Made by a program: the position numbers and the translations under genes. From Undibacterium sp. (GTDB lineage: Bacteria > Pseudomonadota > Gammaproteobacteria > Burkholderiales > Burkholderiaceae_D): a DNA stretch of 64,000 bases. The DNA lies in the NCBI RefSeq assembly GCF_030651495.1, contig NZ_JAUSFI010000023.1:1-64000 (forward strand). Direction: 5' to 3'. Positions 1-64,000 of the stretch are shown here, piece by piece (positions within the stretch are counted from its first letter, which is position 1; every line of letters begins with the position of its first letter). The notes beneath the pieces were generated by a model, which was not told the DNA's origin, ran no database searches, and saw nothing but the letters and a program-made list of their open reading frames with translations.

Positions 1-99
1 ATCATAAGAAATGCCACATCCATGTCGTTCAGAAGTGGACATTTGGCAACGGAATTATGCAATGCTTTGTGGAAAATGCTTTACATAACAAGAGTCTTA

Positions 100-129
100 T
101 TGCTACGATTTAATGTAAGCTCGTATAAG
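100..129 (+). promoter_or_regulatory. Candidate sigma-70 promoter for the pil operon
   Basis: TTGCTA (100-105) and TATAAG (124-129) are separated by 18 bases and lie about 125 bases before the first pil start codon. The match to -35/-10 consensus is moderate, and there is no other gene between it and pilM. Assignment is by eye only. The remaining part of 1-253 shows no supported gene on either strand. Confidence 0.35.
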
Positions 130-253
130 TGTCTCCTAAATGGCGGTTTTTAAAAGAAAATTTCACCCGATGCGTTCATTTCTTACGAAACGATCTAGCA
201 TTGGTTTGTTGTTGAAAGTCATAAGATGAGTAATAATTTTTGAGGGGATATCC

Positions 254-1333
254 TTGGCTTTAGATCTGGCATCATTGCTTGGAAAAAAGAATCCGCCCTT
301 GGTTGGTTTGGATATAAGCACTTCTGACGTCAAAATTGTCGAACTTTCAAAAAATGGCGACAATACATACAGACTGGAAAGATGTGGTTCCGAACCTCTT
401 CCGAAGGGAGCTGTGGTTGATGGGAATATCGAGAATATCGAACAAGTTTCTGAGGCAATCCGCAAGGTAATTAAAAAGAGTGGTACCAGCGTGAAAAATG
501 TGGCGCTGGCTATGCCCGCGTCGGCGGTAATTACTAAGAAAATTATTCTTCCTGCCAATTTGAGTGAGCAGTCACTTGAAGTACAAGTTGAATCTGAAGC
601 TAACCAATACATTCCTTTTGCCATGGATGAAGTTAGTTTGGATTTTTGCGTTATCGGACCCGCGGCGAATTCTGAAGAGGATGTTGAAGTCTTACTTGCG
701 GCCTCTCGAAAAGAGAAGATTGAAGATCGTGTTGCGGTTATTGAGGCATCTGGATTGCAGGCCAAAGTAATGGATATTGAGTCGTATGCCGCGCGTGCTT
801 CGATCAGTAGATTGATAGAGCAACAGCCAAATTCTGGACGGGATCAAATTTACGCCTTATTTCAAATTGGTGCCAAGGTCACTTATATTTCGATTTTGCT
901 CAACGGCGAGGTAATTTATGAGCGCGATCAGCAATTTGGCGGTAACCAATTGACGCAAGATATTGTGCGTAACTATGGATTGTCATTTGAAGAAGCTGAA
1001 GCTAAGAAAAAGCAAGGTGATTTACCTGATAGTTACGAAATGGAGTTACTGGAACCTTTTCTCGAAAGTTCTGCTCTTGAAGTAACGCGTGCAATTCAAT
1101 TCTTTTTTACGTCTACGCCCTTTACAAGGGTAGATCAGATTTATCTCGCTGGCGGGTGTGCAGTAATTCCTGGTTTAGTTGAAATTATTGGTGAGCGTAC
1201 TAAGCTCTCAACTTCTGTTGTGAGCCCGTTTAAAGGGATGGATTTGTCTTCTAATGTCAGTGAGAAATTATTGCGCACTGACGCCCCTTCCTATCTAGTA
1301 GCTTGCGGTTTGGCAATGCGGAGATTTGGCTAA
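254..1333 (+). CDS. pilM: Type IV pilus assembly protein PilM
   Basis: PilM is a cytoplasmic actin-like ATPase-fold protein that docks onto the N-terminal tail of PilN and links the inner-membrane alignment complex to the pilus motor. The 359-residue product opens with a short N-terminal segment followed by the phosphate-1-like motif GLDISTSDVKIVEL (about residues 18-31) and ends with a second nucleotide-fold segment around IYLAGGCAVIPG, as expected for the family at this usual length. Translation appears to begin at a TTG codon preceded by GAGGGG. It is the first gene of a tight pilMNOPQ cluster, and its stop codon overlaps the pilN start (TAATG). Codon use is AT-rich compared with the genes after 6.9 kb. 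Identity is secure from order plus sequence. Confidence 0.95.
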   Translation: MALDLASLLGKKNPPLVGLDISTSDVKIVELSKNGDNTYRLERCGSEPLPKGAVVDGNIENIEQVSEAIRKVIKKSGTSVKNVALAMPASAVITKKIILPANLSEQSLEVQVESEANQYIPFAMDEVSLDFCVIGPAANSEEDVEVLLAASRKEKIEDRVAVIEASGLQAKVMDIESYAARASISRLIEQQPNSGRDQIYALFQIGAKVTYISILLNGEVIYERDQQFGGNQLTQDIVRNYGLSFEEAEAKKKQGDLPDSYEMELLEPFLESSALEVTRAIQFFFTSTPFTRVDQIYLAGGCAVIPGLVEIIGERTKLSTSVVSPFKGMDLSSNVSEKLLRTDAPSYLVACGLAMRRFG

Positions 1334-1965
1334 TGATTAAAATTAACCTGCTTCCCCATCGTGAAGAAAAACGTAAGCGACTTAAGAACGATTTTTATTC
1401 TTTGTTATTGTTTGCTGGTATTGTCGGTGTGGTCATAGTGATTATTATGGGTACTATATTTTCCAGGCAACTTTCAGCTCAAACTGACCGGAATAGTTTC
1501 ATCAACGCGGAAAATCTGAAGCTGGACGAAAAAATTAAAGAAGTGGCAAGTTTGAAGCAAGAGATTGATGGGTTGAAGGCGCGTCAACAAGCGGTTGAGG
1601 ACTTGCAAGGTGATCGTAACCAGCCAGTGTATATGCTTGATGAGTTGGTGAAATTAACACCTGAAGGTGTGTACTTAAAAACACTCAAGCAAGAAGGTCA
1701 GCGTATTTTACTTAATGGTTACGCGCAATCTAACCAGAGAGTTGCTGAGTTTCTATTTAACCTCGGTAATAAATCTGCATGGATGATTAAGCCGGAACTG
1801 ATTGAAATTAAATCTACTGGGATTGGTCAGGGACGTGATGCCAAGAAAGTATTTGATTTTTCTATGAATGTCGGTATCAGGCGCCCGCGCGAAGTGGAGT
1901 CTTCCACTTCAAGTGCCTCGTCAGCTAGTAATTCTGCAGCTTCAGCAGTAGCTGTAAAGCCATGA
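1333..1965 (+). CDS. pilN: Type IV pilus assembly protein PilN
   Basis: PilN is a bitopic inner-membrane protein that pairs with PilO and carries a short cytoplasmic tail that PilM grips. The chosen ATG at 1333 overlaps the pilM stop and gives a protein of about 210 residues starting MIKINLLPHRE, the conserved INLLP tail; the ORF-track start ten codons upstream would add a non-conserved extension. One transmembrane helix lies at about residues 22-43, followed by a coiled-coil-like stretch (ENLKLDEKIKEVASLKQEI) and a ferredoxin-like periplasmic domain. The C-terminus is a Ser/Ala-rich low-complexity tail. It is translationally coupled to pilM. Confidence 0.93.
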   Translation: MIKINLLPHREEKRKRLKNDFYSLLLFAGIVGVVIVIIMGTIFSRQLSAQTDRNSFINAENLKLDEKIKEVASLKQEIDGLKARQQAVEDLQGDRNQPVYMLDELVKLTPEGVYLKTLKQEGQRILLNGYAQSNQRVAEFLFNLGNKSAWMIKPELIEIKSTGIGQGRDAKKVFDFSMNVGIRRPREVESSTSSASSASNSAASAVAVKP

Positions 1966-1990
1966 ACTGAGATGAAAGAATAAATAAAAA

Positions 1991-2638
1991 ATGGCAAATC
2001 TAAAAGAGCTTAGCGAGTCCATTAGTGCGCAGTTTCGCGATCTAAATGGAGTGCATCCAGGATTGTGGCCGATTGCGCCGAGGATTTTGTCTGCTGTCGG
2101 TTCGGTAGCACTTGTGGTTGTTTTGGGCTGGTATTTTTATTGGAGCGGGCAAATCGATGAGTTAGATGCCGGACAACAAGAAGAGCAAAAATTAAAGGAC
2201 TCGTTCAAACAAAAAATGCAGCAGGCGATTAGCTTGGATGCCTTAAAAGAGCAGCGTAAATTGGTATTGCAATATGTAGCAACGATGGAGAAGCAGTTAC
2301 CAAGCAAGTCAGAGATGGATGCTTTGTTGTCGGATATCAATCAAGCCGGACTAGGACGCGGTATGACGTTTGATTTATTTAAGCCGGGTCAGGTTGTTGC
2401 TAAAGATTATTATGCGGAACTTCCGATTGATATTAAATTATCTGGAAATTTCCATGATATGGGGGAGTTCGCGAGTGATATTGCGAAGTTGCCGCGTATT
2501 GTTACGTTAAATAATTTGAGTATTTCAACTGGCAAGGACTCTAATCTTATTCTTGATGTTGTAGCTAAAACCTTCCGTTATCTTGACCCTGATGAAATCT
2601 CTGCCCAAGCAGCCTTGAAAAAAGGTCCAAAGAAATGA
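1991..2638 (+). CDS. pilO: Type IV pilus assembly protein PilO
   Basis: PilO forms the periplasmic heterodimer with PilN and contacts PilP, positioning the inner-membrane platform under the secretin. The 215-residue protein has a cytoplasmic N-terminus, one membrane helix near residues 36-52 (VALVVVLGWYFYW), a charged coiled coil of about 50 residues, then a compact periplasmic domain, matching the family in layout and length. It lies 25 bases after pilN and overlaps the pilP start by 4 bases (ATGA), which argues for one transcript and coupled translation. Confidence 0.93.
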   Translation: MANLKELSESISAQFRDLNGVHPGLWPIAPRILSAVGSVALVVVLGWYFYWSGQIDELDAGQQEEQKLKDSFKQKMQQAISLDALKEQRKLVLQYVATMEKQLPSKSEMDALLSDINQAGLGRGMTFDLFKPGQVVAKDYYAELPIDIKLSGNFHDMGEFASDIAKLPRIVTLNNLSISTGKDSNLILDVVAKTFRYLDPDEISAQAALKKGPKK

Positions 2639-3174
2639 TTAAATTCTGGCAAAAAATTCTAGTTCCTGTGTTGCCACTTTTTATCTTGGCCGGATGTGGT
2701 GATAATGGTGTCGCTGAATTGCAGCAATGGATGGACACGGTAAAAAAAGAGTCGCGCGTAATTATTTCAAAAGTAAGTGAGCCTAAAGTATACGTCCCGG
2801 TAGCTTACTCGGGAAAAGGTCAAATCGATCCATATAATCCAGCTAAATTGCTTGTAGTTCTTGCTCGCATGAAGGCAGAGTCAAATAATGGCTTACGACC
2901 AGATATGGAGAGGCGGAGGGAGGTATTAGAGGCGTTTCCTCTTGATACATTGAAGATGGTCGGCGTTATTGAAAAGGCCAATGTTCGTCAAGCTTTGATT
3001 CTGGTAGATAGAACAATATACCAGGCAAAGATGGGTAATTATGTAGGCCAAAATTTTGGTGTGATCACCAAAATTACCGACGCCGAAATTGAAGTTAAAG
3101 AAATTGTCCAGGATGCCGCAGGGGAATGGACAGAGCGCAAGGCTACGTTAGAGTTGCTGGAGGCAAAAAAATGA
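2635..3174 (+). CDS. pilP: Type IV pilus inner-membrane lipoprotein PilP
   Basis: PilP is a lipoprotein that bridges the PilNO complex to the PilQ secretin across the periplasm. The 179-residue product has a lipoprotein signal peptide with lipobox ILAGC (acylated Cys about residue 21), an extended linker, and a C-terminal beta-rich homology-region domain containing VGVIEKANVRQALILVD and GQNFGVITKITDAEIEV. It starts inside the pilO stop codon and its own stop overlaps the first possible pilQ start. Length and motif order fit the family. Confidence 0.93.
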   Translation: MIKFWQKILVPVLPLFILAGCGDNGVAELQQWMDTVKKESRVIISKVSEPKVYVPVAYSGKGQIDPYNPAKLLVVLARMKAESNNGLRPDMERRREVLEAFPLDTLKMVGVIEKANVRQALILVDRTIYQAKMGNYVGQNFGVITKITDAEIEVKEIVQDAAGEWTERKATLELLEAKK

Positions 3175-5324
3175 ACGCGTTAATAAATACAAGTAAGAGG
3201 AGCGCCATGCGCGTTAAATTTTTTCTAATTAGTTTGTTGATGTTCAGCCAACTTGCATCTGCTGAGTCAAATAGTATTGAGTCAATCACCGCAAACCAGC
3301 AGGGCGTTAATATTATTGTTAAGATTGGGCTGAAAACCCCTCCGGTGAAATCACCACTTGGGTTCGCGATATCCAATCCCGCTCGTATAGCGCTCGATTT
3401 TGCTGATACAACAAATGGCACAGGTAAGACGGCGATCGAGATCGGTATGGGCGACTTGCGCAATGTGAATTTGGTCGAGGCAACAGGTCGTTCTCGGCTA
3501 GTATTTAACTTAAACAAGTCCCTCAATTACGCAACCACCGTCGAGGGAAATATGGTGATTGTTACGATTGATGGGTCGGGTGGTATCGCTACTGCTGTCA
3601 ATTCGGTCGGATTGCCAGTTGTTTCTGCTACGCCTAAGCAAGTTAAGCAAAATTTGCGTGACATTGATTTTCGTCGCGGGAATGTTGGTGAAGGTAGGAT
3701 AATTGTTGATTTGCCGAGCAATCAAGTTGCAGTGGATGTACGTCAGCAAGGGCAGCAAATCATTGTTGACTTCCTTAAAGTTGGTTTGCCTGATATCTTG
3801 CGCCGTCAGTTAGATGTTGCCGATTTTGGCTCTCCCGTGCAGAAAGTTACCACAACTCAGCAAGGTGAGAACGTGCGAATGGTCATTGAGCCTAAGGGAC
3901 TTTGGGAGCATAGTGCTTATCAAAGTGATACTCAGTTGGTCATTGAAGTTAAGCCGATTAAAGAAGATCCTAATAAACTGACGCAAGGCACGCAGGGATA
4001 TCGTGGGGAGCGCTTGTCATTTAACTTCCAGAATATTGAAGTACGGGCATTGTTACAGATTATTGCTGAGTTCAGCGGCCTCAATATTATTGCGAGTGAC
4101 ACGGTAACTGGAAGTTCAACACTGCGCTTGAAAGATGTACCTTGGGATCAGGCATTGGATGTCTTAATGCAGACCAAGGGCTTGGATATGCGCAAGAATG
4201 GAACGGTCTTGTGGATCGCGCCTAAGGACGAGTTGCTTACAAAAGAAAAGCTAGAATTGGAACAAAAGGCACAAATTGCCGAACTCGAGCCAATGAAAAC
4301 TGAATCTTTTCAATTAAACTATCAAAAAGCAGAAGCTTTTAAGCTTGTATTCGGTGTAGATGGTGCCAGTGCCACGTCTAATCGCATGCTATCCAAACGC
4401 GGAAGTGCAGTAATAGAGCCTCGCACAAACCAGTTGTTTGTGACTGATATTCCGTCCAAGTTGGAGGAGGTGCGGAAATTAATTCAAAAGACGGATATTG
4501 CCTCAAAGCAGGTGTTGATTGAGGCGCGTATCGTAGAGGCGGATGATAAATTTAGTAAAAATCTCGGAGCCAAGTTGGGCTTTGCTGACATGCGAGGTCT
4601 TCGTGGCGGGGATACTGGTTATCAGATAAGCGGAAACCAACGAGCTGCATTAACTGGAAACTATTTAGGTGTAGGGGAGCAGACGGGGCAGGCTAAAATC
4701 ACTGACCAAAGCTACATACCTAATACTCAATTTGTAAATTTGCCAGCTCAGGGCATTGGCGGTCTTAATCCAGGAAGTCTGGCAATTAGTCTTTTTTCAG
4801 CCGCAGCCAATCGGTTTCTTAATTTGGAACTGTCAGCTTTAGAAGCCGATGGAAATGGGAAAATTATTTCTAGCCCAAGGATTGTTACTGCGGATCAGCT
4901 TCCTGCTCATATTGAGCAAGGTACTGAGATACCCTATCAGATATCGACGAGCAGTGGCGCGACTTCCATTTCATTTAGAAAAGCAACTTTGAGTCTTGAT
5001 GTGACACCTCAAATTACGCCTGACGGTAACATTGTTTTGCAAGTAGATGTTCATAAAGATAGTCGTGGCGAAGACACCAGAGGCGGCCCGGTTATCAATA
5101 CAAAGCAAGTTAAAACGATGGTATTGGTTGAAAATGGCGGCACTGTTGTACTCGGTGGTATCTACACTCAAGAAGAGCGTGATGACGTAACAAAAGTACC
5201 ATTCCTTGGCGACATTCCATTGTTTGGTTACTTATTTAAAACAAAAGCGCGAACTAATAACAAGACCGAGCTACTAATATTCATTACACCGAAAGTACTA
5301 ACTGACCGCTTGACTGCCAATTAG
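3171..5324 (+). CDS. pilQ: Type IV pilus secretin PilQ
   Basis: PilQ forms the outer-membrane ring through which the pilus passes. From ATG 3171 it has about 717 residues: a signal peptide ending near LASAES, two peptidoglycan-binding AMIN-like beta domains, an STN-type domain (LSFNFQNIEVRALLQIIAEF), an N-domain (TNQLFVTDIPSKLEEVRKLI), and the conserved secretin channel ending in KTELLIFITPKVLTDR. Two starts are credible: 3171 has GGAGG seven bases upstream and overlaps the pilP stop, while 3207 (MRVKFFLISLL) has AGAGGAG just upstream and gives a textbook signal peptide. The ORF-track start at 3126 lies inside pilP and is unlikely. It is the last gene of the pil cluster. Confidence 0.95.
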   Translation: MNALINTSKRSAMRVKFFLISLLMFSQLASAESNSIESITANQQGVNIIVKIGLKTPPVKSPLGFAISNPARIALDFADTTNGTGKTAIEIGMGDLRNVNLVEATGRSRLVFNLNKSLNYATTVEGNMVIVTIDGSGGIATAVNSVGLPVVSATPKQVKQNLRDIDFRRGNVGEGRIIVDLPSNQVAVDVRQQGQQIIVDFLKVGLPDILRRQLDVADFGSPVQKVTTTQQGENVRMVIEPKGLWEHSAYQSDTQLVIEVKPIKEDPNKLTQGTQGYRGERLSFNFQNIEVRALLQIIAEFSGLNIIASDTVTGSSTLRLKDVPWDQALDVLMQTKGLDMRKNGTVLWIAPKDELLTKEKLELEQKAQIAELEPMKTESFQLNYQKAEAFKLVFGVDGASATSNRMLSKRGSAVIEPRTNQLFVTDIPSKLEEVRKLIQKTDIASKQVLIEARIVEADDKFSKNLGAKLGFADMRGLRGGDTGYQISGNQRAALTGNYLGVGEQTGQAKITDQSYIPNTQFVNLPAQGIGGLNPGSLAISLFSAAANRFLNLELSALEADGNGKIISSPRIVTADQLPAHIEQGTEIPYQISTSSGATSISFRKATLSLDVTPQITPDGNIVLQVDVHKDSRGEDTRGGPVINTKQVKTMVLVENGGTVVLGGIYTQEERDDVTKVPFLGDIPLFGYLFKTKARTNNKTELLIFITPKVLTDRLTAN

Positions 5325-5353
5325 TAAATTAAATTAATATAGTAGGAACAAAT

Positions 5354-6850
5354 ATGAATCAGATGTCTATGGGGACTCAAGTGGCAAAATTATTTCGGTT
5401 TTTCTCAATAGTTATAATGACTGTGAGTCTTTTTGCTTGTGGTGGTGGTGGCGGTTCTGCCGGTTCTGCCGGTTCGGTATCTGGTGGTTCGGTTGATAGT
5501 CAAAGTCCGAACGGAAAAATACAACTTAGTTTAGTTGACCAGGCCGGGGTTGAAAGTAGTCACATTTCTGGATCATCCGGATTACTTGCAAAGGCGAAGA
5601 TAACAAATAGTTCTGGAGCATCAGTTGGGCCTGGAGTTATAGTTACCTTCACGTTGGAAGGGGCGATTGCTGTTTTGTCGTCCACTGCAGGTACTGCGTT
5701 GACTGGCAGCGATGGTATTGCGACTATTGGAATGAAGGCTGGAGTGGGTACCGGCGCCGGAACTCTAACTGCGTCCGCTGTCTTAGTTGGGACTACGAGT
5801 GTCAGCGCCAAAGCCACGTTTGATGTTAGTTCTCCGAACGCGACTCCTGTTGCAATCAATTTTGTAGCGGCTGTACCAAGTGATAAATCTATTGTTATAA
5901 AAGGTGCGGGCGGTATTTTACGTTCGGAGGTCGCTCTGTTGACGTTTGCTGTTGTAGATTCTTCTAACTTGGGTATTGCCAATGTCAAAGTGAATTTTTC
6001 TATGTTACCGGGAACAGATGTCGTTTTGGGCGCGTCTAATGGAATTACTGATCCCTCTGGTAAAGTTACTGTAACAGTTAGTTCAGGTAATTCCGTGACT
6101 ACAGTCGTCGTGAATGCAACGGTAGATGGAACTCTTATAAATACTAAGTCTGACACAATCGCTGTGACTACTGGATTGGTAAACAACGCGCATTTTGATA
6201 TTTACCCAGAAAAACTTAATCTTGAAGCTTTTAATATTGCTGGTATTGAGAACAAAATTACTGCATTTCTTGCAGATGCCAATGGTGGTGTAGTTGCCGA
6301 TGGAATGCCTGTTGCTTTTACTACTGATAGTGGTGCCATTGTTGGTGATGACGGCACAAAAGATACCGCCCGTTGTTTAACTAAGAATGGAGCATGCTCT
6401 GTGATTTGGCGCAGCCAAGCGCCATTTTCTTCCACGCCGACTGTATTTGCAACGGTATCGAATGGCGTTGTTGTACTCGCCAAAAGTACGCAATTTACCG
6501 CCAATGCTTCATATGGTATGTTTGTCGGGCTTCCTGTCACTGTGAATTTCCTGTGTACGACGCCACCAGCGCCGCAGTCATTTGATTTTAGTATTGTTGA
6601 CCAAAATGGTTATTCCATGCCAACAGGCACTACATTTACTCCTTTGGATTTGACTAATGTAACTGCAACAGTCTTTCCTGCAACAGTTACTGCCAAAGCT
6701 GCGGTGAGCTTGGGAGGTACCGGTCATTCAATCACTATTACACCAAAAGCTAGTTGCGCTGCAGGTGATAAAGGCCATCTTTTCCTCGAACTGACTTCGC
6801 CAAAAGGCAGTAAATCTGGGGCGATTCGTATTGATATTGTTTATCAATAG
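5354..6850 (+). CDS. Ig-like (Big_1/invasin-type) repeat lipoprotein of unknown role
   Basis: The 498-residue protein begins with a hydrophobic signal and a lipobox-like SLFACGGGGG (Cys about residue 29), followed by a Gly/Ser-rich linker. It then has at least three beta-rich segments with bacterial Ig-like group 1 character, seen in repeated phrases such as VTFTLEGAIAVLSSTAGTAL, VNFSMLPGTDVVLGASNG and VAFTTDSGAIVGDDGTKD, and a C-terminal module containing one Cys pair region. It is likely an envelope-anchored, surface or periplasmic protein. It starts 29 bases after pilQ with an aggaac sequence upstream, so it may share the pilus transcript. Its composition matches the AT-rich pil genes. The gene is not part of the standard pil set; a pilus-linked adhesion or surface role is only inference from position. 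Confidence 0.7.
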   Translation: MNQMSMGTQVAKLFRFFSIVIMTVSLFACGGGGGSAGSAGSVSGGSVDSQSPNGKIQLSLVDQAGVESSHISGSSGLLAKAKITNSSGASVGPGVIVTFTLEGAIAVLSSTAGTALTGSDGIATIGMKAGVGTGAGTLTASAVLVGTTSVSAKATFDVSSPNATPVAINFVAAVPSDKSIVIKGAGGILRSEVALLTFAVVDSSNLGIANVKVNFSMLPGTDVVLGASNGITDPSGKVTVTVSSGNSVTTVVVNATVDGTLINTKSDTIAVTTGLVNNAHFDIYPEKLNLEAFNIAGIENKITAFLADANGGVVADGMPVAFTTDSGAIVGDDGTKDTARCLTKNGACSVIWRSQAPFSSTPTVFATVSNGVVVLAKSTQFTANASYGMFVGLPVTVNFLCTTPPAPQSFDFSIVDQNGYSMPTGTTFTPLDLTNVTATVFPATVTAKAAVSLGGTGHSITITPKASCAAGDKGHLFLELTSPKGSKSGAIRIDIVYQ

Positions 6851-6901
6851 GATAAGAATAGACTGCTTGTTTTGTGATTCAATGCGTTTTTAAGGCTTTA
6901 G

Positions 6902-8542
6902 ATGCAAGGCAGTAATATTTTTTTAGTAGGTCTAATGGGCTCGGGCAAAACCACGGTTGGTCGAGCCCTAGCGAAACAACTTAATAAGCGATTCGTCGAT
7001 TCCGATCATGAAATAGAGGCCCGTACCGGGGTCTCTATTCCTGTTATTTTTGAAATCGAGGGTGAGGCTAGCTTTCGTCAGCGTGAGGCGGATGTCATCC
7101 GCGATCTTACCGCTCAGGAAAATATCGTTCTGGCAACTGGTGGCGGGGCCATTCTCAATGAGGCTAGCCGTAAATACCTTCATGAGCGCGGAACCGTTAT
7201 TTATTTGCGGGCGGCTATCAGTAGTATATTGCAGCGTACTCGCTACGATAGGAACCGGCCTCTGCTCCGAACACCCGATCCACGCAAGAAACTGGAAGAG
7301 CTGGAAGCGCAACGTGAGCCTTTATATCAGGAGGTTGCGCATCTGGTGATTGATACCGGTCGGCCAAATGTCCAATTTCTCATGCAATCAATATTGACGC
7401 AGCTGCAGCACATGCCCGGCGCGCTTACCTCAAAGAATTTTTCAGTCATGCATCAACAAACCACAGCGCAAACACTTCAGGTTGACCTTGGTGATCGCAG
7501 TTATCCAATTGCAATTGGACATTCTTTGTTAGCGTCGCAAGATGTTTTGAGCAAACATATTATCGGTCAACGTGTTGCGATCATTACAAACAATGTTGTC
7601 GCGCCTTTGTATTTAACCGCTCTGGAAGAACGGTTACGTGCGCTCGGCAAGCATGTGACCAGTATTATTTTGCCAGATGGCGAAGAACAGAAAACCTGGG
7701 CTAGCCTCATGTTGGTTTTTGATGCCTTACTGGAAGCGAAATGCGACCGTAACATTACCTTGTTGGCTTTGGGCGGGGGGGTGATTGGTGATTTGACTGG
7801 ATTCGCAGCTGCTTCCTACATGCGCGGTGTCCCTTTTGTGCAAATTCCGACCACCTTGTTGTCTCAGGTTGATTCTTCAGTCGGTGGTAAGACGGGAATT
7901 AATCACCCTCTCGGTAAAAACATGATCGGCGCTTTTTACCAACCTCAGGCGGTTATTGCTGACACCTCTACCTTAAATACTCTGCCAGATCGCGAATTGT
8001 CGGCAGGTTTGGCTGAGGTGATTAAGCATGGTGCGATTATTGATGTCGCATTTTTTGACTGGATTGAAGCCAATATCGAAAAATTGCGCGCTAAAGATCC
8101 TGAGGCTATCGCATATGCCATTACTCGTTCTTGTGAAATCAAGGCCGATGTGGTGCGCCAAGATGAGCGCGAGAGTGGTTTGCGCGCTATTCTTAATTTT
8201 GGTCATACGTTTGGCCATGCGATCGAGTCTGGCTTAGGTTATGGCATGTGGCTACATGGCGAAGCTGTTGGTTGTGGGATGGTCATGGCGGCGGATTTGT
8301 CTTGCCGCATGGGATATATCGATTACGTCAGCAAAGTACGGGTACAAAAACTGGTGGAAGCGACTGGTCTGCCAACCATAGCTCCTGATCTTGGTGAAGA
8401 GCGCTGGTTGGAGTTGATGGAAGTTGATAAAAAAAATGAAGGTGGTAAGATTAAATTCATTCTTCTGAAGCCTTTAGGGATGCCACTCATCACTACGGTA
8501 CCCAAAGAGACCTTGCTTGCCACTTTACGAGCCTGTATTTAA
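6902..8542 (+). CDS. aroKB: Bifunctional shikimate kinase / 3-dehydroquinate synthase (AroK-AroB fusion)
   Basis: One uninterrupted frame encodes two shikimate-pathway enzymes. Residues about 1-170 are shikimate kinase: Walker [13 protein letters not shown], the shikimate-binding DSDHEIE segment, GGGAIL, and RPLLR of the lid. After a linker of roughly 15 residues, about 183-546 are 3-dehydroquinate synthase, which makes dehydroquinate from DAHP using NAD and a metal; seen are [39 protein letters not shown] and the metal-site region [12 protein letters not shown] Met at 7448 is where a free AroB would begin, but the sequence before it is a weak ribosome site, so a fused product is favoured. 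Fusions of these neighbours are known in some Burkholderiales. dgt follows 16 bases later. Confidence 0.93.
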
Positions 8543-8558
8543 ACTTAAGTCTGCTTCT

Positions 8559-9722
8559 ATGTTCACTGATGCGCAACTCGCCCCTTACGCAGCAAAGTCG
8601 ACAAGTTCGCGTGGCCGACGCTATGCAGAGTCGCCGCCTAGCTCCAGATCGGAATTTCAGCGAGATCGCGACAGAATTATTCATAGCACCGCATTCAGGC
8701 GCCTTGAGTATAAAACCCAGGTTTTCATTAATCACGAAGGCGACTTGTTTCGCACTCGCCTGACTCATAGCCTTGAAGTCGCCCAAATAGGTCGGTCGAT
8801 AGCGCGTAATTTGCGGCTGAATGAAGATTTGGTCGAGGCCATTGCGCTAGCGCATGATCTTGGTCATACCCCGTTTGGTCATGCCGGGCAAGATGCCTTG
8901 AATACCTGCATGAAGGACTTTGGCGGCTTTGAGCATAATCTGCAGAGTCTGCGTGTCGTCGATGTCTTGGAAGAGCGTTACGGCGCCTTTGATGGCCTCA
9001 ACCTGACGTTTGAAACCCGTGAAGGCATACTCAAGCATTGTTCACTGAATAACGCCAAAAATTTAGCGGATGTCGGTGAACGATTTATTAATAAAACCCA
9101 GCCTACGCTGGAAGCGCAACTCACCAATCTGGCTGATGAAATCGCCTATAATAATCATGATATAGACGATGGTTTGCGCTCTGGCTTGCTGCTTGAATCT
9201 CAGTTGATGGAACTCGATTTTTATGCGCGGCATCGCCGGGAGGTTGATCTGGTCTACCCTGGCATCAACGGTCGCCGTGCGATTTCGGAAACGATACGAC
9301 GCATGATCAACATCTTGATTGTCGATCTGATTCAGACCTCCGAACAACGTATTGCCGGACATGCGCCAGCTTCCGTCAACGACGTACGTAGTATGGCACC
9401 CATGATCGCTTTTTCTGATGCCATGCATCACGAGGCAAAAATACTGAAGCAATTTTTGCGTGAAAATTTGTATCGTCATTATCTGGTCAATCGCATGACC
9501 AGCAAGGCCAGAACCATCGTGCGTGAATTGTTTGAAATAATGATGGCTGAGCCGATATTATTGCCGCCCGATTATCAAATCAAACATGTGCTGTTAGACG
9601 CCGAATCGCCAGCTGAATTTCAATTTTTACAGGCGCGTAAAATTGCTGACTATATTGCCGGCATGACTGATCGCTACGCGATCAGAGAGCATCGTCGTTT
9701 GTTTTCAATCGAAGAAGTCTAA
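8559..9722 (+). CDS. dgt: Deoxyguanosinetriphosphate triphosphohydrolase-like HD protein
   Basis: HD-superfamily enzymes of this group cleave dNTPs to nucleoside and tripolyphosphate. The ATG at 8559 gives about 387 residues and removes a 14-codon extension that overlaps aroKB. Visible are the N-terminal signature [20 protein letters not shown], the metal ligands in [12 protein letters not shown] (H), [12 protein letters not shown] (HD) and [11 protein letters not shown] (D), and the usual length of the short dGTPase subfamily. The aroK-aroB-dgt order is standard in betaproteobacteria and suggests co-transcription. True substrate preference cannot be read from sequence. Confidence 0.9.
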
Positions 9723-9809
9723 TCAGCGTTTCCTGCAATACTCTTTTTGTCTCTGATTTCCGTACTTTTTTCGTACCTGATTTTCGTGGATTATTCACTG
9801 GAGGTTTGT

Positions 9810-10529
9810 ATGTCACTTATTCAATTACATCGTCTGCTTGGTTCGTCTAATGTTCGTACAGGGCTGGCTGCCGCATTGGTCGCCATCTCTAGCTCTGCGT
9901 TCGCTTTGTCTTTTGGCGACTTGAGCAATCAAGATGCCAGTGCCGGTTTAAAAGCCGCTTTGGAAAAGGGATCTTCAGCCGCTGTGACTAAACTGGGCGC
10001 AGAGAACGGTTTTCTTAGTAATGAAAAGGTCAAAATTCAACTTCCTTCAGTATTAGAAAAAGCGCTTCCTATTTTAAAAATGACAGGGCAAGGTAAGCAA
10101 CTCGATGAACTGGTGATATCGATGAATCGTGCCGCTGAATCCGCCGTGCCGATGGCGAAACCCTTGCTGATCAATGCGGTCAAATCGATGTCAGTAACCG
10201 ACGCTAAAAATATCCTGACCGGCGGCGATACCTCGGTGACCGACTTCTTTAAACAAAAAACAGCGGCACCGCTGGGCGTAAAATTTTTACCCTTGGTCAA
10301 AGGTGTGACGGACAAGGCCGGCTTGTCTGCCAAATATAATAATGTCATGGGGCAGGCGCAAAAATTTGGTGCCGTTTCTGCACAGGAGGCGACGGTAGAA
10401 GGTTATGTAACTCAGCGCGCTTTGGATGGCTTGTATCTGATGATTGCTGAAGAAGAAAAAGCCATTCGTCAGGACCCGATAGGTAGTGGAAGTAAAATCA
10501 TCGGTAAGGTATTCGGTTTGCTGAAATAA
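9810..10529 (+). CDS. DUF4197 family exported protein
   Basis: The chosen ATG (MSLIQLHRLL) has GGAGG about 6 bases upstream; the ORF-track start 21 codons earlier is not supported by a ribosome site. The roughly 239-residue product has a signal peptide ending near SSAFA, then an all-alpha domain with the features of DUF4197: ASAGLKAALEKGSSAAV near the start, a central VTDAKNILTGGDTSVTDFFKQKT, and EEKAIRQDPIGSGSKIIGKVFGLLK at the end. The family is common in proteobacteria as a periplasmic protein with no assigned activity. It stands alone between dgt and the liv cluster. Confidence 0.85.
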   Translation: MSLIQLHRLLGSSNVRTGLAAALVAISSSAFALSFGDLSNQDASAGLKAALEKGSSAAVTKLGAENGFLSNEKVKIQLPSVLEKALPILKMTGQGKQLDELVISMNRAAESAVPMAKPLLINAVKSMSVTDAKNILTGGDTSVTDFFKQKTAAPLGVKFLPLVKGVTDKAGLSAKYNNVMGQAQKFGAVSAQEATVEGYVTQRALDGLYLMIAEEEKAIRQDPIGSGSKIIGKVFGLLK

Positions 10530-10866
10530 GATTGATAAGTGTGCTCTGTGGCATTTTTGCCGCAGCCCTGACAAGCATAATGTTGAATAGATGAAAAAAA
10601 TTACAGTATTCGATGAAAGAGATTCTTTCTGGGAAAATTGACTGTATTTTTTATGCCAATATTTTTACTGATTTGTCAAAACGGCTGCTACATCAGGCGC
10701 ACACTCAGTGCGCCTGCGCTTAGGGGGCACGTGTTTTATGCTGATCTGCGTAGTTTTACTTAAGTACCCTATGTTGCAACGCAAAATGCAGTTTCTGTTA
10801 TGTTGAGTGTTAATACGCAAATCTATTCTTATAGCGTATTTCAACCAAAATAAACTGGAGACGGAC
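10530..10866 (+). other. Intergenic stretch before the liv operon
   Basis: No supported gene. It contains a perfect 9-bp stem (CAGGCGCAC 10694-10702 pairing with GTGCGCCTG 10708-10716, 5-base loop) that is not followed by a T-run, so it is not a clean intrinsic terminator. A possible promoter TTGCAA/TTATGT with about 18-base spacing lies near 10774-10803, about 65 bases before the binding-protein start. Confidence 0.4.
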
Positions 10867-12024
10867 ATGTCATATAAAATGAAATCCCTTGTAGCAAGCG
10901 CATTACTGAGCTGGGCTGTTGCGGGTATTGCCGCTGACCCGATCAAGATCGGCGTATCCGGTCCATTTACCGGTGGTTCTGCACCAATGGGCGTATCCAT
11001 GCGTGATGGCGTCAAACTAGCCGTTGGCGAGATCAATGCCAAGGGTGGCGTGATGGGTCGTCAGTTGCAGTTGGTAGAGCGGGATGATGAAGCGAAAAAT
11101 GAGCGTGGTGTGCAGGTAGCACAAGAGCTGATCAATAAAGAAAAAGTAGTCGCGACCGTCGGTTACATCAATACCGGGGTGTCATTGGCATCCCAGCGTT
11201 TTTATCAGGAAGCAAAAATCCCGGTCATGAACAATGTGGCCACCGGCAGTATTGTCACTAAACAATTCCTGGCTCCCGAGCACAAAGACAATTACATTTT
11301 CCGTAACGCTGCCAACGACACCATTCAGTCTGCGATGATCGTGGATGAAGCGGTGACTAAGCGTAAATACACCAAAGTAGCGATCCTGGCGGATTCAACC
11401 AACTACGGCCAACTGGGTCGTGAAGATCTCGAAAAAGCACTGAGTGCCAAAGGCATTAAACCAGTCGCTGTTGAGAAATACAATATCAAAGACGTTGACA
11501 TGACGGCCCAATTGCTGAAAGCCAAGCAGGGTGGCGCACAAGCTGTCCTGACCTATGGTATCGGCCCTGAACTAGCCCAGATCGCCAACGGTATGGAAAA
11601 ATTGGGCTGGAAAGTACCGATGATTGGCAGCTGGACGCTGTCGATGGGCAACTTCCTCGACAACGCCGGTAAAAATGGTGATGGCGCACTGATGCCGCAG
11701 ACCTTTATTCAAGACCCAAGTACGCCTAAACGCAAAGCCTTTATCGAAGCCTATCAAAAGGCGTATAAAGTTGATCGCATCCCCTCTCCTGTCTCGGCCG
11801 CTCAAGGTTACGATTCGATTTACCTGCTCGCCGCAGCGCTTAAACAAGCGGGTACCACCGACGGTACTAAAGTGCGCGAGGCGCTGGAAAACCTGAACGA
11901 AAAAGTGGAAGGTGTCGTGACTACCTACAGTAAGCCATTTACGCACGACGATCACGAAGCCATCAAGGCGGGTATGCCAGTCATGGGTGAGGCAAAAGGT
12001 GGCCACATTGTTCAGGCTAAATAA
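10867..12024 (+). CDS. Branched-chain amino-acid ABC transporter, periplasmic binding protein
   Basis: This is the solute receptor for the importer encoded immediately downstream. ATG 10867 (MSYKMKSLVASALL) follows CTGGAGACGG and yields about 385 residues with a signal peptide cleaved near AGIAADPIKIGV. The two-lobed type I periplasmic-binding fold is recognisable from IKIGVSGPFTGGSAPMG, VVATVGYINTGVSLAS and the C-terminal AAQGYDSIYLLAAALKQAG. Length and motif order fit LivJ/LivK-like receptors; the exact ligand (Leu/Ile/Val or another amino acid or amide) cannot be fixed. It is followed by a 175-base gap with a hairpin, the usual arrangement allowing excess receptor over membrane subunits. 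Confidence 0.88.
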   Translation: MSYKMKSLVASALLSWAVAGIAADPIKIGVSGPFTGGSAPMGVSMRDGVKLAVGEINAKGGVMGRQLQLVERDDEAKNERGVQVAQELINKEKVVATVGYINTGVSLASQRFYQEAKIPVMNNVATGSIVTKQFLAPEHKDNYIFRNAANDTIQSAMIVDEAVTKRKYTKVAILADSTNYGQLGREDLEKALSAKGIKPVAVEKYNIKDVDMTAQLLKAKQGGAQAVLTYGIGPELAQIANGMEKLGWKVPMIGSWTLSMGNFLDNAGKNGDGALMPQTFIQDPSTPKRKAFIEAYQKAYKVDRIPSPVSAAQGYDSIYLLAAALKQAGTTDGTKVREALENLNEKVEGVVTTYSKPFTHDDHEAIKAGMPVMGEAKGGHIVQAK

Positions 12025-12061
12025 GCTTTCTTAAGCAGCTACTTTAGATGTCGTCCGATTG

Positions 12062-12095
12062 GGTCGGTCCTATGATTGTAGGTCTGACCTTTCTT
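12062..12095 (+). terminator. Imperfect hairpin between receptor and permease genes (attenuator or mRNA stabiliser)
   Basis: GGTCGGTCCTA (12062-12072) can pair with TAGGTCTGACC (12079-12089) with two mismatches over a 6-base loop, followed by a pyrimidine run TTTCTTT. Similar elements between receptor and membrane-subunit genes reduce downstream expression. The stem is imperfect and no folding was computed. Confidence 0.4.
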
Positions 12096-12199
12096 TCAGT
12101 ATTGCAATGCTCTCGTCAGTCCGGCATGTCTTCACGCGTCGTCGCGTTTAGTCACTTCTTAGCTGCGCGGCAGCTTGTTCTCCATTGGGTAAATTAAAA

Positions 12200-13090
12200 A
12201 TGGAAATCCTATTACAACTTGTATTTAGCGGCATTGCGCTGGGTATGATTTATGCCGTCATTGCCTTCGGTTACCAGCTAACCTTTGCCACCTCCGGTAC
12301 ATTGAATTTTGGCCAGGGTGAGGCACTGATGTTGGGTGCCCTGGTTGGACTGAGTCTGGTCGGCACTATCCACGGTGGCCCGTATCTGAATTATTGGCTA
12401 ATGATTCCGATTGTCATCGCCTTCGGTGCCTTGCAAGGGGTGGTAGTGGAGTGGATCGGTGTGCGCCCGGCGATCAAGATTAAATCAGAATTTGGTTGGA
12501 TCATGTCGACCATCGCGCTAGCGATTATTTTTAAAAATGTCGCCGAAAACATCTGGGGTAAGGATGACCTGACTTTTCCTTCACCATTGTCAGCGACGCC
12601 GTTTCAGGTGCTGGGGGCAAATGTGCAGCCGATGCAACTGGTGGTGGTGTTTGGTGCCTTGGCGATGATGCTGGCGGTGGAATTGTTTAACCGTAAATCT
12701 ATTTACGGCAAAGCCGTGGTAGCGACTTCCAATGACCGCGATGCGGCGGGCCTGATGGGGATCAATACCCGCATGGTCATTACCTTTTCGTATGCCTTAT
12801 CTTCTGCCACGGCGGCATTTGCCGGGGTGCTGGTGGCACCGCTGACCTTGACGGGCGCAACCATGGGGTCGGCGTTGGGATTGAAAGCTTTTGCGGTAGC
12901 CATTATTGGTGGTTTGACTTCCGGTGTCGGTGCGATTGTCGGTGGCTTGCTGCTGGGGGTGGCTGAGACTTTGACAGGTTTTTATATTTCTACCGGTTAT
13001 AAAGAAGTGCCAGGGCTAGTCTTGCTGTTGCTGGTATTGGCCGTTAAGCCCGCGGGCTTGTTCGGTAAAGCCGCTATCAAAAAGGTGTAA
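12200..13090 (+). CDS. livH: Branched-chain amino-acid ABC transporter permease, LivH type
   Basis: This is the first integral membrane subunit of the importer. The ATG at 12200 gives about 296 residues (MEILLQLVFSGIALGMIYAV); the track's TTG five codons upstream lacks support. About eight hydrophobic helices are visible, with the conserved YAVIAFGYQLTFATSGTLNFGQGE near the N-terminus and GLKAFAVAIIGGLTSGVGAIVGGLLLGVAE near the C-terminus, the LivH signature that also carries the coupling loop for the ATPases. It is followed after 6 bases by the LivM-LivG fusion. Confidence 0.92.
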   Translation: MEILLQLVFSGIALGMIYAVIAFGYQLTFATSGTLNFGQGEALMLGALVGLSLVGTIHGGPYLNYWLMIPIVIAFGALQGVVVEWIGVRPAIKIKSEFGWIMSTIALAIIFKNVAENIWGKDDLTFPSPLSATPFQVLGANVQPMQLVVVFGALAMMLAVELFNRKSIYGKAVVATSNDRDAAGLMGINTRMVITFSYALSSATAAFAGVLVAPLTLTGATMGSALGLKAFAVAIIGGLTSGVGAIVGGLLLGVAETLTGFYISTGYKEVPGLVLLLLVLAVKPAGLFGKAAIKKV

Positions 13091-13096
13091 AGAATC

Positions 13097-15082
13097 ATGA
13101 TGAACAAGAAGACCTTACTTCTTTCTGTGTTGGGAATTGCCGCACTAGGTGTGCTGCCGGTTGCTTTGCATAATCCTTATTACCTGCATCTGGCAGAGAC
13201 CATTTTGATTTATGCGATTTTGCTGTTTGGTCTGGATATTGTGGTCGGGTATACCGGCCAGGTATCGCTCGGCCATGCGGGTTTGTTTGGCGTCGGCTCA
13301 TACACTACCGGCGTGTTTTACTTCAAACTTGGCCTGCCTATTTTCTTCGCTTTGCCAGCGAGTATTGCGGTCACTGCTGTGTTCGGCGCTTTACTGGCCT
13401 TGCCGGCATTACGTGTGACCGGACCGTATCTCGCAATGGTGACGCTAGCCTTCGGCACCATCATTCAGATTTTGATTAATGAGATGACTTTTCTGACCGA
13501 AGGCCCGATGGGGATCAAGCTGGGAAAACCTATTTTGTTCGGCCAAAAGCTCGGCGAAGTCGGCTATTTTTATCTGGTTGCGGTGATGATGGTGCTGGCG
13601 ATGATTGTGGTACATCGTATTGTGCGTTCCCATTTGGGGCGGGCTTTTCAGGCGCTGCGCGACAGCCCGATTGCGTCTGATTGCATGGGCGTATCGGTGT
13701 ATCGCTACAAAGTCTATGCGTTCGTGATCAGCGCCGCACTGGCGGGTCTGGCGGGGAGTTTATATGCGTATTCTGAAGAGTATATTTCGCCCAATACGTA
13801 TAATTTTGAACTGACGATTATGTTCTTGCTGGCGGTCATCATGGGCGGGCGTAAAACCCGCAGCGGTTCTTTGCTGGGGGCGATGATCGTCGTGATGTTG
13901 CCGTCGTTGCTGGCCGACATCGAATTATTCCGCCAGATCGCGACAGGTGCTGCCGTGATTGGGCTAGTGGTTGGCGCTCTTGCCGTGGCAAAACAGCGTA
14001 AAACCGTGCGTGAAATTATCGTTCCTGTGGTCGCCACCGTGGCGATGGCCGTATTTTCCTATCGACTGGAAAATATCACCGACTGGCGCCTGACTATCTT
14101 TGGCCTGATGACCTTGTTTGTGGTCTATTATTTGCAGGATGGCATCGTTGGTTTTGTCAATAGTTTGATGGGGAAAGCACCGAAACACTTGCTGGCGAAA
14201 CTCAGCGACAGCAACGAGAGCGATGCCAACGCGATTGTCAAAGCCAGCGGCGCACAGGCCGGCATCTTGCTCAGCGCCCGACAATTGCTGATGCAGTTTG
14301 GTGGCCTGAAAGCGCTAAATCAGGTAGATCTGCAAATTGCCAAAGGCACCGTACACGGCTTGATCGGCCCGAATGGTTCTGGCAAAAGCACGATGATGAA
14401 TGTCCTGACCGGCATCTACAAACCCACCGATGGTGTCGTCGAATTTGGCGGCCAGGTAATCTCTGGCACGACCCCTTCATCGATTGCGCTTGGCGGCGTG
14501 GCGCGGACCTTCCAGAACGTGCAATTGTTCGGTGAAATGACTGCCACCGAAAACGTCCTGGTAGGCTTGCACAACACCTTTCACAGTAATGTGCTCGATG
14601 TGATGTTGCATACGCCGCGTTATCTGCGGGAAGAGCGCGAGGCACGCTCCCGTGCCGCGAGTATCTTGCATTTTGTCGGGCTGGCGGATCTGGCCAACGA
14701 AGAGGCACGCAACCTGCCATACGGCAAACAACGCTTGCTGGAAATCGGCCGTGCGCTTGGCTTAAATCCGCAATTGCTGTTACTCGATGAGCCGGCGGCG
14801 GGCCTGACTGCGCCGGACATCAAAGACTTGATCGCGATCATTCGCAAGATCCGTGAGTATGGTATTACCATCATCCTGATCGAGCATCATATGGATGTGG
14901 TGATGTCGATTTGCGATACGGTGACGGTGCTCGATTTTGGCCAGAAAATTTCCGAAGGCAAACCCGCTTTTGTGCAGGCCGATCCGAAAGTGATCGAAGC
15001 CTATCTGGGTGGTAGTGTCAGTGATGAGCTTGGCTCGACACCGGCACCTTCGGCAGCAGTGGCAACCGCTGCCAGCGCGTAA
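13097..15082 (+). CDS. Branched-chain amino-acid ABC transporter, fused LivM permease and LivG ATPase
   Basis: A single 661-residue protein joins the second permease to the first ATP-binding subunit. Residues about 1-365 are LivM-like with many helices and motifs DIVVGYTGQVSLGHAGLFG and RDSPIASDCMGV, plus extra hydrophobic segments after the usual permease end. After a polar linker, residues about 390-640 are LivG-like: Walker A GPNGSGKST (about 426), VARTFQNVQLFGEMTATENV, a variant signature LPYGKQRLLEIGRAL, Walker B LLLLDEPAAGL and switch His in IEHHMD. An Ala-rich tail ends the protein. Its ATG-ATG start lies 6 bases after livH. Such fusions occur in Burkholderiales; the frame is clean, so this is unlikely to be an assembly artefact. 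Confidence 0.92.
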   Translation: MMNKKTLLLSVLGIAALGVLPVALHNPYYLHLAETILIYAILLFGLDIVVGYTGQVSLGHAGLFGVGSYTTGVFYFKLGLPIFFALPASIAVTAVFGALLALPALRVTGPYLAMVTLAFGTIIQILINEMTFLTEGPMGIKLGKPILFGQKLGEVGYFYLVAVMMVLAMIVVHRIVRSHLGRAFQALRDSPIASDCMGVSVYRYKVYAFVISAALAGLAGSLYAYSEEYISPNTYNFELTIMFLLAVIMGGRKTRSGSLLGAMIVVMLPSLLADIELFRQIATGAAVIGLVVGALAVAKQRKTVREIIVPVVATVAMAVFSYRLENITDWRLTIFGLMTLFVVYYLQDGIVGFVNSLMGKAPKHLLAKLSDSNESDANAIVKASGAQAGILLSARQLLMQFGGLKALNQVDLQIAKGTVHGLIGPNGSGKSTMMNVLTGIYKPTDGVVEFGGQVISGTTPSSIALGGVARTFQNVQLFGEMTATENVLVGLHNTFHSNVLDVMLHTPRYLREEREARSRAASILHFVGLADLANEEARNLPYGKQRLLEIGRALGLNPQLLLLDEPAAGLTAPDIKDLIAIIRKIREYGITIILIEHHMDVVMSICDTVTVLDFGQKISEGKPAFVQADPKVIEAYLGGSVSDELGSTPAPSAAVATAASA

Positions 15083-15093
15083 GGAGATGACTC

Positions 15094-15822
15094 ATGTTGA
15101 AAATTAATAATTTGCACGCGGCGTACGGCAAGGTCGAAGTGTTGCACGGGATTTCTCTCGAGGTACCCAAGGGTAAGGTGGTGACCTTGATCGGTTCGAA
15201 TGGGGCTGGCAAGACCACTACCATGCGTGCGATATCGGGCATGCTCAAGCCAAAAGACGGCACGGTAATGCTGGCCGGTAACGACATCACTGGTCTTGAT
15301 TCGCATCGTATCGCCCGCGCCGGCTTGGCACATTCGCCCGAAGGGCGGCGGGTATTTGCTACCATGTCGGTGACCGATAATCTGTTGCTGGGTGCCTTTC
15401 CACGCTTTACCCATTCACGTCCACGCGGCGATATTGACAGCGATCTGCAAAAGGCGATGGAATTATTCCCGCGTCTGCGCGAGCGCCGGCACCAGCTTGC
15501 CGGGACTTTGTCTGGCGGCGAGCAGCAGATGCTGGCGATGGCACGGGCGGTGATGCTTAATCCCGATGTGATCTTGCTTGATGAGCCGTCGATGGGGCTG
15601 GCACCGATCTTGGTCGATGAAGTGTTTCGTATTATTTTGCGTCTGAAACAAGAGGGCACGACCATGCTGCTGGTAGAGCAATTTGCCGCAGCGGCTCTGG
15701 CGGTGGCAGATTATGGTTATGTGCTAGAGAACGGGCGTATTTCGGTACACGGCCCGGCCGCCAGCTTGCAGAATGATCCGGCAGTCAAAGCCGCTTATCT
15801 GGGCGGCGGTGCAGCGCACTAA
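15094..15822 (+). CDS. livF: Branched-chain amino-acid ABC transporter ATP-binding protein, LivF type
   Basis: LivF is the second ATPase of the importer and pairs with the LivG half of the preceding fusion. The 242-residue protein has Walker A GSNGAGKTTTMR, the LivF-type GLAHSPEGRRVFATMSV segment, signature LSGGEQQMLAMARA, Walker B VILLDEPSMGLAP, and the terminal YVLENGRISVHGPAA. AAGGAGA precedes the ATG. It is the last gene of the receptor-livH-livMG-livF cluster and is closed by a strong terminator. Confidence 0.93.
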   Translation: MLKINNLHAAYGKVEVLHGISLEVPKGKVVTLIGSNGAGKTTTMRAISGMLKPKDGTVMLAGNDITGLDSHRIARAGLAHSPEGRRVFATMSVTDNLLLGAFPRFTHSRPRGDIDSDLQKAMELFPRLRERRHQLAGTLSGGEQQMLAMARAVMLNPDVILLDEPSMGLAPILVDEVFRIILRLKQEGTTMLLVEQFAAAALAVADYGYVLENGRISVHGPAASLQNDPAVKAAYLGGGAAH

Positions 15823-15835
15823 AGCTGATTCCTGA

Positions 15836-15892
15836 CAATAAAAAAATCCGGGTGAGTAGCAATACTCCCCCGGATTTTTTTATTTTCATGCC
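15836..15892. terminator. Bidirectional intrinsic terminator after livF
   Basis: AAAAAATCCGGG pairs with CCCGGATTTTTT around a short central region that also pairs (GAGTA with TACTC). A-run on one side and T-run on the other make it usable from both strands, serving livF on the plus strand and possibly the minus-strand hydrolase gene that ends at 15968. Confidence 0.85.
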
Positions 15893-15895
15893 CAC

Positions 15896-15943
15896 TGCGC
15901 ATGTATTTAGTGCGCTGCTAAAATATACTGGTGGGGAGTATAT
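15896..15943 (-). repeat. Dispersed two-hairpin element, copy A
   Basis: Read on the minus strand it runs ATACTCCCC-N3-AGTATATTTT, then GCGCA-N8-ATGCGCA. The same order of blocks and near-identical spacing recurs at 25537-25581 and 61779-61824. Each block pair (ATACT/AGTAT and GCGCA/TGCGC) is self-complementary, so the element could form two small hairpins. It lies between the terminator and the 3-hydroxyisobutyryl-CoA hydrolase gene. Confidence 0.6.
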
Positions 15944-15967
15944 TGCCGGCTGACATGTGGCCGAGAT

Positions 15968-17059
15968 CTAGCTCAAATCCCGTAAAGGATGTGCATACGC
16001 CGGCCACACGCTGACAAAGAAGCTGGCAACCTGCTCGCCAGTGACTTCTGCCAGGCTGGCGGGCGACCATTGCGGCGCATTGTCTTTGTCTATCACCAGG
16101 GCGCGGATTCCTTCCAGCACTTCGCCATGCTTAAAGCAGTGACGCACCATGCTGCGTTCCATGCGCAAGCAGTCGGCTACCGACATGCCGGCACCACGGC
16201 GCAATTGTTCCAGCGTGACGCACATCAGCAAGGGCGAACGCTTTTCTATCGCGGCCAGGGTTTGCTGCGCAAAGGTATTGCTGTCCTGGTTTAGCGAAGC
16301 GGCAATCGCGAGCACATTGTCAGCGCTAAAATGCCGCTCTATCATGGCACGCTGTGTGGCCAATTTACTCTCGGACGGCAACACCTGTGCAGTAAATGGG
16401 GCGGCAAAATCGCGAATCGCGACGCGGATATCGCTCTCCTCGGTTGTTGCCAGCATGGCCATTAATGCAGGTAATTCTGCGGTCGGCAGAAACACATCGG
16501 CCAACCCTGCATACAAGGCATCGGCAGCGCCGATCATTTCGCCGGTTAAGCCCAGATAGGCACCGATTTTGCCCGGTGTACGTGCCAGAAAGTAACTGCC
16601 GCCGACGTCTGGAAACAGGCCAATATTCACTTCTGGCATCGCCATTTTGGTCCGCTCAGTGACGATACGCAAACGGCATGCCACCCCTGCCTGGGCGATG
16701 CCCATGCCGCCGCCCATGACCACGCCATTCATCAGGGCGATGTACGGTTTCGGGTAGAAATGGATCAGGTGATTCAGTGCGTATTCTTCAGTGAAAAAAT
16801 CTTCCAGCAACGCGCTGTCACCGGTGGGTGTCGCGTTGCCGACATCATAAAAAAAGCGGATGTCACCACCGGCACAAAATGCTTTTTCGCTGCTGCTGTG
16901 GATAAATACCGCGCGTACATTGCCGTTATTACGCCATTCCAGCAGGGTGGCGGTAATGGCGCGCACCATCTCTAGCGACAGCGAGTTGAGTGCCTTGGGG
17001 CGGTCGATGGTGATGAAGCCGATGTGGTTTTGAATCGAAGTGAGGATGCTCGCGCTCAT
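15968..17059 (-). CDS. Enoyl-CoA hydratase/isomerase family protein, 3-hydroxyisobutyryl-CoA hydrolase type
   Basis: This crotonase-fold enzyme probably hydrolyses 3-hydroxyisobutyryl-CoA in valine breakdown. The 363-residue length is that of the hydrolase subgroup, longer than simple enoyl-CoA hydratases. Seen are ITIDRPKALNSLSLEMV, the oxyanion-hole region AFCAGGDIRFFY, HFYPKPYIALMNGVVMGGGMG and the catalytic region MAMPEVNIGLFPDVGGSYFLAR, all typical of that subgroup, with a C-terminal helical extension. Sitting next to a branched-chain amino-acid importer makes a valine-catabolic role attractive, but the rest of the pathway is absent here. An alternative is a closely related enoyl-CoA hydratase. 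Confidence 0.85.
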   Translation of the reverse strand: MSASILTSIQNHIGFITIDRPKALNSLSLEMVRAITATLLEWRNNGNVRAVFIHSSSEKAFCAGGDIRFFYDVGNATPTGDSALLEDFFTEEYALNHLIHFYPKPYIALMNGVVMGGGMGIAQAGVACRLRIVTERTKMAMPEVNIGLFPDVGGSYFLARTPGKIGAYLGLTGEMIGAADALYAGLADVFLPTAELPALMAMLATTEESDIRVAIRDFAAPFTAQVLPSESKLATQRAMIERHFSADNVLAIAASLNQDSNTFAQQTLAAIEKRSPLLMCVTLEQLRRGAGMSVADCLRMERSMVRHCFKHGEVLEGIRALVIDKDNAPQWSPASLAEVTGEQVASFFVSVWPAYAHPLRDLS

Positions 17060-17233
17060 AGTGTTTTGTCGGTTTTTTTAATGGGGAAATCGGGATTGTG
17101 CTGCTTCGACGGCAATGGAAAAAATCAGGCGATTGACGTCCCTGTATTTGATTTTAAATCAGCTTGAGCTTGCCGACGGTAACTTAATGAGTGATTTAAT
17201 TTATTTCATCGATTGATGGTATATCTGCGGCAA

Positions 17234-17261
17234 CAAAAAAGGACGCCAACTTCGCGTCCTT
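17234..17261 (-). terminator. Intrinsic terminator downstream of hpf
   Basis: AAGGACGC (17239-17246) pairs with GCGTCCTT (17254-17261) over a 7-base loop; read on the minus strand the stem is followed by a T-run (complement of AAAAAA at about 17235-17240). It lies just beyond the hpf stop and should end the kdsD-to-hpf transcript. Confidence 0.8.
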
Positions 17262-17290
17262 ATTTTGGAGTCCCTCTGAAGGGGTGCTAA

Positions 17291-17635
17291 TTATGCCGAT
17301 GCTGGATCAGGTATATGCTTGATCGCGTCGTGCTGATGTTCCTGGATCTTGTCTTTGTGCTTAATGACTTGTCTATCCAGTTTATCTATCAGTGTGTCGA
17401 TGGCGGCATACAGATCTTGCGCCAGACTTTCTACGTGGATATCTTTACCGCTGATGTGCAGATTGATATCTGCTTTGTGACGTTTGTCCTTTTCTCGGAG
17501 CTTGTCAATTGTCAGGGTGACGGTAATATCAATGACTTGATCAAAGTGCCTCCTGATACGTTCTAGCTTGCTTTGTACATGTTCGCGAATTGCAGGAGTA
17601 ACTTCAAGGTGATGACCACTGATGGTGAGATTCAT
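17291..17635 (-). CDS. hpf: Ribosome hibernation promoting factor, short form
   Basis: HPF binds the 30S decoding region and promotes inactive 100S ribosomes in stationary phase. The 114-residue protein begins [24 protein letters not shown] and has the beta-alpha-beta-beta-beta-alpha HPF/YfiA layout, with the basic helix segment [21 protein letters not shown]; it lacks the extra C-terminal dimerisation domain of long HPF. It follows rpoN by about 117 bases, the common proteobacterial order. No ptsN gene follows; a terminator comes next. Confidence 0.93.
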
Positions 17636-17752
17636 ACGGCGCTCCTATGGTGATGTTGCTTACTATTACTATGCTACGGTAAGCTCATTTTGGAAAAATC
17701 AATTTGAGCTAAATCATATATGGCAATTAAAAACAAAATTTCAAGAACTTCC

Positions 17753-19240
17753 CTATAAAGATTTACGTAAACTAACGGCTGGAATTTTAAGTGCTTCGCG
17801 GTACTTGGCAACAGTACGTCGGGCAATTACCATTCCTTGTTCCCCCAGCATCTCTGCAATTTTGCTGTCAGAGAGTGGACTTTTCTGGTCTTCAGCTCCT
17901 ATCAATTGTTTGATCAGTGCGCGTATCGCAGTGGAAGATGCTTCCCCCCCTGTTTCCGTCGCGACATGGCTACCGAAAAAATATTTCAACTCAAACATGC
18001 CATGCGGGGTCAGCATGTACTTCTGGGTGGTGACACGAGAAATTGTACTCTCGTGTAGACCCAGTGTATCAGCAATTTCGCGCAAAACAAGAGGGCGCAT
18101 GGCGACCGCACCATGCGTGAAAAAATTACGTTGCCTTTCCACTATGGCTTGTGACACGCGCAAAATAGTCTCGAAACGCTGGCGCATGTTTTTGACCAGC
18201 CAGCGTGCTTCTTGCAATTGCGGTGTCAGGCTGCCTTCACCACGGTTTTGTTTCATGATCTCGGCATACATGCTGTTAACGCGTAGTTTCGGCATGACAT
18301 CTTGATTGAGTACCACTTGCCATCCGTCAGCTGACTTTCTGACAATGACATCGGGTACGACATAATCGGATGTATTCGATGCAAAGTCCGCCCCCGGCTT
18401 GGGGTTGCATTGGCGAATAACGACTTGTGCCTCGCGCAGGTCTTCATCATCACAAGACAGGATTTTTTTGAGTTTATTGAAGTCGCGCTGGGCAAATAGG
18501 GTCAGGTGGGTTTCGACAATGGATAACGCCAGTCGCCGCGTCACAAAGGGGATTTTGGGGAGCCGCTTGATTTGCAATGCCAGGCACTCGGCGGGGCTGC
18601 GCGCGCCCACGCCCGCCGGGTCAAAGCTTTGTAGCATGGTCAAGGCAAACAGTAATTCTTCTGGCTCGACGCACAGTTCTAGCGGTAAGCTGGCGTGAAT
18701 ATCATCGAGTGATTCAGTCAGATAGCCGCTGTCATCGAGCGCATCAATCACCAATTCTACCAGGCCACGGTCACGCGGTTCGCGTAAATTCAGGCGCATT
18801 TGCTCTAGCAAATGTTCTTTGAGCGAAGTATGTGCGGCTTCCAGTTGAGGCCGTCCTTCATCTTCCTCGGCCGATTTGCTGCCTTGTGGCGCCGTGTCAA
18901 AACTCCAGTCGTCATCGCTGGGACTGGTGCTGTCGACGGGTGCGGCGACTTCGGTATTCTCGCTACTGCTATTCGATTCGGCACTATTTTGCTCGGACGA
19001 TACCGCTACGGTGAACTCTGTTTCCGATGGCGGGCTGGTACTGATGGCCCCATCGGCGAGTAAGCGTACCGCGCTGTCCAGTGGGTCATCCACGCGCTCC
19101 AGCATGGGGTTTTCTATGAGCAGAGTAGAAAGCTCCTGATGCAGCTCTAGTGTAGACAATTGCAGCAAGCGTATCGATTGCTGCAATTGCGGCGTTAACG
19201 TCAAATGTTGTGAGGTGCGTAGCTGAAGGCTCTGTTTCAT
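17753..19240 (-). CDS. rpoN: RNA polymerase sigma-54 factor
   Basis: RpoN directs polymerase to -24/-12 promoters that need AAA+ activators. The 495-residue protein shows the Gln/Leu-rich activator-contact region I ([19 protein letters not shown]), an acidic variable region II (about residues 60-130), the core-binding region, a helix-turn-helix near [18 protein letters not shown], and the diagnostic RpoN box [12 protein letters not shown] near the C-terminus. It lies 17 bases after lptB on the same strand and before hpf, the conserved lptB-rpoN-hpf order. Confidence 0.97.
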
Positions 19241-19257
19241 GGCGGTGGTGATTTCCG

Positions 19258-20001
19258 CTACATGCGGAAATGCTCTCCCAGATAAACGCGCCGCACCGAT
19301 TCGTTGCTGATAATTTCATCTGGGCTACCGCTGGCTAATACCGCACCCTGATTGATGATGCAGGCATGATCACAGATTCCCAGCGTTTCACGCACATTGT
19401 GATCCGTGATCAGGACGCCAATACCACGTCCCTTTAAAAAACGCACGATGCGCTGTATCTCGATGACCGCAATCGGATCAACTCCGGCAAAGGGTTCATC
19501 GAGTAACACAAAGCGTGGATTGGTCGCCAGCGCGCGGGCAATCTCTACCCGCCTGCGTTCGCCGCCGGATAAGGATAAAGCTTGATTTTCGCGTATGCCT
19601 TCGATCTGCAACTCTGCCAGTAGGGTATCGAGCCGTTGCTCGATGACGGGTTTGGACAGGTACTTGCCATGTTCATCTTTTTGCAATTCCAGCACCGCGC
19701 GAATATTATCTTCTACCGACAATTTGCGAAACACCGACGCCTCTTGCGGCAGATAAGACAAACCGAGTTTGGCGCGCTGATGGATCGGTAAGCGTGAGAT
19801 GTCGACGCCATCGATATCGATCTTGCCGGCATCGGATGGCACTAAGCCGACAATCATGTAGAACGAGGTGGTTTTGCCTGCGCCATTTGGGCCAAGTAAA
19901 CCAACTACTTCACCACTTTTCACTTGTAACGATACATCGCGCACTACCTGGCGTGCGCCATAGCGTTTTTGCAACCCTTGAACGACCAATGTACTCGTCA
20001 T
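19258..20001 (-). CDS. lptB: LPS export ABC transporter ATP-binding protein LptB
   Basis: LptB powers extraction of LPS from the inner membrane with LptFG (not in this window). The 247-residue ATPase has Walker [17 protein letters not shown], the LptB-type [18 protein letters not shown], signature [15 protein letters not shown], Walker [14 protein letters not shown] and switch His in [10 protein letters not shown]. It starts 2 bases after the lptA stop. Its order within lptC-lptA-lptB-rpoN confirms identity. Confidence 0.97.
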
Positions 20002-20002
20002 A

Positions 20003-20605
20003 TCAGTTCGCTTGCTTATCGGTTTTAGGTTGCAGCGTCAACTTCACACGGCCAGCACCCGGCACATGTTTTCCGCTGCTGCTGTTGGTCGCAATGAAGA
20101 CATCATTGAGGCTGTCATAGGAAAGGAATTCGCCTTCCTGTTCTTGCGTCACTTTTTTACCCTCCAGATACCTAATTCTTGCCCTGGTAATAAAGGTGAC
20201 TAGTTCAGTTTTGTCATCGTATTCGACGCGGTCTGCTTCGCCTTCTACCCATAAATCATTGCCGCCATCGCGCTTCTGACGGAATGACGCAAGCTTGCCC
20301 GGCGAGGCGAACAGTACCGCATTCTGATGCCCGTCAGCACTTTTAGTGATGACGGCGCGGTCTGCTTTAACGATCAGTGTGCCGCGTGTCAGTATCACTT
20401 CGCCAGTCAGGGTAGTGATGTTTTTCTTGCCATCAAGATTGGCAAGCTCGGCTTCGATATTGGTTTCTTTTTGGCTATCGGCTTTCTCGGCATGTGCCGA
20501 TGCCAAGGGCAGCAAGCAAGACAGGACGAAGCTCAGATTTCTGGCGAAAGGAAGCAAGATCGGATGGCGTGGGGATAGAGTAAATTTTTTCATCGTGGCT
20601 ATCAT
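20003..20605 (-). CDS. lptA: LPS transport periplasmic protein LptA
   Basis: LptA forms the periplasmic bridge carrying LPS between LptC and the outer-membrane LptDE. The product of about 200 residues has a signal peptide ending near ASAHA and an OstA-like beta-jellyroll domain ([36 protein letters not shown]). The track start at 20605 overlaps the lptC stop by ATGA; an internal Met four codons on (20593) is an alternative. Surface features fit the family length. Confidence 0.92.
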
Positions 20606-21243
20606 GAATGCGGTTTTAGTTCGACCCCGGGCCTGGAGAGGCGGGCACGTACTTTGTTTAATAGCTGCAATTGCTGGGTGCGGTTATCCGCGATCAGGCC
20701 TGTGGCGTGGATTTCGGAACTAGTCGTGATCAGCGTGACTTCCTGGTCCGTTTTCATGACATCGTCATCCGGCAGCAGCAGCAGGTAGTTTGATTGTAAT
20801 TTCATATAACTGGCATTCGCACTGACCGGTCTTTCAACTTGAACATCCCCTTGCAGGTGAATTTGATCATGCTCGCGTATAGGTGAAATCTCTTGGGTTT
20901 TTTGTTCGATCACGGCGTGCTCGGCACGGATATTGAGTGGCATCTGGTCGGCATTAAAACTGTTGATGCGCGGCTGCTCAATTTCAAAATTATCGTTCAG
21001 TGGATGATGCGTCAGTCGTTTGCCGGTAATGTGATAATTCACTTTGCCGTTGTTGGGCAGGCGAATGAAATCGAATTGTTCCACATAATAATCAGGCTCA
21101 CTGCGGGCGGAGGAGCGCGAATTTCCCACCTCATCGTTGCGCCGCATGACTTGCAGCATCCAGAAACTGCCGAGCGCCACTACGGCCAGCAAGACGATTG
21201 CCAGCCAGATGCGGAAACGATCAGCGGTCAGGTAGTATTTCAT
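20602..21243 (-). CDS. lptC: LPS export system protein LptC
   Basis: LptC is a bitopic inner-membrane protein that receives LPS from LptB2FG and hands it to LptA. The 213-residue product has one N-terminal helix (about residues 12-31, IWLAIVLLAVVALGSFWML) and a periplasmic jellyroll domain with the family phrase YYVEQFDFIRLPNNGKVNYHITGKRLTHHP. It overlaps kdsC by 4 bases upstream and lptA by 4 bases downstream, indicating coupled translation. Confidence 0.92.
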   Translation of the reverse strand: MKYYLTADRFRIWLAIVLLAVVALGSFWMLQVMRRNDEVGNSRSSARSEPDYYVEQFDFIRLPNNGKVNYHITGKRLTHHPLNDNFEIEQPRINSFNADQMPLNIRAEHAVIEQKTQEISPIREHDQIHLQGDVQVERPVSANASYMKLQSNYLLLLPDDDVMKTDQEVTLITTSSEIHATGLIADNRTQQLQLLNKVRARLSRPGVELKPHS

Positions 21244-21770
21244 GTCAAGAAACCGGCTAAAGCCTGATCATATTTGCCTTGCGCCTGCAAAATAAAATCA
21301 CAAATTTCACGTGCCGCACCATTCCCACCGGTGGCAACGGTCACATAATCAACGCGTGATTTCACTTCGGCATGGCCGTTTGGCACACTGGCGGAAAAGC
21401 CAACCCTTGATAACACCGGTAAATCAATCACATCATCACCAGCAAAGCCACAATGTGCCGGCGCTACTGCCAAGACCGCGATTAATTCCAGAAATGCCGC
21501 TTTTTTATCATGGATACCTTGCATTAAATGCGTAATGCCGAGATCTGCCGCACGTTTCGCGACGATAGGCGATTGGCGTGCGCTGATGATGGCGGTGATG
21601 ATGCCGACTTCTTGTAATAATTTAATGCCCTGACCATCGAGCACATTGAAGGTCTTCATGACTTCGCCCTCAGGGCCAAAATGCAGGCAGCCGTCAGTCA
21701 GGATGCCGTCGACATCAAAGATCATCAGTTGTACTTGTGCTGCTTTTTTCAGTGCAGAGAGGCTCATCAA
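21240..21770 (-). CDS. kdsC: 3-deoxy-D-manno-octulosonate 8-phosphate phosphatase
   Basis: KdsC removes phosphate from Kdo-8-phosphate during Kdo synthesis for LPS. The 176-residue HAD-type enzyme without a cap domain has the nucleophile motif IFDVDGILTDG, motif II SARQSP, and motif III AGDDVIDLPVL. Size matches tetrameric KdsC enzymes. It overlaps kdsD and lptC by 4 bases each, placing it inside one LPS operon. Confidence 0.95.
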   Translation of the reverse strand: MMSLSALKKAAQVQLMIFDVDGILTDGCLHFGPEGEVMKTFNVLDGQGIKLLQEVGIITAIISARQSPIVAKRAADLGITHLMQGIHDKKAAFLELIAVLAVAPAHCGFAGDDVIDLPVLSRVGFSASVPNGHAEVKSRVDYVTVATGGNGAAREICDFILQAQGKYDQALAGFLT

Positions 21771-22825
21771 ATTACCTTGGCGCGGGTGAGATCGTGAATA
21801 TGCAGGGCACCGACCAATTTGCCGGTTTCATCGGCGACCAATAATTGGTTAATGCGGTAAGTTTCCATGACTTCGACCGCCTCGACCGCGAGTTGTTCGG
21901 GGCGAATGCTGCGCGGGTTTTTGCGCATGACGTCAGCGATGTTCAGTTGCGAAAAATCCTGTACTTTTTCCATTAACCGACGTAAGTCACCATCGGTAAA
22001 TACGCCGATGATGTGCTGATCCGGGTCGACTACGGCAGTCATCGCCATGCCTTTCTGGGTGATTTCTAACAAAGCCGTAGTCAGCTTGGTTTCTGGCGAC
22101 ACTTGTGGAATCGCGTCCCCCGTGCGCATCACATCCCGCACATGGGTCAGCAGGCGGCGGCCTAGGCTGCCGCCCGGATGAGATCGGGCAAAATCTTCTT
22201 CGCGAAAGCCGCGGGCGTCCAGCACCGCGACGGCCAGGGCATCGCCCATCGCCAGGGTGACCGTGGTGCTGGCAGTGGGTGCCAGATTTAAAGGACAGGC
22301 TTCTTTGGCTACCTGTACGCTCAAGTGCACATCGGCTAAATCGGCCAGGCTAGACGCGGGGTTGCCCGTCATGGCAATCAATTTGACACCGAGACGCTTG
22401 ATGGTGGGCACAATAGACATTAATTCGCTTGCTTCACCAGAATAAGAGATGGCGATAAACACATCTTGCCGGGTCACCATGCCAAGATCGCCATGGGCTG
22501 CTTCCGCCGGATGGACGAAGAACGACGGCGTCCCGGTGGAGGCAAAAGTGGCGGCGATCTTGCGCGCAATATGGCCTGATTTTCCTATGCCAGAGACCAC
22601 TACACGGCCTTCGCACTGCAGCAGCAAAGACATCGCTTGCGTAAATGACATAGCGTCGGAGGCGGCGCCAGAGGCGGCATCGGCGGTCAGTCTTTGTTTC
22701 AGGGCGAGGATGGCGTCGGCTTCGATCTGTAGCGTTTCGCAGGCGAGTTGCAGTGCATGGGCAGCGGCATCTGCGGCGGGCGCAACGGCAGCGCCAAGAG
22801 AGGAGGGGGCGTTAAAATTACTCAT
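21767..22825 (-). CDS. kdsD: Arabinose-5-phosphate isomerase, KdsD/KpsF family
   Basis: KdsD converts ribulose-5-phosphate to arabinose-5-phosphate, the first step towards Kdo. The ATG at 22825 (MSNFNAPSS) gives about 352 residues; the ORF-track start two codons earlier is a TTG. The N-terminal SIS domain shows VVVSGIGKSGHIARKIAATFASTG and HGDLGM, and two CBS domains follow (VIGVFTDGDLRRLM, INQLLVADETGKLVGALHIHDL). It is the first gene of the minus-strand LPS/rpoN cluster and is divergent from the Kef-type antiporter with about 130 bases between starts. Confidence 0.94.
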   Translation of the reverse strand: MSNFNAPSSLGAAVAPAADAAAHALQLACETLQIEADAILALKQRLTADAASGAASDAMSFTQAMSLLLQCEGRVVVSGIGKSGHIARKIAATFASTGTPSFFVHPAEAAHGDLGMVTRQDVFIAISYSGEASELMSIVPTIKRLGVKLIAMTGNPASSLADLADVHLSVQVAKEACPLNLAPTASTTVTLAMGDALAVAVLDARGFREEDFARSHPGGSLGRRLLTHVRDVMRTGDAIPQVSPETKLTTALLEITQKGMAMTAVVDPDQHIIGVFTDGDLRRLMEKVQDFSQLNIADVMRKNPRSIRPEQLAVEAVEVMETYRINQLLVADETGKLVGALHIHDLTRAKVI

Positions 22826-22959
22826 GCCCAAAGTATAAACGAGTTTTTGCTAAGCAAGAACTCTGCCAGTGGCAGCAAAATGAATATTGTTCCTTGATTG
22901 TGCATTTTCGCCGGGCTTTGTTGATCTTTAGCATCGTTAAATCGGCAATAATAAAGGAT

Positions 22960-24942
22960 ATGACTGCTCTCGATACCACACTACTCTTGTTAAGCGCCGC
23001 TGTCCTTGGGGTGGTGGCTGTTCGCATGCTCCAATTACCTCCTATGCTGGGCTATCTGGCGGTGGGCATTTTGGTTGGTCCGCATGGATTGGGTCTGGCG
23101 CAGGAAAGCTCGGCAACCCATGAGTTGGCCGAGTTTGGGGTAGTTTTTTTGATGTTTTCGATCGGCCTGGAGTTTTCTTTAGCTAAATTGATGTCGATGC
23201 GGCGGGCTGTTTTTGGCTTGGGGATGGCACAGGTTATCTTGACCATCGCGCTGGCCATGGTCTGTGGCCTGGCTGCGGCATATTGGCTGCCAGGCCAATT
23301 TAAGATGAGCTGGCAAGCGGCATTTGCCTTGGGTGGCGCGATGGCGATGTCTTCTACCGCCATCGTCTCTAAAATGCTGACTGAAAAATCAGAACTGGAG
23401 AGCCCGCACGGGCGGCAGATTATCAGCGTCCTGTTGTTTCAAGATCTGGCCGTGGTGCCGTTGCTGATTTTGGTGCCGGCGCTGGCATCGCATTCGGGCG
23501 ATCTGGTTGAGACTCTGGCGTGGGCCAGTGGCAAGGCGGCACTGGTCTTGTTTCTCTTGCTGTTCCTGGGGCAAAAGTTGGTGCGCAGCTGGTTTAGTAT
23601 CGTGGTCAAGCGGCGCTCGCAAGAGTTGTTTATGTTAAACCTGCTGCTGATCACCTTGGGGGCTGCCTGGTTGACCGAGCGAGCGGGCTTATCGATGGCG
23701 CTGGGTGCTTTCGTCGCTGGTATGCTGATTTCTGAAACGGAGTATAAGCATCAGGTGGAAGAGGATATCAAGTCTTTCCGAGATGTGTTGTTGGGGCTGT
23801 TTTTCATCACGATAGGCATGTTGCTCAATCTCCGTTTGGTGATCGATCATGGCTGGCTGATGCTGTTGTTGCTGATTGGGCCGGTATTGTTGAAATTTGG
23901 CTTGATTACGGCTTTGTCGCGCCTCTTTGGCGGCTCTACCAGTGTTGCCTTGCGCACTGGCTTGGGCCTGGCGCAGGCCGGTGAGTTCGGCTTCGTTTTG
24001 CTGAATCAGGCTGGCGGGCTGCAATTGGTCGACCCCTTGTTGCTGCAGTTAATACTTGCCTCGATGGTATTGTCGATGATTATTGCGCCTTTTGTTCTGG
24101 CGAAGTCTGATGTGATCGTTTTGAAACTTTCCGCCAATGAATGGATGATGCAATCGCTGGCGCTGACCCAGATCGCCGCACGCACCATGAACACACAAAA
24201 ACATGTGATCATCGCAGGCTTTGGCCGCAGTGGCCAAAGCCTGGCGCGTTTGCTGGCAGAAGAAAATATTGAATACCATGCGCTTGATCTCGATCCGGAT
24301 CGCATTCGCGAGGCGCAGACCGCTGGCGCCAACGTGTCTTACGGCGATGCCGCCAGGCGTGAGAGTTTGCTGGCCGCCGGTATCAATCGCGCTGCCGCCT
24401 TGGTGGTGACGTATAGCAACACCAATTCGGCGCTGAAAATTTTACACTTTGTCCATGAGCTGAACCCGAGCTTGCCGGTGATCGTGCGTAGCCACGACGA
24501 TACCGATCTGGATAAATTGCGCGCGGCCGGTGCCACCGAAGTAGTGCCAGAGCTGATGGAAGGCAGTCTGATGCTGGCATCGCATGCGTTAGTTTTGTTA
24601 GGCGTGCCCTTGCGCCGGGTGGTGCGCAGAGTGCAGACGGCACGATTTGAACGCTATCAATCGTTGCGCGGTTTTTTTTATGGCCCCAGTGATGCTGCCG
24701 ATGGTCCGGAGAATATGCAACTCCGTCTGCATACGGTGGTGCTGAGCGAACGCGCTAAAAATGTAGGAAAAACTTTGGCCGAGTTGAATTTGAATGAGTT
24801 GGGGGTTGATGTCACTACGGTGCGACGCGGCAAGGATAGGCTGGAGCCAGATCCAGACATCGTCTTGCAAGCACTGGACGTTGTTGTAGTGCGGGGCACC
24901 GCAGAAAGCGTCGCAAGAGCTGAGCAGCGACTGTTAAAATAA
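22960..24942 (+). CDS. Monovalent cation:proton antiporter-2 (KefB/KefC-type) with TrkA-N domain
   Basis: This is a membrane potassium/proton antiporter of the CPA2 family. ATG 22960 follows AAAGGA and gives about 660 residues; the upstream 22 codons on the track lack support. The first about 385 residues form 11-12 helices with [16 protein letters not shown] and [23 protein letters not shown], the conserved CPA2 features. A Rossmann-type TrkA-N domain follows ([21 protein letters not shown]), then a TrkA-C-like domain at the end (about 580-660). A Kef-like glutathione-gated potassium efflux role is likely, but ion specificity is not readable. The gene is divergent from kdsD and 29 bases before apt. 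Confidence 0.9.
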
Positions 24943-24971
24943 CGGGTTATTTAAAATTTGAAGGGCCGCGC

Positions 24972-25517
24972 GTGATATTTAATCCATCCGACTATATTAA
25001 AGAGCATATCCGTACTGTGGAGAATTGGCCGCAGCAAGGCATTATGTTCCGCGACATCACCCCCTTGCTGCAAAATCCCAAGGTATTTCGTGTCTTGATC
25101 GATATGTTTGTGCACCGTTACATGGATGCCAAACTCGATATGGTTGCCGGCCTGGATGCGCGCGGTTTTATCATCGGTTCGGTGGTCGCGTATGAGCTCA
25201 ATCTGGGTTTCGTGCCGATACGAAAAAAGGGTAAGTTACCTTTTAAAACCGTTTCTGAAGAGTATGAACTTGAATATGGCAGCGCCACGGTAGAGTTGCA
25301 TACCGACGCCTGTCAAGCCGGTGACCGCGTCGTGTTAATTGATGACTTGATCGCTACCGGTGGCACCATGATGGCGGGCAAAAAATTGCTCGAGCGTTTG
25401 GGCGCGATCGTGGTAGAGGGTGCCGCCATTGTTGATCTGCCAGAGTTGGGCGGCTCTAATTTGATAAAATCCAGCGGTTTGCCTTTATATACGGTGTGTG
25501 ATTTTTCCGGGCATTGA
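24972..25517 (+). CDS. apt: Adenine phosphoribosyltransferase
   Basis: Apt salvages adenine to AMP using PRPP in the cytoplasm. The 181-residue product, from a GTG start preceded by AAGGG, contains the family segments [36 protein letters not shown] and the PRPP loop [14 protein letters not shown]. Length is normal. It ends upstream of a clear terminator, so it likely shares a transcript only with the antiporter. Confidence 0.95.
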
Positions 25518-25536
25518 TCGGTCACTTGATCGGCAT

Positions 25537-25581
25537 ATACTCCCATGAGTATATATTTACTGCGCATATAGAATATGCGCA
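25537..25581 (+). repeat. Dispersed two-hairpin element, copy B
   Basis: ATACTCCC-N3-AGTATATATT is followed by GCGCA-N8-ATGCGCA, the same block order as the copies at 15896-15943 (minus) and 61779-61824. It sits just downstream of apt and before that gene's terminator. Confidence 0.6.
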
Positions 25582-25627
25582 ATCTGTATGGTTTTTTACT
25601 ATACTCCTCCTATTTATCTGAATTTTC

Positions 25628-25666
25628 AAAAAGACTGAGCGGCTGGCGATGGCACTCAGTCTTTTT
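25628..25666 (+). terminator. Intrinsic terminator after apt
   Basis: AAAAAGACTGAG pairs with CTCAGTCTTTTT over a loop of about 15 bases, ending in a T-run. It separates apt from the SAH-riboswitch transcription unit. Confidence 0.85.
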
Positions 25667-25716
25667 CATGACGGCAGATATTTCGTTGAGTGTACATTTG
25701 CGTTATACTGCGGGTC

Positions 25717-25781
25717 TTCCAAGGAGCGTTGCGACAGGGTCTACCCCGCCAGGCTTGGAATCATCACAACCGCGCTCACGT
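25717..25781 (+). promoter_or_regulatory. S-adenosylhomocysteine (SAH) riboswitch
   Basis: The leader matches the known ahcY-associated SAH aptamer: CCAAGGAGCGTTGCGAC, then CCAGGCTTGG, then CAACCGCGCTCAC. CCAAG (25719-25723) pairs with CTTGG (25754-25758) and GAGCG (25724-25728) with CGCTC (25773-25777), giving the aptamer's pseudoknot-like arrangement. In this class SAH binding raises expression of the SAH-degrading gene. The aptamer ends about 30 bases before ahcY and its AAAGGAGGG ribosome site, so control could act on translation start. A possible -10 TATACT lies at 25704-25709. Confidence 0.9.
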
Positions 25782-25809
25782 TACTTTTTTCAATCGAAAG
25801 GAGGGCGTG

Positions 25810-27249
25810 ATGAACGCCGCCACAATGACTACTCAAGATATTACCCAAGATTTTTTAGTTGCCGATCTCAGCCTGGCTGATTGGGGCCGTAAAGAAATCA
25901 GTATTGCCGAAACAGAAATGCCTGGCCTGATGGCAATTCGTGAAGAATTCGCACTCACCCAACCTCTGCGTGGCGCCCGTATTACCGGCTCCTTGCACAT
26001 GACGATCCAGACTGCCGTGCTGATCGAAACCTTGAAAGCGCTCGGCGCAGAAGTACGCTGGGCTTCCTGCAATATTTATTCAACGCAAGATCATGCGGCC
26101 GCTGCCATTGCCGACGGCGGCACGCCTGTGTTTGCCTTCAAGGGCGAAAACCTGGATGAATACTGGGATTTCACGCACCGTATCTTTGAATGGCCGAAGG
26201 ATGAAAATGGCTCGGTAGTTTTCTCCAACATGATTCTCGATGACGGTGGCGATGCGACGCTGTTGCTGCATCTGGGTAGCCGTGCCGAGAAAGATATGTC
26301 GGTACTGGCAAATCCTGGTTCGGAAGAAGAAATCTGCCTGTTCAATGCGATCAAGTCGCACTTGAAAGCTGAACCGGATTGGTATTCCCGTCGTTTGCCG
26401 CACATCCTTGGCGTCACCGAAGAAACCACCACCGGCGTGCACCGTTTGTACCAGATGCACAAAGAAGGCAAACTCGCCTTCCCGGCAATTAACGTCAACG
26501 ATTCCGTGACCAAATCGAAGTTCGACAACCTGTATGGTTGCCGCGAATCGCTGGTCGATGGTATCAAGCGTGCCACTGATGTCATGATCGCCGGCAAGGT
26601 TGCCGTCATCGCCGGTTATGGCGACGTCGGCAAGGGCTGCTGCCAAGCCATGCGCGCCTTGTCGGCCCAAGTCTGGGTCACTGAAATCGACCCGATCTGC
26701 GCCCTGCAAGCGGCGATGGAAGGTTTCCGTGTCGTGACGATGGAATACGCCGCCGAACATGGCGATATTTTTGTCACCACTACCGGAAATTACCACGTCA
26801 TCAGCCATGAACACATGCTGAAGATGAAAAACAATGCCATCGTCTGTAACATTGGTCACTTTGATAATGAGATCGACGTTGCCTCGATTAAAAAATATCA
26901 GTGGGATAACATCAAGCCGCAAGTCGATCACGTCATCTTCCCTGACGGCAAGCGCATCATTTTGCTGGCCGAAGGCCGTCTGGTGAATCTCGGTTGCGGT
27001 ACCGGCCATCCATCGTATGTGATGAGTTCTTCGTTTGCCAACCAGACCATTGCGCAGATAGAATTGTTCGCCAACACCTCGCAATATCCGGTCGGCGTTT
27101 ACACTTTACCTAAGCATCTGGATGAAAAAGTTGCGCGTCTGCAGTTGAAGACACTCAATGCACAATTGAGCGTCTTGACCGACGAGCAAGCCAACTATAT
27201 CGGTGTTGCCAAATCAGGCCCTTACAAGCCTGAACACTATCGTTATTAA
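25810..27249 (+). CDS. ahcY: Adenosylhomocysteinase
   Basis: AhcY cleaves S-adenosylhomocysteine to adenosine and homocysteine, relieving product inhibition of methyltransferases. ATG 25810 ([10 protein letters not shown]) follows AAAGGAGGG and gives about 479 residues; the longer track start would run through the riboswitch. The NAD-binding motif [16 protein letters not shown], the N-terminal [15 protein letters not shown] and the C-terminal lysine/tyrosine tail KPEHYRY are all present, as is the insert typical of longer bacterial forms. It heads an ahcY-holin-metF unit under the SAH riboswitch. Confidence 0.97.
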
Positions 27250-27257
27250 TTGTCAGT

Positions 27258-27294
27258 TTCCCCCTCTCCCGCCTGAGGGCGAGGGGTTTTTGCC
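27258..27294 (+). terminator. GC-rich hairpin after ahcY
   Basis: CCCCTC and GAGGGG flank a CCGCCTGAGGGC loop and are followed by GTTTTTGCC. It could terminate a fraction of ahcY transcripts, but the next gene starts only 14 bases later with its own AAGGAG, so partial read-through seems likely. Confidence 0.55.
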
Positions 27295-27307
27295 TTAAGG
27301 AGACACC

Positions 27308-27661
27308 ATGCGCTTACTCGTAACCTGGCTGATCAACGCTTTAGCCTTACTCGCTTTACCTTACCTGATGCATTCGGTCTCTATCGACAGCTTTGGTACT
27401 GCCATGGTGGTCGCGCTGGTGTTAGGTTTTGTTAACACCATCATCCGTCCCATACTGGTTATCTTGACGCTACCCGTCACCGTAATGACCATGGGCTTGT
27501 TTATTTTTATAATTAACGGCGTTATGTTCTGGGCCGTCGCCAACATGATTGATGGCTTTCATGTCGCGGGATTTTGGTCCGCTGTGGGCGGGGCGCTGCT
27601 GTACAGCGTTATTTCCTGGACTCTCTCCACTTTACTTTTGCAAAATAATGGCCGCTCATAA
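27308..27661 (+). CDS. Phage-holin-family (YvlD-like) small membrane protein
   Basis: The 117-residue protein is almost entirely hydrophobic, with four helices and the family phrase NTIIRPILVILTLPVTVMTMGLFIFIINGVMFW. The name comes from a distant holin relation; chromosomal members are not known to lyse cells and have no firm function. AAGGAG lies before the ATG. Its end overlaps the metF start by 14 bases, tying it into the methyl-cycle operon. Placement between ahcY and metF recurs in Burkholderiales, so the position itself suggests a housekeeping link. Confidence 0.85.
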   Translation: MRLLVTWLINALALLALPYLMHSVSIDSFGTAMVVALVLGFVNTIIRPILVILTLPVTVMTMGLFIFIINGVMFWAVANMIDGFHVAGFWSAVGGALLYSVISWTLSTLLLQNNGRS

Positions 27662-28475
27662 TTTCAGTATAGAATTTTTCCCGCCCAAGACGGCGGAAGG
27701 TGCCGAAAAACTGCGTGCCACCCGTGCCAAACTGGCCGAGCTGCAGCCCAAGTATTTTTCCGTCACCTTCGGCGCCGGCGGCACGACCCAGCAAGGCACG
27801 CTCGATACGGTAGTCGAGATCCGTCAGGAAGGCTACGACGCCGCGCCGCACCTGTCTTGTGTCGGCGGCACCCGAGAGTCTATCCGCGCCATACTGCAAC
27901 AGTACCAGGCCAACGACATTCGTCGCCTGGTGGCCTTGCGCGGCGATCTGCCGAGCGGTTATGGCATGGGCGGTGAATTTCGTTACGCCAATGAGCTGGT
28001 CGAATTTATCCGTGCCGAAACCGGCGACTGGTTCCATATCGAAGTCGCCGCTTACCCGGAAATGCATCCGCAGGCGCGCTCGCCGCAAGATGATCTGGAC
28101 AGCTTTGTGCGCAAGATGCAAGCCGGTGCCAATGCCGCGATTACGCAGTATTTCTACAACGCCGACGCCTATTTTCAATTCGTCGAACTGGCGCAAAAAG
28201 CTGGCGTGACCGCGCCTATCGTGGCCGGTATCATGCCGATCACGAATAGCAGCCAGTTGCTGCGTTTTTCGGAAATGTGCGGCGCAGAAATTCCGCGCTG
28301 GGTCCGCCTGAAGCTCGCCAGCTATGGCGACGATACCGCCTCGATCAAGGCGTTTGGCTTAGATGTGGTGACGCATCTGTGCGAGCGCTTACTGGCCGGC
28401 GGCGCACCAGGATTACATTTTTATTCACTGAACCAGGCGGCGGCAACGACGGCGATCTGGCAGCGCCTGGTGTAG
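27648..28475 (+). CDS. metF: Methylenetetrahydrofolate reductase (NAD(P)H)
   Basis: MetF reduces 5,10-methylene-THF to 5-methyl-THF for methionine synthesis. ATG 27648 (MAAHNFSIEFFPPKT) starts the conserved N-terminal strand and gives about 275 residues; the track's extra 33 codons come from the overlapping holin frame. The FAD-barrel motifs SVTFGAGGTTQQGT, LVALRGDLPSG and QYFYNADAYFQFV are visible. Together with ahcY it regenerates the methyl donor cycle, and both probably respond to the SAH riboswitch. Confidence 0.96.
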   Translation: MAAHNFSIEFFPPKTAEGAEKLRATRAKLAELQPKYFSVTFGAGGTTQQGTLDTVVEIRQEGYDAAPHLSCVGGTRESIRAILQQYQANDIRRLVALRGDLPSGYGMGGEFRYANELVEFIRAETGDWFHIEVAAYPEMHPQARSPQDDLDSFVRKMQAGANAAITQYFYNADAYFQFVELAQKAGVTAPIVAGIMPITNSSQLLRFSEMCGAEIPRWVRLKLASYGDDTASIKAFGLDVVTHLCERLLAGGAPGLHFYSLNQAAATTAIWQRLV

Positions 28476-28489
28476 TTTTAAAATGCTCT

Positions 28490-28555
28490 GCGCAATGTTC
28501 ATGCGGCTTGTGGCGGCATTTAGTGCCAGAACCCGCATGGGATATGCGTCCAGGT
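28490..28555. repeat. Degenerate hairpin resembling the long-hairpin elements
   Basis: ATGCGG (28501-28506) can pair with CCGCAT (28533-28538), and CCGCATGGGATATGCG resembles the right arm of the element at 59263-59339. The left arm GCGCAATGTTC is diverged, so the stem is imperfect. It may be an eroded copy or chance similarity. Confidence 0.3.
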
Positions 28556-28579
28556 TTTTTAGCGGCATCGCTCAGGCAT

Positions 28580-28618
28580 AAAAAAAGGCAGAACCTTGAT
28601 TGCGTTCTGCCTTTTTTT
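28580..28618. terminator. Bidirectional terminator between metF and the M16 peptidase gene
   Basis: AGGCAGAAC (28586-28594) pairs perfectly with GTTCTGCCT (28604-28612); an A-run precedes and a T-run follows, so it can end convergent transcripts of metF (plus) and the M16 gene (minus). Confidence 0.9.
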
Positions 28619-28633
28619 ACTGCATTTTCTTTC

Positions 28634-31453
28634 TTACTTCGCAGCCGCATCCTTGGCCGCTTTGGCAAAGTCGCCTGCGCTGATCACCGAGAGATTGATC
28701 GGTTTCAGGTTCTGGCGCAATGCCTCGTTCACTTGCGCAATACTGAGTGCCGCTACCTTGGCTTCCAGCATCTTGTCATAGCTCATATTGCGGTCAATTT
28801 TTAGATAGCTAGATAGCCGGCGCGCCAGCGCCGCATCTTGCGTGCGGTTGACTTCGTTCGACTGTCTCCAGCCTTTTTTGGCTTCCGCCAATTCCTCTTC
28901 GGTAAAACCTTCATTGATGGCTTTTTGCACTTCTTCACGCAACGCGGCTTCCACTTTTGCCGTGTTCTGCGGCGCACTGATGGCGTAGGCTAGCCACAGG
29001 CCGGCCGGATCCAGCGCCGGTATGTTGAGCTGCGAGCCAACACCGTAAGACAAACCTTCTTTTTGACGGATGCGATCGGCCAGGCGGCTGCGCAAGGCGC
29101 CACCGCCCAGCATGTGGTTGGCGATCAGTAATGCCGGGTAGCTGTCGGCACTATCCTTCATCATCACTGGCTCGATTGCCAGCAGCATGCTGTTGGCTTT
29201 GTCGGGGGTTTCCAGGCTGATCTTGGCACCGGCGGCAGGCTTGACCGTGTACGGGATGCGCGCATACGCCTGCGTCGATTTCCAGCTGTCAAACTGGGTA
29301 CCGAGTTGCGCTTTCAGCGCGACTGCATCGAAATCGCCGACGGCTGAGAAAGTGGCATTATTGGCACCGTAGAAGGCCGCATGGAAATTTCTGACCGCTT
29401 CGACGGTGACCGCCTTAGTCTCCGCCAGTTGCTCTTGCAGAGTGCCGACATGGCGGACGTGGCCTGGCGGCGTAGCGTCAACCAGGCGTGACATCGCGTT
29501 CGATGCCAGCGGTTGCGGCTCGGGAATTTCTTGCTCTGCATGGTTGATGGCTTCCAGCTGTTGTTCCTGGAATTCCTTCGCTGGGAAGGTCGATTTTTTC
29601 AGCACTTCGCTGAGTAAATCGATCGCGGCTGGCAGGTTTTCCCGTGTCGTCGTGATCGACGCGCTGATGCCTTCGGCATTGCCGCTGATGCTGATTTGCG
29701 CCTTGAGTTGGTCAAAGGCATCTTTGATCTCCTGGCGTGACAAGCGCTCGGTGCCGCTGAGCAGCATGCTGGCGGCGAATTCCCCCACTTCTGATTTACC
29801 TTTCAGGCTGTCTTCCGCTCCCAGGCGTAATTGCAGCGTGGCACTGACGGTGCCGCCTTTGGTTTTCTTGGACAGTAATGCCGCCTTGAAGCCACCTGGC
29901 AAGGTAAAGCGCTGGGTACGCGCTTCGATATTTGAGGGGCTGGTGTCGAACGCTTCGCCCTGCGCCACGGCGGCGCGACCGGTGTAACCCTTGAGCATTG
30001 CCAGTACATCGGTTTTACCCGGTACGTCGGTGCGGTCCACACTGTCGGTCGGAATGAAACGGCCTAGCGTACGGTTCGACGCTTTCAGGTATTTGACGGC
30101 AGCCGCCTGAACGGTGGCGGCATCCATTTTTTCCATCTGATCGCGCTGCAAGAAAAACAGCCGCCAGTCGCCGGCCGCCATCGATTCGGTCAGTGCGATG
30201 GTCAGGTGCGCGGTGTCGGCCATGGCCAGCTGTATGCCCTTGTCAATCTGTTGCTTGGCACGCGCCACTTCGGCCTCGGTGATCGGCTGCGATTTCACGT
30301 CTTCCAGCACCTTCAGCATCGCGTCCTGGGTCAGGTCCAAGTTGGCATCTTTGGCGACGACTGCACCGAAAATACGGTAGCCCGGCTCCAGATTGCTGAC
30401 CACATCGTGTTCTAAGCGTGTCGCCAGTTTGGTTTCTATCAGTGCCTTGTGCAAACGGCCGCTAGGGGCATCGACCAGAATCCGGCTCAATAAAGACAGG
30501 GCAACCGCATCCGGGTGGCCGGATGGTGCCACATGGTAGCCGGCACCGATAAACTGCGTGCCGCCGCTGCGTCTTACCGTGACGGCGCGTTCGCCATCCT
30601 GGGTCGGTTCGGCCGTGTAGGTGGGCTGGATCACGCGGCTGGGCTTGGGAATCCGGCCGAACAGTTCATTGACTTGACGCAGAATTTTGGCCTCGTCAAA
30701 ACGGCCCGCCACCATCAGCACGGCATTGTCCGGCTGGTAGTAATTTTTGTAAAAGGCGCGCAGGCACGGGATGCTCACTTGCTCGATATCTGAGCGCGCA
30801 CCTATCGTCGATTTTCCATAGTTATGCCAGTCGTAAGCAATGGCCTGGATGCGCTCGGTCGTAACGCCGATCGGGTCGCTTTCGCCCATTTCGAACTCAT
30901 TGCGCACCACCGTCATTTCGCCCTTGCTGGTCTTGATATTCCAGAGATCGTTCTGGTCTATCGCCGCATTGACCATACGATCGGCTTCGAGTGCCAGCAT
31001 TTGACGCAGATTGTCGTCATTGGCAGGGAAGGTCGCATAGTAGTTGGTGCGGTCATACCAAGTGGTGCCGTTAAATTGGGCGCCGCTGGCATTGAGTATT
31101 TCAACCGGGGTCTTGCTGCCTTTTTTAACGCCAAAATTAGCGCTAGGCTTAAACAGCAGATGCTCCAGCAAATGCGCCATGCCGGTCTCGCCATAATTCT
31201 CGTTGCGTGAGCCCACCATGTAAATGATATTGGTGGTTAAGGTCGGTTTGCTGGCATCGGGAAACAACATAATACGCATGCCGTTGCCTAGCCGGTATTC
31301 AGTAATGCCTTCAACTGAGGTGACTTTGACTGGTGCCGCCAGTGCGCCGTTTTTGCTCGCATGTTGCGTGACGGGTGCGGCCGGTATATCGGACAAGGCC
31401 AAGCCTGGTGACAGGATGCCGGCGCTAAGCATGAGTACAGTAATCAATTTCAC
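28634..31453 (-). CDS. M16 family zinc peptidase, two-domain periplasmic protein
   Basis: Pitrilysin/insulinase-type metallopeptidase. The GTG at 31453 (VKLITVLMLSAG) has AGGAAAA upstream and produces a signal peptide ending near LALSDI, about 939 residues; the longer track start would bury this signal. The inverted zinc motif HLLEH sits in GMAHLLEHLLFKPSANFG (about residue 95-115), with the third ligand in the following helix. A second M16 domain (TLQLRLGAEDSLKGKSEVGEFAASML onwards) lacks HxxEH and presumably forms the inactive half of the clam-shell. Substrate is unknown. Confidence 0.88.
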   Translation of the reverse strand: MKLITVLMLSAGILSPGLALSDIPAAPVTQHASKNGALAAPVKVTSVEGITEYRLGNGMRIMLFPDASKPTLTTNIIYMVGSRNENYGETGMAHLLEHLLFKPSANFGVKKGSKTPVEILNASGAQFNGTTWYDRTNYYATFPANDDNLRQMLALEADRMVNAAIDQNDLWNIKTSKGEMTVVRNEFEMGESDPIGVTTERIQAIAYDWHNYGKSTIGARSDIEQVSIPCLRAFYKNYYQPDNAVLMVAGRFDEAKILRQVNELFGRIPKPSRVIQPTYTAEPTQDGERAVTVRRSGGTQFIGAGYHVAPSGHPDAVALSLLSRILVDAPSGRLHKALIETKLATRLEHDVVSNLEPGYRIFGAVVAKDANLDLTQDAMLKVLEDVKSQPITEAEVARAKQQIDKGIQLAMADTAHLTIALTESMAAGDWRLFFLQRDQMEKMDAATVQAAAVKYLKASNRTLGRFIPTDSVDRTDVPGKTDVLAMLKGYTGRAAVAQGEAFDTSPSNIEARTQRFTLPGGFKAALLSKKTKGGTVSATLQLRLGAEDSLKGKSEVGEFAASMLLSGTERLSRQEIKDAFDQLKAQISISGNAEGISASITTTRENLPAAIDLLSEVLKKSTFPAKEFQEQQLEAINHAEQEIPEPQPLASNAMSRLVDATPPGHVRHVGTLQEQLAETKAVTVEAVRNFHAAFYGANNATFSAVGDFDAVALKAQLGTQFDSWKSTQAYARIPYTVKPAAGAKISLETPDKANSMLLAIEPVMMKDSADSYPALLIANHMLGGGALRSRLADRIRQKEGLSYGVGSQLNIPALDPAGLWLAYAISAPQNTAKVEAALREEVQKAINEGFTEEELAEAKKGWRQSNEVNRTQDAALARRLSSYLKIDRNMSYDKMLEAKVAALSIAQVNEALRQNLKPINLSVISAGDFAKAAKDAAAK

Positions 31454-31606
31454 GAAAGTTTTCCTATAAATGAGCCGAAGATGCAAAATAGACCATAACA
31501 GCAACTTTTGCAATCAGGATTTTTGAAGATAAATTGCGTGAATATTCCGGCCTGAGTCGCCGCGGGTCAGATTCAGTCGGGGCTATTGGCCTCCATCAAG
31601 GAACTA

Positions 31607-32176
31607 TTACTTTTCAGTTAAGATCAAATCCATCGCAACATCATGTGACTCTGCGGCAAATTCGGTTTGCGCCTGATGGTAGGCGATGCCGATCGCTTGC
31701 GGGCGCGGTAACATTGCCAGTGTGCGGTCATAGAAACCGCCGCCGTAACCCATACGAAATTTGGCAGAATTAACGCCAAGGCAAGGAATCAGCACGACCT
31801 CCGGTTGCAGGATATGTTCACGTTGCGCCGGTACCGGAATGCCGTGGTGGTCGGTGCCCATCGCATCGCCCGGTTGCCATGCTAAAAACAACAAAGGTTG
31901 CGCCTTGCTGATGACCAAAGGCAACGCCAGCTGTATCCCCATTCGTTGCAGCAAAGGGTAAGTGCTGCGCAGATCGGGCTCCGCTTGTATTGGCCAGAAC
32001 ACGCCCAGGCTGGCGGGATGATGTTGCCGGCACCAGGCCAGCAAATGCCTGCCTATCGCCGCATCCCATTGCTGGCGCTGGGTGAGATCGGTATTACGCC
32101 TTTGCTCGAGTAATATTTTGCGCAATGTCGCGCGGCTATGCTGTACTGGTTTCGCGCTAGAGTGTGGCTGTGTCAT
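31607..32176 (-). CDS. 5-formyltetrahydrofolate cyclo-ligase family protein
   Basis: The enzyme converts 5-formyl-THF to 5,10-methenyl-THF with ATP, returning a storage folate to the one-carbon pool. The 189-residue protein has a basic N-terminal SRATLRKILLEQRR, the folate-site LGVFWPIQAEPDLR and the ATP-binding RMGYGGGFYDRTLA. It is about 36 bases from the divergent transglycosylase gene. Chromosomal closeness to metF is suggestive, but the genes are separated and opposite in strand. Confidence 0.9.
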   Translation of the reverse strand: MTQPHSSAKPVQHSRATLRKILLEQRRNTDLTQRQQWDAAIGRHLLAWCRQHHPASLGVFWPIQAEPDLRSTYPLLQRMGIQLALPLVISKAQPLLFLAWQPGDAMGTDHHGIPVPAQREHILQPEVVLIPCLGVNSAKFRMGYGGGFYDRTLAMLPRPQAIGIAYHQAQTEFAAESHDVAMDLILTEK

Positions 32177-32211
32177 ACTGTGAATAAGATAAAGAAGGAA
32201 AGCCGTAGATC

Positions 32212-34191
32212 ATGTTGTTACAGAAAAAAATAGTGGGTTTGACCTTGCGTGTTTCTCTACAGCTCGGTCTGGTTATGGTAGCAGCTTTGTTGCCATATTC
32301 ACCGGCGCTGGCGGCAAAAAGTATCAAGAGTTTTGTCACCGCGGATGACCGGTTTATGGCACTGCGCGATGCGGCCATGCATGATGATGCCGAGTCAGTG
32401 CAAGAACACGCCGCCGCGCTCAGTCAGTATGAAATCCCCTCCTATGTCGATTATTACGTCCTCAGAACTAAAATCCGCTCTGCCTCTGCGGGTGAAATGA
32501 AAGCATTTTTTGCTAAGTATGAAGGCAGCGCAATTGCCGACCGATTGCGCAATGACTGGTTGCTGGTACTTGGCAGACGTGGCGACTGGGACACTTTCGA
32601 TGCGCAATACCCGCAATTTGTGGTGGCCGATGATACCCAGTTGAAGTGTTACGCCCTGCTATCGAAAGCGGTCAAACAACAAAAAGTGGCAGCAGAAGCA
32701 CGCAATTTGCTGACGGCACCGCGTGACTATGCGGACGGTTGTAATTCTCTGGTCGCCTATTTATTCGAGAACGGGCAATTTAGCGAGGCCGATCTATGGG
32801 GGCAGATGCGGATGGCGGCGGAAAACTCGGCCATGCCACTCGCCCAGCGGCTCGGCAAGTTGTTAAGTATTCCAGAAAAAAATATCACGCAAGCCATCGA
32901 AAAGCCCGCGAGTTTGTTAAAAAAAGCGCCTGAATCGGGCAAGGTGGCGCATGAACTTTATCTGATAGCCTTGGGGCGTGCGGCCAAAGCCGATCCTGAC
33001 GATGCTGCCGAGACACTGTCGCAATACAGCGCTAAATTTACTGAGCCCGAACGCGCTCAGGGATGGGCGCAGATTGCGTTACAAACAGCGCAAAAATTGA
33101 AACCAGAAGCGCTGGGATACTGGCAGCGGGCGGAAGGTGCCAGTCTGTCGCAAGAAGGCTATCAATGGCGCGTGCGCACCGCCTTGCGCGAAGGGGATTG
33201 GCGCCTGGTCAAAAGTGCGATCGCGGCGATGCCGGCTAACCTGAAGAGCGAACCGGCCTGGGTGTATTGGTATGGCCGGGCCTTAGCGAATGAAGGTAAA
33301 CAGGAAGAGGCACAAGCACTGTTTGCCAGCATCGCTGAACAAATGCACTTCTACGGACAATTGGCGCTGGAAGAACGCGGCCAGAAAATTGGCGTGCCGG
33401 TGGCCGTTAAACCTGTGACGGTAGAAGAGTTAGCGCCGCTGGCAAGCAACCTTAATTTGCAAAGAGCCCTGAAGTTTTATGCAATGAACCTGCGCTTTGA
33501 AGGTACCCGTGAATGGAATTGGGAACTGCGTAAGTTGAATGACCGGCAGCATCTGGTGGCGGCAGAATTGGCGCGGGCAAATAATATGCTTGACCGCATG
33601 GTCAGCACTTCTGACCGGACTAAGGGAGAGCTTGATTTTAATCAGCGTTTCCCTACGCCTTTTAATGAAAATATGTATAAAACTACCCAGGCGCTGGGGG
33701 TCGACATGGCATGGGTATACGGGTTGATACGGCAAGAATCGCGTTTTATCATGAATGCAAAATCGCATGTCGGCGCCAGCGGGTTGATGCAAATCATGCC
33801 AGCCACCGCCCGTTATGTCGCCAAGAAAATAGGCCTGGGTAATTTTGTACCGGAGCAGGTTAACGACATCGAAACCAATATCGCTCTTGGCACCAATTAT
33901 CTGAACATGGTACTCACTGATCTGGGCGGTTCGCAGGCACTGGCATCGGCGGCCTACAATGCTGGACCTGGCCGTCCGCGTGCCTGGCGCGCCAGCCTGA
34001 CGCGGCCGGTAGAGGGGGCGATTTTTGCTGAAACTATTCCGTTTTCAGAAACGCGCGGGTATGTTAAAAACGTCTTATCGAATGCAACTTACTATGCCGC
34101 TATTTTTGAGAAAAAACCGCAATCGCTGAAAGCACGTTTGGGTATTGTCGTACCAAAAGGCATGTCGGCTAGTGACGCGCAACTACCTTAG
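32212..34191 (+). CDS. Soluble lytic murein transglycosylase (Slt70-like)
   Basis: This periplasmic enzyme cleaves peptidoglycan glycan strands with formation of 1,6-anhydro ends. The 659-residue product has a signal peptide ending near SPALAAKS, a long alpha-superhelical TPR/SEL1-like domain (about 30-470), and a C-terminal goose-lysozyme-like SLT domain with catalytic Glu in LIRQESRF, followed by GASGLMQIMPATARYVA and SAAYNAGPGRPRAWR. Length and order match Slt70. It starts a run of plus-strand genes through cca. Confidence 0.93.
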   Translation: MLLQKKIVGLTLRVSLQLGLVMVAALLPYSPALAAKSIKSFVTADDRFMALRDAAMHDDAESVQEHAAALSQYEIPSYVDYYVLRTKIRSASAGEMKAFFAKYEGSAIADRLRNDWLLVLGRRGDWDTFDAQYPQFVVADDTQLKCYALLSKAVKQQKVAAEARNLLTAPRDYADGCNSLVAYLFENGQFSEADLWGQMRMAAENSAMPLAQRLGKLLSIPEKNITQAIEKPASLLKKAPESGKVAHELYLIALGRAAKADPDDAAETLSQYSAKFTEPERAQGWAQIALQTAQKLKPEALGYWQRAEGASLSQEGYQWRVRTALREGDWRLVKSAIAAMPANLKSEPAWVYWYGRALANEGKQEEAQALFASIAEQMHFYGQLALEERGQKIGVPVAVKPVTVEELAPLASNLNLQRALKFYAMNLRFEGTREWNWELRKLNDRQHLVAAELARANNMLDRMVSTSDRTKGELDFNQRFPTPFNENMYKTTQALGVDMAWVYGLIRQESRFIMNAKSHVGASGLMQIMPATARYVAKKIGLGNFVPEQVNDIETNIALGTNYLNMVLTDLGGSQALASAAYNAGPGRPRAWRASLTRPVEGAIFAETIPFSETRGYVKNVLSNATYYAAIFEKKPQSLKARLGIVVPKGMSASDAQLP

Positions 34192-34199
34192 GAAAAATC

Positions 34200-34916
34200 A
34201 TGCAAGACACCGAACTCGATACCACACTGGAAGCCATCTTTTCGGGGAATAAAAAACCCAGCATGCAATTAGTCATAGGGAATAAAAATTACTCATCCTG
34301 GTCGATGCGTCCGTGGGTAGTAATGAAAGCATTTACCATTCCGTTTGAAGAGATTCACATACTGTTAGATCAGCCGACGACCTCGTCACATATTGCCGAA
34401 TACTCTTTGGCTGGACGGGTGCCGGTATTGCTGGCAGATCCGGTGGTAGTCTGGGATTCATTGGCGATTTGTGAGTTTTTGGCCGAGCAGTTTCCGTTGC
34501 AAAATTTATGGCCGGAAGATGTCGCGGCACGTGCCACGGCGCGTAGCATCTGCGCCGAAATGCATTCGGGCTTTAGTGGCTTGCGCTCTTCCATGCCGAT
34601 GAATATCAAAGCCAATTTTTCGGGCAAAGGCCGCAACGCCGGATCACAAGCGGATATCGGCCGGATCAGCGAAATCTGGGAAGATTGCCTATCACGTTAT
34701 GGGGCGCATCATTATCTGTTTGGCGATTTTTCGATTGCCGATGCTTATTACGCGCCGGTAGTGATGCGCTTCAAGACTTACGGAGTATCGCTGGCACCAG
34801 CTCTGCAAGCCTATGTTGATCGAGTGCAGGCGCACCCGGCAGTTGCCGAATGGATCAGGGATGCATTGAATGAAGCGGAGGATTTACCTAAATACGATTT
34901 TCCTCCTGCGAAGTAA
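34200..34916 (+). CDS. Glutathione S-transferase family protein
   Basis: The 238-residue protein has a thioredoxin-like N-domain starting LVIGNKNYSSWSMRPWVVMKAF, with the SLAGRVPVLL cis-Pro loop and the substrate-side VWDSLAICEFLAEQ, followed by an all-alpha GST domain (FGDFSIADAYYAPVVMRF). The first about 21 residues before MQLVIGN are unusual, so a start at 34263 is possible, though 34200 has TAGGAAAA upstream. Substrate cannot be inferred. It lies 8 bases after slt and 8 before cca, so co-transcription is likely. Confidence 0.85.
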   Translation: MQDTELDTTLEAIFSGNKKPSMQLVIGNKNYSSWSMRPWVVMKAFTIPFEEIHILLDQPTTSSHIAEYSLAGRVPVLLADPVVVWDSLAICEFLAEQFPLQNLWPEDVAARATARSICAEMHSGFSGLRSSMPMNIKANFSGKGRNAGSQADIGRISEIWEDCLSRYGAHHYLFGDFSIADAYYAPVVMRFKTYGVSLAPALQAYVDRVQAHPAVAEWIRDALNEAEDLPKYDFPPAK

Positions 34917-34924
34917 ATGGGCGT

Positions 34925-36169
34925 ATGAAAACCTATATAGTTGGCGGCGCGGTGCGCGATGGCTTGCTCGGCCTGGCGGTGCAAGACAAAGATCACGTCG
35001 TCATCGGCGCCACTCCGGAGCAGATGCTGGCATTGGGTTTTACGCCTGTGGGCAAGGATTTCCCCGTCTTTTTGCACCCGAAAACCCACGAAGAATACGC
35101 GCTGGCCCGCACCGAGCGCAAAACCGTTGCTGGATATAAAGGTTTCGTATTTCATACCGATCCGACGGTCACTCTTGAACAGGATTTGATCCGACGCGAT
35201 CTTACCGTGAATGCCATCGCGCAGGATGACGATGGCAATTTATTTGATCCGTTTCACGGACAGCAAGACCTGCAAAAAAAGATTTTTCGACATGTTTCTG
35301 ACGCCTTTGCTGAAGATCCTGTACGCATCTTGCGGCTGGCACGCTTTGCTGCACGGTTTTCAGTAGCGCCGCATGATTTTGTCGTCGCTCCTGAAACCAT
35401 GGCTTTGATGAGGCAGATGGTCAGCATTGGCGAAGTCGATGCCTTGGTGCCCGAGCGCGTCTGGCAAGAAGTGGCGCGCGGCTTGATGGAAGTGCGGCCC
35501 TCACGCATGTTTGAAGTGTTGCGCGAATGCGGTGCCTTGCAACGTCTGCTGCCCGAGCTTGATGCCTTATGGGGCGTGCCGCAACCGGCCACATATCATC
35601 CCGAAATCGATACCGGTGTACACGTCATGCTGGTCGTGGATTACGCCGCGCAGCAAGGCTATTCTTTGCCCGTCCGTTTTGCCGCATTGATGCATGATCT
35701 GGGCAAAGGCACGACCCGTCCCGAGGAGTGGCCTCGCCATCATGGCCATGAACAGCGCGGCGTGGCCTTGGTCGAGGCGGTCTGTCAACGCTTAAGAGTG
35801 CCCAGTGACTGCCGTGATCTGGCCATCATGACCGCACGCGATCACGGCAATGTTGGCCGCGCGCTAGAGATGCGCCCTGCGACCTTGCTAGAGCTGTTTG
35901 AGCGCAATGATGCATTTCGTAAACCGCAACGTTTTAAAGATATGCTGAAAGCTGCCAAATGTGATTGTTTTGGTCGTTCTGGCTTGGCCGATATTCGTTT
36001 CCCACAGCCAGCTTATCTGACGCAGGCGCTGGCGGCAGCGCAAGCGGTGAATGCCGGCGCCGTTGCGCAAGCATATCTGGGGCAGCCGCAAAAAATTGCC
36101 GAAGCAATACGCCTGGCAAGGATAGCTTCACTGCATGAGTTTTGTCTAAAATCAACATTGCGGGAATAA
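34925..36169 (+). CDS. cca: CCA-adding enzyme (multifunctional tRNA nucleotidyltransferase)
   Basis: The enzyme adds or repairs the 3' CCA of tRNA. The 414-residue class II protein opens with YIVGGAVRDGLLG, carries the metal-binding DKD in AVQDKDHVVIGATPEQM, the nucleotide-selecting segment DLTVNAIAQDDDG and RILRLARFAARF, and adds a C-terminal HD domain (FAALMHDLGKGTTRPEEW) with associated phosphohydrolase or phosphodiesterase activities. Length matches E. coli-type Cca. It is the last gene of the slt-gst-cca run. Confidence 0.95.
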   Translation: MKTYIVGGAVRDGLLGLAVQDKDHVVIGATPEQMLALGFTPVGKDFPVFLHPKTHEEYALARTERKTVAGYKGFVFHTDPTVTLEQDLIRRDLTVNAIAQDDDGNLFDPFHGQQDLQKKIFRHVSDAFAEDPVRILRLARFAARFSVAPHDFVVAPETMALMRQMVSIGEVDALVPERVWQEVARGLMEVRPSRMFEVLRECGALQRLLPELDALWGVPQPATYHPEIDTGVHVMLVVDYAAQQGYSLPVRFAALMHDLGKGTTRPEEWPRHHGHEQRGVALVEAVCQRLRVPSDCRDLAIMTARDHGNVGRALEMRPATLLELFERNDAFRKPQRFKDMLKAAKCDCFGRSGLADIRFPQPAYLTQALAAAQAVNAGAVAQAYLGQPQKIAEAIRLARIASLHEFCLKSTLRE

Positions 36170-36246
36170 TTTTAGCAGCTTGCTGAGATATCGCCTACAA
36201 TGCGTTGTGCAGTGCACAAATTCTGTTATTGTAGGAAGGACTCACC

Positions 36247-36930
36247 ATGAATACCTCTGATATTTTTCCTGATGGCAACGCTCCCGGGCTTAAGCCCGCT
36301 GCGCCTCATCATACCGTCTTCGTTAAAGAATTATCGGAGCGCGACCGACATCGCATTTTGCGCCATTTTCTTGCCCTAAAGGAGAGTGACCGCTTGCTGC
36401 GTTTTGGCACTTATCTGCCCGATGAGATGATCGCCAAGTATGTAGCGGGCCTCGATTTTACGCGTGATACCTTGTTTGGCGTTGTCAGCAGAAACTTCCG
36501 CTTGGTAGGTGTCGGGCATCTGGCATTTGCTCCGCGTAAAGAAGACGACGATATTACCGATAAGGATAAAGTTGCCGAGTTTGGCGTATCGGTATCTGAA
36601 TCTGCGCGTGGTAAAGGGGTCGGTTCAAAATTATTTGAGCGCGGTGCGATTCACTGCCGTAATGCAGACGTCGATACGCTGTATATGCATTTTTTGTCTA
36701 CGAACCACACCATGGTTCATATCGCCAAAAAAGCCGGCATGGAAATTTTCCGAGAGTATGGCGAAGCTGACGCCTACCTGAAAGTTCTCCCTGCCGATGC
36801 GGTCAGCGTATTGAAGGAAGCAGTGCAAGAGCAGGTGGCTTCGATTGACTACAACATCAAAGCCAATGCCCGTGCGGCGGTGAAATGGTTAGGGAATTTG
36901 CCAGGGATTAAGAATGACACGTCGAGTTAG
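36247..36930 (+). CDS. GNAT family N-acetyltransferase
   Basis: The 227-residue protein transfers an acetyl group from acetyl-CoA to an unknown amine. The GNAT core is seen as AEFGVSVSESARGKGVGSKLFERGAI with the pyrophosphate loop RGKGVG, and FLSTNHTMVHIAKKAGMEIF downstream. An N-terminal segment RILRHFLALKESDRLLRFG is typical of a Burkholderiales subgroup. TGTAGGAAGGA precedes the ATG. Nothing nearby suggests a substrate. Confidence 0.85.
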   Translation: MNTSDIFPDGNAPGLKPAAPHHTVFVKELSERDRHRILRHFLALKESDRLLRFGTYLPDEMIAKYVAGLDFTRDTLFGVVSRNFRLVGVGHLAFAPRKEDDDITDKDKVAEFGVSVSESARGKGVGSKLFERGAIHCRNADVDTLYMHFLSTNHTMVHIAKKAGMEIFREYGEADAYLKVLPADAVSVLKEAVQEQVASIDYNIKANARAAVKWLGNLPGIKNDTSS

Positions 36931-37163
36931 CTGTTTCACATTTAAAGCGCACTGAGAAATCAATGCCTTTATGTGAAGAGGGTATCGTCACTTTTATACG
37001 TACTTTACCCTCGACTTTCATAGCCGGTCCGCTTGGAATACGTATTAATTTTGTGTGCCGGATCAGTGAAATGGGTGATTTTTTCACCACTTATGTGATT
37101 CTGACCGCCATAGTCGCGACTTTTCCCGTATGTTGCATTGCAATATCGACGGCGGGAAAGTGG

Positions 37164-37622
37164 CTATTTAATCGGCAAACTTGTCGTGTTTTTGACCTCT
37201 TCCATGACCGCATAAGTATGCGTTTCACGAACGCCGCTGAGTTGCAATAGTGATTTACCCAAAAAATCACGATAGGCACTCATATCCCTCACCCTTGCCT
37301 TAACCAGGTAGTCAAAGCCGCCAGCGACCATATGGCATTCCAATACGGAAGGAATGGCGTGTACGCCACGTTTAAACGTGTCAAATACATCGGGCGTGGT
37401 GCGATCAAGTACCACTTCGATAAACACCAGCAGCGCCACATCAAGTAACTGCGGATTGAGTTGCGCGGTGTAACTGAGTATATAACCCGAATCCTGTAAC
37501 TTCCGCACTCGTTCCAAGCAAGCGGCTGGAGAAAGGCAAACGCGGTTAGCTAATTCTACGTTACTAATACGGCCATCATTTTGTAATTCGGCCAAAATTC
37601 TTTTACTGATTTTGTCTAGCAT
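37164..37622 (-). CDS. Lrp/AsnC family transcriptional regulator
   Basis: The 152-residue protein has an N-terminal helix-turn-helix (ISNVELANRVCLSPAACLERVRKLQDSGYI) and a C-terminal RAM ligand-binding domain with VAGGFDYLVKARVRDMSAYRDF, ending NTTSLPIK as is common for Lrp. It likely responds to an amino acid. The 570-base region upstream holds no divergent gene, which is unusual because such regulators are often divergent from their target. Its target is not evident here. Confidence 0.9.
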   Translation of the reverse strand: MLDKISKRILAELQNDGRISNVELANRVCLSPAACLERVRKLQDSGYILSYTAQLNPQLLDVALLVFIEVVLDRTTPDVFDTFKRGVHAIPSVLECHMVAGGFDYLVKARVRDMSAYRDFLGKSLLQLSGVRETHTYAVMEEVKNTTSLPIK

Positions 37623-38192
37623 AAGAAGTTAGATTGGTAGTTAAGGTGAATAATAAGGTGTATAAAATTGCCTGGCGTTTTAAGCGAGGTTCCACGAGCA
37701 TAAGCTGCATGCGGGTTATGCTGCAGATATCGCCAAGGCCTGGAGCTAGGCTGTTTCAGTTCTTCTCCTGTTCTGCACTATGCGGGATGTTTAGTGGTCG
37801 GAAGCAATCGTCAGCTTCTGAGGCGGGGATTTAAATCTATCTGAATCATATATCCTCACAGCAAATTTCATGCCATTGAGGTTTTTCACGTTTTCAGACA
37901 GGGACGCGCTTAAATGTGCCGCATGGTCGAAACTTGAGCTGGAAAAACATCAAAATGGTGCGTGGCACTCATCAGACGCGCCATGAACTGGTGCAGCACG
38001 GTTCAACAAAACGGGGGACGGCGGAAAATAAATGAGTGCCGTGGCTCAACACGCAATGTCTATGCGGGTTGCAGAGGCGATAGGCTGGAAAGCCGCATAG
38101 ACATTGCGCGCTGGCCCTGCCTGCGGCGATATTTTCTTCATTCGCATGGGAAGGACGTGTTCAGCGTTTGCTACTTTATGGACTTTGTCTCC
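37623..38192. other. 570-base gene-free region between two Lrp-type regulators
   Basis: The ORF track offers only short frames (66 and 95 codons) with no recognisable family and no good ribosome sites. The region holds a strong perfect hairpin at 38052-38108 and the upstream control DNA of the 37164-37622 regulator. I see no tRNA-like or terminator-like structure apart from that hairpin. Confidence 0.5.
38052..38108. repeat. Long perfect hairpin, 16-bp arms
   Basis: CGCAATGTCTATGCGG (38052-38067) is exactly complementary to CCGCATAGACATTGCG (38093-38108) with a 25-base loop; CGCTGG follows the right arm. Arm length, loop size and the ATGCGG/CCGCAT ends resemble the elements near 57.9 and 59.3 kb, but the loop sequence is different, so it is a structural relative at best. 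Confidence 0.6.
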
Positions 38193-38702
38193 CTAGCTGC
38201 CCTGAGCGCTCAACACTGGCAAGGCAGTGGTATCCTTAATCTGCTGTAAAGCAAAGCTTGATTTCACATCTAGCACGGCGGGATGACGTAATAAAGTTTC
38301 CATCATGAAACGCGAGAAGTGATTCATGTCTTCGACGTGAACGCGTAGCAAATAATCCATCTCACCCGTCATCGCATAACAAGCGACAACTTCCGGCCAT
38401 TGCTCTACCGAGGCGGCAAAATCATTACGTGGTGAGCGTGAGGCTCCTTTGCCTGGTGTGTCGTTATGCTTTTCCAGGCGTACGTTAACATACGCCAGCA
38501 AGCCTAAGCCGATTTTCGCCGGTTCTAGCAGTGCCACATACTTACGGATGACGCCGGATTCTTCCAGCCGCTTGATACGACGCAAGCAAGGCGAGGGCGA
38601 CAGATTCACGCGTTCAGCAACTTCCTGATTGGTGAGCCTGCCATCGGCCTGCAAAATCGCCAGGATTTTGCGGTCAATTTTATCTAGTTGAATTTCAGTC
38701 AT
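38193..38702 (-). CDS. Lrp/AsnC family transcriptional regulator
   Basis: The 169-residue regulator has the HTH LTNQEVAERVNLSPSPCLRRIKRLEESG and the RAM-domain segment AMTGEMDYLLRVHVEDMNHFSRFMM, ending DTTALPV. An insert of roughly ten residues (NDTPGKGASRSPRND) between HTH and RAM domain is longer than usual. It is divergent from hppD with about 177 bases between starts, so it probably controls aromatic amino-acid catabolism, an inference supported by an inverted repeat in that gap. Confidence 0.9.
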   Translation of the reverse strand: MTEIQLDKIDRKILAILQADGRLTNQEVAERVNLSPSPCLRRIKRLEESGVIRKYVALLEPAKIGLGLLAYVNVRLEKHNDTPGKGASRSPRNDFAASVEQWPEVVACYAMTGEMDYLLRVHVEDMNHFSRFMMETLLRHPAVLDVKSSFALQQIKDTTALPVLSAQGS

Positions 38703-38726
38703 TATCTGCCAATAAAATAAGTTTAT

Positions 38727-38784
38727 GCGCCATATTATTGCTTAACTTTGTGATTAATTGGGTAAATTTGCAATTTAATGGCGC
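38727..38784. promoter_or_regulatory. Imperfect inverted repeat in the regulator-hppD gap (candidate Lrp-type operator)
   Basis: GCGCCATATTATTGC (38727-38741) and GCAATTTAATGGCGC (38770-38784) are inverted repeats matching at 12 of 15 positions, with the three mismatches in the A/T core and a 28-base AT-rich spacer. Position between divergent starts fits regulator binding. No experimental or motif-database support was available. Confidence 0.45.
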
Positions 38785-38879
38785 TAGCTGCGAACTATAC
38801 TGAGAACTTGATCTATGTCAAAAAATGCTGTGCCTTGACGTGGGGAAGCAAATATTATTCAACATACAAGGAGACAAGC

Positions 38880-39995
38880 ATGGATTTGCAAACCTGGGAT
38901 AACCCGATGGGTACCGATGGCTTTGAGTTTATCGAGTACGCTGCACCCAACCCAAAAGAGGTGGGTGAGCTGTTTGAGCGCATGGGGTTTGCCGCGATTG
39001 CCAAGCATCGCACCAAGGACGTCACTTTGTATCGCCAGGGCGAAGTCAACTTTATCATTAATGCCGAGCCAGATTCTTTCGCCCAACGTTTTGCTCGCAA
39101 ACATGGCCCGTCGGTGTGCGCCTTTGCGCTGCGCGTAAAAGATGCCAACTTCGCTTACAAACGTGCGCTGGAATTGGGTGCGTGGGGTTTCGATAATAAG
39201 ACTGGCCCGATGGAGTTGAATATTCCCGCGATCAAGGGCATCGGCGACTCGCTGATTTATTTCGTTGACCGCTGGCATGGTAAGGATGACATGGCTTCAG
39301 GCGCGATTGGCAATATCAGTATCTACGACGCTGACTTCGTTGCGATCCCTGGCGCAGACGCGAACCACCAAGGCAATGGTTTAACTTACATCGATCACCT
39401 GACGCATAATGTGCATCGCGGTCGCATGAAAGAGTGGTCCGATTTTTATGAGACGCTATTCAATTTTCGTGAAGTCCGTTACTTCGATATCGCAGGTAAA
39501 CACACTGGTCTAAAGTCAAAAGCCATGACTTCACCTTGCGGAAAAATTCGTATTCCTATTAACGAATCTTCCGACGATAAATCACAAATTTCTGAATATC
39601 TGGATCTGTACCACGGTGAAGGTGTGCAGCATATTGCCATGGGTACCGATAACATCTACCAGACCGTTCTCGACATGAAAGATGCTGGCATCGTATTCCA
39701 GGATACCATCGAAACTTATTACGATCTGATCGATCGGCGTTTGCCAGGCCATGGTGAAAACGTCGCTGAATTGCGCAAACTGCGTATCCTGATGGATGGC
39801 AAGAGCGCCGAAACTTCGCGTGAATTGCTATTGCAGATTTTTACAACTACCGTGATCGGCCCTATCTTCTTTGAAGTGATACAACGCAAGGGTGATCAGG
39901 GATTTGGCGAAGGCAATTTCCGCGCTTTGTTTGAATCAATCGAGCTCGATCAAATTCGTCGTGGTGTATTGAAAGACGATAAGGCAACGGCATAA
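38880..39995 (+). CDS. hppD: 4-hydroxyphenylpyruvate dioxygenase
   Basis: HppD converts 4-hydroxyphenylpyruvate to homogentisate in tyrosine degradation. ATG 38880 (MDLQTWDNPMGTDGFEF) follows CAAGGAGA and gives about 371 residues; the track's 34-codon extension is not supported. Two VOC-fold halves are visible, and iron ligands fall in YIDHLTHNV (His), GVQHIAMGTDNI (His) and GPIFFEVIQRKG (Glu). It is followed by phhA in the same direction after a terminator-like hairpin. hmgA and the aminotransferase are not in the window. Confidence 0.96.
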   Translation: MDLQTWDNPMGTDGFEFIEYAAPNPKEVGELFERMGFAAIAKHRTKDVTLYRQGEVNFIINAEPDSFAQRFARKHGPSVCAFALRVKDANFAYKRALELGAWGFDNKTGPMELNIPAIKGIGDSLIYFVDRWHGKDDMASGAIGNISIYDADFVAIPGADANHQGNGLTYIDHLTHNVHRGRMKEWSDFYETLFNFREVRYFDIAGKHTGLKSKAMTSPCGKIRIPINESSDDKSQISEYLDLYHGEGVQHIAMGTDNIYQTVLDMKDAGIVFQDTIETYYDLIDRRLPGHGENVAELRKLRILMDGKSAETSRELLLQIFTTTVIGPIFFEVIQRKGDQGFGEGNFRALFESIELDQIRRGVLKDDKATA

Positions 39996-40015
39996 TCTGC
40001 CGCTTGAACTGATGG

Positions 40016-40052
40016 GCTGGCTGTCGTGATCGTTCACGCCGCCAGCTTTTTT
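40016..40052 (+). terminator. Intrinsic terminator after hppD
   Basis: GCTGGC (40016-40021) pairs with GCCAGC (40041-40046) and is followed directly by TTTTTT. It lies between hppD and phhA, so phhA may have its own promoter or depend on read-through. Confidence 0.65.
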
Positions 40053-40086
40053 GATCGAACGGTTACTCAATACGAGAGATTACATT

Positions 40087-40968
40087 ATGGAAACCGCAGT
40101 TGTCTCAAATGCCGATTTTTTGGCCACGGTAGCGGAAAAATCAGACGGTGCCGCCTTGCGCGGTGATTACACGCACGCTGACGATCAATATGTCGTCCAG
40201 CAAGATTGCTCTGCCTATACCGAAGCAGAGCACGCGCTGTGGCGCAAGTTATACCAGCGCCAGGAAGCCTTGTTGCCAGGCCGGGCCTGCGATGAATTCA
40301 TTACTGCCTTACATCAGATGAAGGCCGCCGACGGCATTCCAGAATTTGAGCGCACTTCGGAAGCGTTATTTAAGGCAACCGGCTGGCGCATTGTCGCCGT
40401 ACCAGGACTGATTCCTGAGCTGGCGTTTTTTAATCATCTGGCAAATCGTCGCTTTCCTGTGACAGTCTGGTTGCGCACGCCGGAAGAGTTTGATTACATC
40501 GCTGAACCCGATGTCTTTCATGATTTTTTTGGTCATGTGCCACTGTTATTTAATCCCATATTTGCCGACTATATGCAAAGGTATGGACAGGGGGGATTAA
40601 AGGCGATGCAACTTGGTGGGCTGGACCAATTGGCACGGTTGTACTGGTACACCGTGGAGTTCGGCCTAATCAATACCGCGCAGGGTTTGCGTATTTATGG
40701 CGCTGGTATTTTATCGTCTGGTGGCGAGGTCGAATATTGCCTGAAACCTGGTGCCGGCTCACGACATATTCATTTGGATATTGAGCGCTGCTTACGTACC
40801 CTGTACAAAATTGATTCATACCAGGAAACCTATTTTGTCATCGACAGTTACCAGCAGTTATTTGACGGCACCGCACCGGATTTTACGCCGCTGTATCAAA
40901 AGCTAAAGGAGTTGGAAGTGTTGCCAGCGAATACTTTGCTGGCAAATGAGGTGGAGTTGCTGGCGTAA
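40087..40968 (+). CDS. phhA: Phenylalanine 4-monooxygenase
   Basis: PhhA hydroxylates phenylalanine to tyrosine with tetrahydropterin and iron. From ATG 40087 (METAVVSNADF) the protein has about 293 residues, matching the single-domain bacterial enzyme without a regulatory ACT domain. Iron ligands are the two His in VFHDFFGHVPLLFNP and the Glu in YWYTVEFGL; the pterin region VPGLIPELAFFNHLANRRFPV is present. Next to hppD it feeds tyrosine catabolism. Confidence 0.95.
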   Translation: METAVVSNADFLATVAEKSDGAALRGDYTHADDQYVVQQDCSAYTEAEHALWRKLYQRQEALLPGRACDEFITALHQMKAADGIPEFERTSEALFKATGWRIVAVPGLIPELAFFNHLANRRFPVTVWLRTPEEFDYIAEPDVFHDFFGHVPLLFNPIFADYMQRYGQGGLKAMQLGGLDQLARLYWYTVEFGLINTAQGLRIYGAGILSSGGEVEYCLKPGAGSRHIHLDIERCLRTLYKIDSYQETYFVIDSYQQLFDGTAPDFTPLYQKLKELEVLPANTLLANEVELLA

Positions 40969-40989
40969 AAATAACCGGTTTAATTCTGT

Positions 40990-41853
40990 TTAATATACGC
41001 CCGGCTCACCCGGCGGCCTAGTCTTGAAGCGCCGGTGGCTCCAGAAATATTCAGCCGGAACCTTCAGAATTTCTGTCTCGATATAAGTGTTCATGAAACG
41101 CGTAGCGGCGGTCATGTCGTCGCCAGGGTAGTTCTCCCACGGAGGATGGAAAGCGACTTTCCATCCTTGATAGTTGGGCAAGATGGTGGCAATGACGGGA
41201 ATCACTTTAGCACCCGTCGTGGCGGCAATGCGTGCAGTGGCCGTCAGGGTGGCTGCCGGTATGCCAAAGAAAGGGATAAATTCTGCATCTTTGGAACCAA
41301 AATCCATGTCTGGCAACATGAAAAAGGGCGTATTTTCGCGCATGGCACGGATGATGGGTTTGACACCTTCAGCACGGGAAAAAAGTTTTACAGGACGAAA
41401 ACGTGAACGTCCTTTGCGCAGTGCCCGATCAAATACCTTGTTGCTTTGCTCGGTGTAAATTGAACACAATGTTGACTCGAGCATGACCGCAACACCTGCC
41501 ACATCGAGGCTGACAAAATGCGGGCACAGCAAAATGGTCGGACCGGATTGAATCTGCTGCATCGGTACAGCGGGGTCGATGTGGATCAATTTTTTCAGGC
41601 GACGTTCAGAGCCCCACCAGAGTATGCTGCGTTCAAGCACGCTGCGCGCATACACTTGGAAATGGCGTTTTGCGATCGCCAGTCTTTCTTCTTCGCTAAG
41701 ATGCGGCAGGCATAGTCTGAGATTGGTCAGCGTGATGTGGCGGCGCGATTTCAATAGCTTGAATAGTAAGCTTCCTGCCGCTTCGCCTAAACGTCCAAGT
41801 AAAGGTAACGGCAGCCAGTGCAGTAGCCACATTAAGACGAGAACTAATCTCAT
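40990..41853 (-). CDS. Lipid A biosynthesis lauroyl/myristoyl acyltransferase (LpxL/LpxM family), second copy
   Basis: This inner-membrane enzyme adds a secondary acyl chain to lipid A. ATG 41853 (MRLVLVLMWLLHWLPLPLL) overlaps the preceding acyltransferase stop by ATGA and has AGGAA upstream; the track's 20-codon extension is inside that gene. About 287 residues with an N-terminal membrane helix and the catalytic HX4D motif in LLCPHFVSLDVAG, plus FFMLPDMDFGSKDAEF, a family segment. It is translationally coupled to its paralogue, so the two probably act on different positions. Confidence 0.9.
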   Translation of the reverse strand: MRLVLVLMWLLHWLPLPLLGRLGEAAGSLLFKLLKSRRHITLTNLRLCLPHLSEEERLAIAKRHFQVYARSVLERSILWWGSERRLKKLIHIDPAVPMQQIQSGPTILLCPHFVSLDVAGVAVMLESTLCSIYTEQSNKVFDRALRKGRSRFRPVKLFSRAEGVKPIIRAMRENTPFFMLPDMDFGSKDAEFIPFFGIPAATLTATARIAATTGAKVIPVIATILPNYQGWKVAFHPPWENYPGDDMTAATRFMNTYIETEILKVPAEYFWSHRRFKTRPPGEPGVY

Positions 41854-42698
41854 GCCGATTCCTGCTCGGGGCCAGCCACGCCATCCGGTTTCTTGTAGCG
41901 GTTGTAGCTCCAAAAATATTGTGCAGGAGAGTGTGCGATTAATTGTTCCATTGCCGTATTGATAGCCCTTGCCTGCTGCGTTGCATTACCTTCCAGGGAT
42001 GCGTCGAATGCAGAAAAACGCACCACATAGCCCCGTCCATTTGGCAAGCGTTCGGCATACGTCAAAATGATGGGTGCGCCTGTCATCGTTTGTAGTTTGG
42101 CAGACAGGGTCATCGTATAGGCTTGCTTGCTAAAAAAATTGGCCCAGACACCTTCACCTTCTTGTGGCACCTGATCTGGTAATAATCCGATTGCTTCGCC
42201 TTTTTTGAGTGCTTTGAGCATCATTCTGACGCCGGCCAAATTGGCTGGTGCGAGTAATAAATTTTCTCTGGCACGGGCACCTTCTATCAGGGGCTTCAGT
42301 GCCGATTTGCGCGGTGGTCGGTACAGTACGGTCAAGCGAGTCTTTGCTGCAATAGTCTGCGCGACAATTTCAAAGCAACCTAGATGCGGGGTGAGAAAAA
42401 TGACGCCTTTCTTCGCATCCAGTGCGTTTTGTACTAGTTCCCAGTTTTCTATAGTGGCGGTGCGCAGCACACGTGCCGGACTGGCACACCAGATGAAGGG
42501 CAGCTCCATTAAATTCTTGCCAGCTTCTCTGATGGCAGGCTTCAGGCTAGTGCTAAAACCTGCTCGGAAAATATTTTCTTGCAGGCGACGTCGGTAGCTG
42601 CCTGAAAATAAATAGACCAGCCAGCCAAGGGCGCTACCGATTGCATGCAATAGCGGTAGTGGAAAAAATGACAAAAAACGAAACAGGATGATAAGCAT
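41850..42698 (-). CDS. Lipid A biosynthesis lauroyl/myristoyl acyltransferase (LpxL/LpxM family), first copy
   Basis: Paralogue of the following gene. The ATG at 42698 (MLIILFRFLSFFPLPLL) gives about 282 residues; the track's start is a TTG four codons upstream and is also possible. An N-terminal membrane anchor precedes the HX4E catalytic motif in FLTPHLGCFEIVAQ and the segments RPPRKSALKPLIEGAR and AIGLLPDQVPQEGEGVW. It is divergent from metK, the usual Burkholderiales arrangement. Confidence 0.9.
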   Translation of the reverse strand: MLIILFRFLSFFPLPLLHAIGSALGWLVYLFSGSYRRRLQENIFRAGFSTSLKPAIREAGKNLMELPFIWCASPARVLRTATIENWELVQNALDAKKGVIFLTPHLGCFEIVAQTIAAKTRLTVLYRPPRKSALKPLIEGARARENLLLAPANLAGVRMMLKALKKGEAIGLLPDQVPQEGEGVWANFFSKQAYTMTLSAKLQTMTGAPIILTYAERLPNGRGYVVRFSAFDASLEGNATQQARAINTAMEQLIAHSPAQYFWSYNRYKKPDGVAGPEQESA

Positions 42699-42787
42699 GA
42701 TGCTGCTCAATAATTAGGAAAAAAATCAAGAGAAAAATTAAGGGTATTCGACAAGGCTTGAATAAGAGGCGTAAAATATCACACATT

Positions 42788-42896
42788 AGTGACTCGTAGA
42801 AAACAACACGAGTCACTCCCGCCGAGTTAATAGACAACTTGCGAGGCGGGTTATAAATTTCGCTAAAGCGTCGCAGGTTCTCTTTTCGACTGCGAC
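42788..42896 (+). promoter_or_regulatory. Three-hairpin leader upstream of metK
   Basis: Three consecutive inverted repeats precede metK: AGTGACTCGT/ACGAGTCACT (42788-42797, 42808-42817, perfect 10 bp), CCCGCC/GGCGGG (42818-42823, 42845-42850), and GTCGCAG/CTGCGAC (42870-42876, 42890-42896). None is followed by a clear T-run. About 46 bases remain to the metK ATG, which has AAAGGAG. The compact arrangement before a SAM-synthesis gene suggests a structured regulatory leader, but I do not recognise a known riboswitch class in it. Confidence 0.5.
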
Positions 42897-42942
42897 AAGG
42901 TCAGTATCGTCAATTCAGTCAATTTTCATAAAGGAGCCTGCA

Positions 42943-44121
42943 ATGGCAAACGATTTTCTTTTTACATCAGAATCAGTTTCTGAAGGACACCCAGACAAAG
43001 TGGCCGATCAGATTTCTGATGCCATTCTCGATGCCATTTTTGAGCAAGACCCGCGTTCACGGGTCGCTGCCGAAACGCTGGTGAATACCGGATTAGTGGT
43101 ACTTGCCGGTGAGATCACCACCAACGCCCACGTCGATTATATTCAAGTCGCGCGCGATACGATTAAACGTATCGGCTACGACAATACCGAATACGGCATT
43201 GACTATAAAGGTTGTGCGGTGCTGGTCGCTTATGACAAGCAATCTAACGATATCGCCCAAGGTGTCGATCACGCTTCCGATGACCATTTAAATACCGGCG
43301 CTGGCGATCAGGGCTTGATGTTTGGTTATGCCTGCGATGAAACACCTGAATTGATGCCTGCGCCGATCTACTACGCGCATCGCCTGGTCGAACGTCAGGC
43401 GCAATTACGCAAAGATGGTCGTCTGCCTTTCTTGCGGCCAGATGCCAAGAGTCAGGTCACCATGCGGTATGTTGATGGCAAACCGCACAGCATAGATACG
43501 GTGGTGTTGTCGACTCAGCATAGCCCAGAGCAAAGCGATGGCAACAAAATGAAGCCATCTTTCATTGAAGCTGTGATCGAAGAAATCATTCGTCCGGTCT
43601 TGCCTGCAGAATGGCTGAAGGATACGAAGTTTCTGATTAACCCTACCGGTCGTTTTGTTATCGGTGGTCCGCAAGGTGATTGTGGCCTGACCGGACGCAA
43701 AATTATTGTCGATACGTACGGCGGTGCCTGTCCGCATGGCGGCGGTGCATTTTCCGGTAAAGATCCGACAAAAGTCGATCGTTCTGCAGCGTATGCGGCG
43801 CGTTATGTGGCAAAAAATATTGTCGCAGCTGGCCTCGCCAAGCAATGTCAAATTCAGGTAGCGTATGCGATAGGCGTAGCACGTCCAATGAATGTAACGG
43901 TATACACCGAAGGCACAGGCGTGATCCCGGATGAGCAACTCGCGCTACTGGTGAGTGAGTATTTTGATCTGCGCCCAAAAGGCATTGTTCAGATGCTCGA
44001 TTTGCTGCGTCCGATTTACTCCAAGACGGCGGCTTATGGTCACTTTGGTCGTGAAGAGCCGGAGTTTACCTGGGAGCGCACTGACAAGGTCACGCTTTTG
44101 CGTGCGGCTGCAGGTTTGTAA
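42943..44121 (+). CDS. metK: S-adenosylmethionine synthetase
   Basis: MetK makes SAM from methionine and ATP. The 392-residue protein shows the ATP/methionine motifs [20 protein letters not shown], the loop [12 protein letters not shown], and the phosphate-binding [22 protein letters not shown]; length is normal. AAAGGAG lies upstream of the ATG. It follows a hairpin-rich leader and is transcribed towards an M14 peptidase gene. Confidence 0.98.
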
Positions 44122-44136
44122 TTTTTTTCGGAAAGC

Positions 44137-45072
44137 GTGTTTGATGTGATGCAATGGTTTGATGTAAGTAAGAAGGCTGTTGCAGTTTTGCAGGTGGCAT
44201 TGTTTAGCGTAACGTGGATGGTGCCCCTGTCAGTTCTAGGCACCACTATGCTGAACACAGGTGCTGCCGCAAACACGCGTATCCGGCAGAGTACCGAGTG
44301 GTGTACCTCATTGACCGCACGCCTGCCTAAGGTGTCTGTCAATGATTGCCTCAATAGTAAGCTGATCTCTACCGGCGTTTTCTCGTCAAATGGGTTTCCC
44401 ATTTTGGTGAAAGATTTGTCGGTCGATCCGCGTCATAAGCAAGTTCTTAAAGTGCTGCTGTTGGGTGGTATCCACGGTGATGAACAAACCGCTTCTTCGG
44501 TCGTTTTTAAATGGCTGGCATTGATGCAGAAAAACGGTGTGCAAGAGTTTCAGTGGAAGGTTGCCCCTATCGTTAATCCCGATGGTTTGCTGGCCGCCAA
44601 ACCCAAGCGCGTGAACGCCCGCGGCGTTGATCTGAATCGCAATTTCCCCACCCCCAACTGGCAGCAAGATGCGCCACGTTACTGGGCTAAAACCACAGGC
44701 AGTGATCCGCGCCGGTATCCTGGTAAAACACCAATTTCTGAGCCTGAAAGCCGCTGGGTTTTCGATACGATAGAAAAATTTAAGCCAGACGTCATCATTT
44801 CGGTACACGCCCCGTTTGGGGTGCTGGATCTGGATGGCCCGGCCAACCCACCGAAGAGTTTTGGCCGTCTTTGGTATAACCGCGTTGGTGTTTATCCAGG
44901 CTCGCTTGGCAATTATAGTGGCGTGCACAAAAATATCCCGGTGGTAACTATCGAGTTACCCAATGCCACTACCATGCCGCCTGACGCTGAAGTGCTGCGC
45001 ATCTGGCAAGACATGCAGAGCTGGATCAGGCGCAACGTGCTCGCCACTCCCAAGCTGGCAAAAAGGAGTTAA
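44137..45072 (+). CDS. M14-family zinc carboxypeptidase-like protein (MpaA-like)
   Basis: The 311-residue product has a hydrophobic N-terminus (about residues 13-38) likely to be a signal or anchor. Zinc ligands are read in LLGGIHGDEQTASSV (His and Glu) and VIISVHAPFG (His), with VNARGVDLNRNFPTPNW carrying the substrate Arg region and TIELPN the catalytic Glu. This resembles murein-peptide amidase MpaA and related M14 enzymes, but here with an export signal, pointing to periplasmic peptidoglycan peptide cleavage. The GTG at 44137 has GGAAAG upstream; ATG 44149 is an alternative. Confidence 0.8.
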   Translation: MFDVMQWFDVSKKAVAVLQVALFSVTWMVPLSVLGTTMLNTGAAANTRIRQSTEWCTSLTARLPKVSVNDCLNSKLISTGVFSSNGFPILVKDLSVDPRHKQVLKVLLLGGIHGDEQTASSVVFKWLALMQKNGVQEFQWKVAPIVNPDGLLAAKPKRVNARGVDLNRNFPTPNWQQDAPRYWAKTTGSDPRRYPGKTPISEPESRWVFDTIEKFKPDVIISVHAPFGVLDLDGPANPPKSFGRLWYNRVGVYPGSLGNYSGVHKNIPVVTIELPNATTMPPDAEVLRIWQDMQSWIRRNVLATPKLAKRS

Positions 45073-45211
45073 TTTTTATTGGCGGCTGCGGTAACTCGGG
45101 TCGCTAACGGAATTGCCTGCTTTACTCTTCTCTTCGCACTTAATCCGACGGAAAATATCCACGTGGGAACGAATGCTTATTTCCCGGCCGGACTGTAAAT
45201 AAGCCCATTTT

Positions 45212-45248
45212 CTTGTTTTACATCATGATATTCTTAATGTAAAACAAG
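45212..45248. promoter_or_regulatory. Perfect palindrome upstream of the OFA transporter (candidate operator)
   Basis: CTTGTTTTACAT (45212-45223) and ATGTAAAACAAG (45237-45248) are exact inverted repeats of 12 bp around a 13-base AT-rich centre. Symmetry and position about 65 bases before the transporter start suit binding of a dimeric regulator. No regulator gene is adjacent, and no T-run follows to suggest a terminator. Confidence 0.6.
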
Positions 45249-45312
45249 TGTGATAAGTATGACTATGCGCTGAAAAGCGTATTTAACAACATTCAAATAC
45301 CGGAGTGAGACA

Positions 45313-46950
45313 ATGGCTTTTCTAGATTTTCTGGATAAAGAACGTACGATTGCAGGAACAGGTTTTAACCGTTGGCTAGTACCGCCCGCAGCGCTGGCGA
45401 TCCATTTATGTATAGGTATGGCCTACGGTTTTTCGGTGTTCTGGCTACCATTGTCGCGTGCCATTGGCATTAAAGATCCGGTCGCCTGTGCTAAAGAGTT
45501 GGGTTTTTTCGCGGAAATTTTTTCCACTACTTGCGACTGGAAAATTTCGATGCTGGGATGGATGTACACCTTATTTTTTGTTTTCCTCGGCTCCTCCGCG
45601 GCCATTTTTGGTGGTTGGCTAGAGCATGCTGGTCCGCGTAAAGCCGGCGTCGTCTCTGCACTTTGCTGGTGTGGTGGTTTAATTATCTCGGCGCTGGGCG
45701 TCTACACCCACCAGATCTGGCTGATGTGGCTAGGTTCCGGCGTGATTGGCGGCATCGGCCTTGGCCTCGGCTATATTTCACCTGTATCTACTTTGATTAA
45801 ATGGTTTCCGGATCGCCGCGGTATGGCGACGGGTATGGCGATTATGGGGTTTGGCGGCGGTGCAATGATAGGCGCGCCTTTGGCAGATAAATTAATGAAA
45901 TTTTTCGCCACACCTGCCTCAGTCGGCGTGTGGGAAACTTTTCTGGCCATGGCGGCGATCTATTTTATCTTCATGATCGCGGGCGCGCTGGCTTACCGCG
46001 TGCCACCGTCTGGCTGGAAACCTGCGGGCTGGACGCCTGCGGTCGGCAAACACGGTAATGCGATGATTACGAATAAGCATGTTCACGCCAGTAAAGTCTG
46101 GTCGATTCCCCAGTTCTGGTTGCTGTGGGGCGTGCTGATGCTCAATGTGTCGGCAGGTATCGGCATCATTGGCATGGCTTCGCCTCTATTGCAAGAAGTG
46201 TTCGGCGGTAAATTGCTCGGGGTTGATGTTGCGTTTAATGACCTCGATACTGTGCAAAAAGGTCAGATCGCCGCGATCGCCGCCGGTTTTACCGGGCTGT
46301 TGTCGCTGTTTAATATTGGTGGCCGTTTCGTCTGGGCTTCGCTCTCTGACTACATTGGACGCAAGGCAACTTATTTTGTATTTTTTATTCTCGGTTTTAT
46401 ACTTTATGCGTCGATCCCAACGATGGGGCATCGCGGGCAATTAGCGCTGTTTGTCGGTTTCTTTTGTATTATTTTGTCGATGTATGGCGGCGGCTTTGCG
46501 ACTATTCCAGCTTACCTCGCAGATCTATTTGGGACGCAAATGGTGGGCGCGATTCATGGCCGCTTATTAACAGCCTGGGCGACAGCTGGTGTGCTCGGTC
46601 CGGTGTTAGTCAATTACATTCGCGAATACCAGATTGCGCACGGAGTGCCCAAGGCGCAAGCCTATGATGTGACGATGTATGTGCTGGCTGGCCTGATCGT
46701 GCTGGGCCTGATTTGTAATTTGATGGTGCGTCCGATTGCAGATAAGCACTTCATGACCGAGCAAGAATTGGCGGCCGAAAGAAAGCTGGCGCACGATCGT
46801 GATGCGCTGCTTACCGGAACAAATGGGTTGGCCGGCAGCAATCGTGTTACCAGTCCGGCAGTGACTGTGTTTGCCTGGGCGGCAGTAGGTATTCCGCTCG
46901 CCATCGGAATCTGGATCACGCTACAAAAAGCGGTGCTATTGTTTAAGTAA
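45313..46950 (+). CDS. OFA-family MFS transporter (oxalate/formate antiporter type)
   Basis: The 545-residue protein is a major facilitator with about 12-14 helices. The OFA-type N-terminus GFNRWLVPPAALAIHLCIGMAYGFSVFWLPLSRAIG, the GLGLGYISPVSTLIKWFPDRRGMATGMAIMGFGGGA loop region, and RFVWASLSDYIGRKATYF are visible. It is longer than classic OxlT because of central and C-terminal extensions. It lies 114 bases before a formate dehydrogenase operon, so formate, oxalate or a related carboxylate is a plausible substrate. CGGAGTGA precedes the ATG. Confidence 0.85.
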   Translation: MAFLDFLDKERTIAGTGFNRWLVPPAALAIHLCIGMAYGFSVFWLPLSRAIGIKDPVACAKELGFFAEIFSTTCDWKISMLGWMYTLFFVFLGSSAAIFGGWLEHAGPRKAGVVSALCWCGGLIISALGVYTHQIWLMWLGSGVIGGIGLGLGYISPVSTLIKWFPDRRGMATGMAIMGFGGGAMIGAPLADKLMKFFATPASVGVWETFLAMAAIYFIFMIAGALAYRVPPSGWKPAGWTPAVGKHGNAMITNKHVHASKVWSIPQFWLLWGVLMLNVSAGIGIIGMASPLLQEVFGGKLLGVDVAFNDLDTVQKGQIAAIAAGFTGLLSLFNIGGRFVWASLSDYIGRKATYFVFFILGFILYASIPTMGHRGQLALFVGFFCIILSMYGGGFATIPAYLADLFGTQMVGAIHGRLLTAWATAGVLGPVLVNYIREYQIAHGVPKAQAYDVTMYVLAGLIVLGLICNLMVRPIADKHFMTEQELAAERKLAHDRDALLTGTNGLAGSNRVTSPAVTVFAWAAVGIPLAIGIWITLQKAVLLFK

Positions 46951-47064
46951 ATGATTGAATCGGGAGGTCAGTATTTTTGCTTTCTTTCCCAATTGTTGTA
47001 TAGTTAATTAAATTATTGTTAACAAAAATCAGCGCCGCGTAGCAGATTGATATCAGGATGTTAA

Positions 47065-48789
47065 ATGAATCGCACCATTATTCCGATTGCGCTCCAGGGC
47101 AGTAGTAAACAACGCAAACGTCAGGCACCGAAAGGGCGCCGTGTTGATCCGCAGGCCCTGCTTGAAGTGCAGGCTTTACTCGCTGACTCTTCGCGCCAGC
47201 CCGATTTGCTGATCGAGCATCTGCATAAAATTCAGGATCACTATAGCTGCCTGTCTGCGGCTCATCTGGCAGCGCTAGCGCAAGAAATGCGACTGGCGCA
47301 AACGGAAGTGTATGAAGTGGCGAGCTTCTATCATCATTTTGATGTGCTTAAAGAAGGTGAAGACGCGCCTGCTGCGCTGACGGTACGTGTTTGCGATGGC
47401 TTATCATGCGAAATGGCTGGTGCTCAACACTTATTAGCGCGGCTGCCAGGCATTTTAGGTAAGGATGTGCGCATACTTGCGGCACCGTGCATTGGCCGTT
47501 GTGAACAGGCTCCGGCGGCGCTGGTAGGTAAAAATCCGGTAGCGCATGCCAGTTGCGAGGCGATCTTTGACAAGGTAATGGCCAAAGAGATCACACACAT
47601 CCAGGAAAATTTCATCAGCTATGCCGAATACCAGTCCAAGGGCGGTTATGCCTTGCTGCGCGACTGCATCTCGGGTGGTCGCGATGTTGAGACCGTCATT
47701 GCGACATTAGAAGATTCGGGCTTGCGCGGTCTTGGCGGGGCAGGTTTTCCGGCCGGGCGCAAGTGGCGCATCGTACGTGCCGAAGCGGGGCCTCGCTTGA
47801 TGGCGGTGAATATCGATGAGGGTGAGCCCGGCACATTCAAGGACAGAGTATATCTGGAGCGCGACCCGCACCGTTTTCTGGAAGGCGTGTTGATCGCCGC
47901 CTGGGCGGTCGGTATTGAACAGATTTATATTTATTTACGTGACGAATACCACGGCTGTCGCGTCATGCTGGAAGCTGAACTGGATAAATTACGCGCCGAT
48001 CCTCCGATAGGGCTGATGCCGCAAATTACTCTGCGGCGCGGTGCCGGTGCCTACATCTGTGGCGAAGAGTCTGCCATGATCGCCTCGATAGAAGGCAAGC
48101 GCGGCATGCCAAGGCTGCGACCACCTTACGTGGCGCAGGTGGGCTTGTTTGGCCGGCCAACCTTGCAACATAATTTTGAGACCCTGCACTGGGTGCGCGA
48201 TATATTGGAAGGCGGCGACTGGTTCGGCAGCCATAACAGCCATGGACGTCACGGCCGCAAAGGCCTGCGTTCATTCTCGGTCTCCGGTCGTGTCAAGGAG
48301 CCAGGCGTTAAATTGGCCCCGGCCGGTATCACGGTGCAAGAATTGATCGACGAGTACTGCGGCGGCATGCAGCTTGGGCATACGTTCTATGCGTATTTGC
48401 CGGGCGGCGCATCGGGTGGCATCTTGCCGGCATCGATGAGCGACATTCCGCTCGACTTTGACACCTTGCAAGCGTATGGCTGTTTCATTGGTTCGGCCGC
48501 GGTGGTGGTGTTGTCCGAGCATGACAGCGCCACTAGCGCCGCGCGCAATACCATGAATTTTTTCAAACACGAGTCCTGTGGTCAATGTACACCATGCCGG
48601 GTGGGGACAGCTAAAGCGGCGGCATTAATAGCCCAGCCCAAATGGGATACAGCTCTGCTGGCTGATCTATCGCAAGTGATGCGTGATGCGTCTATCTGTG
48701 GCTTGGGGCAAGCCGCACCCAATCCTATCGATTGCGTCATCAACTATTTTCCGCATGAGCTGGCAGCAATGCAAGCCGATCTATCATGA
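47065..48789 (+). CDS. NAD-dependent formate dehydrogenase, fused gamma-beta (FdsG-FdsB) subunit
   Basis: This diaphorase subunit passes electrons from the alpha subunit to NAD. Residues about 20-165 are NuoE/FdsG-like with a [2Fe-2S] ligand set in VCDGLSCEMAG and APCIGRCEQAP. Residues about 185-574 are NuoF/FdsB-like, with the FMN region LRGLGGAGFPAGRKWRIV, the NAD-binding RGAGAYICGEESAMIASIEGKRG (partly seen here), and [4Fe-4S] ligands in ESCGQCTPCRVGT plus the later CGLGQ. Separate fdsG and fdsB genes are the more familiar arrangement; a fused form is known in Methylobacterium. It overlaps fdsA by 4 bases. Confidence 0.9.
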   Translation: MNRTIIPIALQGSSKQRKRQAPKGRRVDPQALLEVQALLADSSRQPDLLIEHLHKIQDHYSCLSAAHLAALAQEMRLAQTEVYEVASFYHHFDVLKEGEDAPAALTVRVCDGLSCEMAGAQHLLARLPGILGKDVRILAAPCIGRCEQAPAALVGKNPVAHASCEAIFDKVMAKEITHIQENFISYAEYQSKGGYALLRDCISGGRDVETVIATLEDSGLRGLGGAGFPAGRKWRIVRAEAGPRLMAVNIDEGEPGTFKDRVYLERDPHRFLEGVLIAAWAVGIEQIYIYLRDEYHGCRVMLEAELDKLRADPPIGLMPQITLRRGAGAYICGEESAMIASIEGKRGMPRLRPPYVAQVGLFGRPTLQHNFETLHWVRDILEGGDWFGSHNSHGRHGRKGLRSFSVSGRVKEPGVKLAPAGITVQELIDEYCGGMQLGHTFYAYLPGGASGGILPASMSDIPLDFDTLQAYGCFIGSAAVVVLSEHDSATSAARNTMNFFKHESCGQCTPCRVGTAKAAALIAQPKWDTALLADLSQVMRDASICGLGQAAPNPIDCVINYFPHELAAMQADLS

Positions 48790-51611
48790 ACCCAATAAGC
48801 CGCAATGACAAAGCTGCGCCGCAAGGCGCAGTAGTGAAATTTCAGATGAACGGACGTGATGTCGAAGGATATGCCCACGAGACACTGATCGCCATTGCGC
48901 AGCGCGAACAAATTTCCATCCCGCATCTCTGCTATAAAGAAGGCTTAGCATCGGTCGGTAATTGTCGTTCTTGTATGGTAGAGATCGTCGGCGAGCGCGT
49001 ACTTGCCCCCTCATGCTGCCGTCACCCAAGTAACGGCATGAAGGTGGCAACTGATAGCGAACGCGCCATCGCTGCACAAAAAATGGTGCTTGAGTTGCTG
49101 TTGTCAGATATGCCTGAAGCTGCCTACACCCGTCACAATGAAGTTGATTTCTGGGCCAAAAAACTGGCTGTTGGTAAACCGCGCTTTGTCTCCCGGCGGC
49201 AGCCAAAACAAGACGCCTCGCATGCCGCCATCACGGTGAATCTCGACGCCTGCATACAGTGCACCCGCTGCCTGCGTGCCTGTCGCGACGAGCAAGCCAA
49301 CGATGTGATCGGTCTGGCGTTTCGCGGTGAACAGACAAAAATCGTGTTCGATATGGATGACCCTATGGGCAACTCCACCTGTGTCGGCTGCGGCGAATGC
49401 GTGCAGGCTTGCCCTACCGGCGCACTCATGCCCGCGCGCGTAGCTGCGCTGGCAATGCCGGACAAGAAGGTTGATTCGGTGTGCCCATATTGCGGCGTCG
49501 GCTGCCAGTTAACTTACCACATCAAAGACAATAAAATCATCTATGTGGAAGGGCGCGACGGCCCCGCCAATCACGAGCGGCTATGCGTCAAGGGACGTTA
49601 TGGTTTTGATTATGCGCATCATCCGCAGCGCCTCACCAAACCACTGATCCGGCGTGCCGATGCACCGCCCAAGCGCGGTGATTTTACGATGGACCCGAGC
49701 CGTGTCATGGAGGTGTTCCGCGAAGCGAGCTGGGAAGAAGCACTGGCATTTGCCGGCGGCACCTTGGCGCACATCCGCGACCAGCACGGTAAAAAATCCC
49801 TCGCCGGATTCGGCTCGGCCAAAGGCAGTAATGAAGAAGCCTACTTATTTCAAAAGCTGGTACGTACCGGCTTTGGCAGTAATAACGTGGACCATTGCAC
49901 CCGTCTGTGTCATGCGTCTTCGGTTGCCGCTTTGCTGGAGGGTATAGGCTCGGGTGCGGTGTCGAATCCGGTCATGGATGTCACCAAAGCCGAGGTCGTG
50001 ATCGTCATCGGCGCCAACCCTACGGTGAATCATCCGGTGGCGGCGACTTGGCTCAAGAACGCGATGACAAACGGCACCAAGCTGATCTTGTGTGATCCGC
50101 GTCGCTCTGAGTTGGCGCGCAAGGCGCACCGCCATTTGCAATTTAAGCCAGACACCGATGTCGCCCTTCTTAACGCGATGATGCACGTGATCGTGAGTGA
50201 AGGTTTAGTGGATAAAGACTTTATCGCCAGCCGCACTATCGGGTATGAAGAACTGGTACAAAATGTTGCGGGCTACAGTCCCGAGCTGATGGCGCCGATT
50301 TGCGGTATTGATGCCGACACCATCCGCTATGTTGCGCGCTTGTATGCCACATCAAAAGCCTCGATGATCTTGTGGGGCATGGGTATCTCGCAGCACATCC
50401 ATGGCACCGACAATGCGCGTTGCCTGATTGCGCTAGCTTTAATGACGGGGCAGATAGGCCGGCCCGGCACTGGCCTGCATCCGCTGCGCGGCCAAAACAA
50501 TGTACAGGGCGCGTCTGATGCGGGCTTGATTCCGATGATGTTTCCGGATTATCAGCGTGTCACCGATCCGGCAGTGCAGGCGCGTTTCGCACTAGCCTGG
50601 AAACTGGCACCCGGTGTGCTTGACGATGAGCCAGGCCTGACGGTGGTCGAAGTCATGCACGCTATCAAGGCCGGCAAAGTTCGTGGCATGTACATCATGG
50701 GCGAAAACCCCGCCATGTCAGACCCCGACGCCAACCATGCGCGCGAATCACTGGCCGCACTCGATCATCTGGTAGTGCAGGATATTTTCTTGACCGAAAC
50801 CGCCTATCTGGCCGACGTGATTTTGCCTGCCAGCGCTTTTCCGGAAAAAACCGGTAGCTTCACCAATACCGACCGACTGGTACAAATGGGCCGTCAGGCG
50901 CTTAACCCGCCGGGCGACGCCAGGCAAGACTTGTGGATCATCCAGCAGATGGCGGCTCAGCTGGGTCTGGATTGGACCTACGGCGATGTCTCTGAAGTAT
51001 TTGACGAAATGCGTCATACCATGCCTAGCATCGCCGGCATTACCTGGGAGCGGCTGGAGCGTGAGCACGCGGTGACTTACCCCTGTCATCATGAAGGTGA
51101 TCCTGGGGAATCTGTCGTGTTTACCAGCACTTTTCCGCGTGAATCTGGGCGCGCGCGTTTTGTCCCCGCTGACATTATTCCGGCCGATGAGCGGCCTGAC
51201 CATGATTATCCAATGGTGCTGATTACCGGTCGCCAGCTGGAGCACTGGCATACGGGCAGCATGACGCGCCGTACGGCGGTGCTCGATGCGCTTGAGCCTG
51301 ATCCGGTTGCCTTAATACATCCGCTCGATCTGGCACAGATTAACGGCCAGCCGGGTGATGTCGTCACGCTAGAATCGCGCCGCGGCAAGGTTGTACTGTA
51401 TGCACGGGCCGACGACAGTTCGCCGCGCGGGGCAATTTTTGTTCCGTTTTGTTATTATGAGGCGGCGATTAATAAGCTGACGAATTCCGCCCTAGATCCG
51501 TTCGGGAAAATACCGGAGTTCAAATACTGCGCGATCCGCTTATCACTTGGCGGTCAAGTGGATGAACCGGGTAGTTTTGGTGGTGGCCAGATGCTCGATG
51601 CCATGACTTAG
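48786..51611 (+). CDS. fdsA: NAD-dependent formate dehydrogenase alpha subunit (Mo/W-bis-MGD)
   Basis: The catalytic subunit oxidises formate to CO2. The 941-residue protein has an N-terminal [2Fe-2S] domain (CYKEGLASVGNCRSCMVEI), a His/Cys-ligand segment, two [4Fe-4S] clusters (CIQCTRCLRACRDEQ, CVGCGECVQACPTGAL), a further cluster motif CPYCGVGCQLTYH, and the molybdopterin body. The metal-ligand Cys is present in NVDHCTRLCHASS, so it is the cysteine, not selenocysteine, form. Its ATG overlaps the beta-subunit stop. No fdhD/fdsC sulfurtransferase or fdsD gene follows within the window. Confidence 0.95.
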   Translation: MNPISRNDKAAPQGAVVKFQMNGRDVEGYAHETLIAIAQREQISIPHLCYKEGLASVGNCRSCMVEIVGERVLAPSCCRHPSNGMKVATDSERAIAAQKMVLELLLSDMPEAAYTRHNEVDFWAKKLAVGKPRFVSRRQPKQDASHAAITVNLDACIQCTRCLRACRDEQANDVIGLAFRGEQTKIVFDMDDPMGNSTCVGCGECVQACPTGALMPARVAALAMPDKKVDSVCPYCGVGCQLTYHIKDNKIIYVEGRDGPANHERLCVKGRYGFDYAHHPQRLTKPLIRRADAPPKRGDFTMDPSRVMEVFREASWEEALAFAGGTLAHIRDQHGKKSLAGFGSAKGSNEEAYLFQKLVRTGFGSNNVDHCTRLCHASSVAALLEGIGSGAVSNPVMDVTKAEVVIVIGANPTVNHPVAATWLKNAMTNGTKLILCDPRRSELARKAHRHLQFKPDTDVALLNAMMHVIVSEGLVDKDFIASRTIGYEELVQNVAGYSPELMAPICGIDADTIRYVARLYATSKASMILWGMGISQHIHGTDNARCLIALALMTGQIGRPGTGLHPLRGQNNVQGASDAGLIPMMFPDYQRVTDPAVQARFALAWKLAPGVLDDEPGLTVVEVMHAIKAGKVRGMYIMGENPAMSDPDANHARESLAALDHLVVQDIFLTETAYLADVILPASAFPEKTGSFTNTDRLVQMGRQALNPPGDARQDLWIIQQMAAQLGLDWTYGDVSEVFDEMRHTMPSIAGITWERLEREHAVTYPCHHEGDPGESVVFTSTFPRESGRARFVPADIIPADERPDHDYPMVLITGRQLEHWHTGSMTRRTAVLDALEPDPVALIHPLDLAQINGQPGDVVTLESRRGKVVLYARADDSSPRGAIFVPFCYYEAAINKLTNSALDPFGKIPEFKYCAIRLSLGGQVDEPGSFGGGQMLDAMT

Positions 51612-51750
51612 CAACTTGGTAAAGGGCAAATCCGCTGCATGAAGTGAACGAGATGATCTCGCTGCGATTACCTACCGCTTCCTGTGGAACTCGCTGAAGT
51701 GGGATAATGCAGCCAGTGTAGCGCGCTGATCCAATTTTTGTGAACACTGC

Positions 51751-51787
51751 CATCCGCTATCCTGTCAGGGCTAGCGGATGTTTTTTT
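51751..51787 (+). terminator. Intrinsic terminator after the formate dehydrogenase operon
   Basis: CATCCGCTA (51751-51759) pairs perfectly with TAGCGGATG (51772-51780), followed by TTTTTTT. It lies about 140 bases after fdsA; the DNA between shows no convincing small gene such as fdsD. Confidence 0.88.
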
Positions 51788-51847
51788 ACTTACCTCTCCA
51801 GCGCATGAAAGAGGGAAGGCAATCCGGTAAATAAAATAAGGTTTTGC

Positions 51848-53599
51848 ATGACCCTGTATCAACTTCTTGCCCAATTTATCCGTCAGCACTGGCGTCAATA
51901 TGTGGCCGCTGCTGTGATGTTACTGACTGTGGCGATACTCACCGTGATGATACCGCGCAAGGTCGGTATCGTGATTGATGCCATGCTGGCGCATCGTTTG
52001 GATAACCGGACGCTGGCGCTGGAACTGGGCTGGCTGGTCCTGATGGGGGTGGCGATTTATTTTTTGCGGGTAGGCTGGCGTATGCAATTGTTTGCTGCCT
52101 CGTATCAATTGGGCGTGCAATTGCGCACCCGCTTGTATCAGCGTTTAAGCCTGCAAGGCCCCGGGTTTTTTCAGCAACAGCGTACCGGCGACCTGATGGC
52201 GCTGGGCACCAATGATGCCGATGCGATAGAGCTGGCATCGGGTGAAGCGATGCTGGCTGGTTTTGATGGCTTCATGACCTTTGTGCTGGTTATCGGCATG
52301 ATGTTGCTGGGTGTGGATTGGCGTCTGGCGCTGGCGGCGCTATTGCCTTTTCCCTTGATGGGATGGGCGTTTAAAAACATTACCCACCATGTGCAAGATG
52401 CCTCGCGCGATTCGCTGGATCGTTTTAGTAAGCTCAATGATCAGGTGCAAGAGACGCTATCGGGCGTGCGTACACTGCGCGCCTTGGGGCTGGAGCAGCG
52501 CAGTGCCGCGCAGTTTGCCGAATTGGCCGAACACGCTGCGGCGGCCAGTTTGTCGGCGCAACGCTGGGAAGCCGCCTATGAACCGGCCGTCGGCATCGCA
52601 CTGACGGCAGCCGGTGCGATGAATCTGGGTGTCGGCGGTTATCTGGTCTGGCATGGCGAAATGACGATCGGCGTACTCACCAGCTTTACCATGTATCTGG
52701 GTCAATTGATCTGGCCTATGTTTGCCGCTGGCTGGGTGCTGTCGCTGCTGGAGCGTGGCAAGGCCGCATGGGGGCGACTGCAACCGGTTCTCGCCGAAGA
52801 ATTGACGATTAAAGATGAAGGGGAATGTCTTGCTATTCCGGCCGGAACGCTGAGTCTGGAACGTGTTGTATTTGCTTATCCCGGGCAACAAAATCCAGCT
52901 TTAGATGACGTTTCGATTACCTTGCCAGCCGGGCGGACACTCGGCATAGTCGGCCCTACCGGCGCGGGTAAATCGAGCGTCATTCGTTTGCTATTGCGTC
53001 AGTTCGAAGCGCAACAAGGTCGCTTGCAATGGGGCGCGCATATCTTGTCAGACTATCCGCTGCAAAGCTTGCGCAGTGCCGTCAATTGGGTCGCGCAAGA
53101 GCCATTTTTATTTTCGGCCAGCATCGCTGGCAATATCGCCTTAAGCAATCCGCAAGCCACGCTGAAGCAAGTCATGCATGCGGCAGAGCTGGCGGCGGTG
53201 CATGAGGATATCTTGCGTTTTCCGAACGCTTACGATACGCCGGTTGGTGAGCGCGGTGTGACGCTGTCCGGTGGCCAGCGCCAGCGTGTGGCGATTGCGC
53301 GCGCCTTGCTGACGGATAGCCCTTTGCTATTGCTCGATGATGCGCTGTCGGCGGTCGATACCGATACCGAAACCCGCATCTTGCAACACCTGTTTGCATT
53401 GCGCCAGCAACACCCCGAGCGCAGCGCCATCATCGTCAGTCATCGACTCAGTGCCGTGGTGGATGCCGATCAGATTATCGTTTTGCGTGAAGGCCGAATT
53501 TGCGAGCAAGGTACGCATGCCACACTGCTGGCGCAAGACGGCTGGTATGCCAGCCAATGGCGCTATCAACAATTGGAGGCGAGCCTGGATGCAGCCTGA
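51848..53599 (+). CDS. ABC transporter half-exporter, permease plus ATPase (MdlA/SmdA-like)
   Basis: The 583-residue protein has a type IV ABC exporter membrane domain of six helices (about 15-310) with VGIVIDAMLAHRL, then an ATPase domain with Walker A GIVGPTGAGKSSVIRLL, signature LSGGQRQRVAIARALL and Walker B LLLLDDALSAVDTDTE, where a non-standard Asp replaces the catalytic Glu after LLDD. This asymmetry is common in heterodimeric exporters and fits pairing with the next gene, whose ATG lies 11 bases inside its end. Substrate is unknown. Confidence 0.88.
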   Translation: MTLYQLLAQFIRQHWRQYVAAAVMLLTVAILTVMIPRKVGIVIDAMLAHRLDNRTLALELGWLVLMGVAIYFLRVGWRMQLFAASYQLGVQLRTRLYQRLSLQGPGFFQQQRTGDLMALGTNDADAIELASGEAMLAGFDGFMTFVLVIGMMLLGVDWRLALAALLPFPLMGWAFKNITHHVQDASRDSLDRFSKLNDQVQETLSGVRTLRALGLEQRSAAQFAELAEHAAAASLSAQRWEAAYEPAVGIALTAAGAMNLGVGGYLVWHGEMTIGVLTSFTMYLGQLIWPMFAAGWVLSLLERGKAAWGRLQPVLAEELTIKDEGECLAIPAGTLSLERVVFAYPGQQNPALDDVSITLPAGRTLGIVGPTGAGKSSVIRLLLRQFEAQQGRLQWGAHILSDYPLQSLRSAVNWVAQEPFLFSASIAGNIALSNPQATLKQVMHAAELAAVHEDILRFPNAYDTPVGERGVTLSGGQRQRVAIARALLTDSPLLLLDDALSAVDTDTETRILQHLFALRQQHPERSAIIVSHRLSAVVDADQIIVLREGRICEQGTHATLLAQDGWYASQWRYQQLEASLDAA

Positions 53600-55361
53600 A
53601 CTCAATACAAGCAAGAACCATTCTCCCGCTTCAGAAAAAAAACTGGCCGTGCAATTGCTGGTGCAATCGGCCCAGCCAGAAAAACGCCATGTGCTGCTGG
53701 GTATTTTATTTCTGCTGTTGGCCGCCGGCCTGGAAGCGCTCGGCCCTTTGCTGGGCAAAGCCTTTATCGATCGCTACCTGTTACCGCACCAGATGGAATG
53801 GACTATGGTGGTCGGCTTGCTAAGCGCCTATGTCCTGACCGGCTGGTGGGCTACCTGGCTGCGTTATTTGCAGTTGACGCGTCTGGCGGGAGTGGCGATG
53901 CGCTCGGTGCGGCGCTTGCGTGAGCAAGTCTACGGTCACGTCTTGCGCTTGCCGATGGCTTTTTTTGATAAGGCGATTACCGGGCAATTGGTCAGCCGTG
54001 TCACCAATGACACCGAGTCGGTGAAGAACCTGTACGTACAAGTATTGTTCGTGATGCTGGACAGCTCCATCGTCGTGCTCGGTGCCTTGGCCGCGATGGC
54101 CTGGCTGGATTGGCGCCTGATGCTGATCGTCCTGATGCTGATACCGGCGGTGGTGATTATCGTCTGGTTCTACCAGCGCTGGAGCGCGCCCGCCGTCAGC
54201 CGTGCGCGGCAATTGCGCAGCGAGATCAATGCCCAGGTGGCAGAGAGCATCAATGGCATGAGCGCGCTGCAAGCCTGCAATGCCGAGGCCGGCTTTGGCG
54301 AGCGTTTTCGTGCCACTAACCAGCAGCATTATCAGGCCCGTATGGATGAGTTGCGTGCCAATGCCTGGTTGCTGCGGCCTGCGCTCGATCTGCTCAATTC
54401 CCTGTTGCTGGTGCTGGTGATTTTTTGCTTTAGCCAGCGCAGCTTTTCCGGGGTAGAGGTCGGTGTGCTCTATGCTTTTGTCAGTTATATCGCGCGCGTG
54501 GTCGATCCCCTGATACAGATCACTTTGCAGTTCGGCCAGATCCAGCAAGCCGTGGTATCGGCAGCGCGCGTGAATACTTTGCTCAACGAGGCGGTGCCGC
54601 CGTCGCATAGCAGCGCTGGCAAAATTACCCGGGGCGATCTGCGCCTGCAACATCTAGGCTTTGGCTATGATGCGGCGTATCCGGTGTTACACGATATTAA
54701 CCTGCACATTCCTGCCGGCAGTTTTTACGGTGTGGTCGGTCACACCGGCAGCGGTAAGTCGACCTTGCTCAGCCTGTTATTGCGCTTTTATACGGCACAA
54801 TCGGGGCGCATAGAAGTGGATGGGATACCCTTGGCCAGTTTCAGTGACGAGCACTTCCGCGCCAGTGTCGGGCTGGTACCGCAAGAGCCCTTTTTGCTGG
54901 CAGCCAATGCGCGTGAAAATATCACCATGGGGCGCGCCATCAGCGAGGCCGATATGATCGCCGCGGCCAAAGCCGCACGCGTACATGAGTTTATCTTGCA
55001 GCTGGAGCAGGGTTACGATACGCCGCTAGGCGAGGGCGGGGCACGGCTCTCGACCGGGCAAAAACAGCTGATCGCGATTGCCCGCGCCCTGGCTGGCAAG
55101 CCGCGTATTTTGTTTCTGGATGAAGCCACCTCGCACATCGATAGCGAAACCGAGCAAATCGTGCAAACCGCCCTGACCGATCTGCGCGGCAAAGTCACCA
55201 TCGTCGCGATTGCGCATCGGCTTTCCACTATCCGTGACGCCGATAGCATTATTGTACTTAATCACGGCAAGCTGACCGAACAGGGCAGCCATGCGGAACT
55301 AATGGTACTGGATCAAGGTATCTATCAAAAACTTTACCTGTTGCAGGCGCTGGAAGAATAA
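53589..55361 (+). CDS. ABC transporter half-exporter, permease plus ATPase (MdlB/SmdB-like)
   Basis: Partner of the preceding half-transporter. The ATG at 53589 (MQPELNTSKNH) gives about 590 residues; the ORF-track start at 53337 lies deep in the upstream gene and is rejected. Six helices (about 30-330) precede the ATPase domain with Walker A GVVGHTGSGKSTLLSLLL, a variant signature LSTGQKQLIAIARAL and Walker B ILFLDEATSHID, keeping the catalytic Glu. One canonical and one degenerate ATP site in the pair is typical of MdlAB-type heterodimers. Confidence 0.9.
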   Translation: MQPELNTSKNHSPASEKKLAVQLLVQSAQPEKRHVLLGILFLLLAAGLEALGPLLGKAFIDRYLLPHQMEWTMVVGLLSAYVLTGWWATWLRYLQLTRLAGVAMRSVRRLREQVYGHVLRLPMAFFDKAITGQLVSRVTNDTESVKNLYVQVLFVMLDSSIVVLGALAAMAWLDWRLMLIVLMLIPAVVIIVWFYQRWSAPAVSRARQLRSEINAQVAESINGMSALQACNAEAGFGERFRATNQQHYQARMDELRANAWLLRPALDLLNSLLLVLVIFCFSQRSFSGVEVGVLYAFVSYIARVVDPLIQITLQFGQIQQAVVSAARVNTLLNEAVPPSHSSAGKITRGDLRLQHLGFGYDAAYPVLHDINLHIPAGSFYGVVGHTGSGKSTLLSLLLRFYTAQSGRIEVDGIPLASFSDEHFRASVGLVPQEPFLLAANARENITMGRAISEADMIAAAKAARVHEFILQLEQGYDTPLGEGGARLSTGQKQLIAIARALAGKPRILFLDEATSHIDSETEQIVQTALTDLRGKVTIVAIAHRLSTIRDADSIIVLNHGKLTEQGSHAELMVLDQGIYQKLYLLQALEE

Positions 55362-55423
55362 ACTGCCGGCAACGCAGGTGTGTGCAAAACGATCATCCAC
55401 TATTTTTGAGGTACATATACATA

Positions 55424-57685
55424 ATGAAATGGCTACTTAGTCTGGCTGCCCTGATCGCCGTGGCGTGTGCTGCGCTGTTCGCTTTTGCGCTGCTGGTGCT
55501 GGCACCGGATTTACCCTCGCTCGATGCCGTGACCGATTACAAGCCCAAGATACCGCTGCGTGTCTACACTGCCGATAACGCCCTGATCGGTGAATTCGGC
55601 GAAGAACACCGGGATTTTGTGCCCATCAAAGAGATCCCCGATGTGCTTAAAAACGCCTTGTTGGCTATCGAAGACTCCCGTTTTTACGAGCACGGCGGCA
55701 TCGATTTTATCGGCGTCACGCGTGCCTTGCTGTCGGACGTCACCGGCGGCGTGAAACAGGGCGCATCGACCATTACCATGCAGGTGGCGCGCAATTTTTT
55801 CCTGACCAGAGAGCGCTCGCTGTCGCGCAAGCTGAAAGAAATCATGCTGTCCTACCGCATAGAAACGGCACTCAGCAAGGACCAGATTCTTGAGCTGTAC
55901 ATGAACCAGATTTACCTGGGTCAAAGGACGCACGGTTTCTCCAGTGCGGCGCGCACCTATTTTGGCAAATCGCTGAAAGAGCTCAGCCTGGCAGAGGCGG
56001 CGATGCTGGCCGGCGTGCCGCAAAATCCGGCCAGACATAATCCGGCCGTCAACCCCCAGCGCGCCAAGGAGCGCCAGATCCTGGTGCTAAAAAGCATGCG
56101 CAGGCTAGGTCGCATCACGGATGCCCAATATGAACAGGCCAGCGCAGAACCCTTGCACATCAGTAGCAGCCTGCAATTTGAATCGCATGCCGCCTACGTC
56201 GCCGAGATGGTCAGGCAAAGCATTTTCGAGCAATACAAGGAAGACAGCTACACCATGGGTATCAAGGTGTACACCACCATCAACAAGGCCGAGCAAGAAG
56301 CCGCCTATGAATCCTTGCGCCGCAATGTCATGGCTTACGATCAGCGCCATGGTTACCGTGGACCCGAGGCGTTCATAGAGCTGCCGGCAGAGGAAGACGC
56401 GCGCGACGATGCGATTGACGAAGTCTTGCTCAAGCACCCGGCCAGCGATCTGTTGCTGGCCGCCGTCGTGACCGAAGTCAGCCCGAAACTGCTGAAAGTC
56501 GAATTGGCCACGGGTGAGACTATCCAGATTTCCGGCGACGGTTTGCGCTTTGCCAGCGCCGCCCTGCAAGCCAAAGCCAACCGTGACCTGAAGCTGCGTC
56601 CGGGTGCCGTGATACGCGTCATGCAAGACAGTAAGGGTAAGCGCTGGCAGATCAGCCAGTTGCCCGAAGTCGATGCCGCCTATGTCTCGCTCAATGCGCA
56701 AGACGGTTCGTATCGCGCCCTGGTCGGCGGTTTTGATTTCAACCGCAAGAAGTTCAATCATGTCAGCAGCGCCTGGCGTCAGCCCGGCTCCGCGATGAAA
56801 CCCTTCATCTATTCGGCCGCCTTGGAAAAAGGTTTTTTTGCCGGCAGCATGATTAACGACAGCCTGTTATCGGCCGACACCAACGAAGGCCTGCGCTGGG
56901 ACCCGCGCAATGATGACGGCAAGTACGACGGCCCCATCAGCATGCAGACGGCACTGGCGCAATCGAAGAACGTGGTCTCGGTGAAGATTTTAAAAGCCAT
57001 AGGCGCAACGTATGCCCACGACTATTTGCCGCGCTTCGGTTTTGATGCGGCTAAGCATCCGGTGAACCTGACGCTGGCGCTGGGCACCGGCTCGGTCACG
57101 CCGGTGCAGCTGGCCGCCGCTTACGCGGTATTCGCCAACGGCGGCTACCAGGTCAACCCATGGCTGATACAGAAAGTCACCGATGGCCGTGGCAAACTCA
57201 TGTTTGAAGCCAAAGTGCCGGCCGTGGCAGCGGAAGAATCCAGGGTCATCGATGCCCGCAACGCCTACATCATGGACAGCATGTTGCGCGAAGTGACGCG
57301 CTCCGGCACCGGTGCCGCCGCCTCGCAACGGCTGGGTCGGCATGATCTGGCCGGCAAGACCGGCACCACCAGCGACGCCATGGACGGCTGGTTTGCCGGC
57401 TACGCCAGCAATATCGTGGCGGTGGCCTGGATGGGCTATGACGATCCAAAATCGCTGGGCGGCCGCGAATTCGGCGCCACCCTGGCGCTGCCGATCTGGA
57501 TAGACAGCATGCGCAGCGCGCTGGCCGGCAAGCCGGAAGCCATCCGCGCCACGCCCGAGAATGTGGTGAACGTCGATGGCAAGTGGAGTTACGCTGAATA
57601 CCAGAGCGCGGGCGGTAACGGCGTGATCACCCTGGACATCGAGGAGAGCTTTGGCGACCGCTTGCTGAAGCTGTTCAAGCCATAA
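55424..57685 (+). CDS. mrcA: Penicillin-binding protein 1A
   Basis: PBP1A polymerises and crosslinks peptidoglycan. ATG 55424 (MKWLLSLAALIAV) begins at the membrane anchor and gives about 753 residues; the track start at 55382 is a GTG with no better ribosome site. The glycosyltransferase domain shows the catalytic-Glu motif EDSRFYEHGGIDF and GASTITMQVARNFFL; an OB-like insert is at about 310-420; the transpeptidase domain has SAMKPFIYSAAL (SxxK), the SxN in QSKNVVSVKI and KTGTTSDAMDGWF. Length and order fit class A PBPs. Confidence 0.95.
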   Translation: MKWLLSLAALIAVACAALFAFALLVLAPDLPSLDAVTDYKPKIPLRVYTADNALIGEFGEEHRDFVPIKEIPDVLKNALLAIEDSRFYEHGGIDFIGVTRALLSDVTGGVKQGASTITMQVARNFFLTRERSLSRKLKEIMLSYRIETALSKDQILELYMNQIYLGQRTHGFSSAARTYFGKSLKELSLAEAAMLAGVPQNPARHNPAVNPQRAKERQILVLKSMRRLGRITDAQYEQASAEPLHISSSLQFESHAAYVAEMVRQSIFEQYKEDSYTMGIKVYTTINKAEQEAAYESLRRNVMAYDQRHGYRGPEAFIELPAEEDARDDAIDEVLLKHPASDLLLAAVVTEVSPKLLKVELATGETIQISGDGLRFASAALQAKANRDLKLRPGAVIRVMQDSKGKRWQISQLPEVDAAYVSLNAQDGSYRALVGGFDFNRKKFNHVSSAWRQPGSAMKPFIYSAALEKGFFAGSMINDSLLSADTNEGLRWDPRNDDGKYDGPISMQTALAQSKNVVSVKILKAIGATYAHDYLPRFGFDAAKHPVNLTLALGTGSVTPVQLAAAYAVFANGGYQVNPWLIQKVTDGRGKLMFEAKVPAVAAEESRVIDARNAYIMDSMLREVTRSGTGAAASQRLGRHDLAGKTGTTSDAMDGWFAGYASNIVAVAWMGYDDPKSLGGREFGATLALPIWIDSMRSALAGKPEAIRATPENVVNVDGKWSYAEYQSAGGNGVITLDIEESFGDRLLKLFKP

Positions 57686-57712
57686 AAAAAGCCCGCATTT
57701 TTCAGCGGGCGA
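57684..57712 (-). terminator. Terminator-like hairpin oriented for minus-strand transcripts
   Basis: GCCCGC (57691-57696) pairs with GCGGGC (57705-57710). A T-run follows only when read on the minus strand (complement of AAAAAAA at 57683-57690); on the plus strand GAAATCC follows. As mrcA lies on the plus strand, the orientation is unexpected unless minus-strand transcription enters from the right. Confidence 0.5.
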
Positions 57713-57841
57713 AATCCTATCCTGTAGGGGCGCGATGTGACTTGGGTGTGGCTGGGTTAATAGTGCTGTAGGTACGATTAGTGTAGCGTAATCGTACGTA
57801 TGCCGGGTATTGCACCGGATTGAATTTTAATTGCCGGCATC

Positions 57842-57914
57842 GCCAGCACGCATATTCCATGCGCTTCTTCAAGTATGTTGGCCCGCGAGCCGCATGGAAT
57901 ATGCGCGCTGGGCC
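57842..57914. repeat. Long-hairpin element, copy 1
   Basis: CGCATATTCCATGCG (57849-57863) pairs exactly with CGCATGGAATATGCG (57891-57905), with GCCAGC/GCTGGG extending the stem. The loop begins cTTCTTCAAGTATGTTGGCC and is nearly identical to the loop of the element at 59263-59339, so these two are genuine copies rather than unrelated hairpins. Confidence 0.8.
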
Positions 57915-57972
57915 AGGCATCTTTAAATTTTATTTAAGCCAGAATCAGGGCTGACTACATTCAGGACGATAT

Positions 57973-58932
57973 ATGCATCTCCCCTTTTTTCGTCAGGCAG
58001 TGCTCAAACTTAATCTGAGTCGCCTAATTTTTATTCTTTTGTGCGCACTGAGCTTAAGCGCCTGCGTTTCGCCGTCTTATGACGGTACTTCGGGGGAGAT
58101 CCCTGGTAATACTCAATTAGCGCTCAGCCCTAATGGACAGCGCGTCTTGGTTAGCTGGAATGATAGCTCACGTAAATTGCATGCAAAATTGCTGGATCTG
58201 AAAGGCAGCGAAGTAGCCACTACCCGCGAAGTCGCTTTGCCGCCAAATACACTTACTACCGCTTTTGCCAACAACAATGAACAGATCTTGGTGACGACCT
58301 GGGATAAGCAGGTGAATCAGCTATTAAAAATCAATTTGAGCGACGATAGCGCCAGGCTGATCTATCAAAGCCGCTACAATCTGCGGTTTCCTTTAGAGGT
58401 CAGCGATGAGAATTATGTGTTTCTGGAGGGGCAGGATACCGAGAATCGCAATAACCTATGGCAGCGTTACCAGCATGGTCTGAAAACAATACTGAACTAC
58501 AAAAATTATAATTCTGCAGCACCCTTAAATGTGGTTAAAGATGCGTTGTTTATCTTAGAACCATGGTCGCCGCCAGCATTTCGCAATCTATCGGGTGAAC
58601 TACCCCAAGGTTTGCGCGCCTTGGTAGACAAGACTACTTTCGATATTCAATGTGCCGATCGTAGCCCTTTAACTTGCCTGCGCAAGAATCTCTACTACGG
58701 TGATCAAGGCAGTTATAGCACCATGGAAATTCTTAATGGTAAGCAGCGTTGCGAGATCGCCGGTCGCTGGATCGATTCGTCTGAAGTGCTGATCTCGCGT
58801 GATGGCAGTAGCGTGGTGTTTCATGCCGCCATACTCGAGCACGGTGGCACGCGCGCCATCTATTTCATTAAAAATGTCGGACAAACCTGCACCGCAAGCA
58901 GCATCGCGATCAGCGGAAAAACCATGCGTTAA
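57973..58932 (+). CDS. Predicted lipoprotein of unknown function
   Basis: I do not recognise the family. The 319-residue product has a signal peptide with lipobox LSLSACVS (Cys about residue 31). The mature part has repeated beta-strand phrases such as ALSPNGQRVLVSWNDSSRK, FANNNEQILVTTWDKQ and LISRDGSSVVFHAAIL, which suggest a small beta-propeller-like or TolB-like repeat fold, only by general character. Three Cys in CADRSPLTCLRK and the C-terminal TC may form disulfides. The gene is flanked on both sides by copies of a long-hairpin element, and it stands alone as a transcription unit. Confidence 0.65.
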   Translation: MHLPFFRQAVLKLNLSRLIFILLCALSLSACVSPSYDGTSGEIPGNTQLALSPNGQRVLVSWNDSSRKLHAKLLDLKGSEVATTREVALPPNTLTTAFANNNEQILVTTWDKQVNQLLKINLSDDSARLIYQSRYNLRFPLEVSDENYVFLEGQDTENRNNLWQRYQHGLKTILNYKNYNSAAPLNVVKDALFILEPWSPPAFRNLSGELPQGLRALVDKTTFDIQCADRSPLTCLRKNLYYGDQGSYSTMEILNGKQRCEIAGRWIDSSEVLISRDGSSVVFHAAILEHGGTRAIYFIKNVGQTCTASSIAISGKTMR

Positions 58933-59361
58933 GCGGCAGTGACTGTATCGTAGTAACTGTTCAGCCTGCTAGGAAAACTCCCTCGGCCGCTAGCAGGAGA
59001 GGGCGGGGGGCGCAACAGGGAATTTGGATGGCATGCCATCCACCTGTGTAGCAATATTCGCTTGTAAGCGAATATGCGCCCTGCAAGGGAGGGTGGTTGA
59101 GCAACGCTTGCGTTCAAATAGCTGATGCGCTTAACACCATGAAAAATCAAACATTGCGCTCAATTTGAATCACCCTCATCCCAACCCTTCTCCCGCAAGC
59201 AGGAGAAGGGCTTTGTATAGCGAGCTGAACAGTAACGTATCGTATCGAAATTCTATGACGCTCCTGCCACGGCGCATATCCCATGCGCTTCTTCAAGCAT
59301 GTCGGCCTGCAAGGCGCATGGGATATGCGCCGTGGCAGGGCAGGTAAATGCGCTTGCAATT
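58933..59361. other. 429-base gene-free region rich in inverted repeats
   Basis: No supported gene. It contains several short palindromes: GGATGGCATGCCATCC (59027-59042 area), ATTCGCTTGTAAGCGAAT (59056 area), the CTCCCGCAAGCAGGAG-type stem near 59190-59210, and the long hairpin at 59263-59339. The ORFs offered here are reading frames across these repeats and are rejected. Confidence 0.6.
59263..59339. repeat. Long-hairpin element, copy 2, 26-bp perfect arms
   Basis: The left arm at 59263-59288 (CCTGCCACGGCGCATATC, then CCATGCGC) is exactly complementary to 59314-59339, with a 25-base loop containing TTCTTCAAGCATGTCGGCC. Copy 1 at 57842-57914 shares the loop and inner arms. There is no T-run after the stem, so it is not a standard terminator, although it could act as an mRNA 3' end barrier between the convergent lipoprotein and cupin genes. 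Confidence 0.85.
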
Positions 59362-59778
59362 TTATTGCGCCGGTGCCGCCGCCGGAGTCGCCAGTGGCTG
59401 GCCTTTTTCTATCACATACACGCCGACCAATTTGACACTGGTGCTGCCGACATTTTTGGCCCCATGCACGGTGCCGGCCGGTATCACAAATCCTTCGCCG
59501 GCCTTGACGATGCGGCTGGGCTGGCCGGCCACCATCAACTCGGTTTCGCCTTCCTGTATATAGCTGATTTCATCGCCGGGATGGGTGTGCCAGCCGACCA
59601 CTACACCGGGCGCTATTTCCACTTTGGCCACTACCGCTTCACGCCCGGGTACCGAGACATCGGCGCGCGTGACGATGCTGCGGGTCAGGCCGGCGGTTTG
59701 GGCGACTGCGCTGCTGGCGCCGACGGTGAGTGCGGCCAGGCTGGCGGCCGCCAGTATGTTTTTGATTGAAGTAGTCAA
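59362..59778 (-). CDS. Secreted cupin-domain protein
   Basis: The 138-residue protein has a signal peptide ending near SSAVAQT and a single cupin barrel with the metal-binding motif 1 GWHTHPGDEISYIQEGE and motif 2 GEGFVIPAGTVHGAKN. Two His and a Glu in motif 1 and His in motif 2 could bind metal. No catalytic class can be assigned. Its stop is 22 bases beyond the end of the long hairpin, and its ATG has AAGGAGA upstream on the minus strand. Confidence 0.85.
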   Translation of the reverse strand: MTTSIKNILAAASLAALTVGASSAVAQTAGLTRSIVTRADVSVPGREAVVAKVEIAPGVVVGWHTHPGDEISYIQEGETELMVAGQPSRIVKAGEGFVIPAGTVHGAKNVGSTSVKLVGVYVIEKGQPLATPAAAPAQ

Positions 59779-59918
59779 AATGTCTCCTTGTGAGATTCAG
59801 CGAAAAAATCATCCGGCATCGCCGGCGGACGCTAGCGACTGCGCGCAATGATTTGACGCTGGATTGCGCATCTTGTCAAGGAGGCACCTAGGCCGAAGTG
59901 CATGTGGATGGCGTGCGA

Positions 59919-61151
59919 TCAGGCGGCGGCTGGCTGGATCCGTGGTGGGGCGATTGCCTTGATTGCTACCGCGCCACGCAAGGCGCTAAAGCCCGCTTCC
60001 AGATCGCTGATCAAATCCTGTACGCCCTCTAATCCCACATGCAGCCGTATCATCGGCGCCTGCCATTGATCGGCATGCACCGTGCGCACTTGTGCCGGTG
60101 CGGTTGGCAGGATCAGGCTTTCGAAGCCGCCCCAGCTAAAGCCGATGCCGAACAGTTCGGTGCGGTCGATCAGGGCCGCGACCTGTTGTTCTGTAATGTC
60201 AGCGCGAAATACCGCGCCCATCAGGCCGCAGGCGTATTCGGGGCGGAAATCGCGTTGCCAGATGGCATGGCCGGGCGAGCCAGGTAGCGGCGGATACAGC
60301 ACACTGGCGATTTCTGGCTGGGCTTGCAGCCAGTTGGCGATGGCGTGTGCGTTGCTCCTGTGCATGGCCAGGCGTGCCGACAGCGTGCGCAAGCCGCGCA
60401 AGGCGAGCGCGGCATCGTCGCCGCTGATAGTTAAGCCGAGTTGCTTGTAGGTGCAGCGCAGGGTGTCGGCCAGTGCGGCGGTGGTCAGGATGATACCCAT
60501 CAGGGCATCGGAATGGCCGACGATGTATTTGGTGGCGGCATGGATAGAGACATCGATGCCCAGCGCAAAGCTGGACCAGCCTATCGGCGTGGCCCAGGTG
60601 CTGTCGGACACCAGCAGTGCGCTTTGCGCATGCGCGACTTTGGCGATGGCGGGGATGTCTTGCACTTCAAACGTCAGCGAGCCGGGCGATTCGACAAACA
60701 CGACTTTGGTATTGGCTTGCATTAGCGTGGCGATCCCGGCACCGATCAGCGGATCGTAATAGGTGGTGCTGACGCCTATCTGTTTTAGCAGTCCGTCGCA
60801 GAACAGGCGGGTCGGGTCGTACGTGGTATCGACCATCAGCAAGTGATCGCCGGGTTTTAATAAGGCCAGCAAGGTGGTGGTGATGGCCGACAAGCCCGAC
60901 GGCGTCAGCAGGCAGGTGGCGGCGCCTTCGGCCGCGCACAGGGCATGCTCCAGCGCATGGGTGGTCTCGTTGCCATGGCGGCCATAGATGCCGCGCGTAC
61001 CAGTGGCTTGATTCAGGGCGGCGACATTCGGAAACAACATGGTCGAGGCGCGGATCACCGGCGGATTCACCGGTCCGCTATGGGCTTTGCCCTTGCGCCC
61101 GGCGTGGGTCAGCAGGGTTTCGGTTTGCCATAGTGCGTTTTGCTTGCTCAT
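59919..61151 (-). CDS. metC: Cystathionine beta-lyase
   Basis: This PLP enzyme cleaves cystathionine to homocysteine, pyruvate and ammonia in methionine synthesis. The 410-residue protein has the trans-sulfuration fold: TLLTHAGRKGKAHSGPVNPPVIRASTMLF near the start, the YGRHGNETTHALEHAL substrate loop, and the PLP lysine in SIHAATKYIVGHSDAL. GGSQ-like specificity details cannot separate it fully from cystathionine gamma-synthase-like homologues, but the motifs favour MetC. It is divergent from an Lrp-type regulator with about 135 bases between starts, which probably controls it. Confidence 0.9.
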   Translation of the reverse strand: MSKQNALWQTETLLTHAGRKGKAHSGPVNPPVIRASTMLFPNVAALNQATGTRGIYGRHGNETTHALEHALCAAEGAATCLLTPSGLSAITTTLLALLKPGDHLLMVDTTYDPTRLFCDGLLKQIGVSTTYYDPLIGAGIATLMQANTKVVFVESPGSLTFEVQDIPAIAKVAHAQSALLVSDSTWATPIGWSSFALGIDVSIHAATKYIVGHSDALMGIILTTAALADTLRCTYKQLGLTISGDDAALALRGLRTLSARLAMHRSNAHAIANWLQAQPEIASVLYPPLPGSPGHAIWQRDFRPEYACGLMGAVFRADITEQQVAALIDRTELFGIGFSWGGFESLILPTAPAQVRTVHADQWQAPMIRLHVGLEGVQDLISDLEAGFSALRGAVAIKAIAPPRIQPAAA

Positions 61152-61286
61152 GTCGCTTCCTTCGATAGTGGCGCAGCTCAGGTGCCGCTGGTGAACTTCA
61201 TCGTAGCAAAACAGGGATGAAATTTTTTACTAAAGATGATCGTAATTTTCATGAATATGAGAATATTTTTCTATAAAATAGACTTT

Positions 61287-61766
61287 ATGGATAAAAAAGA
61301 TATCGATATATTGGCTATTTTGCAAAAAGACGCCTCTATCGCCCTGGCTGACCTGGCGCAGGCCGTGCATTTGTCGGTGACGCCTTGCTGGCGGCGGGTG
61401 CAAAGATTGCAGGATGATGGTGTAATTCGGCAACAGGTGGTGTTGTGTGACCCGAATAAGCTGAACCTGGGCCTGACCGTGATGGTGGCGCTGAAAGCGG
61501 CGCAGCATAACGAGGCCTGGATGCAGCGCTTCATCAGCGGGGTAAGAGATATCCCCGAGATCGTCGAGATTTTCCGCATGAGCGGCGATATCGATTACCT
61601 GCTGAAAATCCATGTGCCGGATATGGCCGGTTTTGATGTGGCGTATAAAAAACTGATCCGGGTCGCCGATCTGCAGGACGTGAGCTCCAGTTTTGTCATG
61701 GAAGTGATCAAGTGCACGACCGCCTTGCCGTTGGATTATGCCGTGTTAAAAACCAGTAAAGTGTAA
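61287..61766 (+). CDS. Lrp/AsnC family transcriptional regulator, divergent from metC
   Basis: ATG 61287 (MDKKDIDILAILQKDAS) gives about 159 residues, the normal family length, and removes 17 codons of AT-rich leader. The HTH ALADLAQAVHLSVTPCWRRVQRLQDDG and RAM domain MSGDIDYLLKIHVPDMAGFDVAY are clear. Its divergent position suggests control of metC, possibly by methionine or a related amino acid; the downstream AEC permease might also belong to its regulon. Ribosome site is weak. Confidence 0.9.
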   Translation: MDKKDIDILAILQKDASIALADLAQAVHLSVTPCWRRVQRLQDDGVIRQQVVLCDPNKLNLGLTVMVALKAAQHNEAWMQRFISGVRDIPEIVEIFRMSGDIDYLLKIHVPDMAGFDVAYKKLIRVADLQDVSSSFVMEVIKCTTALPLDYAVLKTSKV

Positions 61767-61778
61767 TCAGTAAAGTTA

Positions 61779-61824
61779 ATACTCCCCTCTAGTATATTTT
61801 GTTGACGCAATCAGCATATGCGCT
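61779..61824 (+). repeat. Dispersed two-hairpin element, copy C
   Basis: ATACTCCCC-N3-AGTATATTTT is followed by ACGCA-N8-ATGCGCT, matching copies A (15896-15943, minus) and B (25537-25581). About 25 bases downstream AGGGGAGTAT (61850-61859) is an inverted match to its first block, so a larger stem could enclose the copy. Confidence 0.6.
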
Positions 61825-61892
61825 AGTGATGGTGTTTTTTATAAAAATAAGGGGAGTATGTCTCCCCGCCTAGCATTGAGCGAGAACCTGGC

Positions 61893-62801
61893 GTGGAAAT
61901 TTTAGAACGTATCATTGCGATTATCCTGCCGGTTTTTATCATCATCGGCCTCGGCTATGGCTATGCGCGCTACAAGGGCGCCGGCGTCAAGGCCGACATG
62001 GTGGCGGTGAATCGCGTCAGCATGGATGTGCTGTGTCCCTTGCTGGTGTTTACCGCTTTGGCCGGCAAGGATTTTGATGTCGGGCAAAATGCCTGGCTGA
62101 TCCTGGCTGGCGCCTTGATTGCCTTGGGCTCTGGCTTGCTGGCGTGGCCGGTGGCGCGCTTGTTGGGCTATGACGTGCGCAGTTTTGTGCCGCCGATGAT
62201 GTATAACAATTGCGGCAACATGGGCTTGCCGCTGGCGGCGCTGGCATTTGGCGCGAATGGCTTGTCGGCCGCGGTGGCCTTGTTCATGGCTTGCAATCTG
62301 GTGTATTTCACGGTCGGGATCAAGATCATCCAGAAAGGCCATCCGGACCATCAGGATGGCTCGCTGAAGTTTTTGCTTAGCCCGATGATGCTGGCTATGA
62401 TCGCAGGGATGGCGTTTGCTTTGCTGCACTGGCATTTGCCGCCATTTTTATTTGTCGCGCTGAAGATGCTGGGCGATGCCTGCATCCCCATCATGTTGTT
62501 TGCGCTCGGCGTGCGCTTGCTGGACATTAATTTTTCCAGCTGGCGCATCGGCGTGGTGGGCGCCATCGTGTGTCCGCTGGCCGGTTTGATGGTGGCCGCA
62601 TTGCTCGATGGCGTGCTGCCTTTGAACGCCAGCCAGCGCGGCCAGATGTATTTGTTTGCCGCGCTGCCGCCGGCGGTGTTTTGCTTTATGGTGGCCGAGC
62701 AGTACCAGCAGGAACCGGATAAGGTCGCATCCATCGTTTTGCTCGGCAATCTGGCAGCGCTGTTGTTTGTGCCTGTGGGCTTGTGGCTGGGTTTACGCTA
62801 A
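61893..62801 (+). CDS. AEC family transporter
   Basis: The 302-residue protein, from a GTG start, has about ten helices and the auxin-efflux-carrier-like layout of two five-helix repeats, with FVPPMMYNNCGNMGLPLAALAFG in the first and PPAVFCFMVAEQYQQEPDKVASIVLLGNL in the second, both family hallmarks. Bacterial members move organic acids or amino acids such as malate or malonate; substrate is unknown here. It lies 126 bases after the Lrp-type regulator, with a repeat element between. Confidence 0.88.
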   Translation: MEILERIIAIILPVFIIIGLGYGYARYKGAGVKADMVAVNRVSMDVLCPLLVFTALAGKDFDVGQNAWLILAGALIALGSGLLAWPVARLLGYDVRSFVPPMMYNNCGNMGLPLAALAFGANGLSAAVALFMACNLVYFTVGIKIIQKGHPDHQDGSLKFLLSPMMLAMIAGMAFALLHWHLPPFLFVALKMLGDACIPIMLFALGVRLLDINFSSWRIGVVGAIVCPLAGLMVAALLDGVLPLNASQRGQMYLFAALPPAVFCFMVAEQYQQEPDKVASIVLLGNLAALLFVPVGLWLGLR

Positions 62802-62952
62802 TGGCCAATCATCGCACTTCCTGAATTTCAGGTTCACAAGGGAATGCGACCTACAGCAGATGCTTACGCATGATTATGCGGTGTTATACTTATGTAAATA
62901 TTTTGATAGGGATAGCCTGATCTTATCGTCTTAAATATCTACCTATTTATCC

Positions 62953-64000
62953 ATGCCGATGCCAAAACCAGAAAACTCTCCCTCGCGTTTCCGAACCGAC
63001 ATTAACGGCCTGCGCGCCTGGGCGGTCGTGGCCGTTATCTTGTACCATTTTGGCGTGCGCGGTTTTAGCGGCGGTTTTGTCGGCGTCGACATTTTCTTTG
63101 TCATCTCAGGGTTCCTGATGACCGGCATCGTCGTGAAGGGATTGGAACAGGGGCGTTTTTCGCTGATCGAGTTTTACCTGGCAAGGGCCAGGCGCATATT
63201 GCCGGCCTTGCTGGCCCTATGCGCCATCTTGCTCGCCTTGGGCTGGTTTTTGTTGATGCCGCCGGATTACCAGATGCTGAGCACGCACGCCATCGCCAGC
63301 CTGCTGTTCTTGTCGAATCTCAAGTATTGGGACGAGGCGGGCTATTTTGATCTGGCTTCGCATGAAAAGTGGCTGCTGCATACCTGGTCGCTGTCGGTGG
63401 AGTGGCAATTTTATTTACTCTTGCCGCTATTTTTATGGGCCGCGTGGCGCCTCTTGCCAGGCCGCAGCGTGCAGGCATGGAGCCTCTTTTGCGGCCTGCT
63501 GATGTCACTCGCCGCATCAATGCTGGTCACGGCAAGCCATCCGGTCAGCGCTTTTTTTATGCTGCATACCCGCGCATGGGAGATGCTCGCGGGTGGACTG
63601 GTTTTTATGCTGGCACCACGTGTCAGCTTTACGCCGCAGCATCGCCGCTGGTTGGAAACCCTGGGGTTTCTGCTGATTTTAGTATCCGTGGCGGTTTTTG
63701 ACAAAAGCACAGCGTGGCCAGGTTGGCGCGCTGCGCTCCCCGTCGCGGCGGCCATGATGGTATTGCTGGCCAATCGCGTCTCGTTGTGGAGCAATAGCAA
63801 GCCGGCGCAATGGCTGGGAGACCGTTCCTATTCACTCTATCTGTGGCACTGGCCGGTCTGTGTCGCGCTGGTGTATGCCGAATTGCAAGTGCTGCCGCTG
63901 GCCATCGCCGGTGGCATGCTATTTACGCTGGTTCTTGGCGATTTGTCCTATCGCTGGATAGAAAATCCTACGCGCAGACTGCTGGGGCGGGGAAGTTCTT
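62953..64000 (+). CDS. OafA/YrhL-type membrane acyltransferase (partial, runs off window)
   Basis: The frame stays open from ATG 62953 (MPMPKPENSPSRFRTD) to the window end, so the ORF track omits it; at least 349 codons are seen. The acyltransferase-3 fold is clear from INGLRAWAVVAVILYHFG, GGFVGVDIFFVISGFLMTGI, FYLARARRILPALL, LHTWSLSVEWQFYLLLPLF and, near the end, WLGDRSYSLYLWHWPVCVALV, all typical of OafA-like O-acetylases of LPS or exopolysaccharide. Many relatives carry a C-terminal SGNH domain, which would lie beyond the window. The start codon choice is moderate: a second Met follows two codons later. Confidence 0.88.
   Translation, partial: MPMPKPENSPSRFRTDINGLRAWAVVAVILYHFGVRGFSGGFVGVDIFFVISGFLMTGIVVKGLEQGRFSLIEFYLARARRILPALLALCAILLALGWFLLMPPDYQMLSTHAIASLLFLSNLKYWDEAGYFDLASHEKWLLHTWSLSVEWQFYLLLPLFLWAAWRLLPGRSVQAWSLFCGLLMSLAASMLVTASHPVSAFFMLHTRAWEMLAGGLVFMLAPRVSFTPQHRRWLETLGFLLILVSVAVFDKSTAWPGWRAALPVAAAMMVLLANRVSLWSNSKPAQWLGDRSYSLYLWHWPVCVALVYAELQVLPLAIAGGMLFTLVLGDLSYRWIENPTRRLLGRGSS

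Follow-up and report, generated by a model that had tools for sequence, protein, structure and literature searches.

What is a short, palindrome-rich block of sequence that recurs in the gaps between genes of an Undibacterium chromosome? The first-pass annotation of the window (the whole 64,000-nucleotide stretch of DNA analysed here) described three dispersed copies of a unit of about 45 bases, composed of two self-complementary block pairs, and proposed a small mobile or regulatory repeat family with a two-hairpin structure. The three copies are present where it placed them and exceed chance expectation: the pattern ATACTCCC-N2-6-AGTATAT has three matches in the window, against none expected from 100 shuffles, and 20 exact matches genome-wide, against none for the reversed control. 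The blocks described are real, but they form only the left part of an element of 77–81 bp (about 80 bp), which consists of ATACTCCCC-N3-AGTATATTTT, a middle palindrome, a T/A-rich spacer and a previously missed third block, GGGGAGTAT, in which the first is inverted (Table 1). On the evidence set out below, it is fairly probable that the copies are composite protein-binding sites in the DNA, putative landing places for tetramers of a DUF156 protein, and neither RNAs nor mobile elements.

Table 1. Positions of the element copies in the window, their parts, and the insertions found in two copies of a congener.
Feature	Position	Strand	Evidence or remark
Copy A, entire, 80 bp, between two convergent genes	15862..15941	-	cmsearch 76 bits, E 6.9e-12
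Copy A, left site ATACTCCCCACCAGTAT, candidate CsoR/RcnR-type operator palindrome	15925..15941	-	sequence; TAC-N9-GTA rule and C-tract
Copy A, middle palindrome GCGCA-N9-TGCGC	15897..15915	-	sequence; clade-specific palindrome
Copy A, right site GGGGAGTAT, doubling as intrinsic terminator arm (about 15843-15881)	15862..15870	-	sequence, fold
Copy B, entire, inverted right site; gap between apt-like gene and SAH riboswitch-ahcY	25537..~25610	+	cmsearch 38 bits, E 7.5e-4
Copy B, left site ATACTCCCATGAGTAT	25537..25552	+	sequence
Copy B, middle palindrome GCGCA-N9-TGCGC	25562..25580	+	sequence
Copy B, right site, inverted: ATACTCCTCC (ATACTCC at 25601-25607)	25601..25610	+	sequence
Copy C, entire, 81 bp; gap between Lrp/AsnC-like regulator gene and permease-like gene	61779..61859	+	cmsearch 83.8 bits, E 1.4e-13
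Copy C, left site ATACTCCCCTCTAGTAT	61779..61795	+	sequence
Copy C, middle palindrome ACGCA-N9-TGCGC, with degenerate left half	61805..61823	+	sequence
Copy C, right site GGGGAGTAT	61851..61859	+	sequence
IS30-family insertions, at nearly the same point in two element copies of G014	L385:900-2090; L386:1000-2115		

The inverted right site of copy B also occurs in the orthologous copies of three other species (G058, G015 and G013; loci L199, L200 and L201), and thus represents a stable variant. Matches restricted to the left end in the source genome (G000) likewise include variants with reversed sites. The right ends of copies A and C form hairpins together with flanking DNA (for copy C at about 61851-61872), followed in copy A by a clear T tract, which suggests that they are locally reused as terminators; at the orthologous locus in G042/G049 a terminator likewise incorporates the end of the element. 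Copy B is closely followed by a SAH riboswitch (25715-25784, plus strand; RF01057, 55.7 bits, E 1.5e-7) ahead of ahcY. Elsewhere in the source genome, one rearranged copy, which contains the palindrome ATACTCCCATGGAGTAT, immediately precedes a lactoylglutathione lyase-like (gloA) gene (L019, near 1436-1517; G000:C170).

A covariance-model search of the kind suggested in the first-pass annotation bears out the proposed repeat family: a model built from 15 full copies identified about 47 copies in the source genome, and more were found in congeners. Using a broader model, we found 20 to over 100 copies in 15 of 44 congeners (at least 106 each in two of them), 1–4 in 11, including G050 with a single weak match, and none in 18. 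Close relatives of the high-copy group can carry few copies, as in G021 (two) and G006 (none; this assembly is 65% complete, and the divergent DUF156 gene discussed below was likewise not found in it). A clade with genomes of 6.3–6.7 Mb possesses a sole copy, between genes for a SIS-domain (sugar isomerase-like) protein and an ABC sugar-binding protein (loci L060, L061, L265–L267, L269, L270 and L272); this locus is occupied in high-copy species too and is the most widely shared of all. A strict-pattern scan of 84,980 prokaryote species, with one genome per species, returned no match outside Undibacterium: all matches were to Undibacterium records or to contigs of two Burkholderiales MAGs, and these contigs have their counterparts in congeners G020 and G017. 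A search of viral contigs gave no matches. Within the set of papers searched, none mentions both Undibacterium and CsoR, and the one that combines Undibacterium with "repetitive element" describes a typing method.

As the annotation had observed, all three window copies lie in gaps after genes, and 118 of the 119 copies examined are intergenic. Among the 108 copies with both neighbours assigned, 35 are in convergent gaps, 9 in divergent ones and the rest in co-directional gaps, where the element is found in both orientations (27 sense, 37 antisense) at a median distance of 60 bp from the upstream stop and 128 bp from the downstream start. The excess in convergent gaps is modest and only suggestive when compared with the background: in a subset of loci the convergent-to-divergent ratio is 19:4 for gaps with the element and 21:15 for element-free gaps of the same loci (p 0.085).

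Single copies can be folded into hairpins, and in the genus-wide alignment the middle stem exhibits 48 double changes against 25.9 in shuffled alignments. Together with the intrinsic terminator formed by the right end of copy A and its flanking DNA, this could be taken as a sign of a two- or three-stemmed structured RNA, acting as a 3' UTR element, a terminator or a small RNA. Closer inspection reveals, however, that the genus-wide covariation arises mainly from switches between clades: the middle palindrome is GCGCA-N9-TGCGC in the G000 group, TTGTCCA-N9-TGGACAA in G014/G057, and has other forms in U. aquatile and its relatives. Within genomes the changes are not compensated. In 80 copies from G057/G014 the overall pairing is about equal to that of shuffled sets, with one of eight pairs, an outer one, nominally above them (p 0.01). 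In 27 copies from G000 (windows picked by consensus similarity, a mild bias) there are no double changes at all; the right half, TGCGC, is nearly fixed, and the left half varies without compensation. Covariation of the end-to-end stem does not exceed that of shuffles, the orientation relative to genes is variable, as described above, and an Rfam search returned the SAH riboswitch alone, with no match to the element. We regard a structured RNA as very improbable. The self-complementarity reported earlier thus stands for the primary sequence but is not conserved as RNA structure, and the two-hairpin interpretation has to be given up. Switches at the clade level without compensation within genomes are better explained by palindromes that are read by a protein, with a specificity that changes from clade to clade. 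Between G057 and G014, 4 of 120 positions differ in the half-sites of the middle palindrome, and 13 of 107 in its loop. The DUF156 protein introduced below does not account for this palindrome, which is probably read by a second partner.

The suggestion of mobility also fails to agree with the distribution of copies. When 15 copies from G057 were compared with the complete genome of G014, 14 were found at the same place, the flank pair of the remaining one was not found, and no empty site was detected. Copy C, at the Lrp-AEC locus, occupies the same position in six species, in intergenic surroundings that are no longer similar, and many further loci are common to diverged species. Since positions are shared between species and no empty site was found, the element is immobile at present. 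It could still be a REP/BIME- or MITE-like repeat, spread in the past by a transposase (RAYT or another), whose ends are conserved owing to transposase binding or to that spread. Its inverted ends, intergenic bias, high copy number, restriction to one genus and clade-specific variants are all consistent with such an origin, and nearly all congeners have RAYT-like genes. These genes also occur in element-free genomes, however, and of ten RAYT loci scanned with the element model a single one (in G020) has an element nearby. At two of the RAYT loci, L253 and L255, a single-copy RAYT-like gene has nearby GGGACATAG repeats, which are unrelated to the element. No target duplication is evident in the flanks of copies. 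In two of the 14 copies shared with G014, an insert of about 1.1 kb lies just right of the middle palindrome (Table 1), as insertion sequences do in REPs (compare PMC1525189). We considered these inserts as an autonomous carrier of the element and rejected them: they are an IS30-family insertion sequence with ends of its own, and apart from them we saw no larger copy with a gene of its own. The IS30-family sequence itself carries AGGGGGAGTATATCC, the right-end motif of the element, near one end. The search for a transposase, which the first-pass annotation had called for, yielded no carrier element, and we consider a transposase-spread repeat unlikely.

The element resembles REP/BIME sequences with TnpA-REP (RAYT) in being dispersed, intergenic, palindromic, present in high copy number and a target of insertion sequences, but it differs from them in consisting of single units of about 80 bp with fixed anatomy, at positions shared between species. 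A GTAG or CGTC tag next to the hairpin is among the REP/BIME features named in PMC3733652; an alignment of 71 copies contains no such tag. Assignment to this class was rejected, because the RAYT gene is neither co-distributed with the element nor, with one exception, flanked by it. With MITEs the element shares shortness, inverted ends and the lack of coding capacity, but this class was rejected as well, since there are no empty sites and no target duplication in the flanks; no parent element was found either, and the ends are under purifying selection (see below). ERIC-type elements are intergenic sequences of about 100 bp, with a limited taxonomic range and an obscure origin. Ours is likewise intergenic, of similar size and taxonomically limited, but it has a different sequence and a candidate binding protein.

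That candidate emerged from the ends of the element. According to PMC3902906, operators of the CsoR/RcnR (DUF156) family consist of a single G/C tract with inverted TAC/GTA at a spacing of 6–9 bp, and tandem sites occur for RcnR. The left end of the element fits this definition: ATAC-N8/9-GTAT is present in 194 of 195 scored copies, with a C tract in most of them, degenerate in the G014/G057 clade. The likeness to the RcnR operator of E. coli (TACT-G6-N-AGTA) thus extends to the inverted TAC/GTA repeat around a C/G tract, and to the presence of more than one site per region, as in tandem operators. The right site, GGGGAGTAT, is found in either orientation and is often a half-site only. The GTAT-to-GTAT distance is 62–63 bp in 172 of the 195 copies (range 61–64), which corresponds to six helical turns and would place both sites on the same face of the helix. 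Divergence between G057 and G014 amounts to 2.4% of positions in the end motifs and to 12% in the flanks (p 3e-12), which indicates purifying selection on the ends. The fixed partner site six turns away and the middle palindrome are additions with respect to the known operators.

Searches for DUF156 proteins in the genus revealed two classes, a classic one (~76–88 bits) and a divergent one (50–63 bits, 102–105 aa), the latter encoded in the source genome at G000:C126:4803-5114, where the product has 104 aa. Of the 44 congeners, 26 have the divergent gene, 26 have the element and 25 have both, and 17 of the 18 genomes that lack the divergent class are element-free (Fisher p 4.6e-10, a co-distribution partly inflated by shared ancestry). 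The exceptions are G050, with one weak element match and no divergent gene, and G059, which has the gene and its promoter site and no element. The distribution of the classic paralogue does not track the element. In an AhcY tree, genomes with neither gene nor element fall into several separate lineages, requiring at least 3–4 changes (one of these lineages, G006, is only 65% complete), so the association does not go back to one single event. Presence of the gene is not tightly coupled to copy number, as G021 has the gene and only two copies of the element.

The promoter of the divergent gene contains an ATACT...AGTAT-type palindrome (ATAC-N-GTAT) in all 20 genomes fetched, one of them deviating by a single base in the GTAT arm. 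In most genomes it lies about 65 bp ahead of the ATG, in a promoter that is otherwise not conserved, and the protein thus apparently binds its own promoter. Several elements of G014 have the promoter-type palindrome ATACTCNNTACAGTAT as their left site, which ties the promoter of the DUF156 gene directly to the element. This autoregulatory-type site probably predates the element, since several orthologues in other genera of the family have a similar one. A supposed second operator 47 bp upstream of the DUF156 domain was rejected, as it corresponds to the codons of MADTPP. ATACTCC, which forms part of these codons (e.g. L395:1804), is about 73 bp away from the promoter palindrome, near the spacing of the element, probably a coincidence of codon use.

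The divergent protein belongs to the CsoR/RcnR/FrmR (DUF156) family: it matches PF02583 at 60.4 bits (cut-off 22.8), its AF2 model (pLDDT 82.5) has the three-helix CsoR fold, with Foldseek matches to InrS, CsoR, CstR and FrmR, and the DNA-binding RLXR motif of helix 1 (R26-L27-A28-R29) is invariant in 19 of 19 sequences. Known members bind their effectors through a Cys-His-Cys triad (CsoR) or Pro2 and a Cys (FrmR). In the divergent protein, Cys50 is kept in 18 of 19 sequences, the other two positions do not form the copper triad, and the Pro2 of FrmR is absent. It also scores far below the cut-off of every NCBIfam equivalog. The Undibacterium system shares with the CsoR/RcnR systems a protein of DUF156 fold with RLXR, whose gene has the operator-type site in its promoter, but this protein stands outside the named equivalogs and is without the copper ligand triad.

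We propose that the left end of each copy serves as a full CsoR/RcnR-type operator (ATACT, C/G tract, AGTAT), and the right end, 62–63 bp away on the same helix face, as a second, weaker operator half-site. The divergent DUF156 protein, encoded elsewhere in the genome, would bind both ends as tetramers, and two operator-bound tetramers could wrap or bridge the intervening DNA. The word "regulatory" in the first-pass annotation may thus be retained in the sense of a putative protein-binding site, judging from the operator match, the co-distribution with the DUF156 gene and the promoter palindrome. DUF156 proteins usually act as a local switch of one operon, and the known CsoR/RcnR operators serve one or a few promoters, whereas the element occurs in 40 to more than 100 dispersed copies, mostly behind genes. 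If these copies formed a classical regulon, with the gene adjoining each of them under repression or activation by the DUF156 protein on an effector cue, the autoregulation-type site at its own gene, the most widely shared copy with its sugar isomerase-like and sugar-binding neighbours, and the copies close to a downstream start would all find a place. Promoter-type, divergent gaps hold just 9 of the 108 copies, however, the median distance is shorter to the upstream stop than to the downstream start, and the loci shared between species are of diverse function (apt/ahcY, pyrC, gpsA, trp, rne, dut), which makes a regulon of this type rather doubtful. We favour an architectural or polymerase-roadblock role at the ends of transcription units as the likely one over promoter regulation, because the sites number in the dozens and lie mostly behind genes, in either orientation, and rarely in divergent promoters.

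Tentatively, one may envisage that a member of a family of metal- and stress-sensing repressors has been co-opted as a chromosome architecture protein with sequence specificity, which occupies bipartite sites behind genes and bridges their two operators across six helical turns, with a second, fast-changing partner reading the middle palindrome. If so, a simple repressor would have turned into a genome-wide organiser of DNA, through dozens to more than 100 dispersed, conserved and phase-locked double operators. As a single genus spans genomes with none, one, about 40 and more than 100 sites, this transition is directly testable in Undibacterium. With the divergent DUF156 protein there would also be a specific candidate for the partner of a family of intergenic repeats, sequences that often have no function assigned to them.
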